This document shows positions 1-34,192 of a stretch of DNA of 34,192 nucleotides, piece by piece; positions within the stretch are counted from its first letter, which is position 1; each line of letters opens with the position of its first letter. Below the pieces are notes generated by a model. The model did not search any database, was not told where the DNA came from, and worked only from the letters and a program-made list of their open reading frames with translations. Source of the stretch: a virus; the IMG/VR virus record IMGVR_UViG_3300021957_004611, positions 1-34,192 of that record; one strand, 5' to 3'. A program made the translations under genes and the position numbers.

Positions 1-1185
1 GCTGGTAAAACAACTCAAGGTGTTGAAGCAACAGCAGTTGGTGCTAATTCTGGCAAAACAAGTCAAGGTGAAAACGCAACAGCAATTGGTAGTTATGCAG
101 GTGTTACAACTCAAGGTGCAGGCGCAACAGCAGTTGGTGACAGAGCAGGTGCAACAAGTCAAGGCGTAGACGCAACAGCAGTTGGTGGTTTCGCAGGTAA
201 AGATAATCAAGGCTTTGAGGCAATGGCAATTGGTAAAGAAGCAGGTAAAACAAATCAAGGCCAAACGGCAGTGGCAGTTGGTACCGCTTCTGGTAAAACA
301 AGTCAAGGTATAAACGCAACAGCAATTGGTAGTTATTCAGGTAATATAAGTCAAGGCCAAACGGCAGTGGCAGTTGGTCACAGTGCAGGTTATAGCACCC
401 AAGGCGCACAGGCTGTTGCGTTAGGTACTTATGGCGGATCTGAAAACCAAGGCGCACAATCAGTGGCAGTTGGAATGCAATCCGGTGAATTTTATCAAGG
501 CGCTGCTGCAGTAGCAGTTGGACGAGGCGGTGGCGGATACATTCAAGGCCTACAAGCAGTAGCAATTGGTGACGGAGCAGGCAGAAATGTGCAAGAATCC
601 CAGAGTATTGCTATCGGGGCTGCCGCAGGTGGTGGTAGTAAATATGAAAAAACATATGTAAGTCATGCTGGTACAAACTTAGAATTAAGCGATACAACAA
701 GTCTCATCGTAGGTGCGAAAATTTCAAATACACAAGGAGTCACTTCTGGAACCGAAATAACAGCTATTGTAGATGGCACCAACGTAACATTAAATCAAGG
801 ACTTACTGGAACACCTGCAGCAAATAGCGTAAACTTTCATCAAAACGGACAAGGCACAGAATCAATAGCAATTGGTAAAGAAGCAGGTAAAACTAGTCAA
901 GGCACACAATCAATAGCAATTGGTAACGACGCAGGTAAAACAAGTCAAAGCAATTTGGCAGTAGCAATTGGTGAAAGTGCAGGCCTCACAAATCAAGCCC
1001 AACAAGCCGTAGCAATTGGTACTGGCGCAGGTACAACCAATCAAGGCGGTGCCGCAATAGCAATTGGCAACGGCACTGCGGTTAATGATCAAGGCGAAAG
1101 TGCGATAGCGATTGGTAATTTGGCTGTCTTAGCTGGCCAAGGCGACAACGCAATAGCGATTGGGAACAGGGCAGGCGGATTTGTA
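1..1185 (+). repeat. 48-bp coding tandem repeats (YadA-like head units)
   Basis: In-frame degenerate repeats of 48 bp lie in two blocks, about 1-610 and 850-1185. Each unit contains GCA[AG]T[AT]GC-like Ala-Val/Ile-Gly codons and CAAGG (Gln-Gly). Some units are identical over 25 or more bases, for example the Gln-Gly-Gln-Thr-Ala-Val-Ala-Val-Gly stretch starting near 257 and again near 353. That suggests recent unit duplication or homogenisation. Confidence 0.85.
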
Positions 1186-1437
1186 AATCCGCAAGCAGCA
1201 ACTTCGATTATATTAAACGCAACTGGTACCCAAATAGAAAATACAACAGCAGATAGTTTTGTAGTTAAACCAATCAGAAACTATCCAATAACAACTATAC
1301 TTGGGTATAATAACGCAACAGGCGAAATTACGTACCATACGGCAATACCAGGATATACTAATACAGCAGACTTGAAAGCATTAGTAGCAGAAAGTACAGA
1401 CTTTGCAGACTTTCAAACTAGAATAGCGGCACTATAA
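1..1437 (+). CDS. Tail-fibre/adhesin-like protein with YadA-type head repeats (5' partial)
   Basis: The frame is open from base 1, so the true start lies upstream. The product is built of 16-residue repeats of the form GxxxQGxxAxA[IV]Gxxx: about twelve in a row to roughly base 610, a non-repeat insert (about 628-855), then six or seven more to about 1185. This matches the left-handed beta-roll head repeats of trimeric autotransporter adhesins (YadA/Hep_Hag), here at 16 rather than the usual 14-15 residues. The last 80 residues hold a module (NATG...KPIRN...TGEITY) shared with the next gene. It probably forms a trimeric fibre that contacts the host; that role is inferred from the fold and from neighbouring structural genes. 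A hairpin terminator follows. Confidence 0.8.
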   Translation, partial: AGKTTQGVEATAVGANSGKTSQGENATAIGSYAGVTTQGAGATAVGDRAGATSQGVDATAVGGFAGKDNQGFEAMAIGKEAGKTNQGQTAVAVGTASGKTSQGINATAIGSYSGNISQGQTAVAVGHSAGYSTQGAQAVALGTYGGSENQGAQSVAVGMQSGEFYQGAAAVAVGRGGGGYIQGLQAVAIGDGAGRNVQESQSIAIGAAAGGGSKYEKTYVSHAGTNLELSDTTSLIVGAKISNTQGVTSGTEITAIVDGTNVTLNQGLTGTPAANSVNFHQNGQGTESIAIGKEAGKTSQGTQSIAIGNDAGKTSQSNLAVAIGESAGLTNQAQQAVAIGTGAGTTNQGGAAIAIGNGTAVNDQGESAIAIGNLAVLAGQGDNAIAIGNRAGGFVNPQAATSIILNATGTQIENTTADSFVVKPIRNYPITTILGYNNATGEITYHTAIPGYTNTADLKALVAESTDFADFQTRIAAL

Positions 1438-1460
1438 GCAGATACGGTATAAACTAAATT

Positions 1461-1485
1461 AGGAGCCCTTCGGGGCTCCTTTTTA
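1461..1485 (+). terminator. Rho-independent terminator
   Basis: An 8-bp stem AGGAGCCC / GGGCTCCT encloses a stable TTCG tetraloop and is followed by TTTTA. It closes the first fibre gene. Confidence 0.9.
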
Positions 1486-1537
1486 TATAATTGAACAAGC
1501 AAGATAAATTGCTTATCCCTATTTTCTATTGAATGCT

Positions 1538-1545
1538 AATAAATA
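1538..1545 (+). promoter_or_regulatory. T4-type late promoter (AATAAATA)
   Basis: A seven-of-eight match to the T4 late octamer TATAAATA lies 31 bp before the ATG at 1577 and after the terminator. Together with eight similar octamers in front of structural genes it supports gp55-type late transcription. Confidence 0.6.
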
Positions 1546-1576
1546 TAACTAACAAGTCAAAACAACGGGGAAAACC

Positions 1577-2713
1577 ATGGCAATTACAAGACAAATAGTA
1601 TCAAAAAGTATCAACGCAACTGCAACAACTTACGTAGGTAAAGACGGTGAAGTGTGGGCTGATCCAGTAAACAACACACTTAGAATAGGCGACGGCACAA
1701 CAGCAGGTGGTATTTTACTTACAGGCGGAGGAGGTGGCGGTGGTGCTACAACTTGGGCCACTTTAGGTGATAAAAATAATGCCAACGGTCCATCAGAAAT
1801 TGCACTTGGTGAAAGTGCTGGACTAACAAATCAAAGTGATGAAGCAATAGCAATTGGTAAAGACGCAGGTAAAACTACTCAAGGATATCGTGGAATAGCA
1901 ATTGGTAAAGGCGCAGGTACAACTACTCAAGGCCAACTGGCAATAGCAATTGGATATCAAGCAGGTGAAACAGCTCAAGAAAGTTGGGCCACAGCAGTTG
2001 GCTTTGTAGCTGGTACTAATACCCAAGGCGAAGAAGCAACAGCAGTTGGCGCACATTCGGGTCAAGTAGGTCAAGGTGCTGGTGCAACAGCAATTGGTGT
2101 ATCTGCTGGTAACGTTGGTCAAGGTGCTGGTGCAGTAGCAATTGGTAAAGAAGCAGGCCCTTTAAACCAAGCCGCAAACTCAATTGTAATTAACGCAACT
2201 GGCAATACTCTAAACAACACTCAAGCAGGTAGTTTAAGAATTAAACCAGTTAGAAACGCAAGTGGCACTCACAGTTTAGAATATAATCCAACCACAGGCG
2301 AAGTTACATATGACACACTTGCTAGTGGTGGCTTACCTAGCAGATCCCCTCCAATCGGCGCAACAATCAGTTTAGCAGATGGTGCCGAAGCAGACTTAGA
2401 CATTACAGGATTCAAATCATACACATTAATGACTATCACAACAGACAAAGCGGCCCGTGTAAGATTGTATGTGAATGCTGCAACAAGAACAGCAGATGCG
2501 GCAAGGGCAGAGGGTATTGATCCAACATCAGACGCAGGTGTTATTGCTGAAGTAATTACCACAGGCGCAGAAACTGTTATTATTAGTCCAGGTGCTATTG
2601 GATTTAACTTAGAAAGTTCGCCAACTACAAATATACCATGTAGAGTTACAAACAAAAGCGGTAGCACAGGTACTGTACAAGTAGGCTTAGACATACTACA
2701 ACTGGAGGCGTAA
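1577..2713 (+). CDS. Tail-fibre-like protein: Mtd-like N-terminus plus YadA-type repeats
   Basis: 378 residues. Residues 1-55 (GKDGEVWADPVN..LRIGDGTTAGG) resemble the N-terminal virion-attachment region common in phage receptor-binding proteins (major tropism determinant N-domain type). A Gly run follows, then about eight 16-residue QGxxAxA[IV]G repeats (bases about 1800-2165), the NATG...KPVRN...TGEVTY module, and a 130-residue C-terminal beta-rich domain. It is a paralogue of the preceding gene in its repeats and post-repeat module. It has its own late promoter, a purine-rich GGGGAAAA ribosome site, and only 1 bp to the next gene. A receptor-binding role is inferred. Confidence 0.8.
   Translation: MAITRQIVSKSINATATTYVGKDGEVWADPVNNTLRIGDGTTAGGILLTGGGGGGGATTWATLGDKNNANGPSEIALGESAGLTNQSDEAIAIGKDAGKTTQGYRGIAIGKGAGTTTQGQLAIAIGYQAGETAQESWATAVGFVAGTNTQGEEATAVGAHSGQVGQGAGATAIGVSAGNVGQGAGAVAIGKEAGPLNQAANSIVINATGNTLNNTQAGSLRIKPVRNASGTHSLEYNPTTGEVTYDTLASGGLPSRSPPIGATISLADGAEADLDITGFKSYTLMTITTDKAARVRLYVNAATRTADAARAEGIDPTSDAGVIAEVITTGAETVIISPGAIGFNLESSPTTNIPCRVTNKSGSTGTVQVGLDILQLEA
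1800..2165 (+). repeat. 48-bp coding tandem repeats, second copy
   Basis: About eight in-frame 16-codon units of the same family as the upstream gene (GKxxxQGxxAIAIG). The repeats in the two genes could pair and recombine. Confidence 0.8.
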
Positions 2714-2714
2714 C

Positions 2715-4481
2715 ATGGAGTTGTTCCAAGTAACACTAAAACGTGATGTAGACATTGACGCTTTCTATGATGATATGGAAACACCAGGCGGTGCTATAAC
2801 TATTCCAGATAGAAAAGTAGAGTGCGAAGAAAGAAGACCAACTTCAAGAACCACAAGCTATATGCTTACCTTGGAAGAAGCACAAGAAGTAAGTTATGAC
2901 GACAGAGTAGAAATAGTTGTTCCACAGAGTGTATTGGACAGACAGACCGTAGTTAACAATGCTACATACACAGGTAGATTTACCAAAAGCACAAGTCCAA
3001 CTGGATCAATGATTACAAACGCTGACGGTGCTTCCAGAGTTACATATACCAACAATGATCACTTCAACTGGGGAATACTAAGACACATTGAAAGCACCAA
3101 CAGATCAGGTTGGGGCGGCGATGCTGGGAGTTCATCTGATAGGCGTGTTGATGACACTGTGACATATACAGCAAGTGGCAAGAATGTAGATATCATCATT
3201 GTAGAGAACCACACATGTAGTGATCACGCAGAATATTCAAGCAGATTAGTAGATTATAATTGGGGGCAACACTACAACACAATAACAGGTGGCACAAACT
3301 ACACCTACAGCAACGCAGATGCTCGTGACAACTATAATCAAGAAAATAACCATCCAACAGCAAGTGCCTCCTATGCGGCAGGTGAAAGATTTGGACTTGC
3401 CAAAGACGCCAATGTATATATGTTTGATGCGACCTACGAGCAAAGCAAATCAGGTGGTGGTAGCACTAACAGAACCTTTGCCTACATTAGAGAATTTCAC
3501 GCAAACAAATCAATCAACCCAGCAACAGGTAGAAAGAATCCTACTATTGTAAATTTAAGTTTGGGATCAGTCAACATCTATTCAGGTGCCAGTGTAGCAC
3601 ACTTCCAAGGTGTGACATTAGACAAAGGCAACGGCAGTACATTCCTTACTGATGCTGAACTGTTGGCTCGTGGGGTATACAAGAACACTGGTAAAGCGTG
3701 GACTGATTTTAACAGCAACACCGACTTTCAAGTAAACAGTTCTGCACCTAACAGTGATTTGGTAGATGCCATAGCAGAAGGCATTATTGTGGTCTCTGCG
3801 GCTGGCAACGGTAATGCTTACAATGATGTATCAGGTGGCGACAACTGGGACAACTATATGGTTGATGGCGCCGCATATGCAAACAAAGACTATTTCTTCA
3901 ATGGCTACTATCCATTTAGAGATTATTATATGCGTGGCGACAACTACTCATTCAACGGAGCAATAAACGTAGGCGCTCTAAGCAACCGCATAGATCAAGG
4001 TAAATCAGACTTCAGCAACTGGGGTCCGGGAATAGATGTATATGCCGCTGGAGAGTATGTGATGGGTGCTATGATGAAAGATGAAATTGCCTACGGTAAT
4101 CCCTATTACGGTCAGGAAAGCAATACACCAAAATGGGATACAATGGGTTCGCAAGGCGGCACAAGTTACGCCTCACCTTTAATAGCAGGTATGTTGGCTT
4201 GTTTAGCAGAAGTATATCCTACACTGACACAGGCACAAGCAAGAACATATTTACAAAACAATGCTGTTACAGGATTGATGGCAGATACAGCAGACGCAAT
4301 AGATGTAGATGTAAGCACAAGAGTAAGTACGGACGGTTCAAACATTGATAGAATAGCATTGTGGAAGAATCACAGAGCCATATCAGGCAATATAGCGTTC
4401 AACACATACAACAAAGACGTAAATAGTCGTCCTACAAGTGGATTAATGTATCCTCGTACAAGAACACGTAGGCGTGGGTAA
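2715..4481 (+). CDS. Subtilisin-like (S8 family) serine protease, probably virion-associated
   Basis: 588 residues. Recognisable subtilase blocks: VDIIIVENHT at about 159-167 (position of the catalytic Asp), NNHPTASASYAAGE with candidate His213, VSAAGNGN with oxyanion Asn365, and GGTSYASPLIAGMLA with nucleophile Ser484. The Asp block reads V-E-N-H, so the acid appears to be Glu164 instead of Asp, although Asp170 is close by. There is no signal peptide; an N-terminal region of about 130 residues precedes the fold. It lies 1 bp after a fibre gene with GGAGG in front of the start and is followed by a terminator, so it is probably a late virion protein. Fibre processing or degradation of host surface material is inference. 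Catalytic competence is uncertain. Confidence 0.82.
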   Translation: MELFQVTLKRDVDIDAFYDDMETPGGAITIPDRKVECEERRPTSRTTSYMLTLEEAQEVSYDDRVEIVVPQSVLDRQTVVNNATYTGRFTKSTSPTGSMITNADGASRVTYTNNDHFNWGILRHIESTNRSGWGGDAGSSSDRRVDDTVTYTASGKNVDIIIVENHTCSDHAEYSSRLVDYNWGQHYNTITGGTNYTYSNADARDNYNQENNHPTASASYAAGERFGLAKDANVYMFDATYEQSKSGGGSTNRTFAYIREFHANKSINPATGRKNPTIVNLSLGSVNIYSGASVAHFQGVTLDKGNGSTFLTDAELLARGVYKNTGKAWTDFNSNTDFQVNSSAPNSDLVDAIAEGIIVVSAAGNGNAYNDVSGGDNWDNYMVDGAAYANKDYFFNGYYPFRDYYMRGDNYSFNGAINVGALSNRIDQGKSDFSNWGPGIDVYAAGEYVMGAMMKDEIAYGNPYYGQESNTPKWDTMGSQGGTSYASPLIAGMLACLAEVYPTLTQAQARTYLQNNAVTGLMADTADAIDVDVSTRVSTDGSNIDRIALWKNHRAISGNIAFNTYNKDVNSRPTSGLMYPRTRTRRRG

Positions 4482-4502
4482 TAAACGGTATGAACTAAAT
4501 TA

Positions 4503-4530
4503 AGAAAAGGCTCTACGGGGCCTTTTCTCT
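4503..4530 (+). terminator. Rho-independent terminator
   Basis: A 9-bp stem AGAAAAGGC / GCCTTTTCT with an 8-nt loop ends the protease unit. Its last base is the first base of the -35 box of the next promoter. Confidence 0.8.
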
Positions 4531-4558
4531 TGACTTATGATAACATTAATGTTATAAT
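4530..4558 (+). promoter_or_regulatory. sigma70-like early promoter
   Basis: TTGACT, 17-bp spacer, TATAAT. The spacer and -10 box contain a 16-bp perfect palindrome, ATAACATTAATGTTAT (4540-4555), which may be an operator. Drives the gene at 4588. Confidence 0.85.
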
Positions 4559-4587
4559 AAAGGTTATTAATACTAGTAGGAGTACGT

Positions 4588-5343
4588 ATGAAAGTAGCAA
4601 TTGCAGGTTACGGATATGTTGGTAAGGCACATGAAGCAATTTTATCCAACTACTATGACATTGAAATAGTAGATACTGGACTTGATGAATACAGAAATAT
4701 AGTTAGCACTGATGTAGACGCAGTGATTATATGTGTGGCTACCCCAAGCAGATCAGATGGGTCATGTGAAATGCGACACGTATACGATGTTATTGAAACA
4801 TGTCCTGATGTACCAATATTAATTAAAAGTACAATTAGTGTTGATGGTTGGCGCATGATAGCTGAAACATTCCCGCAGACGAGTTTAACATATAGCCCAG
4901 AATTTTTACGTGCTGATAGTTGGATGGAAGACGCCCTGGCAATAGATCATATTTACCTGGGCGGTAGAGCTACAGGCTTTTGGACAGACATGTTTTTAAA
5001 TGCACTGGGCAAAATAAGTGTTACTGTAAATAAGCCAACCAGCCTAGTAGCGGCAAAGGCGTTGCGTAATAATTTTCTTGCACTCAAAGTTAGTTTCTTT
5101 AACCAGGTTGAAGACTATTGTAAAGCAATGGTGATTGATACACAAGAGACAATTGATGCTATCACACAAGACCCACGTATTGGTGATAGCCATAGTACAA
5201 TATCTCAAGAACGTGGATTTGGTGGACATTGTTTCCCCAAAGACCTCAAAGCAACTGTTACATCTGCTCATAAGTATAACACACGATTAACTCTACTTGA
5301 AGAAACTTTAAATTATAATGAAAGTATTAGAAAAAAGTCTTGA
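4588..5343 (+). CDS. UDP-glucose/GDP-mannose dehydrogenase family protein, lacking the C-terminal domain
   Basis: 251 residues. The N-terminal Rossmann motif GYGYVG (7-12), the KSTIS segment, SPEFLR, the central helix with K-x-x-x-N, and the catalytic block GFGGHCFPKD with Cys215 and Lys218 are all present. Family members oxidise a UDP- or GDP-sugar to its uronic acid with 2 NAD+. Usual length is about 390-450; the C-terminal nucleotide-sugar-binding domain is absent and the gene stops just before the next promoter, so this looks like a settled short form. Start: GTAGGAG lies upstream of the ATG. It may act on surface sugars of the host; substrate and activity are not resolved. Confidence 0.85.
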   Translation: MKVAIAGYGYVGKAHEAILSNYYDIEIVDTGLDEYRNIVSTDVDAVIICVATPSRSDGSCEMRHVYDVIETCPDVPILIKSTISVDGWRMIAETFPQTSLTYSPEFLRADSWMEDALAIDHIYLGGRATGFWTDMFLNALGKISVTVNKPTSLVAAKALRNNFLALKVSFFNQVEDYCKAMVIDTQETIDAITQDPRIGDSHSTISQERGFGGHCFPKDLKATVTSAHKYNTRLTLLEETLNYNESIRKKS

Positions 5344-5368
5344 CAATCAGTGAGTTATCATACATAAT
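5340..5368 (+). promoter_or_regulatory. sigma70-like early promoter of the 5388-9563 operon
   Basis: TTGACA, 17-bp spacer, CATAAT. The TGA stop of the upstream gene (5341-5343) lies inside the -35 box. No other good promoter is seen before 9609, so it probably drives the whole operon. Confidence 0.8.
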
Positions 5369-5387
5369 AGTACAAATGGAGACTTAA

Positions 5388-5615
5388 ATGGATATTGATG
5401 AAAATGAAAATCCTTCGATGCAGAAGTTACTGGATCGTCAACAGGATCTAAAAAAGAAATTAGTACAAGCACATCGTGCTGGTATGAGTGGGCAACTGGT
5501 TGGGCAAATACAATCAATGATTGAAAACGTCGAGTTTGAAATTTACAATATGTCAGAACTTGATAAGCTCAATAACAAGCCTACTACAGATGACGATGAT
5601 TTTATAATTGGATGA
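5388..5615 (+). CDS. Small hypothetical protein, coiled-coil prone
   Basis: 75 residues, helical and charged (LLDRQQDLKKKLVQAHRAG), ending in an acidic DDDDF tail. GGAG precedes the ATG at a good distance. First gene of the operon; its stop overlaps the next start as ATGA (5612-5615), which suggests translational coupling. No family recognised. Confidence 0.75.
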   Translation: MDIDENENPSMQKLLDRQQDLKKKLVQAHRAGMSGQLVGQIQSMIENVEFEIYNMSELDKLNNKPTTDDDDFIIG

Positions 5616-6133
5616 AAATGAATTCAGCAGGACAGCTAGTACTAAAGGAAACTGATATGATTGAAGCATTGTATCAAGGAAAAACTGCGGATAGTATCGT
5701 GGTTGAAGATACAAAATGGATTAACAGATACAACAATTTAGTTGAATTATTTGATTTTCCTGACAGTAAGATAGACTATGAGGTTCAAAGTGGGCTAAGT
5801 AGTAATGAGTTCGTGGAACAGTGTGTTGGACCAGATAGTTGGAGCATGCCAGATGAATACAAGCAACTGGATATCAAAAACTATCTTCTGGCAGATCTTA
5901 CATGTGATGTGAGAATTGCAAGAGTAAAGCAAGAGTACCAGGAATTTGAAAAGCGTAATATGATTCCAGTGTTACAGTTTTTAGTTTACTTCTTGAAAGA
6001 GTGTAGACAAAAGGGTGTTGTGTTGGGCGTAGGGCGTGGGTCAAGTGTTGCTAGTTATATATTATTTTTAATTGGCGCACACAAAATTGACAGTATAAAA
6101 TATGAATTAGATATTAAGGAGTTTCTTAAATGA
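5612..6133 (+). CDS. DnaE-like fragment (DNA polymerase III alpha palm-entry motif)
   Basis: 173 residues. The C-terminal 40 residues (VVLGVGRGSSVASYILFLIG...ID..KYELDIKEFL) line up with the conserved bacterial Pol III alpha segment GPGRGSAAGSLVAYLLGIT..DP..Y.LLFERFL, which holds the Gly-Ser motif of the palm. The PDIDxD catalytic aspartates that follow in DnaE are missing, so it cannot be a polymerase on its own. Residues 80-125 fit the helical region that precedes the motif in DnaE. ATGA overlaps at both ends place it in the coupled operon. Possible roles, such as nucleotide or clamp binding, are guesses. Confidence 0.65.
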   Translation: MKMNSAGQLVLKETDMIEALYQGKTADSIVVEDTKWINRYNNLVELFDFPDSKIDYEVQSGLSSNEFVEQCVGPDSWSMPDEYKQLDIKNYLLADLTCDVRIARVKQEYQEFEKRNMIPVLQFLVYFLKECRQKGVVLGVGRGSSVASYILFLIGAHKIDSIKYELDIKEFLK

Positions 6134-6492
6134 AATCTGTAAAGACAGCCCGAGGGCGAACTATAGATATGGCCGCATTGGCACAAAAACACGAAAACGA
6201 ACGGGCTGTTGGAAATGTTCCTATGAACGCCAAGGGTGATAGACTGGACAACAAAGGTAATGTAAAAGAAACTATTCAAAACATTAGCCGTAAGCAACAT
6301 GATGCTGTTGAGCCTCCTCAACAAGTTGCTATAAGCAATCCGGTTCCAGTTGAGGAACCAGCAGTTGTTGTTGAAACACCATCTGCCCCACAGCCAATTA
6401 ATGAAAGTACACATGAGCGAGAAGACGGTTCACGCTATGTGGAAATTGAATATGATGACGGCAGTATCGAAACAAAAGAAATAGAGGATTAA
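6130..6492 (+). CDS. Hypothetical protein with Pro/Val/Glu-rich linker
   Basis: 120 residues. A basic N-terminus (KSVKTARGRTIDMAALAQ) is followed by a GNVPMNAKGDRLDNKGN segment of a type I associate with marine T4-like phages, then a Pro/Val/Glu linker (about 58-95) and an acidic C-terminus. No enzymatic motif. Starts in an ATGA overlap and ends 2 bp before the GroES-like gene. Confidence 0.75.
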   Translation: MKSVKTARGRTIDMAALAQKHENERAVGNVPMNAKGDRLDNKGNVKETIQNISRKQHDAVEPPQQVAISNPVPVEEPAVVVETPSAPQPINESTHEREDGSRYVEIEYDDGSIETKEIED

Positions 6493-6494
6493 TA

Positions 6495-6812
6495 ATGAGT
6501 ACCATTACACCAATTCGCGACAAAGTCTTAGCTAAAATGATTGATGGGTTTGGACATTTTACAACATCTGCTGGACTTATTATTGCAGAAAAGGAAATGA
6601 CATCAGAGTCAATACGACCACGGTGGTTTGAAATATTGTTTACTGGTCCAGAGCAAGAAGATGTAAAGCCTGGAGAGTTTGTACTAATGGCACACGGACG
6701 TTGGAGTCGTGGTATTGATTATGAAGGTGATAAAGTTTACTTCCTAGACAATGAAGAAATGTTAGTAGTATCTGAGGAACTCCCAGATGGTATTAATGAC
6801 GGCAAGGTATAA
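6495..6812 (+). CDS. GroES/gp31-like co-chaperonin (probable)
   Basis: 105 residues. The order of features fits the Cpn10 fold: ITPIRDKVLAKM at the N-terminus, a mobile-loop-like segment (FGHFTTSAGLII), PRWFEILFTGPEQEDVKPGEFVLM matching the V..vG....vk.GD.V block, and a closing FLDNEEMLVV strand. T4 gp31 replaces host GroES so that GroEL can fold the capsid protein; a similar role is inferred. Sequence similarity is modest and the mobile-loop tripeptide is not clear. Confidence 0.6.
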   Translation: MSTITPIRDKVLAKMIDGFGHFTTSAGLIIAEKEMTSESIRPRWFEILFTGPEQEDVKPGEFVLMAHGRWSRGIDYEGDKVYFLDNEEMLVVSEELPDGINDGKV

Positions 6813-6978
6813 AAACTTTATTCTTTGGTACCATCATTTACGTGCAGAGGGTGTACGGATGTATGGAGCAGATCAAAGATGCTTGCCATTACATGCAAGA
6901 TACAGTAAATGGAATTGTTTCCGCTGGGCAGTAAGTAACAGCGGTACCCATAATATAGATGGATCATATTTGGAATGA
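6796..6978 (+). CDS. Small hypothetical protein rich in Trp/Tyr/Cys
   Basis: 60 residues from the ATG at 6796 (63 if the in-frame ATG at 6787, 8 bp after GAGGA, is used). It overlaps the end of the GroES-like gene and ends in an ATGA overlap with GAPDH, filling an otherwise empty 160 bp inside a fully coupled operon. That is the main reason to accept it. Composition (WYHHLRAEG, CFRWAVS) is protein-like. No family recognised. Confidence 0.55.
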   Translation: MTARYKNFILWYHHLRAEGVRMYGADQRCLPLHARYSKWNCFRWAVSNSGTHNIDGSYLE

Positions 6979-7937
6979 TAAGAATTGGAATCAACGGCTT
7001 TGGTAGAATCGGTCGTTGTGTCACACGGCACATCATGGACGAGCGCAGTGATATGCGAATAGTTCAGATTAACGCCACTGGTGGTCAAGAAACAAATATG
7101 CACTTGTTAAAGTATGACAGTGTACACGGCAGGTATCGCGGCCAAATGCAGCAAGATATAATTTGGACAGAAGAACGTGATATTGAAAAGATCAAATGGC
7201 AAGATGTTGATGTTGTACTAGAATGCACAGGTGCATACAACAATGGACTAAAGTGTATTAATCACACTATTAATGGTGCTAGAAAAGTTGTTATCAGCGC
7301 ACCTGCTAAAGATTGTAAACGTACAGTTGTGTACGGCGTTAATCATACTGATATTACAAAATCTGAACATGTTGTGAGTAATGCGAGTTGTACTACAAAT
7401 TGTCTTGCTCCACTTGTTAAAGTGTTGGATCAAGAGTTTAAAATAATTGGTGGACAAATGACCACTATACACAGTTACACTGGTGATCAGGCAACTATTG
7501 ATAAAAAGCACAAAGATCCGTATAGATCAAGAGCTGGTGGAGTAAACATTATTCCCACTAGCACAGGTGCCGCGAAAGCTCTTAGTGAAGTGTATCCACT
7601 TGTGGGTAAGATCAAGGGCAGTGCCATTAGGGTGCCAACACCAAACGTAAGTTGTATTGACTTAACAGTACAAGTAAAACAGGAAGTTACTGAAGAGATA
7701 GTTAACCAATGTGTCAAAGATTCCATAAGTCAAGGAATGCGTGGCATCATTGGATATGAAGAACTACCGCTTGTAAGCAGTGACTTTAATACTACATCTG
7801 AGAGTTGTATTTTTGCTCCTGATCAGACACGAGTTGTTGACAATCACTTGGTTCGTGTGTTATCATGGTACGATAATGAATGGGCTTTCAGCTGTAGAAT
7901 GGCAGACGTTGCTGCATATATAGCGAGGCAAATATGA
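6975..7937 (+). CDS. gap: Glyceraldehyde-3-phosphate dehydrogenase
   Basis: 320 residues, full-length (usual about 330-340). NAD-binding GINGFGRIGR (5-14), catalytic SNASCTTNC with Cys139, HSYTGDQ with His166, PTSTGAAKA, VPTPNVS and the C-terminal SWYDNEW are all intact. The ETNMHLLKYDSVHGR segment is like alphaproteobacterial enzymes. The residue after Asn33, usually the Asp that binds the adenosine ribose of NAD, is Ala34 (INATGG), so NADP use is possible. The reaction is reversible oxidation and phosphorylation of GAP to 1,3-bisphosphoglycerate in the host cytoplasm. Overlaps neighbours by ATGA on both sides, so it is expressed with replication genes. Confidence 0.96.
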   Translation: MIRIGINGFGRIGRCVTRHIMDERSDMRIVQINATGGQETNMHLLKYDSVHGRYRGQMQQDIIWTEERDIEKIKWQDVDVVLECTGAYNNGLKCINHTINGARKVVISAPAKDCKRTVVYGVNHTDITKSEHVVSNASCTTNCLAPLVKVLDQEFKIIGGQMTTIHSYTGDQATIDKKHKDPYRSRAGGVNIIPTSTGAAKALSEVYPLVGKIKGSAIRVPTPNVSCIDLTVQVKQEVTEEIVNQCVKDSISQGMRGIIGYEELPLVSSDFNTTSESCIFAPDQTRVVDNHLVRVLSWYDNEWAFSCRMADVAAYIARQI

Positions 7938-8092
7938 CAACAGAAAAATTTACAAAAATTGATATGGTAGTAGAGTTGTTATCAGATGATTTCGAAATGA
8001 TTGAAAAAGACGAAGATATCGTATTAGATACAACACCAATGACTCCTACAGAAAAAGCAAGACTAAAACAAATTATAGAGGCAAATAAATGA
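7934..8092 (+). CDS. Small hypothetical acidic protein
   Basis: 52 residues beginning MTTEKFTKIDMVVELL and ending KQIIEANK. Its ATG overlaps the GAPDH stop and its stop overlaps the gp44 start, both as ATGA, so it is translationally coupled on both sides. Predicted helical, acidic in the middle (EKDEDIVLD). No family recognised; a partner of the clamp loader is only a guess from position. Confidence 0.75.
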   Translation: MTTEKFTKIDMVVELLSDDFEMIEKDEDIVLDTTPMTPTEKARLKQIIEANK

Positions 8093-9009
8093 AAGACTTA
8101 TGGGTAGAAAAGTATCGTCCTAAAACAGTAAACGAATATGTGTTTAAAGACGCTGATCAAAAGCGTCAGGTTGAAGGATGGGTAACTGATGGAGGTATTC
8201 CGCACTTACTGTTTAGTGGTGCACCTGGCACAGGTAAAACTACACTAGCTAAAGTACTGATTAACGATTTAAATGTAGAAAAAGCCGATGTGTTGACCAT
8301 TAACGCAAGTCGTGATAATGGTGTGGAGATGATCCGTAAAAAGATTACAGCATTTAGTGAAACAATGCCTTGGGGAGACTTTAAAATTATCCTACTTGAT
8401 GAGGCTGATCACATATCTCCAGAAGGACAAGCGGCATTGCGTGGTGTGATGGAACAGTATGCAAGTGTTGTTCGCTTTATCCTTACTTGTAACTATCCCA
8501 ATATGATTATTCCTGCAATCCATTCAAGATGTCAAGGTTTTCACATTACATCACAGGATCAGGTAGACTTTACAGCTCGTGTTGCTGAGATATTAATTAC
8601 TGAAGGCGTTGAGCCCAGTATTGATGATTTGGATTTGTATGTGAAAGCAACATATCCTGATTTACGTAAAACAATAAACACTGTGCAAATGAACGTTGTT
8701 GATAACGTACTAAGAACATTGGAACAAGAAAGTAGCGGTGGCGACTGGAAGATTAATATGGTTGCACTGTTTAGAGAAAATAAGATTAGAGAAGCACGTA
8801 AACTTATCACACAAAGCGCACGTCCAGATGAGTACAATGACATTTTTAAGTTTTTGTATCGCAATTTGGAGTTCTTTGGTAAAAACGTAGATCAGCAAGA
8901 CGAGGCTGTAATTGTTATTCGTAATGGCATGGTAAAGCACACACAAGTTGCTGATCCAGAAATTAACTTATCAGCAACAATGATTGAGTTAGAAAAGATT
9001 GGCAAATGA
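8089..9009 (+). CDS. 44: Sliding clamp loader ATPase large subunit (T4 gp44-like)
   Basis: 306 residues (T4 gp44 is 319). N-terminal LWVEKYRP signature of RFC/gp44, Walker A GAPGTGKT (44-51), Walker B LLDEAD (102-107), sensor-1 region TCNYP, and the SRC motif (146-148) that supplies the arginine finger in trans. The C-terminal third is the collar domain. Loads the gp45-type sliding clamp for replication and, in T4-like phages, for late transcription. The small subunit gene (62), which follows 44 in T4, is not seen here; an MTAN-like gene takes its place. Confidence 0.95.
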   Translation: MKDLWVEKYRPKTVNEYVFKDADQKRQVEGWVTDGGIPHLLFSGAPGTGKTTLAKVLINDLNVEKADVLTINASRDNGVEMIRKKITAFSETMPWGDFKIILLDEADHISPEGQAALRGVMEQYASVVRFILTCNYPNMIIPAIHSRCQGFHITSQDQVDFTARVAEILITEGVEPSIDDLDLYVKATYPDLRKTINTVQMNVVDNVLRTLEQESSGGDWKINMVALFRENKIREARKLITQSARPDEYNDIFKFLYRNLEFFGKNVDQQDEAVIVIRNGMVKHTQVADPEINLSATMIELEKIGK

Positions 9010-9563
9010 AAATAGTTGTAATTGCACTTGAAGCTGAGCTTCCGCAAGAGTTACCAGATGGTTATTACAAAATAGTCACTGGGGTAGGCAAGTTAAACGC
9101 CGCTATTGAATTGTGTACACGAATTGCTGTTATGCCCAATAGTATTACTGAAGTTATTAACTATGGCACAGCCGGCATTGTGTCAAAGAAGCCACTTATT
9201 GGACAGTTAGTACGGCCTGATGTTATCATACAGCGTGATATGTTAGCAGAACCGCAAGCACCACGTGGTGTTGTGCCGTTTGAACAAGGCGATACTGCTG
9301 GACCAATCCTATTAAACACTGACACTAATATTACATTGGGAACTGGAGACAGTTTTGTAATGGACACTGATCCATGGTTTGACTATGCTAGTATAGACTT
9401 GGTTGACATGGAAGCATATGCACTGGCCAAGGTTGCACGCCGATATAATATTCCGTTCAAATGCTACAAGTACGTGAGTGACTTTGCAGATGAAAATGCC
9501 GCAGACACCTGGCAGGAAAATGTGGACAAAGGTGCAGATTATTTCTTAAAAACTTTTATTTAA
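9006..9563 (+). CDS. Nucleoside phosphorylase family protein, MTA/SAH nucleosidase-like
   Basis: 185 residues (MTAN usually about 230). Motifs in order: an N-terminal acid (ALEAEL, Glu9/Glu11), TGVGKLNAA (25-33), NYGTAG (52-57), GDSFV (114-118), VDMEAYALAKVA (133-144, ribose-binding Glu136) and YVSDFADENA with candidate catalytic Asp159. The family cleaves the N-glycosidic bond of methylthioadenosine/S-adenosylhomocysteine or related nucleosides; shortening leaves the exact substrate open. Last gene of the coupled operon, with an ATGA overlap with gp44. Confidence 0.8.
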   Translation: MKIVVIALEAELPQELPDGYYKIVTGVGKLNAAIELCTRIAVMPNSITEVINYGTAGIVSKKPLIGQLVRPDVIIQRDMLAEPQAPRGVVPFEQGDTAGPILLNTDTNITLGTGDSFVMDTDPWFDYASIDLVDMEAYALAKVARRYNIPFKCYKYVSDFADENAADTWQENVDKGADYFLKTFI

Positions 9564-9568
9564 TTCTT

Positions 9569-9594
9569 AACTCATTGTTTTTGCTGAGTTTTTC
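9569..9594 (+). terminator. Probable weak Rho-independent terminator
   Basis: A 6-bp stem AACTCA / TGAGTT with a 10-nt loop is followed by TTTCT. AT-rich and modest, but placed between the operon end and the next promoter. Confidence 0.5.
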
Positions 9595-9608
9595 TGTTCT
9601 GGTTTTGG

Positions 9609-9637
9609 TTGACAACCAAGACGTTTTACCGTATAAT
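9609..9637 (+). promoter_or_regulatory. sigma70-like early promoter, conserved-spacer family
   Basis: TTGACA, 17-bp spacer ACCAAGACGTTTTACCG, TATAAT. The spacer is shared with 15005, 15352 and 30351, and the start-region sequence ATGGTATAAGTTAACAAAA is shared with 15005. Confidence 0.9.
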
Positions 9638-9670
9638 CATGGTATAAGTTAACAAAATAGGAGTTCAACC

Positions 9671-10015
9671 ATGCAATACAAAGTTTACCAAATCCAACTT
9701 ACAGATGCTGAAATTGACTTGATTAACGAAAAAGGTCATAACGCTGTACACAAACAGTCATTAAAGTTAGACATGAACTTCAAAGATAACACAGGTTCAA
9801 TTGCCGCTGATGCGTTTAAGCGTGGTTACTATACACATGTAGCAAATATTACTGCTGATACACTGGAAGGTGTATTTCATATAGGTAACATGGGTCCTGA
9901 AGAAAATATTGAACGTATGTCACGTATGCATAGTATCAGTATTGGTGATATTGTTGAAACTGCTGATGGTGAGCAATCTGTTGTTGCTACGTTTGGATTC
10001 AAAGAAGTGGCTTGA
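9671..10015 (+). CDS. Hypothetical protein with HSISIGDIV motif
   Basis: 114 residues. N-terminus MQYKVYQIQLTDAEIDLIN, a middle region GYYTHVANI..DTLEGVFHIGN, and MHSISIGDIVE..DG..SVVATFGF at the C-terminus. This layout recurs in many marine T4-like phages, but I know of no function. AGGAG precedes the start. Sole gene of its promoter; its TGA stop lies inside the next -35 box. Confidence 0.8.
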   Translation: MQYKVYQIQLTDAEIDLINEKGHNAVHKQSLKLDMNFKDNTGSIAADAFKRGYYTHVANITADTLEGVFHIGNMGPEENIERMSRMHSISIGDIVETADGEQSVVATFGFKEVA

Positions 10016-10040
10016 CAACGTCACTTTTTTAATGTATAGT
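10012..10040 (+). promoter_or_regulatory. sigma70-like early promoter
   Basis: TTGACA, 17-bp spacer, TATAGT. The spacer differs from the conserved-spacer family. The -35 box contains the TGA stop of the upstream gene. Probably drives 10068-12350. Confidence 0.8.
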
Positions 10041-10067
10041 GATATGGTAATAAAGAAGGAATAGGTT

Positions 10068-10547
10068 ATGGAATTAGTATTAAACGGTCCAGTTACTGAA
10101 CGCCAAGAACGTATGTTACGGCGAGCTGTTGCCTTTTTTCTTGATAAACTGATGTCAAAGAGATTGCAAAAGTCTCTTTACATTGAAATGGATATAATAA
10201 AAAACCTGGAGAAAGAAACAGGTAATTGCGGTACTGCAACATGGGAGGACGAGAATGTTCGTCCTAAGGATTTTACTGTCGAAGCAAATTGGGACGGTAA
10301 AAAAGGTTTTGAGAAGACACTGGAAACCATTGCCCATGAACTAGTACATGTTAAACAATTTGCACGAGGCGAGATGGTTGACTTGATGAGTGTCAGAAAA
10401 GTCAGCTGGCAAGGTACACGATATGACAGAGCAGATACGGAATATTGGGACTTGCCATGGGAGATCGAAGCTCACGGGAGAGAACGAGGACTTTTTGTCC
10501 GACTATGTGAAGCTGATCCTGAGATCAGCAAATACTGTGGCTATTAA
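10068..10547 (+). CDS. HExxH zinc metallopeptidase-like protein
   Basis: 159 residues. TIAHELVHVKQFARGE supplies His90, Glu91 and His94 of a HExxH zinc site. A downstream WEIEAHGRE block (Glu132/Glu134) gives a candidate third ligand, as in SprT/gluzincin-like peptidases. No signal peptide, so a cytoplasmic role. Target unknown. Similar small metallopeptidases occur in T4-like marine phages. AGGA precedes the start. Confidence 0.8.
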   Translation: MELVLNGPVTERQERMLRRAVAFFLDKLMSKRLQKSLYIEMDIIKNLEKETGNCGTATWEDENVRPKDFTVEANWDGKKGFEKTLETIAHELVHVKQFARGEMVDLMSVRKVSWQGTRYDRADTEYWDLPWEIEAHGRERGLFVRLCEADPEISKYCGY

Positions 10548-10562
10548 GAAAGGAACATGGCT

Positions 10563-10778
10563 ATGACTAATATTATTAAATTTATCAAATGGAACTTCAC
10601 TGAGATGGAGTCTTGGAAATATCGCTATATGGCATATTTTTGCTGGGTAATTGGACTAAGTGCTTATGACCCAGGCTCTATCTTGGCATTGCTTGGATTA
10701 GCGTTTATGTTTACTGATTTTACTGTAACGCTAGTAATGGATTCATATCGGAGGTTCAAAATTGAGCAGGATGGATAA
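10563..10778 (+). CDS. Small membrane protein
   Basis: 71 residues from the ATG at 10563, chosen because AGGA (10551-10554) is 8 bp upstream; the ATG at 10557 is only 2 bp from it. Two hydrophobic stretches (YMAYFCWVIGLSAY and ILALLGLAFMFTDFTVTLVM) predict two inner-membrane helices, with a basic C-terminus (YRRFKIEQDG). No family recognised. Confidence 0.7.
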   Translation: MTNIIKFIKWNFTEMESWKYRYMAYFCWVIGLSAYDPGSILALLGLAFMFTDFTVTLVMDSYRRFKIEQDG

Positions 10779-10798
10779 TCCGCTCTGTTGAGGAAACA

Positions 10799-10987
10799 AT
10801 GAAATACGCTATTAAAATACCATTTACTGACCCTGATGACGAGAGCACCTGGCTTTTCGTCACAGAGTCACGTCGTGAAGATTTTGACGATGTCCATGTA
10901 AAAGTATTCAAAACAAAAGAAAGTGCCCAGAAGGCCGCTAAGATTTGGAAAAAACACAAGGTAGTGGAATACCAGGATGAGAGTTAG
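10799..10987 (+). CDS. Small hypothetical protein
   Basis: 62 residues, beta-then-alpha pattern (KYAIKIPF..., WLFVTESRR, then a basic helix SAQKAAKIWKKHK). GAGG precedes the start. Overlaps the next gene by 11 bp. Possibly nucleic-acid binding from its basic helix, but there is no recognised domain. Confidence 0.7.
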   Translation: MKYAIKIPFTDPDDESTWLFVTESRREDFDDVHVKVFKTKESAQKAAKIWKKHKVVEYQDES

Positions 10988-11339
10988 AATAGGTCCTTAT
11001 CGAAAGAACCGTGCTACACGGGTTGAGATAGAACCACACGACACTTGGAGCATGGATCATACACTTGCTATGATTATTCATCCGATGCTTGTACAACTTA
11101 AAGCAACGCAACACGGACATCCTTCAAATCTTACTGAACAAGAGTGGGACCAAATACTAGACGAAATGATCTGGGCGTTTGGACAGAAAGCAAAAGATAT
11201 GGATGCTGGAGATATGTGTGCAGACAAATGTACAAGTTTTGGTGATCCAGTTTGTAAAGCGTGTATGAAAGAAACACAATTAAGATTAAACAGTGCATTT
11301 GCATTATTTGGAAAATATTATGAAAACTTATGGGATTAA
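10977..11339 (+). CDS. Hypothetical protein with Cys-rich C-terminal half
   Basis: 120 residues. Starts MRVRIGPYRKNRATR, with EPHDTWSMDHTLAMIIHPML and QILDEMIWAF, a pattern I associate with a protein common in marine T4-like phages. A cluster of four Cys (CADKC...CKAC, about residues 81-99) could bind metal. Overlaps both neighbours. Function unknown. Confidence 0.75.
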   Translation: MRVRIGPYRKNRATRVEIEPHDTWSMDHTLAMIIHPMLVQLKATQHGHPSNLTEQEWDQILDEMIWAFGQKAKDMDAGDMCADKCTSFGDPVCKACMKETQLRLNSAFALFGKYYENLWD

Positions 11340-11601
11340 AATTATGGATCAGGAACAAAAAACAAACGTTTTGGAAAACTTAAAGAATGGTGAGGTTACA
11401 GTCACTTTTACCAAAGTTAACGGTGATAAACGAGTAATGACTTGTACACTTAATGAAGCAGTACTACCGCCTGCTAAAAAAGATGACCCACTGACACAAA
11501 AGAAAGTACGTGCTATCAATCCAGAAGTATGCAGTGTATGGGATGTAAATGCCAAAGGCTGGAGAGCTTTTCGTTGGGATAATGTAGTAGAGGTAGAATA
11601 A
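11320..11601 (+). CDS. SH3-like beta-barrel phage protein (DUF2693-like)
   Basis: 93 residues from the ATG at 11320 (GGAAA 8 bp upstream; the ATG at 11344 is an alternative). The core GEVTVTFTKVNGDKRVMTCTL...LPP followed by VWDVNAKGWRAFRWDNV is typical of a small family found in T4-like phages and predicted to form an SH3-like barrel. No enzymatic residues; role unknown. Overlaps the upstream gene by 20 bp and the next start by 1 bp (TAATG). Confidence 0.7.
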   Translation: MKTYGIKIMDQEQKTNVLENLKNGEVTVTFTKVNGDKRVMTCTLNEAVLPPAKKDDPLTQKKVRAINPEVCSVWDVNAKGWRAFRWDNVVEVE

Positions 11602-12350
11602 TGCGTACAGCATATCTATTTGATGTAGACGGAACATTAACACCAAGTCGCTGTGGTATGAACGGCGAGTTCCGTATTTGGTTTTGTGAGTTCATGAGCA
11701 ACAACGATGTATTCCTGGTTACTGGTAGTGACTATGGAAAGACTGTTGAACAGTTGGGAACTGTTATTACAGAAAATGTAAAACGTGTATATGGATGTAG
11801 TGGTAATGATGTCTGGCAACACGGACGAAACACATACTCAAGTGAATGGAAATTACCAGACCTAGCAAGAACATTCTTAATCAGTTGTGAATACGAAAGC
11901 CCATTTGAGATACGCACAGGTAATCATATTGAAGAACGTCCTGGTGTAGTAAACTTTAGTGTAGTTGGCCGCAATGCAACCAGAGAAGAACGTGCAAAAT
12001 ATGTTGAATATGATCAAGCCACTGGCGAACGCAATAAAATTGTACAAGCATTCAACACAATGTTCCCAGATCTAACAGCAACAGCCGGTGGAGAAACTGG
12101 CTTGGATATCTATCCAAATGGCAAAGATAAAGCACAGATTTTGGACGATTTTTCCGAGTACGATTCAATAGTCTTTTTTGGAGATCGTTGTGACGAACTA
12201 GGAAACGACTACACGCTTTCTCGGGCGATTTCAGCTCTGTCAGAGGGCAAGAACAGCCTAGAGTACGGGCGTGGTAAATTTTATAATGTAGAAGGTTGGC
12301 AAGATACTTGGAAAATACTTCAAAATAATTTACAACCTGTTGAAATCTAA
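11601..12350 (+). CDS. Eukaryotic-type phosphomannomutase (HAD superfamily)
   Basis: 249 residues, close to the human PMM2 length (246). HAD motif 1 FDVDGTLTP with nucleophile Asp8 and acid Asp10; TGSDYGKTVEQLG; the PMM signature ERPGVVNFSVVGR with substrate Arg, then EERAKYVEYD; AGGETGLDIYPNGKDKAQIL; and FFGDRCDELGND. This is the PMM1/2 family, not the bacterial ManB family. It interconverts mannose-6-P and mannose-1-P, giving GDP-mannose precursors. With the sugar dehydrogenase at 4588 it hints at surface-sugar metabolism. Last gene of the 10012 unit. Confidence 0.9.
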   Translation: MRTAYLFDVDGTLTPSRCGMNGEFRIWFCEFMSNNDVFLVTGSDYGKTVEQLGTVITENVKRVYGCSGNDVWQHGRNTYSSEWKLPDLARTFLISCEYESPFEIRTGNHIEERPGVVNFSVVGRNATREERAKYVEYDQATGERNKIVQAFNTMFPDLTATAGGETGLDIYPNGKDKAQILDDFSEYDSIVFFGDRCDELGNDYTLSRAISALSEGKNSLEYGRGKFYNVEGWQDTWKILQNNLQPVEI

Positions 12351-12373
12351 AGAAACTTTTTTACACTTTTTTG

Positions 12374-12402
12374 TTGACAAGTAAGACGTCTTACTGTATA
12401 TT
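12374..12402 (+). promoter_or_regulatory. sigma70-like early promoter with palindromic spacer
   Basis: TTGACA, 17-bp spacer AGTAAGACGTCTTACTG, TATATT. The spacer contains the perfect 14-bp palindrome GTAAGACGTCTTAC, the most symmetric member of the conserved-spacer family. Confidence 0.88.
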
Positions 12403-12434
12403 GTATTAGTAAGTTAAAAACACTAGGAGTTAAT

Positions 12435-12878
12435 ATGTTAGATCAAACAGTAACATTTGAAGATGTAAGCGCAGAAACAATTGCAATGGAATTTGTTCAA
12501 TTTGAAGATGTAGATGCTGACACACTTGCTATGGAACACTTTGACGATATGAAAACTGAACTATGTATGGATTCAGTTTGGAGCATTTGGGAAGCTGCGG
12601 CACTAAGTGCTGATGACTTATTATTTCAAGATCGTCAGTATTTGGTACGTTACCAATTTGTACGCTCTGATTCAACATGTGAAGAAATTTACGATGATTT
12701 GCAGAATGGTACAAAAAGCTCAATGGCTGAAGTAACAATGTTTGCCGTAAGTGGCAGTATTAAACATCTTTGGTTTGCCGCCGATAGTTGTATTAAACAA
12801 AGTGGTACACATCATTCTTACATTGAAGATTTTGAAATGCAAGAAGATGGTTCACTATTACTAATTACTGGATCTTAA
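12435..12878 (+). CDS. Hypothetical acidic protein with N-terminal duplication
   Basis: 147 residues. Residues about 8-37 contain two copies of FEDVxAxTxAME. The rest is acidic with scattered Cys and aromatic residues. TAGGAG precedes the start. First gene behind a conserved-spacer promoter, so probably early. No family recognised. Confidence 0.75.
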   Translation: MLDQTVTFEDVSAETIAMEFVQFEDVDADTLAMEHFDDMKTELCMDSVWSIWEAAALSADDLLFQDRQYLVRYQFVRSDSTCEEIYDDLQNGTKSSMAEVTMFAVSGSIKHLWFAADSCIKQSGTHHSYIEDFEMQEDGSLLLITGS

Positions 12879-12889
12879 GGAGACATTTA

Positions 12890-13060
12890 ATGATTAGATT
12901 TTTTATCGGACTTGTAATAATTTTAGGTGCTGTTGGTGCAGATGATTTTGCACATGAAGCAGGACTATTACCTCCTTCCCTTTGGGAAACAGCAGGGTGG
13001 TGCGCCCTTGGACTAGCCTTCATGTTGTGGGCTCTTCCTAAACTCGCCAATCAACAATAA
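12890..13060 (+). CDS. Small membrane protein
   Basis: 56 residues, starting MIRFFIGLVIILGAVGADDF. One hydrophobic helix at the N-terminus and a second in WCALGLAFMLWALP predict an inner-membrane hairpin. AAGGAGA lies 6 bp before the ATG, a strong ribosome site. A signal-peptide reading of the first 17 residues is also possible. Function unknown. Confidence 0.75.
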   Translation: MIRFFIGLVIILGAVGADDFAHEAGLLPPSLWETAGWCALGLAFMLWALPKLANQQ

Positions 13061-13086
13061 CTCACTCTACCATACAGGAGCCATAT

Positions 13087-13275
13087 ATGAGCAATTCTTC
13101 CACAAAATATCAGTATAATAGTCTTTTGGATATCGACGAGGAAACTCTCGATTATCTTAGTTTTGTAATTCCAGGTGGGGATGTATACAAAACGCCAATT
13201 GATGATGTTAATACATTTCTCAATGAGCTAGATACATTATATGAGGAATTGGAAAGAGAAAAACAAATTGCATAA
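13087..13275 (+). CDS. Small hypothetical acidic protein
   Basis: 62 residues, Asp/Glu-rich with a C-terminal helix (LNELDTLYEELEREKQ). CAGGAG precedes the ATG. Third gene of the 12374 unit. No family recognised. Confidence 0.75.
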   Translation: MSNSSTKYQYNSLLDIDEETLDYLSFVIPGGDVYKTPIDDVNTFLNELDTLYEELEREKQIA

Positions 13276-13291
13276 AAGTAAAAGTTTTTGC

Positions 13292-13320
13292 TTGACATGT
13301 AATACTTCTTACTATATATT
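13292..13320 (+). promoter_or_regulatory. sigma70-like early promoter, conserved-spacer family (divergent member)
   Basis: TTGACA, 17-bp spacer TGTAATACTTCTTACTA, TATATT. The spacer keeps the GTAA...TTAC arms of the family palindrome. Confidence 0.85.
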
Positions 13321-13353
13321 GTAGTTGAAGCAACAACAAGAAAGTATTCAAAT

Positions 13354-14535
13354 ATGATGATGCTATTACAAAATACTAATAATACAAACGACTATGCCTC
13401 TCAAATTAATGCAACTTATCATACAGATGAAGATCTGTTTGTCACAGTTGATCAGCGTCTACAAGAATTGTATGCCAAAGATAGTGATTTGGAAATGCTA
13501 TTCCGTAGTTTAGCTGAAGGCATGGTTGCCGCAATGGGTTATGAAACATACAACGATATGGTTAAAGATATTGTTGGCATGGGAGAAATCCAATATGTAC
13601 CAGTAACTAGTATTGATATTAACGATACAATGCAACGTTGGCCTGATCGTGAGAACTTGATTGATATCATTTCAGAATTTAATCCAGACTTTGTTAATCG
13701 TATCCGCACTTATTTAGATACAAAACGTAAAGATGGTAATGTATCACGTCATGTTGCTTGGGATGGACAACACACTGGACTAGCACTATACATTATTGGT
13801 GTATATGGTTTTGGTATGATGCCTGAACTGGTAACAGTACCAGTTGATCAATATCCAGGAGATGATCGTGCTGCAATCCGCCGCCGCTTTGTTGAGTTTA
13901 ACAGTGGCCGTACCAGCAAGAAATTAGAAAACATTGACTTGTACAAACAGTATGTAGCAGGGTTCCGCCATGATGGACTTACTGATTTCTGGAACAACCG
14001 TTGCGTTAAGTTGCAAGAGTATTTTGAGAACTACAGTTACTATGCTACTAGCGAAAAGTTTGGTGATGAGAAACGTAGTGGTGCTTGGTCACGTATGACA
14101 GAAGTATTTAATCGTAACTTTCCAGTAGAAGTATTTGAGCGTGTGATGTATTATCATTCAGTTAGCAATGCTGACAAGCCGTTTATTGCAATGGAGATTG
14201 ATAACCTTAGTGTATTCTTCCGTCAATGTATGGACGATGGAATTGTTATTACAGATGAATACATAGATGAAATGTCGTCTGTACTGTCAAAGATTACACA
14301 AAACACATGGGCTCCTAGTGGCACTGTTAAAGGACGCAAAGTACAAGCGGCATTCCAAAATCACTGTGATATCGAAAAGAAAGCAGGGCGTATGATTGAG
14401 GGCAAGACTTACCGTTGTAACCAAACGATTGTTGGGCCAAGCTGGATTGCAGGTGCTCTTAAAACAGCAGGATTTAAACACAAGTTACCAACTTTTGAAG
14501 TAGCATTTAACTTTACTGCGGAGGACTTAGTATAA
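13354..14535 (+). CDS. ParB/sulfiredoxin-fold-like protein (DGQHT motif)
   Basis: 393 residues. VTSIDINDTMQRWPDRENL followed about 60 residues later by HVAWDGQHTGLAL resembles the ParB-like nuclease core, where DGQHR/DGEHR is typical. A helical C-terminal 200 residues follow with no recognised domain. Start: three Met codons in a row; the first is taken, with only a weak ribosome site. It is joined to the HNH gene by a TAATG overlap, so the two may work together, for example in DNA cleavage or host takeover. That is inference. Confidence 0.6.
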   Translation: MMMLLQNTNNTNDYASQINATYHTDEDLFVTVDQRLQELYAKDSDLEMLFRSLAEGMVAAMGYETYNDMVKDIVGMGEIQYVPVTSIDINDTMQRWPDRENLIDIISEFNPDFVNRIRTYLDTKRKDGNVSRHVAWDGQHTGLALYIIGVYGFGMMPELVTVPVDQYPGDDRAAIRRRFVEFNSGRTSKKLENIDLYKQYVAGFRHDGLTDFWNNRCVKLQEYFENYSYYATSEKFGDEKRSGAWSRMTEVFNRNFPVEVFERVMYYHSVSNADKPFIAMEIDNLSVFFRQCMDDGIVITDEYIDEMSSVLSKITQNTWAPSGTVKGRKVQAAFQNHCDIEKKAGRMIEGKTYRCNQTIVGPSWIAGALKTAGFKHKLPTFEVAFNFTAEDLV

Positions 14536-14987
14536 TGGCCATTCGTGAAGCAACAGATCGGGTACGTAAATCAACAACCGAAATGAAAGCCGCAATGCGA
14601 GGCAAATGTAAAACACCAGGCTGTAACAGTCACTTAACACTGTGGAAAGGTCCAGGTGAGAAAGAGTACTGTGATCCATGTCAGCGTAATTTTGCTGCAT
14701 TTGGCGGTATGGCTACACCATCCAAAGCATACAGTCAGTTGCGTCAGACATCATGTAGTGATTGTGGATTTGATCCTGCTAAATTGCCACGTGTTAAAAA
14801 ATACAAGGAAAGTGACCCCAAAAAATACAACAGCCTATTACGTGCCGCACTAACAGTAGATCATATTGATGGTAACCATGAAAACAATGATCCAGAAAAT
14901 TTAGTAACACTGTGTAGTAATTGTCATAATATCAAAACAATTGAATACGGCGACAATCTTACTCCAAGTAATCAAAATATTTTATAA
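14535..14987 (+). CDS. HNH endonuclease with zinc-finger cysteines
   Basis: 150 residues. The HNH core DHIDGNHENNDPENLVTLCSNCH (about 113-135) has the metal His, the Asn and the final His, closed by CxxC. An upstream CKTPGC...CDPC zinc ribbon and a separate CSDCGF knuckle are present. The family makes DNA nicks or breaks; it may be a free-standing homing enzyme or part of host-DNA attack. Overlaps the ParB-like gene by 1 bp. Confidence 0.9.
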   Translation: MAIREATDRVRKSTTEMKAAMRGKCKTPGCNSHLTLWKGPGEKEYCDPCQRNFAAFGGMATPSKAYSQLRQTSCSDCGFDPAKLPRVKKYKESDPKKYNSLLRAALTVDHIDGNHENNDPENLVTLCSNCHNIKTIEYGDNLTPSNQNIL

Positions 14988-15004
14988 TTTATTGCCTTTT
15001 ACTG

Positions 15005-15033
15005 TTGACAACCAAGACGTTTTACCTTATAAT
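15005..15033 (+). promoter_or_regulatory. sigma70-like early promoter, conserved-spacer family
   Basis: TTGACA, 17-bp spacer ACCAAGACGTTTTACCT, TATAAT. Near-identical to 9609, including the start region. Confidence 0.9.
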
Positions 15034-15063
15034 GATGGTATAAGTTAACAAAAAGGAAACAAT

Positions 15064-15336
15064 ATGTTTGAAGTAATGTCAAAAGAAGATAAACAGACGT
15101 TGTTTGAATCAGCAGTAATTGATATCACAGCAGGTTGTATAGTTGATATTGATGATGCAAGTGGTTCATCCAACAGTGTTTGTATTGGTGACTTTCGTGA
15201 CATTGGTTGGAGTACACGTGTAGCAACACGTGATAGTCTTTACTATGCTTGGAACGGTCCTAACCCTATCAAAGTTAATGGACAGATTGTTAACCCTGGT
15301 GAAACAACAGAAGAAGTTGAAATGGATTGGTCATAA
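15064..15336 (+). CDS. Hypothetical protein
   Basis: 90 residues (MFEVMSKEDKQTLFESAV...CIGDFRDIGWSTRVATRDS..., acidic C-terminus). AAGGAAA precedes the start. Single-gene unit behind a conserved-spacer promoter. No family recognised. Confidence 0.75.
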   Translation: MFEVMSKEDKQTLFESAVIDITAGCIVDIDDASGSSNSVCIGDFRDIGWSTRVATRDSLYYAWNGPNPIKVNGQIVNPGETTEEVEMDWS

Positions 15337-15351
15337 AAGTTAAAAAAAGGC

Positions 15352-15380
15352 TTGACAACCAAGACGTTTTACTATATACT
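15352..15380 (+). promoter_or_regulatory. sigma70-like early promoter, conserved-spacer family
   Basis: TTGACA, 17-bp spacer ACCAAGACGTTTTACTA, TATACT. Drives 15412 and probably 15714. Confidence 0.9.
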
Positions 15381-15411
15381 GTAAGTATAGTTAATAAAGA
15401 AGGAATACACA

Positions 15412-15651
15412 ATGTTTAGAATCCCTAGCTTTTACCAAGAAACAGTAGATTTTACTAGTGCTTGGAATACAATTAAAAACTTTGGTCGTGGCGATGCTCT
15501 TGAAGGTATGAACGCTATGAACCGTGTTTGGGAAGAGCATGCCAGTGGTAGTGACCGCTTTGAAGAAGATGATGACTTTTATGAGTGGTATGAAGCTGAA
15601 GTGAATGCTTACAATGTTGTGTTTAAAAATATGGGCAAATTGTTTGCCTAA
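15412..15651 (+). CDS. Hypothetical protein
   Basis: 79 residues, aromatic and acidic (FEEDDDFYEWYEAEVNAYN). AAGGAA lies upstream of the start. No family recognised. First gene of its unit. Confidence 0.75.
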   Translation: MFRIPSFYQETVDFTSAWNTIKNFGRGDALEGMNAMNRVWEEHASGSDRFEEDDDFYEWYEAEVNAYNVVFKNMGKLFA

Positions 15652-15713
15652 GGTATGTTATAATGTATGAAGGATATTACGCATATATGTTAAGAAGGAC
15701 TAAAGAGGAAAAT

Positions 15714-16304
15714 ATGAAAGAAAAGATGAAAAAGATGAAAAATATAATTTTAACAGATTGCGATGGTGTTCTGCTCGATTGGGAAAATAGTTTCCATGAT
15801 TGGATGTATGACAATGGATATAAAAAAGTTGTTGAAGGTGTTTATGAAATGGAAGTTGCTTATGACATTTCCAAAGCAGAATGCAAAAAATTAGTTAAAG
15901 AATTTAACCAGAGTGCTTGGATGTGCTGTTTGCCTGCTTTACGAGATGCACGAAGCGGTGTTGCCAAGCTAGTTGAAGCTGGATACACATTTACTTGTAT
16001 TACTAGTTTAAGTTTAGATCCGTATGCAAAGAAGCTACGGGAGGAGAACTTGGCTAAGATATTTGGCCAAGATGTGTTTAATGATGTTGTGTGTTTGGAT
16101 ACTGGTGCAGACAAAGATGAAGCACTTGCACCCTACAAAGATACAGGACTTTATTGGCTTGAAGACAAGCCAGAAAATGCACAGTTGGGTGCAGACCTTG
16201 GTTTGAACACGATCCTTATAAATCATGAACATAATGTTGGGTTTATGGATAAACGAATTACTAACGTCGACAATTGGGCTCAAGTCTGTGATATTATTTT
16301 GTAA
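15714..16304 (+). CDS. 5'(3')-deoxyribonucleotidase-like HAD phosphatase
   Basis: 196 residues from the ATG at 15714, chosen for GAGG 7 bp upstream and because the HAD motif then sits close to the N-terminus; the in-frame ATG at 15663 would add 17 residues. Motif 1 LTDCDGVLLDW (Asp15, Asp17), motif 2 CITSLS, and motif 4 WLEDKPENAQLG followed by TILINHEHN, typical of the NT5C group. It probably removes phosphate from (deoxy)nucleoside monophosphates in pool turnover. Ends 5 bp from the convergent phoH stop, with no clear terminator between them. Confidence 0.75.
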   Translation: MKEKMKKMKNIILTDCDGVLLDWENSFHDWMYDNGYKKVVEGVYEMEVAYDISKAECKKLVKEFNQSAWMCCLPALRDARSGVAKLVEAGYTFTCITSLSLDPYAKKLREENLAKIFGQDVFNDVVCLDTGADKDEALAPYKDTGLYWLEDKPENAQLGADLGLNTILINHEHNVGFMDKRITNVDNWAQVCDIIL

Positions 16305-16309
16305 TACGT

Positions 16310-17041
16310 TTAGTTAATACTTTCGTCTCCATAAATTGATAATACTTCAGACACGGCAGGATGTCTTTCCACATCACACCGGTTAAATTCAGTAAAGCCG
16401 ATACGTTGTGTGTCGGTTTTTTTCAGTAAGAACATAAAGTCTTTTAACCCATTGTTGTCGAACCCCCTATCATGCTGAGCTAAGTCTCCTGTCACAACAA
16501 TACGACTACCAACACCTATACGTGTTAGCAACATTTTCATTTGACTTGGTGTGGCGTTTTGCATTTCATCTGCGATAATGAATGCTTCTTTGAAAGTCCG
16601 CCCACGCATATATGCTAATGGGGCAACTTCAATTATGCCTTCTTCAATCATTGTTGTGATTTCTTTTGGAGTGTAATAATCTTCAAGTACATCGAAGATT
16701 GGTCTAGTCCATGGTGCCATTTTCTCTAGTAGAGTGCCGGGCAAAAAGCCATGTTGTTCATCCACACTTACTGCTGGACGAGTTACAACAATTTTCTCAC
16801 AGTCGCCTTCCTTGAGCGCACGAACCGCCGCTAGCACTGCTAGCATGGTTTTGCCAGTACCCGCTGGGCCTGTTGCAAACACGATGTTTTTATTTGCATC
16901 GTCAAGTAACGTCAAGTAATCCTCCTGTGCAAGATTTTTAGGTAAAATAGTTACCCTTGAATTACGCTTTTTATATTTCCCGAAGTCAACAATTGGCTCC
17001 GAACTGTTGAACGATTTGGTTTTTCTAGCTCTTTTAGTCAC
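16310..17041 (-). CDS. phoH: PhoH family P-loop ATPase
   Basis: 243 residues from a GTG start at 17041. GTG is chosen because AAGGAG lies 9 nt upstream on the minus strand and the longer frame gives an unlikely hydrophobic leader. Walker A GPAGTGKT (58-65), VTRPAVSVDEQHGFLPG, Walker B AFIIADEMQN and VTGDLAQHD are typical. PhoH is an ATPase/helicase-like protein common in marine phages, often linked to phosphate stress, with an uncertain role. It is the only minus-strand gene here; I see no convincing promoter for it. Confidence 0.95.
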   Translation of the reverse strand: MTKRARKTKSFNSSEPIVDFGKYKKRNSRVTILPKNLAQEDYLTLLDDANKNIVFATGPAGTGKTMLAVLAAVRALKEGDCEKIVVTRPAVSVDEQHGFLPGTLLEKMAPWTRPIFDVLEDYYTPKEITTMIEEGIIEVAPLAYMRGRTFKEAFIIADEMQNATPSQMKMLLTRIGVGSRIVVTGDLAQHDRGFDNNGLKDFMFLLKKTDTQRIGFTEFNRCDVERHPAVSEVLSIYGDESIN

Positions 17042-17111
17042 TACGTCATTCTCCTTTTGTAGTTTATATTTGCTAGACTTGAGCCCAAGTTGTTCATTGG
17101 TATTTAACAGA

Positions 17112-17140
17112 TTGACGTCAAACACCTTTGATAGTATAAT
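17112..17140 (+). promoter_or_regulatory. sigma70-like early promoter of the 17203 unit
   Basis: TTGACG, 17-bp spacer, TATAAT. The -35 box is part of the palindrome TTGACGTCAA. It lies between divergent phoH and 17203. Confidence 0.8.
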
Positions 17141-17166
17141 GAAATAACAAAATAGTTTCTTGTTTG

Positions 17167-17174
17167 TATAAATA
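17167..17174 (+). promoter_or_regulatory. T4-type late promoter (TATAAATA)
   Basis: An exact match to the T4 late octamer, 28 bp before the ATG at 17203 and downstream of an early promoter. The following unit can therefore be read in both phases. Confidence 0.8.
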
Positions 17175-17202
17175 GTTACAACAGCAATTAGGTAAATGAA
17201 TA

Positions 17203-17736
17203 ATGATTGAACCACAAGACATAACAGACACAATTAGTAGTATCTATGACGGTAATAGTAAGCTAGATATGCTACTCGAATTTGAGGGCGTATTAGACAA
17301 GTTACACTTGTATGCTTATAAAAACTGGATCAAAGGCGAAATTGTAGCTGGACCAGAAATTAGTCGCTATTGGATTGAAGCCACAGTGATGTATCCTAGA
17401 GATTTCATGCCAGATCCAGAAGGTTCGTTACGACTTACCAAACATGGTTGCTATGTGTATTTTCAGAAAGAAACATACATTGTAAGTAAAGAAATTAAAA
17501 CACCAGATGATCTTGAAACAACTGACCGAGGCGAACGTAAGCCTAAGAAAATTGAAAAAGATGTTTGGCTAGTGCGTATCGTGATGCCACGCCACTTTGT
17601 GGACGAATTTAAAAGTCAGCAAATTGAAGTTAACGGCGTTGAAATTGACATGAGTGATGTTAGTGATGCTTACGAACAAGGACTAGATAGCGAAGAGGCT
17701 TTAAAAAATGACAATGACCCAGACCAAGATATTTGA
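17203..17736 (+). CDS. Conserved T4-like phage hypothetical protein
   Basis: 177 residues. LLEFEGVLDKLHLYAYKNWIKGEIVAGPEISRYWIEAT...MPDPEGSLRLTKHGC is a pattern I associate with marine T4-like phages; the C-terminus is acidic. No enzymatic motif. Preceded by TTAGG and both promoter types. Overlaps the next gene by 29 bp. A virion or assembly role would fit, but is unproven. Confidence 0.75.
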   Translation: MIEPQDITDTISSIYDGNSKLDMLLEFEGVLDKLHLYAYKNWIKGEIVAGPEISRYWIEATVMYPRDFMPDPEGSLRLTKHGCYVYFQKETYIVSKEIKTPDDLETTDRGERKPKKIEKDVWLVRIVMPRHFVDEFKSQQIEVNGVEIDMSDVSDAYEQGLDSEEALKNDNDPDQDI

Positions 17737-18208
17737 GGGATTAACCCACGAAGAAATGCAAGGACTAGTCAATAGTGTAGTTAGTATTGACCAGTATAAA
17801 CCTAAAATTGGCGAAAACGCAGATACTGTTGTGGTAGCACTTACTGTACAATATGAGAAGCCAGCCAAAGATTTAAGTAACTTTATTGAAACAGGTGTAA
17901 ATGAGCATTTGGATGTTGAAGCTAGCCCTGCACCCAATCAGGACGGCGAGTACAAAGTGTTTGTTGAATTCCAACGTAATAAAGATTTATATGAAAAAAT
18001 ATCTGGTATGTTGTCACACATTAATAAAATTACCAGTGATGCTGGTGAATGGCAATACACTGGATACAAACTTGATGATCCACGTACACTTGATGAGGAA
18101 CGTTTTACTAGAGATATTATTACTGATCCAGAGATGTATCGTCAGAAGTTTGAAAAGACAGCCGGTCAGGAGATCGCAGAACGCATGGACTTTTTAGTTA
18201 AATATTAA
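17708..18208 (+). CDS. Conserved phage protein, possible virion or assembly component
   Basis: 166 residues. The core SIDQYKPKIGENADTVVVALTV...AKDLSNFIETG...LDVEASPAPNQDGEYKVFVEFQRN looks like a mixed alpha/beta protein conserved in T4-like cyanophages. An in-frame ATG at 17714 is an alternative start. Ends 1 bp before the IF-1 gene. Function unknown. Confidence 0.75.
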   Translation: MTMTQTKIFEGLTHEEMQGLVNSVVSIDQYKPKIGENADTVVVALTVQYEKPAKDLSNFIETGVNEHLDVEASPAPNQDGEYKVFVEFQRNKDLYEKISGMLSHINKITSDAGEWQYTGYKLDDPRTLDEERFTRDIITDPEMYRQKFEKTAGQEIAERMDFLVKY

Positions 18209-18209
18209 A

Positions 18210-18431
18210 ATGGCCAAAGAAGAAATCTTTACGGTTACTGGTAAAATTATCGATTGCATGCCCAATGCAACATTCAAGGTAAAGATTGAAGATACCGATA
18301 ATATTATTATTGGACTTATCAGTGGAAAAATTCGTAAATTTAACATAAACATATTGTTGGGCGACCGTGTAGACTTAGAGCTATCACCCTATGATCTATC
18401 CAAAGGCCGTATCGTTTATAGACACAAATAA
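18210..18431 (+). CDS. infA: Translation initiation factor IF-1
   Basis: 73 residues (bacterial IF-1 is about 72). The S1/OB-fold pattern is complete: VTGKIIDCMPNATFKVKIED, ISGKIRKFNINILLGDRVDLELSPYDLSKGRIVYR. The PNATF, SGKIRK and SPYDL.KGRI.YR signatures are the family hallmarks. IF-1 binds the 30S A site and helps IF-2 and IF-3 in start selection. It sits 1 bp after its neighbour in a dual-promoter unit. A phage copy could bias initiation towards phage mRNAs; this is inference. Confidence 0.92.
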   Translation: MAKEEIFTVTGKIIDCMPNATFKVKIEDTDNIIIGLISGKIRKFNINILLGDRVDLELSPYDLSKGRIVYRHK

Positions 18432-18442
18432 GGTAGACCATT

Positions 18443-18913
18443 ATGGGATATAAAATTTCAGCGGCATTACTGGTTGTAATTATGGCAATGAGTGGATTAG
18501 GCTATTGGTATTATACCTCAAGTCAAGCAACTATCCAAGTATTAACAGCAAACAATGCTAAACTTGATACAGCAATACAATTAAACGAAGAAGCAATAAC
18601 TTCGTTACAAGCAGACTATACAAGAGTCCTAGAACAAAATACTAAAATACAAGAACAATATGCAGACATTCGTCAGCAAAATAATCGTCTCAGAGATAAA
18701 CTGTCTGACCTAGATTTAGGTCTTATTGCAAGTGAAAAACCAGACAGCATTGAACGAGCGATTAACAATGGTACCATCAATGCTGGACGTTGCTTTGAAA
18801 TACTAAGTGGCGCACAGTTAACGGAGAAAGAAACAAATGCAGAAAACGGTGAACAATTTAACAAAGAGTGTCCTTGGCTTTGGCCTGGTAATATTACTGG
18901 CGAGTTGCAGTAG
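18443..18913 (+). CDS. Inner-membrane spanin (Rz-like)
   Basis: 156 residues. One N-terminal signal-anchor helix (about 4-24, ISAALLVVIMAMSGLGYWYY), then a long Gln/Asn-rich coiled coil (about 30-95), and a periplasmic C-terminal part. The next gene, a lipoprotein, starts inside its 3' end out of frame. This is the classic overlapping i-spanin/o-spanin layout used to fuse inner and outer membranes in the last step of lysis of Gram-negative hosts. Confidence 0.85.
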   Translation: MGYKISAALLVVIMAMSGLGYWYYTSSQATIQVLTANNAKLDTAIQLNEEAITSLQADYTRVLEQNTKIQEQYADIRQQNNRLRDKLSDLDLGLIASEKPDSIERAINNGTINAGRCFEILSGAQLTEKETNAENGEQFNKECPWLWPGNITGELQ

Positions 18914-19235
18914 CTTACCACAAACTGTCGAAATCAGCGCAAAACCTGTCGAAAAACCACAACTCATTTTACCTCCAGTAGATCAAGTTAACATGCGATC
19001 AGTGGATTGGGTAGTTATCAATCAGGATAATCTAGATGAGAAGATTAGTCAACTCACAACAAACGGAAAGCCGTTGGCTATGTTTGTACTAACTGGAGAC
19101 GGTTACAGTAACTTAGGACTAAACTTCAGTGATATACGTGCTTTAGTCCAGCAACAAAAAGCAATCATTGTTGCTTATGAAGAATATTACCAACAGGCAG
19201 AAGAAACACTTGACAATGCTGTCACAATCGATTAA
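18837..19235 (+). CDS. Outer-membrane spanin lipoprotein (Rz1-like)
   Basis: 132 residues. Signal peptide SVLGFGLVILLASC with lipobox Leu21-Ala22-Ser23-Cys24, then SSLPQ and a Pro-rich segment (KPVEKPQLILPPVDQ). The first 77 bp overlap the i-spanin gene in another frame. Longer than lambda Rz1, with an acidic C-terminal extension. Acts at the outer membrane with the i-spanin. Confidence 0.85.
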   Translation: MQKTVNNLTKSVLGFGLVILLASCSSLPQTVEISAKPVEKPQLILPPVDQVNMRSVDWVVINQDNLDEKISQLTTNGKPLAMFVLTGDGYSNLGLNFSDIRALVQQQKAIIVAYEEYYQQAEETLDNAVTID

Positions 19236-19247
19236 ACTCGTTGTAAT

Positions 19248-20063
19248 ATGTCAGATCCTTACACCACACTCGGCGTAGACCGAAACAGCACAGACAAAGA
19301 TATCAAGAGTGCATTTCGTAAACTAGCGCACAAACATCACCCTGACCGTGAAGGCGGAAGTGAGGAAAAGATGAAGGCAGTTAATGAAGCCTATCGTCAG
19401 ATCCGTACACAGGAAGATCGTGACACCTTTAATCGCCCACAGCAAGAATATCCACAGGGGTTTGGACCTAATGGATTCCAAGGCATGGGCGGTTTTGAAG
19501 ATATGTTTGCTAATTTTGGATTTCGTAAACCACACCCACAAATGAATCCAAACAAAGATATACATATAAATTACAACATTACTATGGAAGAGATCTGTCT
19601 AGGTGTAAATAAAGACATACAGATATCATTGCCCGCAGACAGAAAAACCACAGTACATATAAAAATCCCACCCGGCATCAAACACGGACAAAGAATTAAA
19701 TTTAGTGGATGTGGAGAAACTACACACAAAGGCTTTACATCTGGTGATTTATATGTTACAGTAGTAGAACAATTACACCCATTATATGTACGACAAGAAA
19801 ACAACTGTTGCATAAAACAAAGTATAGATCTTTACACTGCTATGACAGGCGGTGAGCTGGAGGTCAACAGTATCGACAATAGTAGATATAAATTAAAAAT
19901 TAAACCCGGAACTCAACCAGGAACACGGTTGCGTATACCAGAAGCAGGATTTCCAATACTCAACACAAAACGTACTGGAGATTTAGTAGTAACAATAAAC
20001 GTAGTTATTCCTGCCGTATCTGATGTAAATATACGTATAAGCGACCTCAATAAGGAAAAATAA
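19248..20063 (+). CDS. DnaJ-like co-chaperone (class B/CbpA type)
   Basis: 271 residues. J domain 1-60 with HPD at 31-33, a Gly/Phe-rich linker (70-90, GFGPNGFQGMGGFEDMF), no CxxCxGxG zinc centre, then the two beta-sandwich client-binding domains (ISLPADRKTTVHIKIPPGIKHGQRIKFSGCGE and the LKIKPGTQPGTRLRIPEAGF strand). It can stimulate host DnaK ATPase and recruit clients. Only 4 bp separate it from clpA, suggesting joint expression. Confidence 0.93.
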   Translation: MSDPYTTLGVDRNSTDKDIKSAFRKLAHKHHPDREGGSEEKMKAVNEAYRQIRTQEDRDTFNRPQQEYPQGFGPNGFQGMGGFEDMFANFGFRKPHPQMNPNKDIHINYNITMEEICLGVNKDIQISLPADRKTTVHIKIPPGIKHGQRIKFSGCGETTHKGFTSGDLYVTVVEQLHPLYVRQENNCCIKQSIDLYTAMTGGELEVNSIDNSRYKLKIKPGTQPGTRLRIPEAGFPILNTKRTGDLVVTINVVIPAVSDVNIRISDLNKEK

Positions 20064-20067
20064 AATA

Positions 20068-22290
20068 ATGTCAAACGAACGTTTAGAATTAATGGTAACA
20101 AAAGCATTTAAAATTGCAGAAGAGTTTAGTCACAAGTATGTAACTCTAGAGCATGTATTATGTGTGATTTTAGAAGATCAGGATGTCATTGATGTGATTG
20201 TTGAATTGGGAGGTGACCCACTTCAGATTAGCGATCATACGTATGCATATTGTCATACAGAACTAGAAGAAATTAAAGTTGTAGGTACACTACGCCCAAC
20301 TAAAACACAGGCACTGGAACGTGTATTTAATCGTGCATTTACACAAGCACTGTTTAACGGACGTCAACAACTTACAACAGTGGATGTATTGTTGAGTATC
20401 CTGAGCGAAAAGAATAGTTTTGCAACATACATCTGCGCAAACAATTTTGTAACACGTGAATCATTACTAGAGCATTTGGCAGACAAAAACGATCAGGCTG
20501 AACTAGACAGCAACGACCCACGCAGTAAAAAAGAAGCAGTACTGCGTAAGTTCTGTGTTAACTTAAACAAGGAAGCAGAACAAAACAAATTAGATCCACT
20601 TATTGGACGTAAAGAAGAAGTAGACTTACTGACACAAACACTGGCCAGACGTAAAAAGAATAACGTTGTATTAGTGGGCGATGCTGGTGTTGGTAAAACT
20701 GCAATTGCTGAAGGACTGGCACATCGTATTGTAACAGCAGATGTTCCAGAAACTATTCAAGGACACACAGTATACAGTTTGGATATCGGTGCATTATTGG
20801 CTGGTACAAAATATCGTGGAGACTTTGAAGAACGTATGAAAGAGATACTGGATATCTTGGAAACACGTGATGATGCTATCTTGTTTATTGATGAGATACA
20901 CATGATTATGGGCGCAGGGTCAGCAGGACAAGGAGCAATGGATGTTGCTAACTTACTGAAGCCAGCACTACAAAAAGGCAAACTACACTGTGTAGGCAGT
21001 ACAACATATGAAGAATATCGCGAAAAATTTGAGAAAGATCGTGCTTTAGCAAGACGCTTTTATAAGATTGATGTACCTGAACCAACACCAAGTGAAGCAC
21101 GTGAGATTGTGACACAGAGTATTGCAACATACGAAACATATCACAACTTACAGATTAGTCCAGAAGCAATACAAGCGGCTGTAGACTTGAGTGTACAATA
21201 TCTACATGATAAAAAGTTGCCAGACAAAGTATTTGACGTTATTGACAGCGCATTTGCTCGTCAGCGTGTAACTGAAACAGGTAAACGCAAAAGTCTTATT
21301 GATGAAGACTTAATTAAATATGAGATTAGTAAACTTGCACGTATTCCACTAGACACAGTTGTTAATGTCAAGAAGCGTGAAACACAAATGATTAATATCG
21401 AACAAAAACTGCGTGATAGAGTTTTTGGGCAAGACGAAGCAATTGACTTATTGGCGGATGCTGTTTATATCAGTAAAGCAGGACTAAAAAGCAAAGACAA
21501 GCCTGTTGGTACTTACTTGTTTACTGGACCTACTGGTGTTGGTAAAACTGAAACTGCAAAAGCAATTAGTGAATTACTTAATATGCATCTTGTACGTTTT
21601 GACATGAGTGAATATCAGGAACGTCACACTGTTGCTAAACTTATTGGTGCACCTCCTGGCTATGTTGGACATGGTGATGGTAAAATGGGTAGCGGACAAC
21701 TTATTAATGAGTTGGAAAAGACTCCCAACTGTGTATTACTGCTTGATGAAGTAGAAAAAGCACACCCAGATGTTTTAAACGTTATGTTACAAGTAATGGA
21801 CAACGGCATGGTGACAAGCAGTGACGGTAAAGCAGTGAGTGCTAGAAATGCTGTTATTATCCTAACCAGTAACTTGGGCGCCGCTGACAGTGAAAAGAAT
21901 GTAATTGGATTTAGTGGTGGTAAACATGATACTGCACAAGACAAAGCAGTTAAAAACTTCTTTAGCCCAGAGTTCCGCAATCGGTTGGATGCTACTGTTA
22001 AGTTTAATAAACTTGACCGTGGACACATCAACAAAGTTACTGATAAATTCCTTAATGAACTAAAATATATGGTCAAGGATCGTGGTGTTACATTAACGTG
22101 GACACCAGCAGTAACTGATTGGTTGAGTGATCGTGGATTTAGTGAAACAATGGGTGCAAGACCAATGGCACGTGAGATTAATGAAAATATCAAGAAGCCA
22201 CTTGCACGTAAAATGCTGTTCGACGATTCGGAACTTAGTGATATTCAAGTAGACATCAATAATGACACAGTGCAAATTGAATATCGATAA
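20068..22290 (+). CDS. clpA: ClpA-like AAA+ unfoldase
   Basis: 740 residues (E. coli ClpA 758). N-domain repeats 1-140, AAA-1 with Walker A GDAGVGKT (204-211) and Walker B ILFIDEIH, and AAA-2 with GPTGVGKT (487-494) and LLLDEVEKAHPDV. There is no ClpB-type long middle domain. An IGF tripeptide (613-615) before FFSPEFRNRLD is placed like the IGL/IGF loop with which ClpA docks on ClpP. No clpP or clpS is in the window, so it would work with host ClpP. Overlaps the next gene by 29 bp. Confidence 0.94.
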   Translation: MSNERLELMVTKAFKIAEEFSHKYVTLEHVLCVILEDQDVIDVIVELGGDPLQISDHTYAYCHTELEEIKVVGTLRPTKTQALERVFNRAFTQALFNGRQQLTTVDVLLSILSEKNSFATYICANNFVTRESLLEHLADKNDQAELDSNDPRSKKEAVLRKFCVNLNKEAEQNKLDPLIGRKEEVDLLTQTLARRKKNNVVLVGDAGVGKTAIAEGLAHRIVTADVPETIQGHTVYSLDIGALLAGTKYRGDFEERMKEILDILETRDDAILFIDEIHMIMGAGSAGQGAMDVANLLKPALQKGKLHCVGSTTYEEYREKFEKDRALARRFYKIDVPEPTPSEAREIVTQSIATYETYHNLQISPEAIQAAVDLSVQYLHDKKLPDKVFDVIDSAFARQRVTETGKRKSLIDEDLIKYEISKLARIPLDTVVNVKKRETQMINIEQKLRDRVFGQDEAIDLLADAVYISKAGLKSKDKPVGTYLFTGPTGVGKTETAKAISELLNMHLVRFDMSEYQERHTVAKLIGAPPGYVGHGDGKMGSGQLINELEKTPNCVLLLDEVEKAHPDVLNVMLQVMDNGMVTSSDGKAVSARNAVIILTSNLGAADSEKNVIGFSGGKHDTAQDKAVKNFFSPEFRNRLDATVKFNKLDRGHINKVTDKFLNELKYMVKDRGVTLTWTPAVTDWLSDRGFSETMGARPMAREINENIKKPLARKMLFDDSELSDIQVDINNDTVQIEYR

Positions 22291-23032
22291 TATACGAGAA
22301 CTTTGTAAACAAACAGGTGTTAAGTATACACTGAGCAACAAAGCATTCTATCGAAAATTTGCATACAACATTAGTTTACGTAGTATCTCCATGTGGCAGT
22401 ATCGTGATAGTGACAATTTATATGCAATAAAGCGTGAATACATGAATCTAGTTGCTAAACAACACAAAATAACCAAACTAATGGATCGATTGGATATTGA
22501 ATATCGCTTTAGACGTGAGCAAAACTTTAATTTGTATTTGAGTGACAGTAGTATAGTACGCCGTATCTTAAACACAATGAGTGATGATGTATTATTAATT
22601 GATGGTCCTAAAAACGATCAACATTTGGATGTATTATTATCCAATCGTAAAGCAATAGTAAAATCACAGTTGTATTACAAGAAGTATCGCTTTAAAGTTG
22701 CGTATAACACCAATACAGTGTTTAAAGAAGAAATATTACCAGTGTTATCTCAATATCTCAAAAACACACCAATAGAAAATGTCAAAGTAAGCAGTAATTA
22801 CTACAAACTTATAAGGGATATGGAAGCTGAACAGTCAAAAGCATGGGTTAGTAATATGAAGCCAGCCAGCAACTACTCTAATATTGCCAATTGGCACTAT
22901 CGACCTAAAATTAATTCATGGCATGTTGTTAGCATATATTTTGCTGATGAAGAAGATTATGTAATGTATAAAATGATGGTGGGCGGTGATACATTGCATG
23001 AATATGAAGTGGTATTACAACAGGACCTGTAA
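22262..23032 (+). CDS. Hypothetical protein
   Basis: 256 residues, basic and Tyr-rich. Contains YKKYRFKVAYNTNTVFKEEILPVLSQYLKNTP and, near the end, SWHVVSIYFADEEDYVMYKMMVGG. The start lies inside clpA; the next in-frame Met codons would shorten it by about 40 residues. No domain recognised. It ends the early/middle unit just before a late promoter. Confidence 0.75.
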   Translation: MTQCKLNIDNIRELCKQTGVKYTLSNKAFYRKFAYNISLRSISMWQYRDSDNLYAIKREYMNLVAKQHKITKLMDRLDIEYRFRREQNFNLYLSDSSIVRRILNTMSDDVLLIDGPKNDQHLDVLLSNRKAIVKSQLYYKKYRFKVAYNTNTVFKEEILPVLSQYLKNTPIENVKVSSNYYKLIRDMEAEQSKAWVSNMKPASNYSNIANWHYRPKINSWHVVSIYFADEEDYVMYKMMVGGDTLHEYEVVLQQDL

Positions 23033-23034
23033 CA

Positions 23035-23042
23035 GATAAATA
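23035..23042 (+). promoter_or_regulatory. T4-type late promoter (GATAAATA) in a 20-bp palindrome
   Basis: An octamer 26 bp before the ATG at 23068. It overlaps the perfect palindrome TAAATAACTATAGTTATTTA (23037-23056). Confidence 0.7.
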
Positions 23043-23067
23043 ACTATAGTTATTTAAGGAGAAGGTT

Positions 23068-23232
23068 ATGGCAAAAATTGCAGAAACTACAGTAGTAATT
23101 AAAGCCAGTAGACTGGTTAGAGACGATGAGCAAATATTAGCACCACTGGACGAAGGTCTACTTGATCAGCTATCAGCTATCGTACAAGAATTGGCAGGTG
23201 AAGGTACACTTGTAGAGATCATTAAGGAATAA
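23068..23232 (+). CDS. Small hypothetical protein
   Basis: 54 residues starting MAKIAETTVVIKASRLV and ending VEIIKE. AAGGAGA is a strong ribosome site 7 bp upstream, and a late promoter precedes it. The next gene starts 3 bp after the stop. Likely late, possibly structural; no family recognised. Confidence 0.75.
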   Translation: MAKIAETTVVIKASRLVRDDEQILAPLDEGLLDQLSAIVQELAGEGTLVEIIKE

Positions 23233-23235
23233 GAG

Positions 23236-23640
23236 ATGAGCAACGTCAGTTATACAATGTTAACACACAAAGCAGAATTAAGCTATAAAGGCGACAATAT
23301 TAAGGCTGATGCCTTTTATGGTAATACTGACGGCTTACACACAGTAAGTGTAAAATTTGATGATTTTGTTGGAAGAGTTTATATCGAAGGCACATTGGCC
23401 ACAACACCAACTGAGCAGGATTGGTTTCCAATATATTTAACGTCAGGTACTACGTATAAACAGTATCCAGTAAACAGTGCAGTGCCAACAGGCTCAGTTG
23501 GAGACACTGGTACAGACGGATTTACGTTCCGTGTAAACGCAATTTATTTAAGAGCGAAAATTGATCGTAGTCATTTAGGTGCTGGTGCGTATTCTCAAGT
23601 GGCACATGGCCGAATTGACCAAATACTTTTGAACGTATAG
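23236..23640 (+). CDS. Probable virion structural protein
   Basis: 134 residues. LSYKGDNIKADAFYGNTDGLHTVSVKFDDFVGRVYIEGTLATTPTEQDWFPIYL looks like a beta-sandwich protein of a type I associate with T4-like cyanophage structural genes. It lies between late promoters in the fibre cluster. Exact virion position unknown. Confidence 0.75.
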   Translation: MSNVSYTMLTHKAELSYKGDNIKADAFYGNTDGLHTVSVKFDDFVGRVYIEGTLATTPTEQDWFPIYLTSGTTYKQYPVNSAVPTGSVGDTGTDGFTFRVNAIYLRAKIDRSHLGAGAYSQVAHGRIDQILLNV

Positions 23641-23641
23641 G

Positions 23642-23649
23642 CATAAATA
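23642..23649 (+). promoter_or_regulatory. T4-type late promoter (CATAAATA)
   Basis: Two bases after the preceding stop and 30 bp before the ATG at 23680. Confidence 0.75.
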
Positions 23650-23679
23650 CTACTAATAAAAGATAAAGGTAAATGTAGT

Positions 23680-24747
23680 ATGGCAATCTATGCAAGTTCT
23701 TCAACTATAACAGCACAAACAGTCCCGTCCATTAAACTTGACAGGTCAACATTAACTGACGATCAAGTTTTACAGTGGAACACCACACAGGGTAATTTTA
23801 TAAATTCCAATTTAAGTATAGGCGGTAATCCAGCGGTTACTTCCTTTCAAGCAGGTGACGGTGCTACTGGTACATCATTAATTGGTGCTAGAACTGGTAC
23901 TGGTAACCATACACAAATTATAAAAACATTAAAGGTTGGTGCCAATTTAGATATTACTGGCACTGGTACAGATGTTACAATTAGTCTCGCTAATGGCGGT
24001 GCTTTACTCAACACAGGTAATAATGTTGGTGCTGGTCAAGAAGTATACAAAAGCGTAGCCAATAATATACTACAATTTCGTACATTAACTGCAACAGGCA
24101 GTAACCTTGCTATTACAACCAATGGCGATGAAATAGAATTTAACAACACAGCAGAAATTAATACAGCAAGTAACTTAGGTACTGGGCAGTCTATATTCAG
24201 TGCAAAGACGGGCGCAGACTTAGCGTTTAACAGCATTGATGTATCTGGACAACTAAGTGTAAGCACAGCCAATAACACAATTACAATTGCTCCAAACTAC
24301 GGATTTGCAGCCGGCGATGAAGGCGAACTTGTGCAAGTTAATGGCGGTGCTTTAAGTACATTAACAACAGGCGCAACTGGTTCATTCTTAATGAGTGGTG
24401 CTGGCGGACTTGAGTGGAGTACAACTACTGCTAATACAAGAATATTTAAAGTTACATTTGAGCAGGATGGCAGTGTGGAAGCATTTAGTCAAGTACCGGC
24501 AGATTTAACTGTTTCCAGAATTGGTAACGAACTTACTGTAATACACAGCTTTAATACTTGGCCAAAAAGTGTAACCTATTTTGGTTTTGACAACACAAAC
24601 AATCAATATAAATTACGTTATCCAACCGGTAACTATCAAGTGTTACTTGATGGTGCAAATCCAACCACTACATTTAAGATACAACTTATATCCTCTGTGG
24701 CTGGAGCAGACGTTAACCAACATGCATATGTAAACTTGGTGTTCTAA
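23680..24747 (+). CDS. Tail-fibre-like structural protein
   Basis: 355 residues, Thr/Asn/Gly-rich and low in Lys, with recurring phage-fibre phrases: ALLNTGNNVGAGQEVYKSV and ASNLGTGQSIFSAKTGADLAFNSI (an internal repeat), and SGAGGLEWSTTTAN before a 100-residue C-terminal beta domain. N-terminus MAIYASSSTITAQTVPSI. Own late promoter; 1 bp to the next gene. Role in the adsorption apparatus inferred. Confidence 0.8.
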   Translation: MAIYASSSTITAQTVPSIKLDRSTLTDDQVLQWNTTQGNFINSNLSIGGNPAVTSFQAGDGATGTSLIGARTGTGNHTQIIKTLKVGANLDITGTGTDVTISLANGGALLNTGNNVGAGQEVYKSVANNILQFRTLTATGSNLAITTNGDEIEFNNTAEINTASNLGTGQSIFSAKTGADLAFNSIDVSGQLSVSTANNTITIAPNYGFAAGDEGELVQVNGGALSTLTTGATGSFLMSGAGGLEWSTTTANTRIFKVTFEQDGSVEAFSQVPADLTVSRIGNELTVIHSFNTWPKSVTYFGFDNTNNQYKLRYPTGNYQVLLDGANPTTTFKIQLISSVAGADVNQHAYVNLVF

Positions 24748-24748
24748 A

Positions 24749-26128
24749 ATGAGTAATCTTAATCCACCAAAGTTACTGAGTGTTGGGATACAAGTACAAG
24801 GAATAACAGCATACTGGGCCGCAAGCACTCCACAAAAAGATATTGATGGCAATGCCAAACAGTGGCGTTTAGAAATGAACGTCAATGCACAACTACACAG
24901 TGGTGTTGAAAGTACAGTCCCTTTTCAGTATGACGGCAGAAACATTGCAGTGGGCGACTACGTTGCCACTGGTGCCAATGGATTAATTTTACGTATTGAT
25001 GCAATTGAAAGTGCCAATGTAAGTACAGTTGTTTGTTTAGCAAGTGACGAAGATAGACTCAACGCACTTATGGATCAAACACAGTTTGGTGACGGAAGTA
25101 TACTGGAAGGTCCTGGTATATGTTTTGAAATAGAAAACCAAATGCCAGTGCTGTTTCCATTACCAAGTGTATTGCCAGCAGGATTTAGTCGTGGGTTTGC
25201 TACACAGATACTCAGCAGATTTTTACTGCGTGAAAAACGAGACACATTAACTATTGAACAAGCCGGACATGGGCTTGCAAAGAAACAAGCAGTTGTTTTA
25301 AACAATACTGGACAGTATCAAGCTGTTGATTATACAGCGGCTGATGCTACAATGACCAAACGTATTATTGGTATTGTTGAAGAGCCAAAATGGCCAACAG
25401 ACGATCACTTCCGTATGCGTACAGTTGGACCAATTGTAGACATTATGTTGGGCGGCAATCCTGGTACTCTTTATTTTGTTGACCCAGCAAGCACAACTGG
25501 ACAACTGTATCACTTAGACCCCAACAGCGCACAAGCAGCCAGTACTACTGCTGACCCAGTATACATTGTTATTGATGATCACAGAGCAGTATTTTTTGCC
25601 AGCGGATTAGTAGACAATACATCGTCAACACAGGCATTTATAGTAGCAAATCAAACTGAATTACTTGCACTAGCACCAGGGCCAGGAGATACAGCATTTG
25701 TTATAGACAGTGGTAATCCACTAGGGCCAGGCGAATGGGCATATTACATTTATCAGGGCGGTGGATGGAAAGCACTCAGTACACAAGATGGCGGTGGTGC
25801 AGACAGTCAAACCAGTTATAAGGCTATAGTAACACACAACGGAATGAACACAGTTAATATACATCGTGTAGACCATAATGTAAGAGTACTCAATGTAAGT
25901 ATTGAAGTTACCACAGCATTTAATGGCGGCGCTACATTAACAGTGGGCGATAATAATAATTTTACAAGACATATGACCGCAGATGAGAACGATCTCAGTG
26001 AAGTAGGAACATACTACAGTTTTCCAAATCATTTATACAATGAAGCATCGGAAATTCATGTTAGTGCTTTTTTGAATAAAGGTGCAGCCACTGTGGGCGA
26101 AGCAGAGGTTTTGATCACCTATGCATAA
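24749..26128 (+). CDS. Tail-fibre-like structural protein with C-terminal beta module
   Basis: 459 residues. N-terminal half without recognised domain (QWRLEMNVNAQL...GRNIAVGDYV), middle ELLALAPGPGDTAFVIDSG..WAYYIYQGGGWKALS typical of phage fibre linkers, and a C-terminal 80-residue module (VRVLNVSIEVTTAF..LTVGDNNN....GTYY) also found in the next gene. The stop codon lies inside the next late promoter. Confidence 0.8.
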   Translation: MSNLNPPKLLSVGIQVQGITAYWAASTPQKDIDGNAKQWRLEMNVNAQLHSGVESTVPFQYDGRNIAVGDYVATGANGLILRIDAIESANVSTVVCLASDEDRLNALMDQTQFGDGSILEGPGICFEIENQMPVLFPLPSVLPAGFSRGFATQILSRFLLREKRDTLTIEQAGHGLAKKQAVVLNNTGQYQAVDYTAADATMTKRIIGIVEEPKWPTDDHFRMRTVGPIVDIMLGGNPGTLYFVDPASTTGQLYHLDPNSAQAASTTADPVYIVIDDHRAVFFASGLVDNTSSTQAFIVANQTELLALAPGPGDTAFVIDSGNPLGPGEWAYYIYQGGGWKALSTQDGGGADSQTSYKAIVTHNGMNTVNIHRVDHNVRVLNVSIEVTTAFNGGATLTVGDNNNFTRHMTADENDLSEVGTYYSFPNHLYNEASEIHVSAFLNKGAATVGEAEVLITYA

Positions 26129-26131
26129 ATA
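26124..26131 (+). promoter_or_regulatory. T4-type late promoter (CATAAATA) overlapping a stop codon
   Basis: The TAA stop (26126-26128) of the upstream gene is part of the octamer. It lies 25 bp before the ATG at 26157. Confidence 0.75.
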
Positions 26132-26156
26132 CGTATAGAGGATATTAGGAGCAAAA

Positions 26157-27611
26157 ATGGCACTTATTAAACAGTTTGGGCTAGCAGGTGTATACGAAAA
26201 CGTTCAGTTCGGCAAGGGCAACGGACGTATTAAGTTTGACCAATCAGCGAACGCATTTCTTGTACGCAACTTAGCTGACTCAAGTTTAGTTAATGCTCGA
26301 GTTGCTGAGCCAATTGAAGATAGTGATGCGGCAACAAAATTTTATGTTGACAGTGTAGCACAAGGACTTGACCCCAAGGAAGCAGTTGTTGCGGCAACAA
26401 ACACAATAACAACAAACATAGACGGCGACATTTCAGGTACACCATTACCTAATGATATGTCAAACTTAACATACATTACTAATGATGATAAATGGACACT
26501 AAGTGGCGGCGTAATTGACGGTGTAACACTAACAACTAACGACCGTGTATTAGTTAAAGATGCTACTGGTGCTGACGCAGTTGGTAATGGTATATTTGTA
26601 TTTGCCGCAGGTGAGCTAACCCGTTCAGCTGACGCAGACAATGATATAGCAGGAACACAAAACGAAATCGGCGGCGGTACATTTGTATTTGTGATAGGCG
26701 GTACAGTATGGGAAAACAGTGGATGGGTTGTAACATCACCAAAAGCCACAGCCGTACTAAAAACAGACGACATTTTATTTGCACAGTTTAGTCGTGTTAC
26801 TGGCATATATGCAGATGACGGCCTTGGAAAATCCGGCAATAAAATATATGTTAGAACAGATGGAACAACCACACATATTGATAACGACAATGTGTCGGTT
26901 AAAAGTAGCACAACACAATACCAATCATTAGTAAGTGATGGCGCTGGCGGCACAGCCAATTGGAGCGCAATCAGTTTAAATGAAGCAGATGCTACACAAA
27001 ACACACTACTACGTTCACGTGGTGGGTTTGGTGCAGATGCCAGTGCATTTGCTGACCAGAGTATATATCTTAGTAACTTAACAAGTAACACCACTACAGA
27101 ACTAAGCGTTGGTGCAGCCAACACTGTATTACGTGTTGACGCCAACGGTGTCTTAAGTTACGGAACAGTTGACTTAGCTAACAGTGTATCAGGTATTTTA
27201 CCTATTACAAAGATCAGCACAGGCACAGGCGACAATCAACAAGTTATTACCACTAATAGTGGTGCTAATGTTTGGACAGATGTAACTGAACTTAAAGGAT
27301 TAGAAGCTTCTAGACAGGTAGCATTTAATTCAAGTTCTGTATCAATTGGTGCAGCTTTACCAGCAAACGCAAGAGTTACAAGTGTAAAAGTATCAATTAC
27401 ATCAGCGTATCAAGCATCAACATCAATTATTGTTGGAGATGCAACTGATCCAGATGCATTAGTAACAGCAGATGAGATAGATCCAACTGTAGTTGGAATT
27501 TATCAAATTGATCTAATGCATCATTATGTAAACAGTACACAAAGTATCTTAGCAGTATCAAACTCAGGCAGTGGTACTGGGTATGTAATGTTAACATACA
27601 TTTTAGATTAA
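26157..27611 (+). CDS. Tail-fibre-like structural protein
   Basis: 484 residues. N-terminal region ends in EDSDAATKFYVDSVAQGLDPK, a common fibre collar motif. A DGVTLTTNDRVLVKDATG....NGIFVFAAGELTRSADADND block is widespread in phage fibres. The middle is repeat-like and beta-rich, and the C-terminal module (ARVTSVKVSITSAY...IIVGDATD...VGIYQ) is shared with the upstream gene. TTAGGAG is the ribosome site. Confidence 0.85.
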   Translation: MALIKQFGLAGVYENVQFGKGNGRIKFDQSANAFLVRNLADSSLVNARVAEPIEDSDAATKFYVDSVAQGLDPKEAVVAATNTITTNIDGDISGTPLPNDMSNLTYITNDDKWTLSGGVIDGVTLTTNDRVLVKDATGADAVGNGIFVFAAGELTRSADADNDIAGTQNEIGGGTFVFVIGGTVWENSGWVVTSPKATAVLKTDDILFAQFSRVTGIYADDGLGKSGNKIYVRTDGTTTHIDNDNVSVKSSTTQYQSLVSDGAGGTANWSAISLNEADATQNTLLRSRGGFGADASAFADQSIYLSNLTSNTTTELSVGAANTVLRVDANGVLSYGTVDLANSVSGILPITKISTGTGDNQQVITTNSGANVWTDVTELKGLEASRQVAFNSSSVSIGAALPANARVTSVKVSITSAYQASTSIIVGDATDPDALVTADEIDPTVVGIYQIDLMHHYVNSTQSILAVSNSGSGTGYVMLTYILD

Positions 27612-27633
27612 CACAGGCTTTTTAATAAAAAAG

Positions 27634-27641
27634 CATAAATA
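27634..27641 (+). promoter_or_regulatory. T4-type late promoter (CATAAATA)
   Basis: 45 bp before the ATG at 27687. An A/T-rich inverted repeat (27617-27634) abuts it, and a GCGC-AATAG-GCGC hairpin (27649-27661) lies in the leader. Confidence 0.75.
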
Positions 27642-27686
27642 AAAGTAAGCGCAATAGGCGCAGAACCATATTTTAGGAGAATTATT

Positions 27687-27944
27687 ATGGCTTTAACAAC
27701 AGCAGCAAAAGGTCAAGCAGGTAACGGACTTGGCGGACGCACACAAATCGTATCAGCACCAGTAGCAGACCAAGCAGAGTATGATGCAATCATCGAAGGC
27801 TTTGGAGCAACAGGTACAGTAGCAGGCGCAGACGGCGCACACGGTGGAACAGTACACTTTGCAATTCAGCAGACAGCTGACGTTGCAGGTACAGTGGCAG
27901 CGATCACAGTAACAGCAGTATGTGACTTCAAAGATAACGTATAA
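27687..27944 (+). CDS. Small Ala/Gly-rich protein, probably structural
   Basis: 85 residues, 15 or more Ala and many Gly (MALTTAAKGQAGNGLGGRTQ...TVHFAIQQTADVAGTVAAITVTAVCDF). Own late promoter, strong TTAGGAGAA ribosome site and own strong terminator, so a monocistronic, probably highly expressed late gene. Codon use is strikingly GCA/GGC-rich. Could be a decoration or fibre-associated protein; no family recognised. Confidence 0.8.
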   Translation: MALTTAAKGQAGNGLGGRTQIVSAPVADQAEYDAIIEGFGATGTVAGADGAHGGTVHFAIQQTADVAGTVAAITVTAVCDFKDNV

Positions 27945-27965
27945 TACGTAATTTTTAGTTAAATT

Positions 27966-27995
27966 AAAATAGGCGCCTAGTGCGTCTATTTTTTT
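27966..27995 (+). terminator. Strong Rho-independent terminator
   Basis: An 11-bp stem AAAATAGGCGC / GCGTCTATTTT (one G-U pair) with a 5-nt loop CTAGT and a run of T. It ends the 27687 unit and isolates the next promoter. Confidence 0.9.
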
Positions 27996-28015
27996 GACTT
28001 TTTTTAAAAAAAGGC

Positions 28016-28044
28016 TTGACTTTAGTATTACAATACGCTATATT
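28016..28044 (+). promoter_or_regulatory. sigma70-like promoter of an ORF-less unit
   Basis: TTGACT, 17-bp spacer with GTATTACAATAC, TATATT. Predicted start near 28051. Confidence 0.85.
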
Positions 28045-28050
28045 ATATAC

Positions 28051-28165
28051 ATAACTTGACAGTAATAAGATTACAGTCAGACCAGTTTTAGATAAGAACT
28101 TGGCTGGAGATAAGACATACAAATAGACAAGATAACAAGCCCACCAATGGTGGGTTTTGTTTTTT
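28051..28165 (+). ncRNA. Candidate phage small RNA
   Basis: About 115 nt between a sigma70-like promoter and a terminator, isolated upstream by another terminator. There is no ATG between the predicted start and the terminator stem and no ribosome site with a usable start, so it is not a coding unit. CCAG (28082-28085) and CTGG (28103-28106) can pair across a short loop. It does not fit a tRNA. I recognise no known RNA family. Ends are inferred, not measured. Confidence 0.7.
28137..28165 (+). terminator. Rho-independent terminator of the candidate small RNA
   Basis: Stem CCCACC / GGTGGG with an AAT loop, extended by weak A-U and G-U pairs, then TTTTGTTTTTT. Confidence 0.9.
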
Positions 28166-28173
28166 AATAAATA
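28166..28173 (+). promoter_or_regulatory. T4-type late promoter (AATAAATA)
   Basis: Immediately after the small-RNA terminator and 71 bp before the ATG at 28245. The leader is unusually long for this window. Confidence 0.65.
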
Positions 28174-28178
28174 CAAAC

Positions 28179-28231
28179 ATAAGTGATACTTATCGACAGC
28201 AACCTTAGGTTGACTGACAGTGGAAACACTG
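28179..28231 (+). promoter_or_regulatory. Structured 5' leader with three tandem hairpins
   Basis: ATAAGT-GAT-ACTTAT (28179-28193), CAACC-TTA-GGTTG (28200-28212) and CAGTG-GAAA-CACTG (28218-28231, a GNRA-type loop) follow each other with 5-6 nt spacing. The first begins at the predicted late start site; the last ends 4 nt before the GGAG ribosome site. Confidence 0.65.
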
Positions 28232-28244
28232 AACGGAGTACAAA

Positions 28245-28931
28245 ATGGCAGTAACACAGAACCTGAAGGGCACAAGCTACCCTTCTTTTAAAATTCAGAA
28301 GGCTGGACCTACCTTATACCAAGGGTCAATTACCCCCGCATTATCAGCAGTTAACGGAGACATGTATCTACAGCATGGCAGTGAAGGCTCAGTATGGGTA
28401 TACAACAACGAATGGACTAGAATTGAAACTGATATCAATGATGCAATTGATAACTTTACCATTTACAACAGTACAATGGCCACCAGTAAAAATGTTAGTC
28501 ATGTATTATGGGGAGAGACCACTGATGGTAATGAAACAGAATTATCCCCCAGTTCAAGTTTTGGTATAGACACAACCACAACTACTATTGATAGTATAGC
28601 AGTAACCACAGACCAAGGGTCAGCAATTGGACAGATTCATATACCAACTGACACCGCTGGATTAGTGGAAGCTCGTTTTATTGCGAGAGATGCAGACAAC
28701 AATGACCATGCAGGGTATGTTATACGTGGTGTAATTACCAATGATAGTGGAAGCACAACACTACTAACTAATCCAGTGGAAGAAATTATTGGCGAGAGTG
28801 TTAATTCTTGGTACGCACTGATAGCCGCAGACGATGCAACTGATTGTTTAAGTATTAGAGTAAGTGGCGAAAATGGTAAAACTATCAAATGGACAGCGTT
28901 TGTAAACTTAACATTGGTCACAAAGACTTGA
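28245..28931 (+). CDS. Probable virion/fibre structural protein
   Basis: 228 residues. N-terminus MAVTQNLKGTSYPSFKIQKAG...TPALSAVNGDMYLQHGSEGSVWVYNNEW is of the kind seen in marine phage fibres. The C-terminal 120 residues look like a beta-sandwich (GQIHIPTDTAGLVEARFIARD...WYALIAADDATDCLSIRVSGENGKTIKW). GGAG lies 6 bp before the ATG. The TGA stop is inside the next late promoter. Confidence 0.8.
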   Translation: MAVTQNLKGTSYPSFKIQKAGPTLYQGSITPALSAVNGDMYLQHGSEGSVWVYNNEWTRIETDINDAIDNFTIYNSTMATSKNVSHVLWGETTDGNETELSPSSSFGIDTTTTTIDSIAVTTDQGSAIGQIHIPTDTAGLVEARFIARDADNNDHAGYVIRGVITNDSGSTTLLTNPVEEIIGESVNSWYALIAADDATDCLSIRVSGENGKTIKWTAFVNLTLVTKT

Positions 28932-28937
28932 TAAATA
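28930..28937 (+). promoter_or_regulatory. T4-type late promoter (GATAAATA) overlapping a stop codon
   Basis: The octamer includes the upstream TGA stop (28929-28931). By T4 spacing the start would be near 28943, inside the hairpin at 28938-28952. Confidence 0.75.
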
Positions 28938-28952
28938 CTCCTAGTAGAGGAG
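28938..28952 (+). promoter_or_regulatory. Hairpin covering the ribosome binding site of 28960
   Basis: CTCCT-AGTAG-AGGAG. The 3' arm AGGAG is the Shine-Dalgarno sequence, 7 nt before the ATG. Readthrough RNA would hide it; late-start RNA would lack the 5' arm. Confidence 0.65.
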
Positions 28953-28959
28953 AGAAACT

Positions 28960-29310
28960 ATGAACACAAACAGTATTTGGTGGACAGCACCGGAGTACTT
29001 TAGCAGATGGAGACTATTCCCAAGAGCATTTATTACAATGTACATTTACCTACTGTATAAGACAGTAATTTGGTTCCAGGACCTACCAGCACCAACTATG
29101 GAACAAGCTGGACTAGTAAGTGTAATTGTAGGCGCAGGCGCCGCTTGGTTTGGGTTGTATGTTAATAGTACTAGTAGTAAATTTAGTGGTGTACAAGTAG
29201 ACACAACACAAACAGGCAGTATGCCAACTCAGAAAAGCAGTACATCAGTGGCACCAGTTGAAGCTGAAGCAGACGATGAGCCAGTAATTATTAGACGAAA
29301 AAGGGCATAA
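28960..29310 (+). CDS. Two-helix membrane protein, possible holin
   Basis: 116 residues. Two hydrophobic segments, AFITMYIYLLYKTVIWF (about 23-40) and GLVSVIVGAGAAWFGLYV (about 51-68), then a soluble charged tail ending IIRRKRA. Size, topology and late timing fit a class II holin-like protein, and the ribosome-site hairpin resembles control of the T4 lysis gene e. No holin family is recognised with certainty, and no endolysin is visible in the window. Confidence 0.6.
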   Translation: MNTNSIWWTAPEYFSRWRLFPRAFITMYIYLLYKTVIWFQDLPAPTMEQAGLVSVIVGAGAAWFGLYVNSTSSKFSGVQVDTTQTGSMPTQKSSTSVAPVEAEADDEPVIIRRKRA

Positions 29311-29312
29311 CA

Positions 29313-29879
29313 ATGCATTATATACGACTATTGACAAGTGAAGAATTAGAAGAAACACAAATGGTATCTTGGTACAACACCGTAATGCGGTTTGCACCAG
29401 TTAATACTGTAATGGTTGATGACGATGACTCACTTGACGATATGTTGGAAGTAGAAGAAGAAGTAGGGGATGAAGGCTTCCCCTACGTCTACATTGTAGA
29501 GCTACGCAGAGACTTAATTGCCCGTGAAGCAGAATTTATTGTAAGTGCATGGGACATGCGTTATGATAATGATTATGAAATAGAAACAAGTAATCTATAT
29601 CGTCCAGATGCAGACATTCAACACCCATTTGATATCGAAATGGAAGATGAAGTACATCAGAATATACAACTTGAAGCCGCTAAGTTTTTGCACAACCGTT
29701 GGGTGGAAGCAAAGAACTTGGATGGATGGCGTTATGGTACACGCCTAAATATACAAGAAAAAAGTCATCCAGCAATGCGTGATTGGGATAATTTAAGCGA
29801 AGCATATCGCAAATATCCAACAATGACTAAAACAGAAGCATTGGATTTTTACACAAAGTACCGTCACCTTTTTAATTAA
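29313..29879 (+). CDS. RyR-domain-like protein
   Basis: 188 residues. The N-terminal two thirds are acidic and unrecognised. Residues about 120-175 (AAKFLHNRWVEAKNLDGWRYG...KSHPAMRDWDNLSEAYRKYP) match the RyR repeat pattern H..W...K...GW.YG.....K.HP....W..L.......K, named after ryanodine receptors and also found in bacteria and phages. Ligand or role in phage is unknown. Starts 2 bp after the membrane protein. Confidence 0.7.
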   Translation: MHYIRLLTSEELEETQMVSWYNTVMRFAPVNTVMVDDDDSLDDMLEVEEEVGDEGFPYVYIVELRRDLIAREAEFIVSAWDMRYDNDYEIETSNLYRPDADIQHPFDIEMEDEVHQNIQLEAAKFLHNRWVEAKNLDGWRYGTRLNIQEKSHPAMRDWDNLSEAYRKYPTMTKTEALDFYTKYRHLFN

Positions 29880-29884
29880 ACCTC

Positions 29885-29913
29885 TTGACATCTTGTAAAA
29901 TTTACGCTATACA
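29885..29913 (+). promoter_or_regulatory. sigma70-like early promoter
   Basis: TTGACA, 17-bp spacer TCTTGTAAAATTTACGC, TATACA. Spacer AT-rich with a weak GTAAA..TTTAC inverted repeat. Confidence 0.75.
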
Positions 29914-29945
29914 GTAAATAAGCTAAATTTACTCAGGAGCGTATA

Positions 29946-30332
29946 ATGCTAACTACATCTCAAAAAGAATTTCGTGCAAAAGAATTACAAGCCCGTGTAC
30001 AAGGTTTGTATCGTGCTAGTCAACTACCACGAGGATCCGGCTTAACATATTATTATATGTGTCCAAAAAACAAAGCAAAAGATATAGTAGAAGTAGCATA
30101 TCTTGCCTATGCACTGCTACTTACAAAATTATGTAATTCAACACAAACCAATACACTGCTAACAGTAATCGCAACCATGTGTGAGGATCGAGGTGTACTT
30201 CCAATCACCGGAACCGCAGAGCAAAAAGATCTTGCAAAACGTATTTTAATGCACACTAAAAATCGTTCATCAGAAAAAGTTATGCACCGTTCATTCTTTG
30301 GAGAATATCCAGTAAGTGCTCATTTAATGTAA
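29946..30332 (+). CDS. Hypothetical protein
   Basis: 128 residues, basic and helical (KEFRAKELQARVQGLYRASQ...VEVAYLAYALLLTKLC), with HTKNRSSEKVMHRSFF near the end. CAGGAG precedes the start. Single-gene early unit; no family recognised. Confidence 0.75.
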   Translation: MLTTSQKEFRAKELQARVQGLYRASQLPRGSGLTYYYMCPKNKAKDIVEVAYLAYALLLTKLCNSTQTNTLLTVIATMCEDRGVLPITGTAEQKDLAKRILMHTKNRSSEKVMHRSFFGEYPVSAHLM

Positions 30333-30350
30333 AAAAAATTACTTTTTTAG

Positions 30351-30379
30351 TTGACAACCAAGACGCTTTACCGTATAAT
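30351..30379 (+). promoter_or_regulatory. sigma70-like early promoter, conserved-spacer family
   Basis: TTGACA, 17-bp spacer ACCAAGACGCTTTACCG, TATAAT. Differs from 9609 by one spacer base. Drives 30405 and uvsE. Confidence 0.9.
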
Positions 30380-30404
30380 AGTAGTATATTGTTAGGAGAC
30401 ACTT

Positions 30405-30629
30405 ATGAATTATCTAGTCACAGAACCCGGCTTAACTATTTTTAACTTTGCACAAAAAATTACAGCATCGCAGTACCAACTTGCACAGCAAGTATTCGGC
30501 TCAGATGCGTTTACCGCTGTGCCTTATACACGCAAGCAACAGCAAGCAATCCGTGCAAACTTCCCTAGTAAATTTACACATACCTTTACTGCAAAACAAA
30601 CTACTAATTTGTTGCAATCATATGTTTAA
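30405..30629 (+). CDS. Small hypothetical protein
   Basis: 74 residues (MNYLVTEPGLTIFNFAQ...FPSKFTHTFTAKQTTNLL). TTAGGAG precedes the start. Its 3' end overlaps the uvsE start by 8 bp, so the two are coupled. No family recognised. Confidence 0.7.
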   Translation: MNYLVTEPGLTIFNFAQKITASQYQLAQQVFGSDAFTAVPYTRKQQQAIRANFPSKFTHTFTAKQTTNLLQSYV

Positions 30630-31647
30630 TCAAGACTTACAGCGTGTAGGATTTGCATGCAAGTACATGCACCCAGACCAGACACAAAAGCCAAAAATAC
30701 TTAAAGAAGTACAAGGTGCTTACAGTGAACGCAGTACTACTATCACATGGCTTAACAATCAAAAGCAATCAGTAGCAGAAGATAAACTGTGGTTTTGCTT
30801 GGATACTAACTGGCAAAATGCATATCGTCTGATTGAGTATGTGGGTAACTTACCACAAGGTCAGCGTATGGTACGACTGGGCAGTAATATGATGCCTGCA
30901 TATACACACACCGACTGGGCTTGGTTTTACAAACAGAGCGATGTACGAGATGCCGCGGCCAAAGGCTGGGCACAAGTAGGAGAGTTAGCACGTAAACTTG
31001 ATGTGCGTGTAAGTATGCACCCTGGACAATTTACTGTATTGGCAAGTGACAATCCAGAAATAGTAAATAGAAGTGTAGAGGAGTTCGAGTATCATGCGGA
31101 TATCATCAGGTGGATGGGTTATGGTAAAAAGTGGCAAGACTTCAAGTGTAACGTCCACATCTCAGGACGTCAAGGTCCAGCCGGTATCAAAGCCGTCCTT
31201 CCAAGACTGTCTACAGAAGCACGAAACTGTATCACTATTGAAAACGACGAAAACGCATGGGGTCTCGAAGCTAGCCTAGAACTAGAAAACGATGTTGCAC
31301 TGGTGTTGGATATACATCATCACTGGTGTCATAGTGGAGGAGAATACATTGACAGAACTGACGATCGCTGTAAACGTATTATTGACAGTTGGCGTGGTGT
31401 ACGTCCTAGTATGCACTACAGCGTCAGTCGTGAAGACTTGCTGGTTGATCATCCAATGGATCAAAAGCCTGACTTCCAAAGACTATTAGAACAAGGCTAC
31501 AAGAAAGCAAAACTACGAGCGCACAGTGACTACATGTGGAATACGGCAGTCAATGAATGGGCTAGCACGTTTCGTAATGACTTTGACATTATGGTAGAAG
31601 CGAAGTGCAAAAACTTGGCAAGTATTCCGTTTGAAGAAAGTATGTAA
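30622..31647 (+). CDS. uvsE: UV damage endonuclease UvsE/UvdE
   Basis: 341 residues from the ATG at 30622; a longer upstream frame exists, but the family N-terminus (QRVGFACKYM) begins right after this Met. TIM-barrel metal-site blocks are present: SMHPGQF (His133), NVHISGRQG, TIENDENAW, LVLDIHHHWCH and MHYSVSRED. It incises DNA next to UV photoproducts using a metal cluster, starting alternative excision repair; common in marine phages exposed to sunlight. Coupled to the upstream small gene and to the GIY-YIG gene (TAATG). Confidence 0.93.
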   Translation: MFNQDLQRVGFACKYMHPDQTQKPKILKEVQGAYSERSTTITWLNNQKQSVAEDKLWFCLDTNWQNAYRLIEYVGNLPQGQRMVRLGSNMMPAYTHTDWAWFYKQSDVRDAAAKGWAQVGELARKLDVRVSMHPGQFTVLASDNPEIVNRSVEEFEYHADIIRWMGYGKKWQDFKCNVHISGRQGPAGIKAVLPRLSTEARNCITIENDENAWGLEASLELENDVALVLDIHHHWCHSGGEYIDRTDDRCKRIIDSWRGVRPSMHYSVSREDLLVDHPMDQKPDFQRLLEQGYKKAKLRAHSDYMWNTAVNEWASTFRNDFDIMVEAKCKNLASIPFEESM

Positions 31648-32222
31648 TGATTTTATATCTTAAAACACATAATGTTACAGGTATGAAGTATCTTGGACAA
31701 ACAACTAGAAATCCATACAAATATGAGGGATCTGGTGTTTATTGGCGCCGGCACATAGAGATGCATGGCAATAATGTAACAACTGAAATACTTTACCAAA
31801 GTGACAACCAAGACAATTTTAAAAAGGTTTGTATAGACTACTCAGCAAAATTTGATGTTGTTAATAATAAAATGTTTGCAAATCTAGTTGAGGAACATGG
31901 AAATTCACTTGGTGGTAAAGCTAATCCCAACTACAAGACTGGCATGTATACAGGGCGTTTAGATAATCCTGAACTATATAGACAGTTAGACAGAGATCGT
32001 CATTCTGTACAATGGGATAATAAAAAAGAACACACGCACCCTAGGATGAACTTCTTTTATCATAAACGTATGGGCAATAAAGAACGTGCTGAATACTATT
32101 GGAATATATGGTACAACATGGCTCCTAAGAAAAGTAATAATCGACAAGCACTCTGGAAAACAGATACATTTGAAATGTGGTATAATCGTAAAGGCAACGA
32201 TTTGGACTTTAGAGAGAAATAG
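31647..32222 (+). CDS. GIY-YIG endonuclease (homing-type)
   Basis: 191 residues. The N-terminal core YLKTHNVTGMKYLGQTT..PYKYEGSGVYWRRHI matches GIY-YIG (here YLK...YLG, Tyr4/Tyr15-Gly17) and the Y.GSG motif. GGKANPNYKTG resembles a NUMOD DNA-binding motif. No intron boundary is seen, so it is probably free-standing like T4 Seg enzymes. It starts in the TAATG overlap with uvsE. Confidence 0.82.
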   Translation: MILYLKTHNVTGMKYLGQTTRNPYKYEGSGVYWRRHIEMHGNNVTTEILYQSDNQDNFKKVCIDYSAKFDVVNNKMFANLVEEHGNSLGGKANPNYKTGMYTGRLDNPELYRQLDRDRHSVQWDNKKEHTHPRMNFFYHKRMGNKERAEYYWNIWYNMAPKKSNNRQALWKTDTFEMWYNRKGNDLDFREK

Positions 32223-32229
32223 AACTAAT

Positions 32230-32499
32230 ATGATCAATAGAGTTACCCCATCACAATTAGCTGATCTGGCAATGCACATAGATCAGGTTGATCCTATTGA
32301 TTGGGGGATGTTAAGTATAAAAGAAGAAGATGCATATCTAATGATGGCACAACAAGTGTTGGATATGATTAGAGAAATTGAAGATGACAAGCAACTATTG
32401 GTTGCTGCTGCAAGTTTAACAAAACTAACTGTGGAGAACTTTGTGCTTAATACTCAACTATATCAAAATACAACTTTGAGTCCTGATAAGCATAAATAA
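32230..32499 (+). CDS. Conserved small phage protein
   Basis: 89 residues from the ATG at 32230 (the longer frame overlaps the nuclease gene). MHIDQVDPIDWGMLSIKEEDAYLMMAQQV...LTKLTVENFVLN is a helical pattern I associate with marine T4-like phages. Function unknown. The last codons (His-Lys-stop) are encoded by the late promoter CATAAATAA. Confidence 0.72.
   Translation: MINRVTPSQLADLAMHIDQVDPIDWGMLSIKEEDAYLMMAQQVLDMIREIEDDKQLLVAAASLTKLTVENFVLNTQLYQNTTLSPDKHK
32491..32498 (+). promoter_or_regulatory. T4-type late promoter (CATAAATA) overlapping a gene end
   Basis: Encodes the last two residues and most of the stop of the upstream gene; 21 bp before the ATG at 32520. Confidence 0.78.
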
Positions 32500-32519
32500 T
32501 AGCAACAGGGGATTTTGAT

Positions 32520-34192
32520 ATGGCAAAACAAGATTTAAATTTAGGCGCCACACCTAACGATGGTACAGGCGATCCACTCCGTGATGCAATGGACAAAGTT
32601 AATGATAACTTTCTTGAAGTTTATAATGCATTGGGCGGAAGCACACCAACTACCATTGTCAACAGTGGACAACTAGAACTAACAGGTTCTAACAAAATTA
32701 CATTTTTATACGCAGACTTAGCATCATTACCATCAGCATCAAGCTATCATGGAATGTTTGCTCACGTACACGCTACTGGAGGAGCATACTATGCTCATGC
32801 AGGAAGCTGGTTAGAATTAGCAAATAAGTCAACAATGGATGCACTTACTACCAGTAGTTTAACTGACGTAAGCAGCACAGCACCAAGTACTGGACAAGTT
32901 TTAAAATGGGACGGTTCAGAATGGGCACCAGCCGCAGACAGCGCAGGTAGTTCACTTGGAGCAGATGCAATTACAGCAGGCATGATTGCTGAAAATGTTG
33001 TAACAACTAGAGAAATTGCAGCAAACACAGTTGCCGTGGGCGACTTGGCTACAGATATTAGCATAGACTTTTTAGCAGACGTAGATACCACCACTGTTGC
33101 CCCTACAGATGGTCAAGCTCTTGTTTGGGACAATGCAAATAGTATCTGGGAACCAGGCACTATATCAAGTGGTAGTAGTTATGCTGACAGTGATGTTGAC
33201 ACACACCTAAACATAAGTGGCGCATCAAGCGGACAAATACTAAGTTGGAATGGAACTGACTATGCGTGGGTAGCAGACCAAACTGGCGGTGGTGGTGGCG
33301 GAACACCTGGCGGCTCTGACACACAAGTACAATACAACAACAGCGGCGCATTTGGTGCAGAAGCTGACTTTACATACAACGCAAGTACCAACACATTAAC
33401 AGTGGTTAACTTAGTTGCAACTAATATTACTGCAACTGGTTCTGGCACACAGACAATTAGTGCTGGTGCTAACATCGAACTAGATGCAACAAACCGTGTA
33501 CTAGTTACAGACACACCATTTAGGTTAGCAAGTTTTACAACAACTACACGTAATGCTATTGCAAGTCCCGTAAATGGTGATATGATTTACAATACTACAA
33601 CTAACCAATTAGAGAGTTATGAAAACGGTGCTTGGGTAGCAACAGCTGGATCAGGTAGTAGTTATTCAGACTCAGATGTTGATACACATCTTAATACTAG
33701 TAGTGCAACTAGTGGACAAGTATTGAGTTGGAACGGAAGTGACTATGCTTGGGCTGCAGACGCAACAGGTGGTGCAACAAGTATTAATACTGCTGGTAAC
33801 ACAGGAACAGGTAGTGTAACTTTTGCAAGTGAAACATTAACAGTAACTGGCGCTACAGGACAAATTGATGTTGATGCGGCAGGATTTGCTCTATCATTAA
33901 GTTTAGATGCAGACTTAACTGGTTTAACAACTATTAACACACATACTATTCCAAGTGGTACAGGAACATTAGCACTAACAAGTGATATTCCTGCAGACAA
34001 CACACCAACATTTGCTGTAACAGCACCAGATAGTGGAAGATATCAGTTTGACGGTGCAGGTACTGATGGTGATGACAACGCAACATTATATCTATATCGT
34101 GGATTTACATACAAATTTGCAGTTAATAGTTCAGGACATCCTTTCCATATTCAAACATCAAGTGGTGCTTACAATGCTAGTAACTTATATAC
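32520..34192 (+). CDS. Large tail-fibre-like protein (3' partial)
   Basis: At least 557 residues; open at the window end. N-terminus LNLGATPNDGTGDPLRDAMDKVNDNF is a widespread virion-attachment motif of phage fibres. A GGGGGGTPGGSDTQVQYNNSGAFGA linker and two 36-residue repeats (33171-33278 and 33654-33761, SDVDTHLN.S.A.SGQ.LSWNG.DYAW) follow. Near the cut end YRGFTYKFAVNSSGHPFHIQ resembles a cupredoxin-like domain. CAGGGG precedes the start. Confidence 0.85.
   Translation, partial: MAKQDLNLGATPNDGTGDPLRDAMDKVNDNFLEVYNALGGSTPTTIVNSGQLELTGSNKITFLYADLASLPSASSYHGMFAHVHATGGAYYAHAGSWLELANKSTMDALTTSSLTDVSSTAPSTGQVLKWDGSEWAPAADSAGSSLGADAITAGMIAENVVTTREIAANTVAVGDLATDISIDFLADVDTTTVAPTDGQALVWDNANSIWEPGTISSGSSYADSDVDTHLNISGASSGQILSWNGTDYAWVADQTGGGGGGTPGGSDTQVQYNNSGAFGAEADFTYNASTNTLTVVNLVATNITATGSGTQTISAGANIELDATNRVLVTDTPFRLASFTTTTRNAIASPVNGDMIYNTTTNQLESYENGAWVATAGSGSSYSDSDVDTHLNTSSATSGQVLSWNGSDYAWAADATGGATSINTAGNTGTGSVTFASETLTVTGATGQIDVDAAGFALSLSLDADLTGLTTINTHTIPSGTGTLALTSDIPADNTPTFAVTAPDSGRYQFDGAGTDGDDNATLYLYRGFTYKFAVNSSGHPFHIQTSSGAYNASNLY
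33171..33761 (+). repeat. Two 36-residue coding repeats in the fibre gene
   Basis: Copies at 33171-33278 and 33654-33761 both read GSSY.DSDVDTHLN.S.A.SGQ.LSWNG.DYAW.AD, 375 bp apart. The motif recurs in many marine phage fibres. Confidence 0.8.

Follow-up and report, generated by a model that had tools for sequence, protein, structure and literature searches.

A phage-encoded subtilase with glutamate at the position of the catalytic aspartate, encoded directly after a fibre gene

Subtilisin, with its Asp-His-Ser triad, is a standard textbook example of a fixed catalytic solution. In a marine-phage virus record of 34,192 bases (the whole stretch that was analysed, called the window below) we encountered a subtilase gene that seems to depart from this solution, and the locus raises the question of whether its product is a working enzyme with an altered active site and what such a protein would do next to fibre genes. 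The gene and the parts of its product are located as follows:

2704..2708, plus strand: GGAGG ribosome-binding site of the S8 gene, within the 3′ end of the upstream fibre gene
2715..4481, plus strand: Peptidase_S8 (subtilase) open reading frame, PHROG 9158, 588 aa, with the ATG at 2715 and the stop codon ending at 4481
2715..2930, plus strand: residues 1-72, N-terminal domain with I9-type propeptide topology (AF2 secondary structure)
2931..3068, plus strand: residues 73-118, variable linker, gapped and variable in the alignment
3069..4274, plus strand: catalytic S8 domain, about residues 119-520 (Pfam, alignment, AF2, Foldseek)
3204..3206, plus strand: Glu164 (GAG), at the position of the catalytic Asp, last residue of strand 159-164 (alignment, AF2)
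3222..3224, plus strand: Asp170, in a variable column, not the catalytic acid (alignment)
3351..3353, plus strand: His213, the catalytic His, at the N-terminus of helix 212-222 (alignment, AF2)
3354..3356, plus strand: Pro214, where the HG(T) motif normally has Gly (alignment)
3807..3809, plus strand: Asn365, the oxyanion-hole Asn (alignment, AF2)
4164..4166, plus strand: Ser484, the nucleophile in GTSYASP, at the N-terminus of helix 483-500 (alignment, AF2)
4428..4478, plus strand: C-terminal basic tail RPTSGLMYPRTRTRRRG, of the form RPTxGxxYPRxRxRRxG, common to the C-termini of many S8 relatives (alignment)

The protein matches PF00082 with E=9.9e-23 (81.3 bits against a curated cut-off of 21.8), and as this match begins at profile position 37, the Asp block lies outside it. 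The profile of PHROG 9158, which has no assigned function, matches residues 4-585 (E=2.2e-79). The AF2 model, built from a 61-row alignment, reached a pLDDT of 80.8 and a pTM of 0.79, and Foldseek matched it to aqualysin I, proteinase K and relatives, including 4dzt (aqualysin; E=3.4e-16, TMt 0.78), 2b6n and 2prk. As modelled, the window protein has a subtilisin fold of the proteinase-K/aqualysin type, in agreement with a first-pass annotation made from the sequence, which had called it a subtilisin. In five other contigs (L010, L039, L101, L175 and L177) the S8 open reading frame reaches about 825-870 aa, an enlargement apparently due to insertions.

When 200 phage S8 rows are aligned with the window protein, Glu164 shares its column with the Asp found in the V-D-x-x block of isolate cyanophages, and phmmer pairs it with the Asp of VIDTG in aqualysin. 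S8 enzymes carry their catalytic Asp where the first core strand ends; there the window protein lacks the Asp and has an acidic residue, Glu. His213, Asn365 and Ser484 stand at the usual S8 places when aligned with cyanophage and IMG/VR relatives: the oxyanion Asn and the Ser within GTSxxxP are both present, and in the HG(T) motif the His is kept and the Gly is replaced by Pro. The AF2 model is consistent with these assignments, as residue 164 ends a core strand, His213 and Ser484 start helices and Asn365 follows a strand. The first-pass annotation had put Glu164 in the Asp block and had fitted the other three residues to the triad and the oxyanion hole; all four readings hold, and what it overlooked is Pro214 directly after His213, where Gly is usual. 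It had left the choice between Glu164 and Asp170 to alignment and modelling; the alignment assigns the Asp position to Glu164, and the modelled strand agrees with this. Asp170, which lies six residues further on and is followed by His171 (the 'HPE' His, nearly invariant), occupies a column that varies among relatives and is therefore rejected as the catalytic acid. Being S8 by fold and profile but failing the Asp criterion, the protein is best called a variant S8 enzyme. A sequencing error at Glu164 can be dismissed, as Glu is shared by about 30 distinct relatives on separate contigs, and so can chance, as no phage row covering the column has anything but Asp or Glu there.

In this phage S8 family the Asp-to-Glu substitution is genuine, and it is both widespread and recurrent. 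About 190 of the 200 nonredundant phage S8 rows cover the sites (the rest end short of them, and one row with Glu and His-Pro ends before the Ser); wherever covered, the His, Asn and Ser are invariant and the acid position is only Asp or Glu. When the acid is combined with the residue after the His, the rows fall into Asp with His-Gly (114), Glu with His-Ala (41), Glu with His-Pro (32) and Asp with His-Pro (7). His-Gly goes with Asp without exception, and Glu is found in the phage set only where the residue after the His is Pro, in the clade of the window protein, or Ala, in a second clade (E_HA). In a tree built with the acid and post-His columns masked, the His-Pro and His-Ala groups are separate, well-supported clades among Asp/His-Gly lineages. 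The AU test rejects a single clade of all non-HG rows (p=4e-4) as well as one of all Glu rows, these p-values being descriptive, since the groups were defined once the pattern had already been seen. As the masked tree and the AU test give two separate clades, Glu arose at least twice, and a single origin is rejected. The acid column needs five changes on the tree and the post-His column two, which indicates that Asp and Glu also interchanged inside the His-Pro clade. Two close relatives, one with Glu (L005) and one with Asp (L006), are separated by a dN of only 0.035, with a dN/dS of 0.20. Both Glu clades also differ from most other rows at residues 297 and 445: they have Phe at 297 (most others Tyr), and in the A-P-G turn Ala takes the place of the Pro seen in most Asp types. 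In the alignment these look like possible further coupled changes.

Compared with nine relatives, the window gene has a dN/dS of 0.25-0.33 overall and of 0.25-0.42 in the catalytic domain, and it is under purifying selection. The low dN/dS and the restriction of the acid position to Asp and Glu argue against a decayed scaffold, and the recurrent swap suggests enzymes that are not dead but work with a modified active site. A pseudogene was also considered and is ruled out by the many separate contigs and a dN/dS of about 0.3.

As a background from bacterial genomes we used 36 S8 open reading frames, most of them from one bacterial phylum and the rest from MAGs; 11 were not aligned at the acid column, and all those aligned there have Asp, bar one. 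The exception, on a MAG contig (L268), combines Glu with HS in place of HG and is a possible third occurrence of Glu, judging from the alignment. A further MAG frame (L264) has HA without Glu, so loss of the Gly does not force Glu; the coupling of Glu to loss of the Gly holds in the phage set. The cellular relatives amount to only six loci, in MAGs, and these are probably phage-derived.

Ahead of the catalytic domain, AF2 predicts a beta-alpha-beta-beta-alpha-beta order for residues 2-70, which is the topology of I9 propeptides. A Pfam I9 search gave no match for the window protein and a weak one, below the cut-off, for a paralogue (E=0.018), and the Foldseek list includes the unprocessed pro-enzymes 3afg and 3whi. 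The predicted topology hints that the N-terminal domain is an I9-like propeptide, and the variable linker after it is likely the region where the propeptide is processed.

The first-pass annotation had noted two adhesin-like genes before the protease, and indeed YadA/Hep_Hag-like fibre genes lie directly upstream:

1..1437, plus strand: second fibre/adhesin-like gene with YadA-head-like repeats, its 5′ end cut by the window (Pfam, PHROG)
1577..2713, plus strand: upstream fibre gene, 378 aa, with a fibre-type N-terminus, YadA/Hep_Hag-like repeats and a conserved C-terminal domain
2363..2710, plus strand: 116-aa C-terminal domain of the upstream fibre, a beta-sandwich

The start codon of the protease stands 1 nt past the stop of the upstream fibre gene. 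At the relatives' loci, which were chosen for having S8 genes, the gene preceding nearly all window-type S8 genes ends with the conserved domain of about 115 residues and varies in its N-terminal part. The AF2 model of the 116-aa domain is a beta-sandwich (pLDDT 95.9); a fold search against the PDB returned nothing at E<0.001, and a viral structure library yielded only other phage proteins, several of which are fibres. The domain is present in 45 phage records. The gene directly after it encodes a protein without a Pfam S8 match in S-BM3, Sf-CH1b, ACG-2014i, PSS2 and S-SCSM1, and in S-CAM1 a fibre protein that matches S8 in part. Being found in phages without a following S8 gene, it is not an exclusive partner of the protease, and the gene order suggests that it may be a fibre-end module with exchangeable downstream partners, of which the protease would be one. 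The proposal of the first-pass annotation that the enzyme processes fibres is weakened by the same finding, as the conserved domain of the adjacent fibre also adjoins non-protease genes. In S-BM3, an open reading frame of about 2,650 aa annotated as peptidase S8 (L300:1-370; record 135315-143261) lies upstream of the fibre with the 116-aa domain.

Subtilases of the second Glu clade (e.g., L042:9152-10669) also lie beside fibre genes, and there is no 116-aa domain upstream of them. In about 30 contigs (L169-L232, e.g., L171:4998 and 6502) a Glu/His-Ala subtilase gene is directly followed by an Asp/His-Gly S8 gene, and a contig of 17,966 bases (L042) encodes three S8 proteins within about 7 kb, of the Glu/His-Pro, Glu/His-Ala and Asp/His-Gly types. 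At the right end of the window (32520-34190), a fibre gene with a T4 gp9/10-like N-terminus is cut by the contig end; it resembles the fibres that precede the second clade, and our guess is that the window phage may carry more S8 genes past this end. The closest isolates by clamp loader are those of the jumbo phage PA5oct group (54%), and the clamp loaders of other long contigs with S8 genes are about 57-63% identical to that of the window. The gene that comes next after the protease (4588-5343) is short (251 aa) and resembles UDP-glucose/GDP-mannose dehydrogenases; it matches the NAD-binding domain in part and then the central domain. Elsewhere the window has genes for a ClpA-like ATPase (20068-22290) and a UvdE-type UV endonuclease (30448-31647).

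Whether the protease is carried by the virion can be approached through a homologue. The S8 homologue gp144 (1411 aa) of Synechococcus phage S-SCSM1 carries the note '(virion protein)' in its record, one of 47 such tags. For S-SCSM1, mass spectrometry detected 45 proteins, including NMNAT and cell-wall enzymes (PMC9602691). These non-structural proteins appear tagged in the record, so the tag probably stands for detection in virions; the counts of 47 and 45 are not identical. As gp144 is a distant, Asp-type homologue without an adjacent upstream fibre domain, it lends indirect support, by analogy, to a virion location of the window protein and to the 'virion-type' label of the first-pass annotation. 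Some phages have the S8 domain within a larger protein (974-1411 aa).

On balance, and by a little, we think it probable that the gene product is an active S8 protease of the zymogen type on the tail-fibre apparatus, working with a Ser-His-Glu triad. Our starting points are the fold, the residue positions, the conservation, the selection, the repeated origin and the gene order, all computed directly, and from them we infer catalytic activity, self-processing, docking and the substrate. Ser484 would act as the nucleophile, His213 as the general base and Asn365 as the oxyanion Asn, and Glu164 would contact His213 and stand in for the Asp that orients the His. The swap is accompanied by loss of the Gly that follows the His, from HG to HP here and to HA in the second clade. 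The N-terminal domain is probably an intramolecular chaperone or inhibitor that is cleaved off by the enzyme itself. Going by gene order, the protease is probably recruited to the fibre encoded directly upstream, perhaps via the C-terminal beta-sandwich of the latter, and a fibre-borne protease would act at the host surface in adsorption.

The close linkage to the fibre gene would also suit an assembly maturase, which trims the adjacent fibre (for instance its conserved C-terminal domain) in the infected cell and could be absent from the virion. The 1-nt spacing, the ribosome-binding site inside the fibre gene and the presence of the same C-terminal domain before nearly all window-type S8 genes all speak for such a role. 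However, several phages have the domain before non-S8 genes, so it is no protease-specific substrate. The E_HA clade lacks it upstream, one homologue bears a virion-protein tag and some S8 domains reside inside large structural proteins. We regard a maturase as unlikely, while leaving it some weight.

The doubts about the active site itself take two forms. The first-pass annotation had allowed for a binding-only pseudo-protease. Such a protein would be a subtilisin scaffold without catalysis, used at the fibre as an adhesin or adaptor. Two usually invariant positions are indeed changed, Asp to Glu and Gly to Pro, the latter next to the catalytic His where it could disturb the site; the fibre context fits as well, and the S-CAM1 tail-fibre protein has the partial S8 match alone. 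Against this, the His, Asn and Ser do not vary and the acid is only Asp or Glu in about 190 proteins, the two acids are swapped among near relatives, when a dead site would not stay limited to acids, the gene is under purifying selection (dN/dS 0.25-0.33) and the prodomain-like domain is retained, so that we disfavour this idea as quite improbable. The other form is that Asp170 or a loop acid fills the Asp site and Glu164 is incidental. Only six residues separate Asp170 from Glu164, but its column is variable among relatives, whereas position 164 is acidic in every covering phage row and ends the expected strand, and we see hardly any chance for it.

Returning to an active Ser-His-Glu enzyme at the fibre, we tentatively suggest a wider picture, which is somewhat less likely to be right than wrong: in marine phages, working Ser-His-Glu subtilases would have at least two origins, each with loss of the post-His Gly, and would be deployed as exchangeable fibre-borne proteases, some phages having the Glu type and the Asp type side by side. 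A literature search turned up neither a Glu-type subtilase nor a fibre-linked phage subtilase, which is weak evidence, with subscription journals mostly outside its scope. The repeated Asp-to-Glu and post-His changes, with both states in close relatives, offer a natural set for testing the roles of the acid and of its neighbour. The reading would provide PHROG 9158, which is listed as unknown, with a function, and would point to proteolysis, beyond glycan cleavage alone, on marine phage fibres.

The window protein shares with S8 subtilases of the proteinase-K/aqualysin type the fold, the acid-His-Asn-Ser order, the GTSxxxP motif and an N-terminal domain that is I9-like by prediction, and differs from them in having Glu for Asp, HP for HG and long insertions and in being phage-encoded beside fibre genes. 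The cyanophage S8 proteins of PHROG 9158 / T4-GC_292 (S-CREM1, Sf-FR1, S-WAM2, P-SSM2) are about 25-34% identical to it over most of the length, and in S-CREM1, Sf-FR1 and S-WAM2 the gene directly before the S8 gene encodes a fibre with the same 116-aa domain at its end; unlike the window protein, all isolate members seen have Asp and His-Gly. The E_HA clade has in common with it the Glu, the lost post-His Gly and the fibre neighbours, but has Ala after the His, no 116-aa domain upstream and usually an Asp-type S8 gene next to it. Acetylcholinesterase-like alpha/beta hydrolases, whose fold is unrelated to subtilisin, use a Ser-His-Glu triad; Glu as the triad acid would be alike in both, and in the window protein it sits in a subtilisin fold at the Asp position. 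Sedolisins (S53) have a subtilisin-like fold with Ser-Glu-Asp, the Glu being at the His position. The window protein resembles them in combining such a fold with an active-site Glu, but it has neither Glu at the His position nor an oxyanion Asp: His213 and Asn365 are kept, and the residue that Glu replaces is the Asp.
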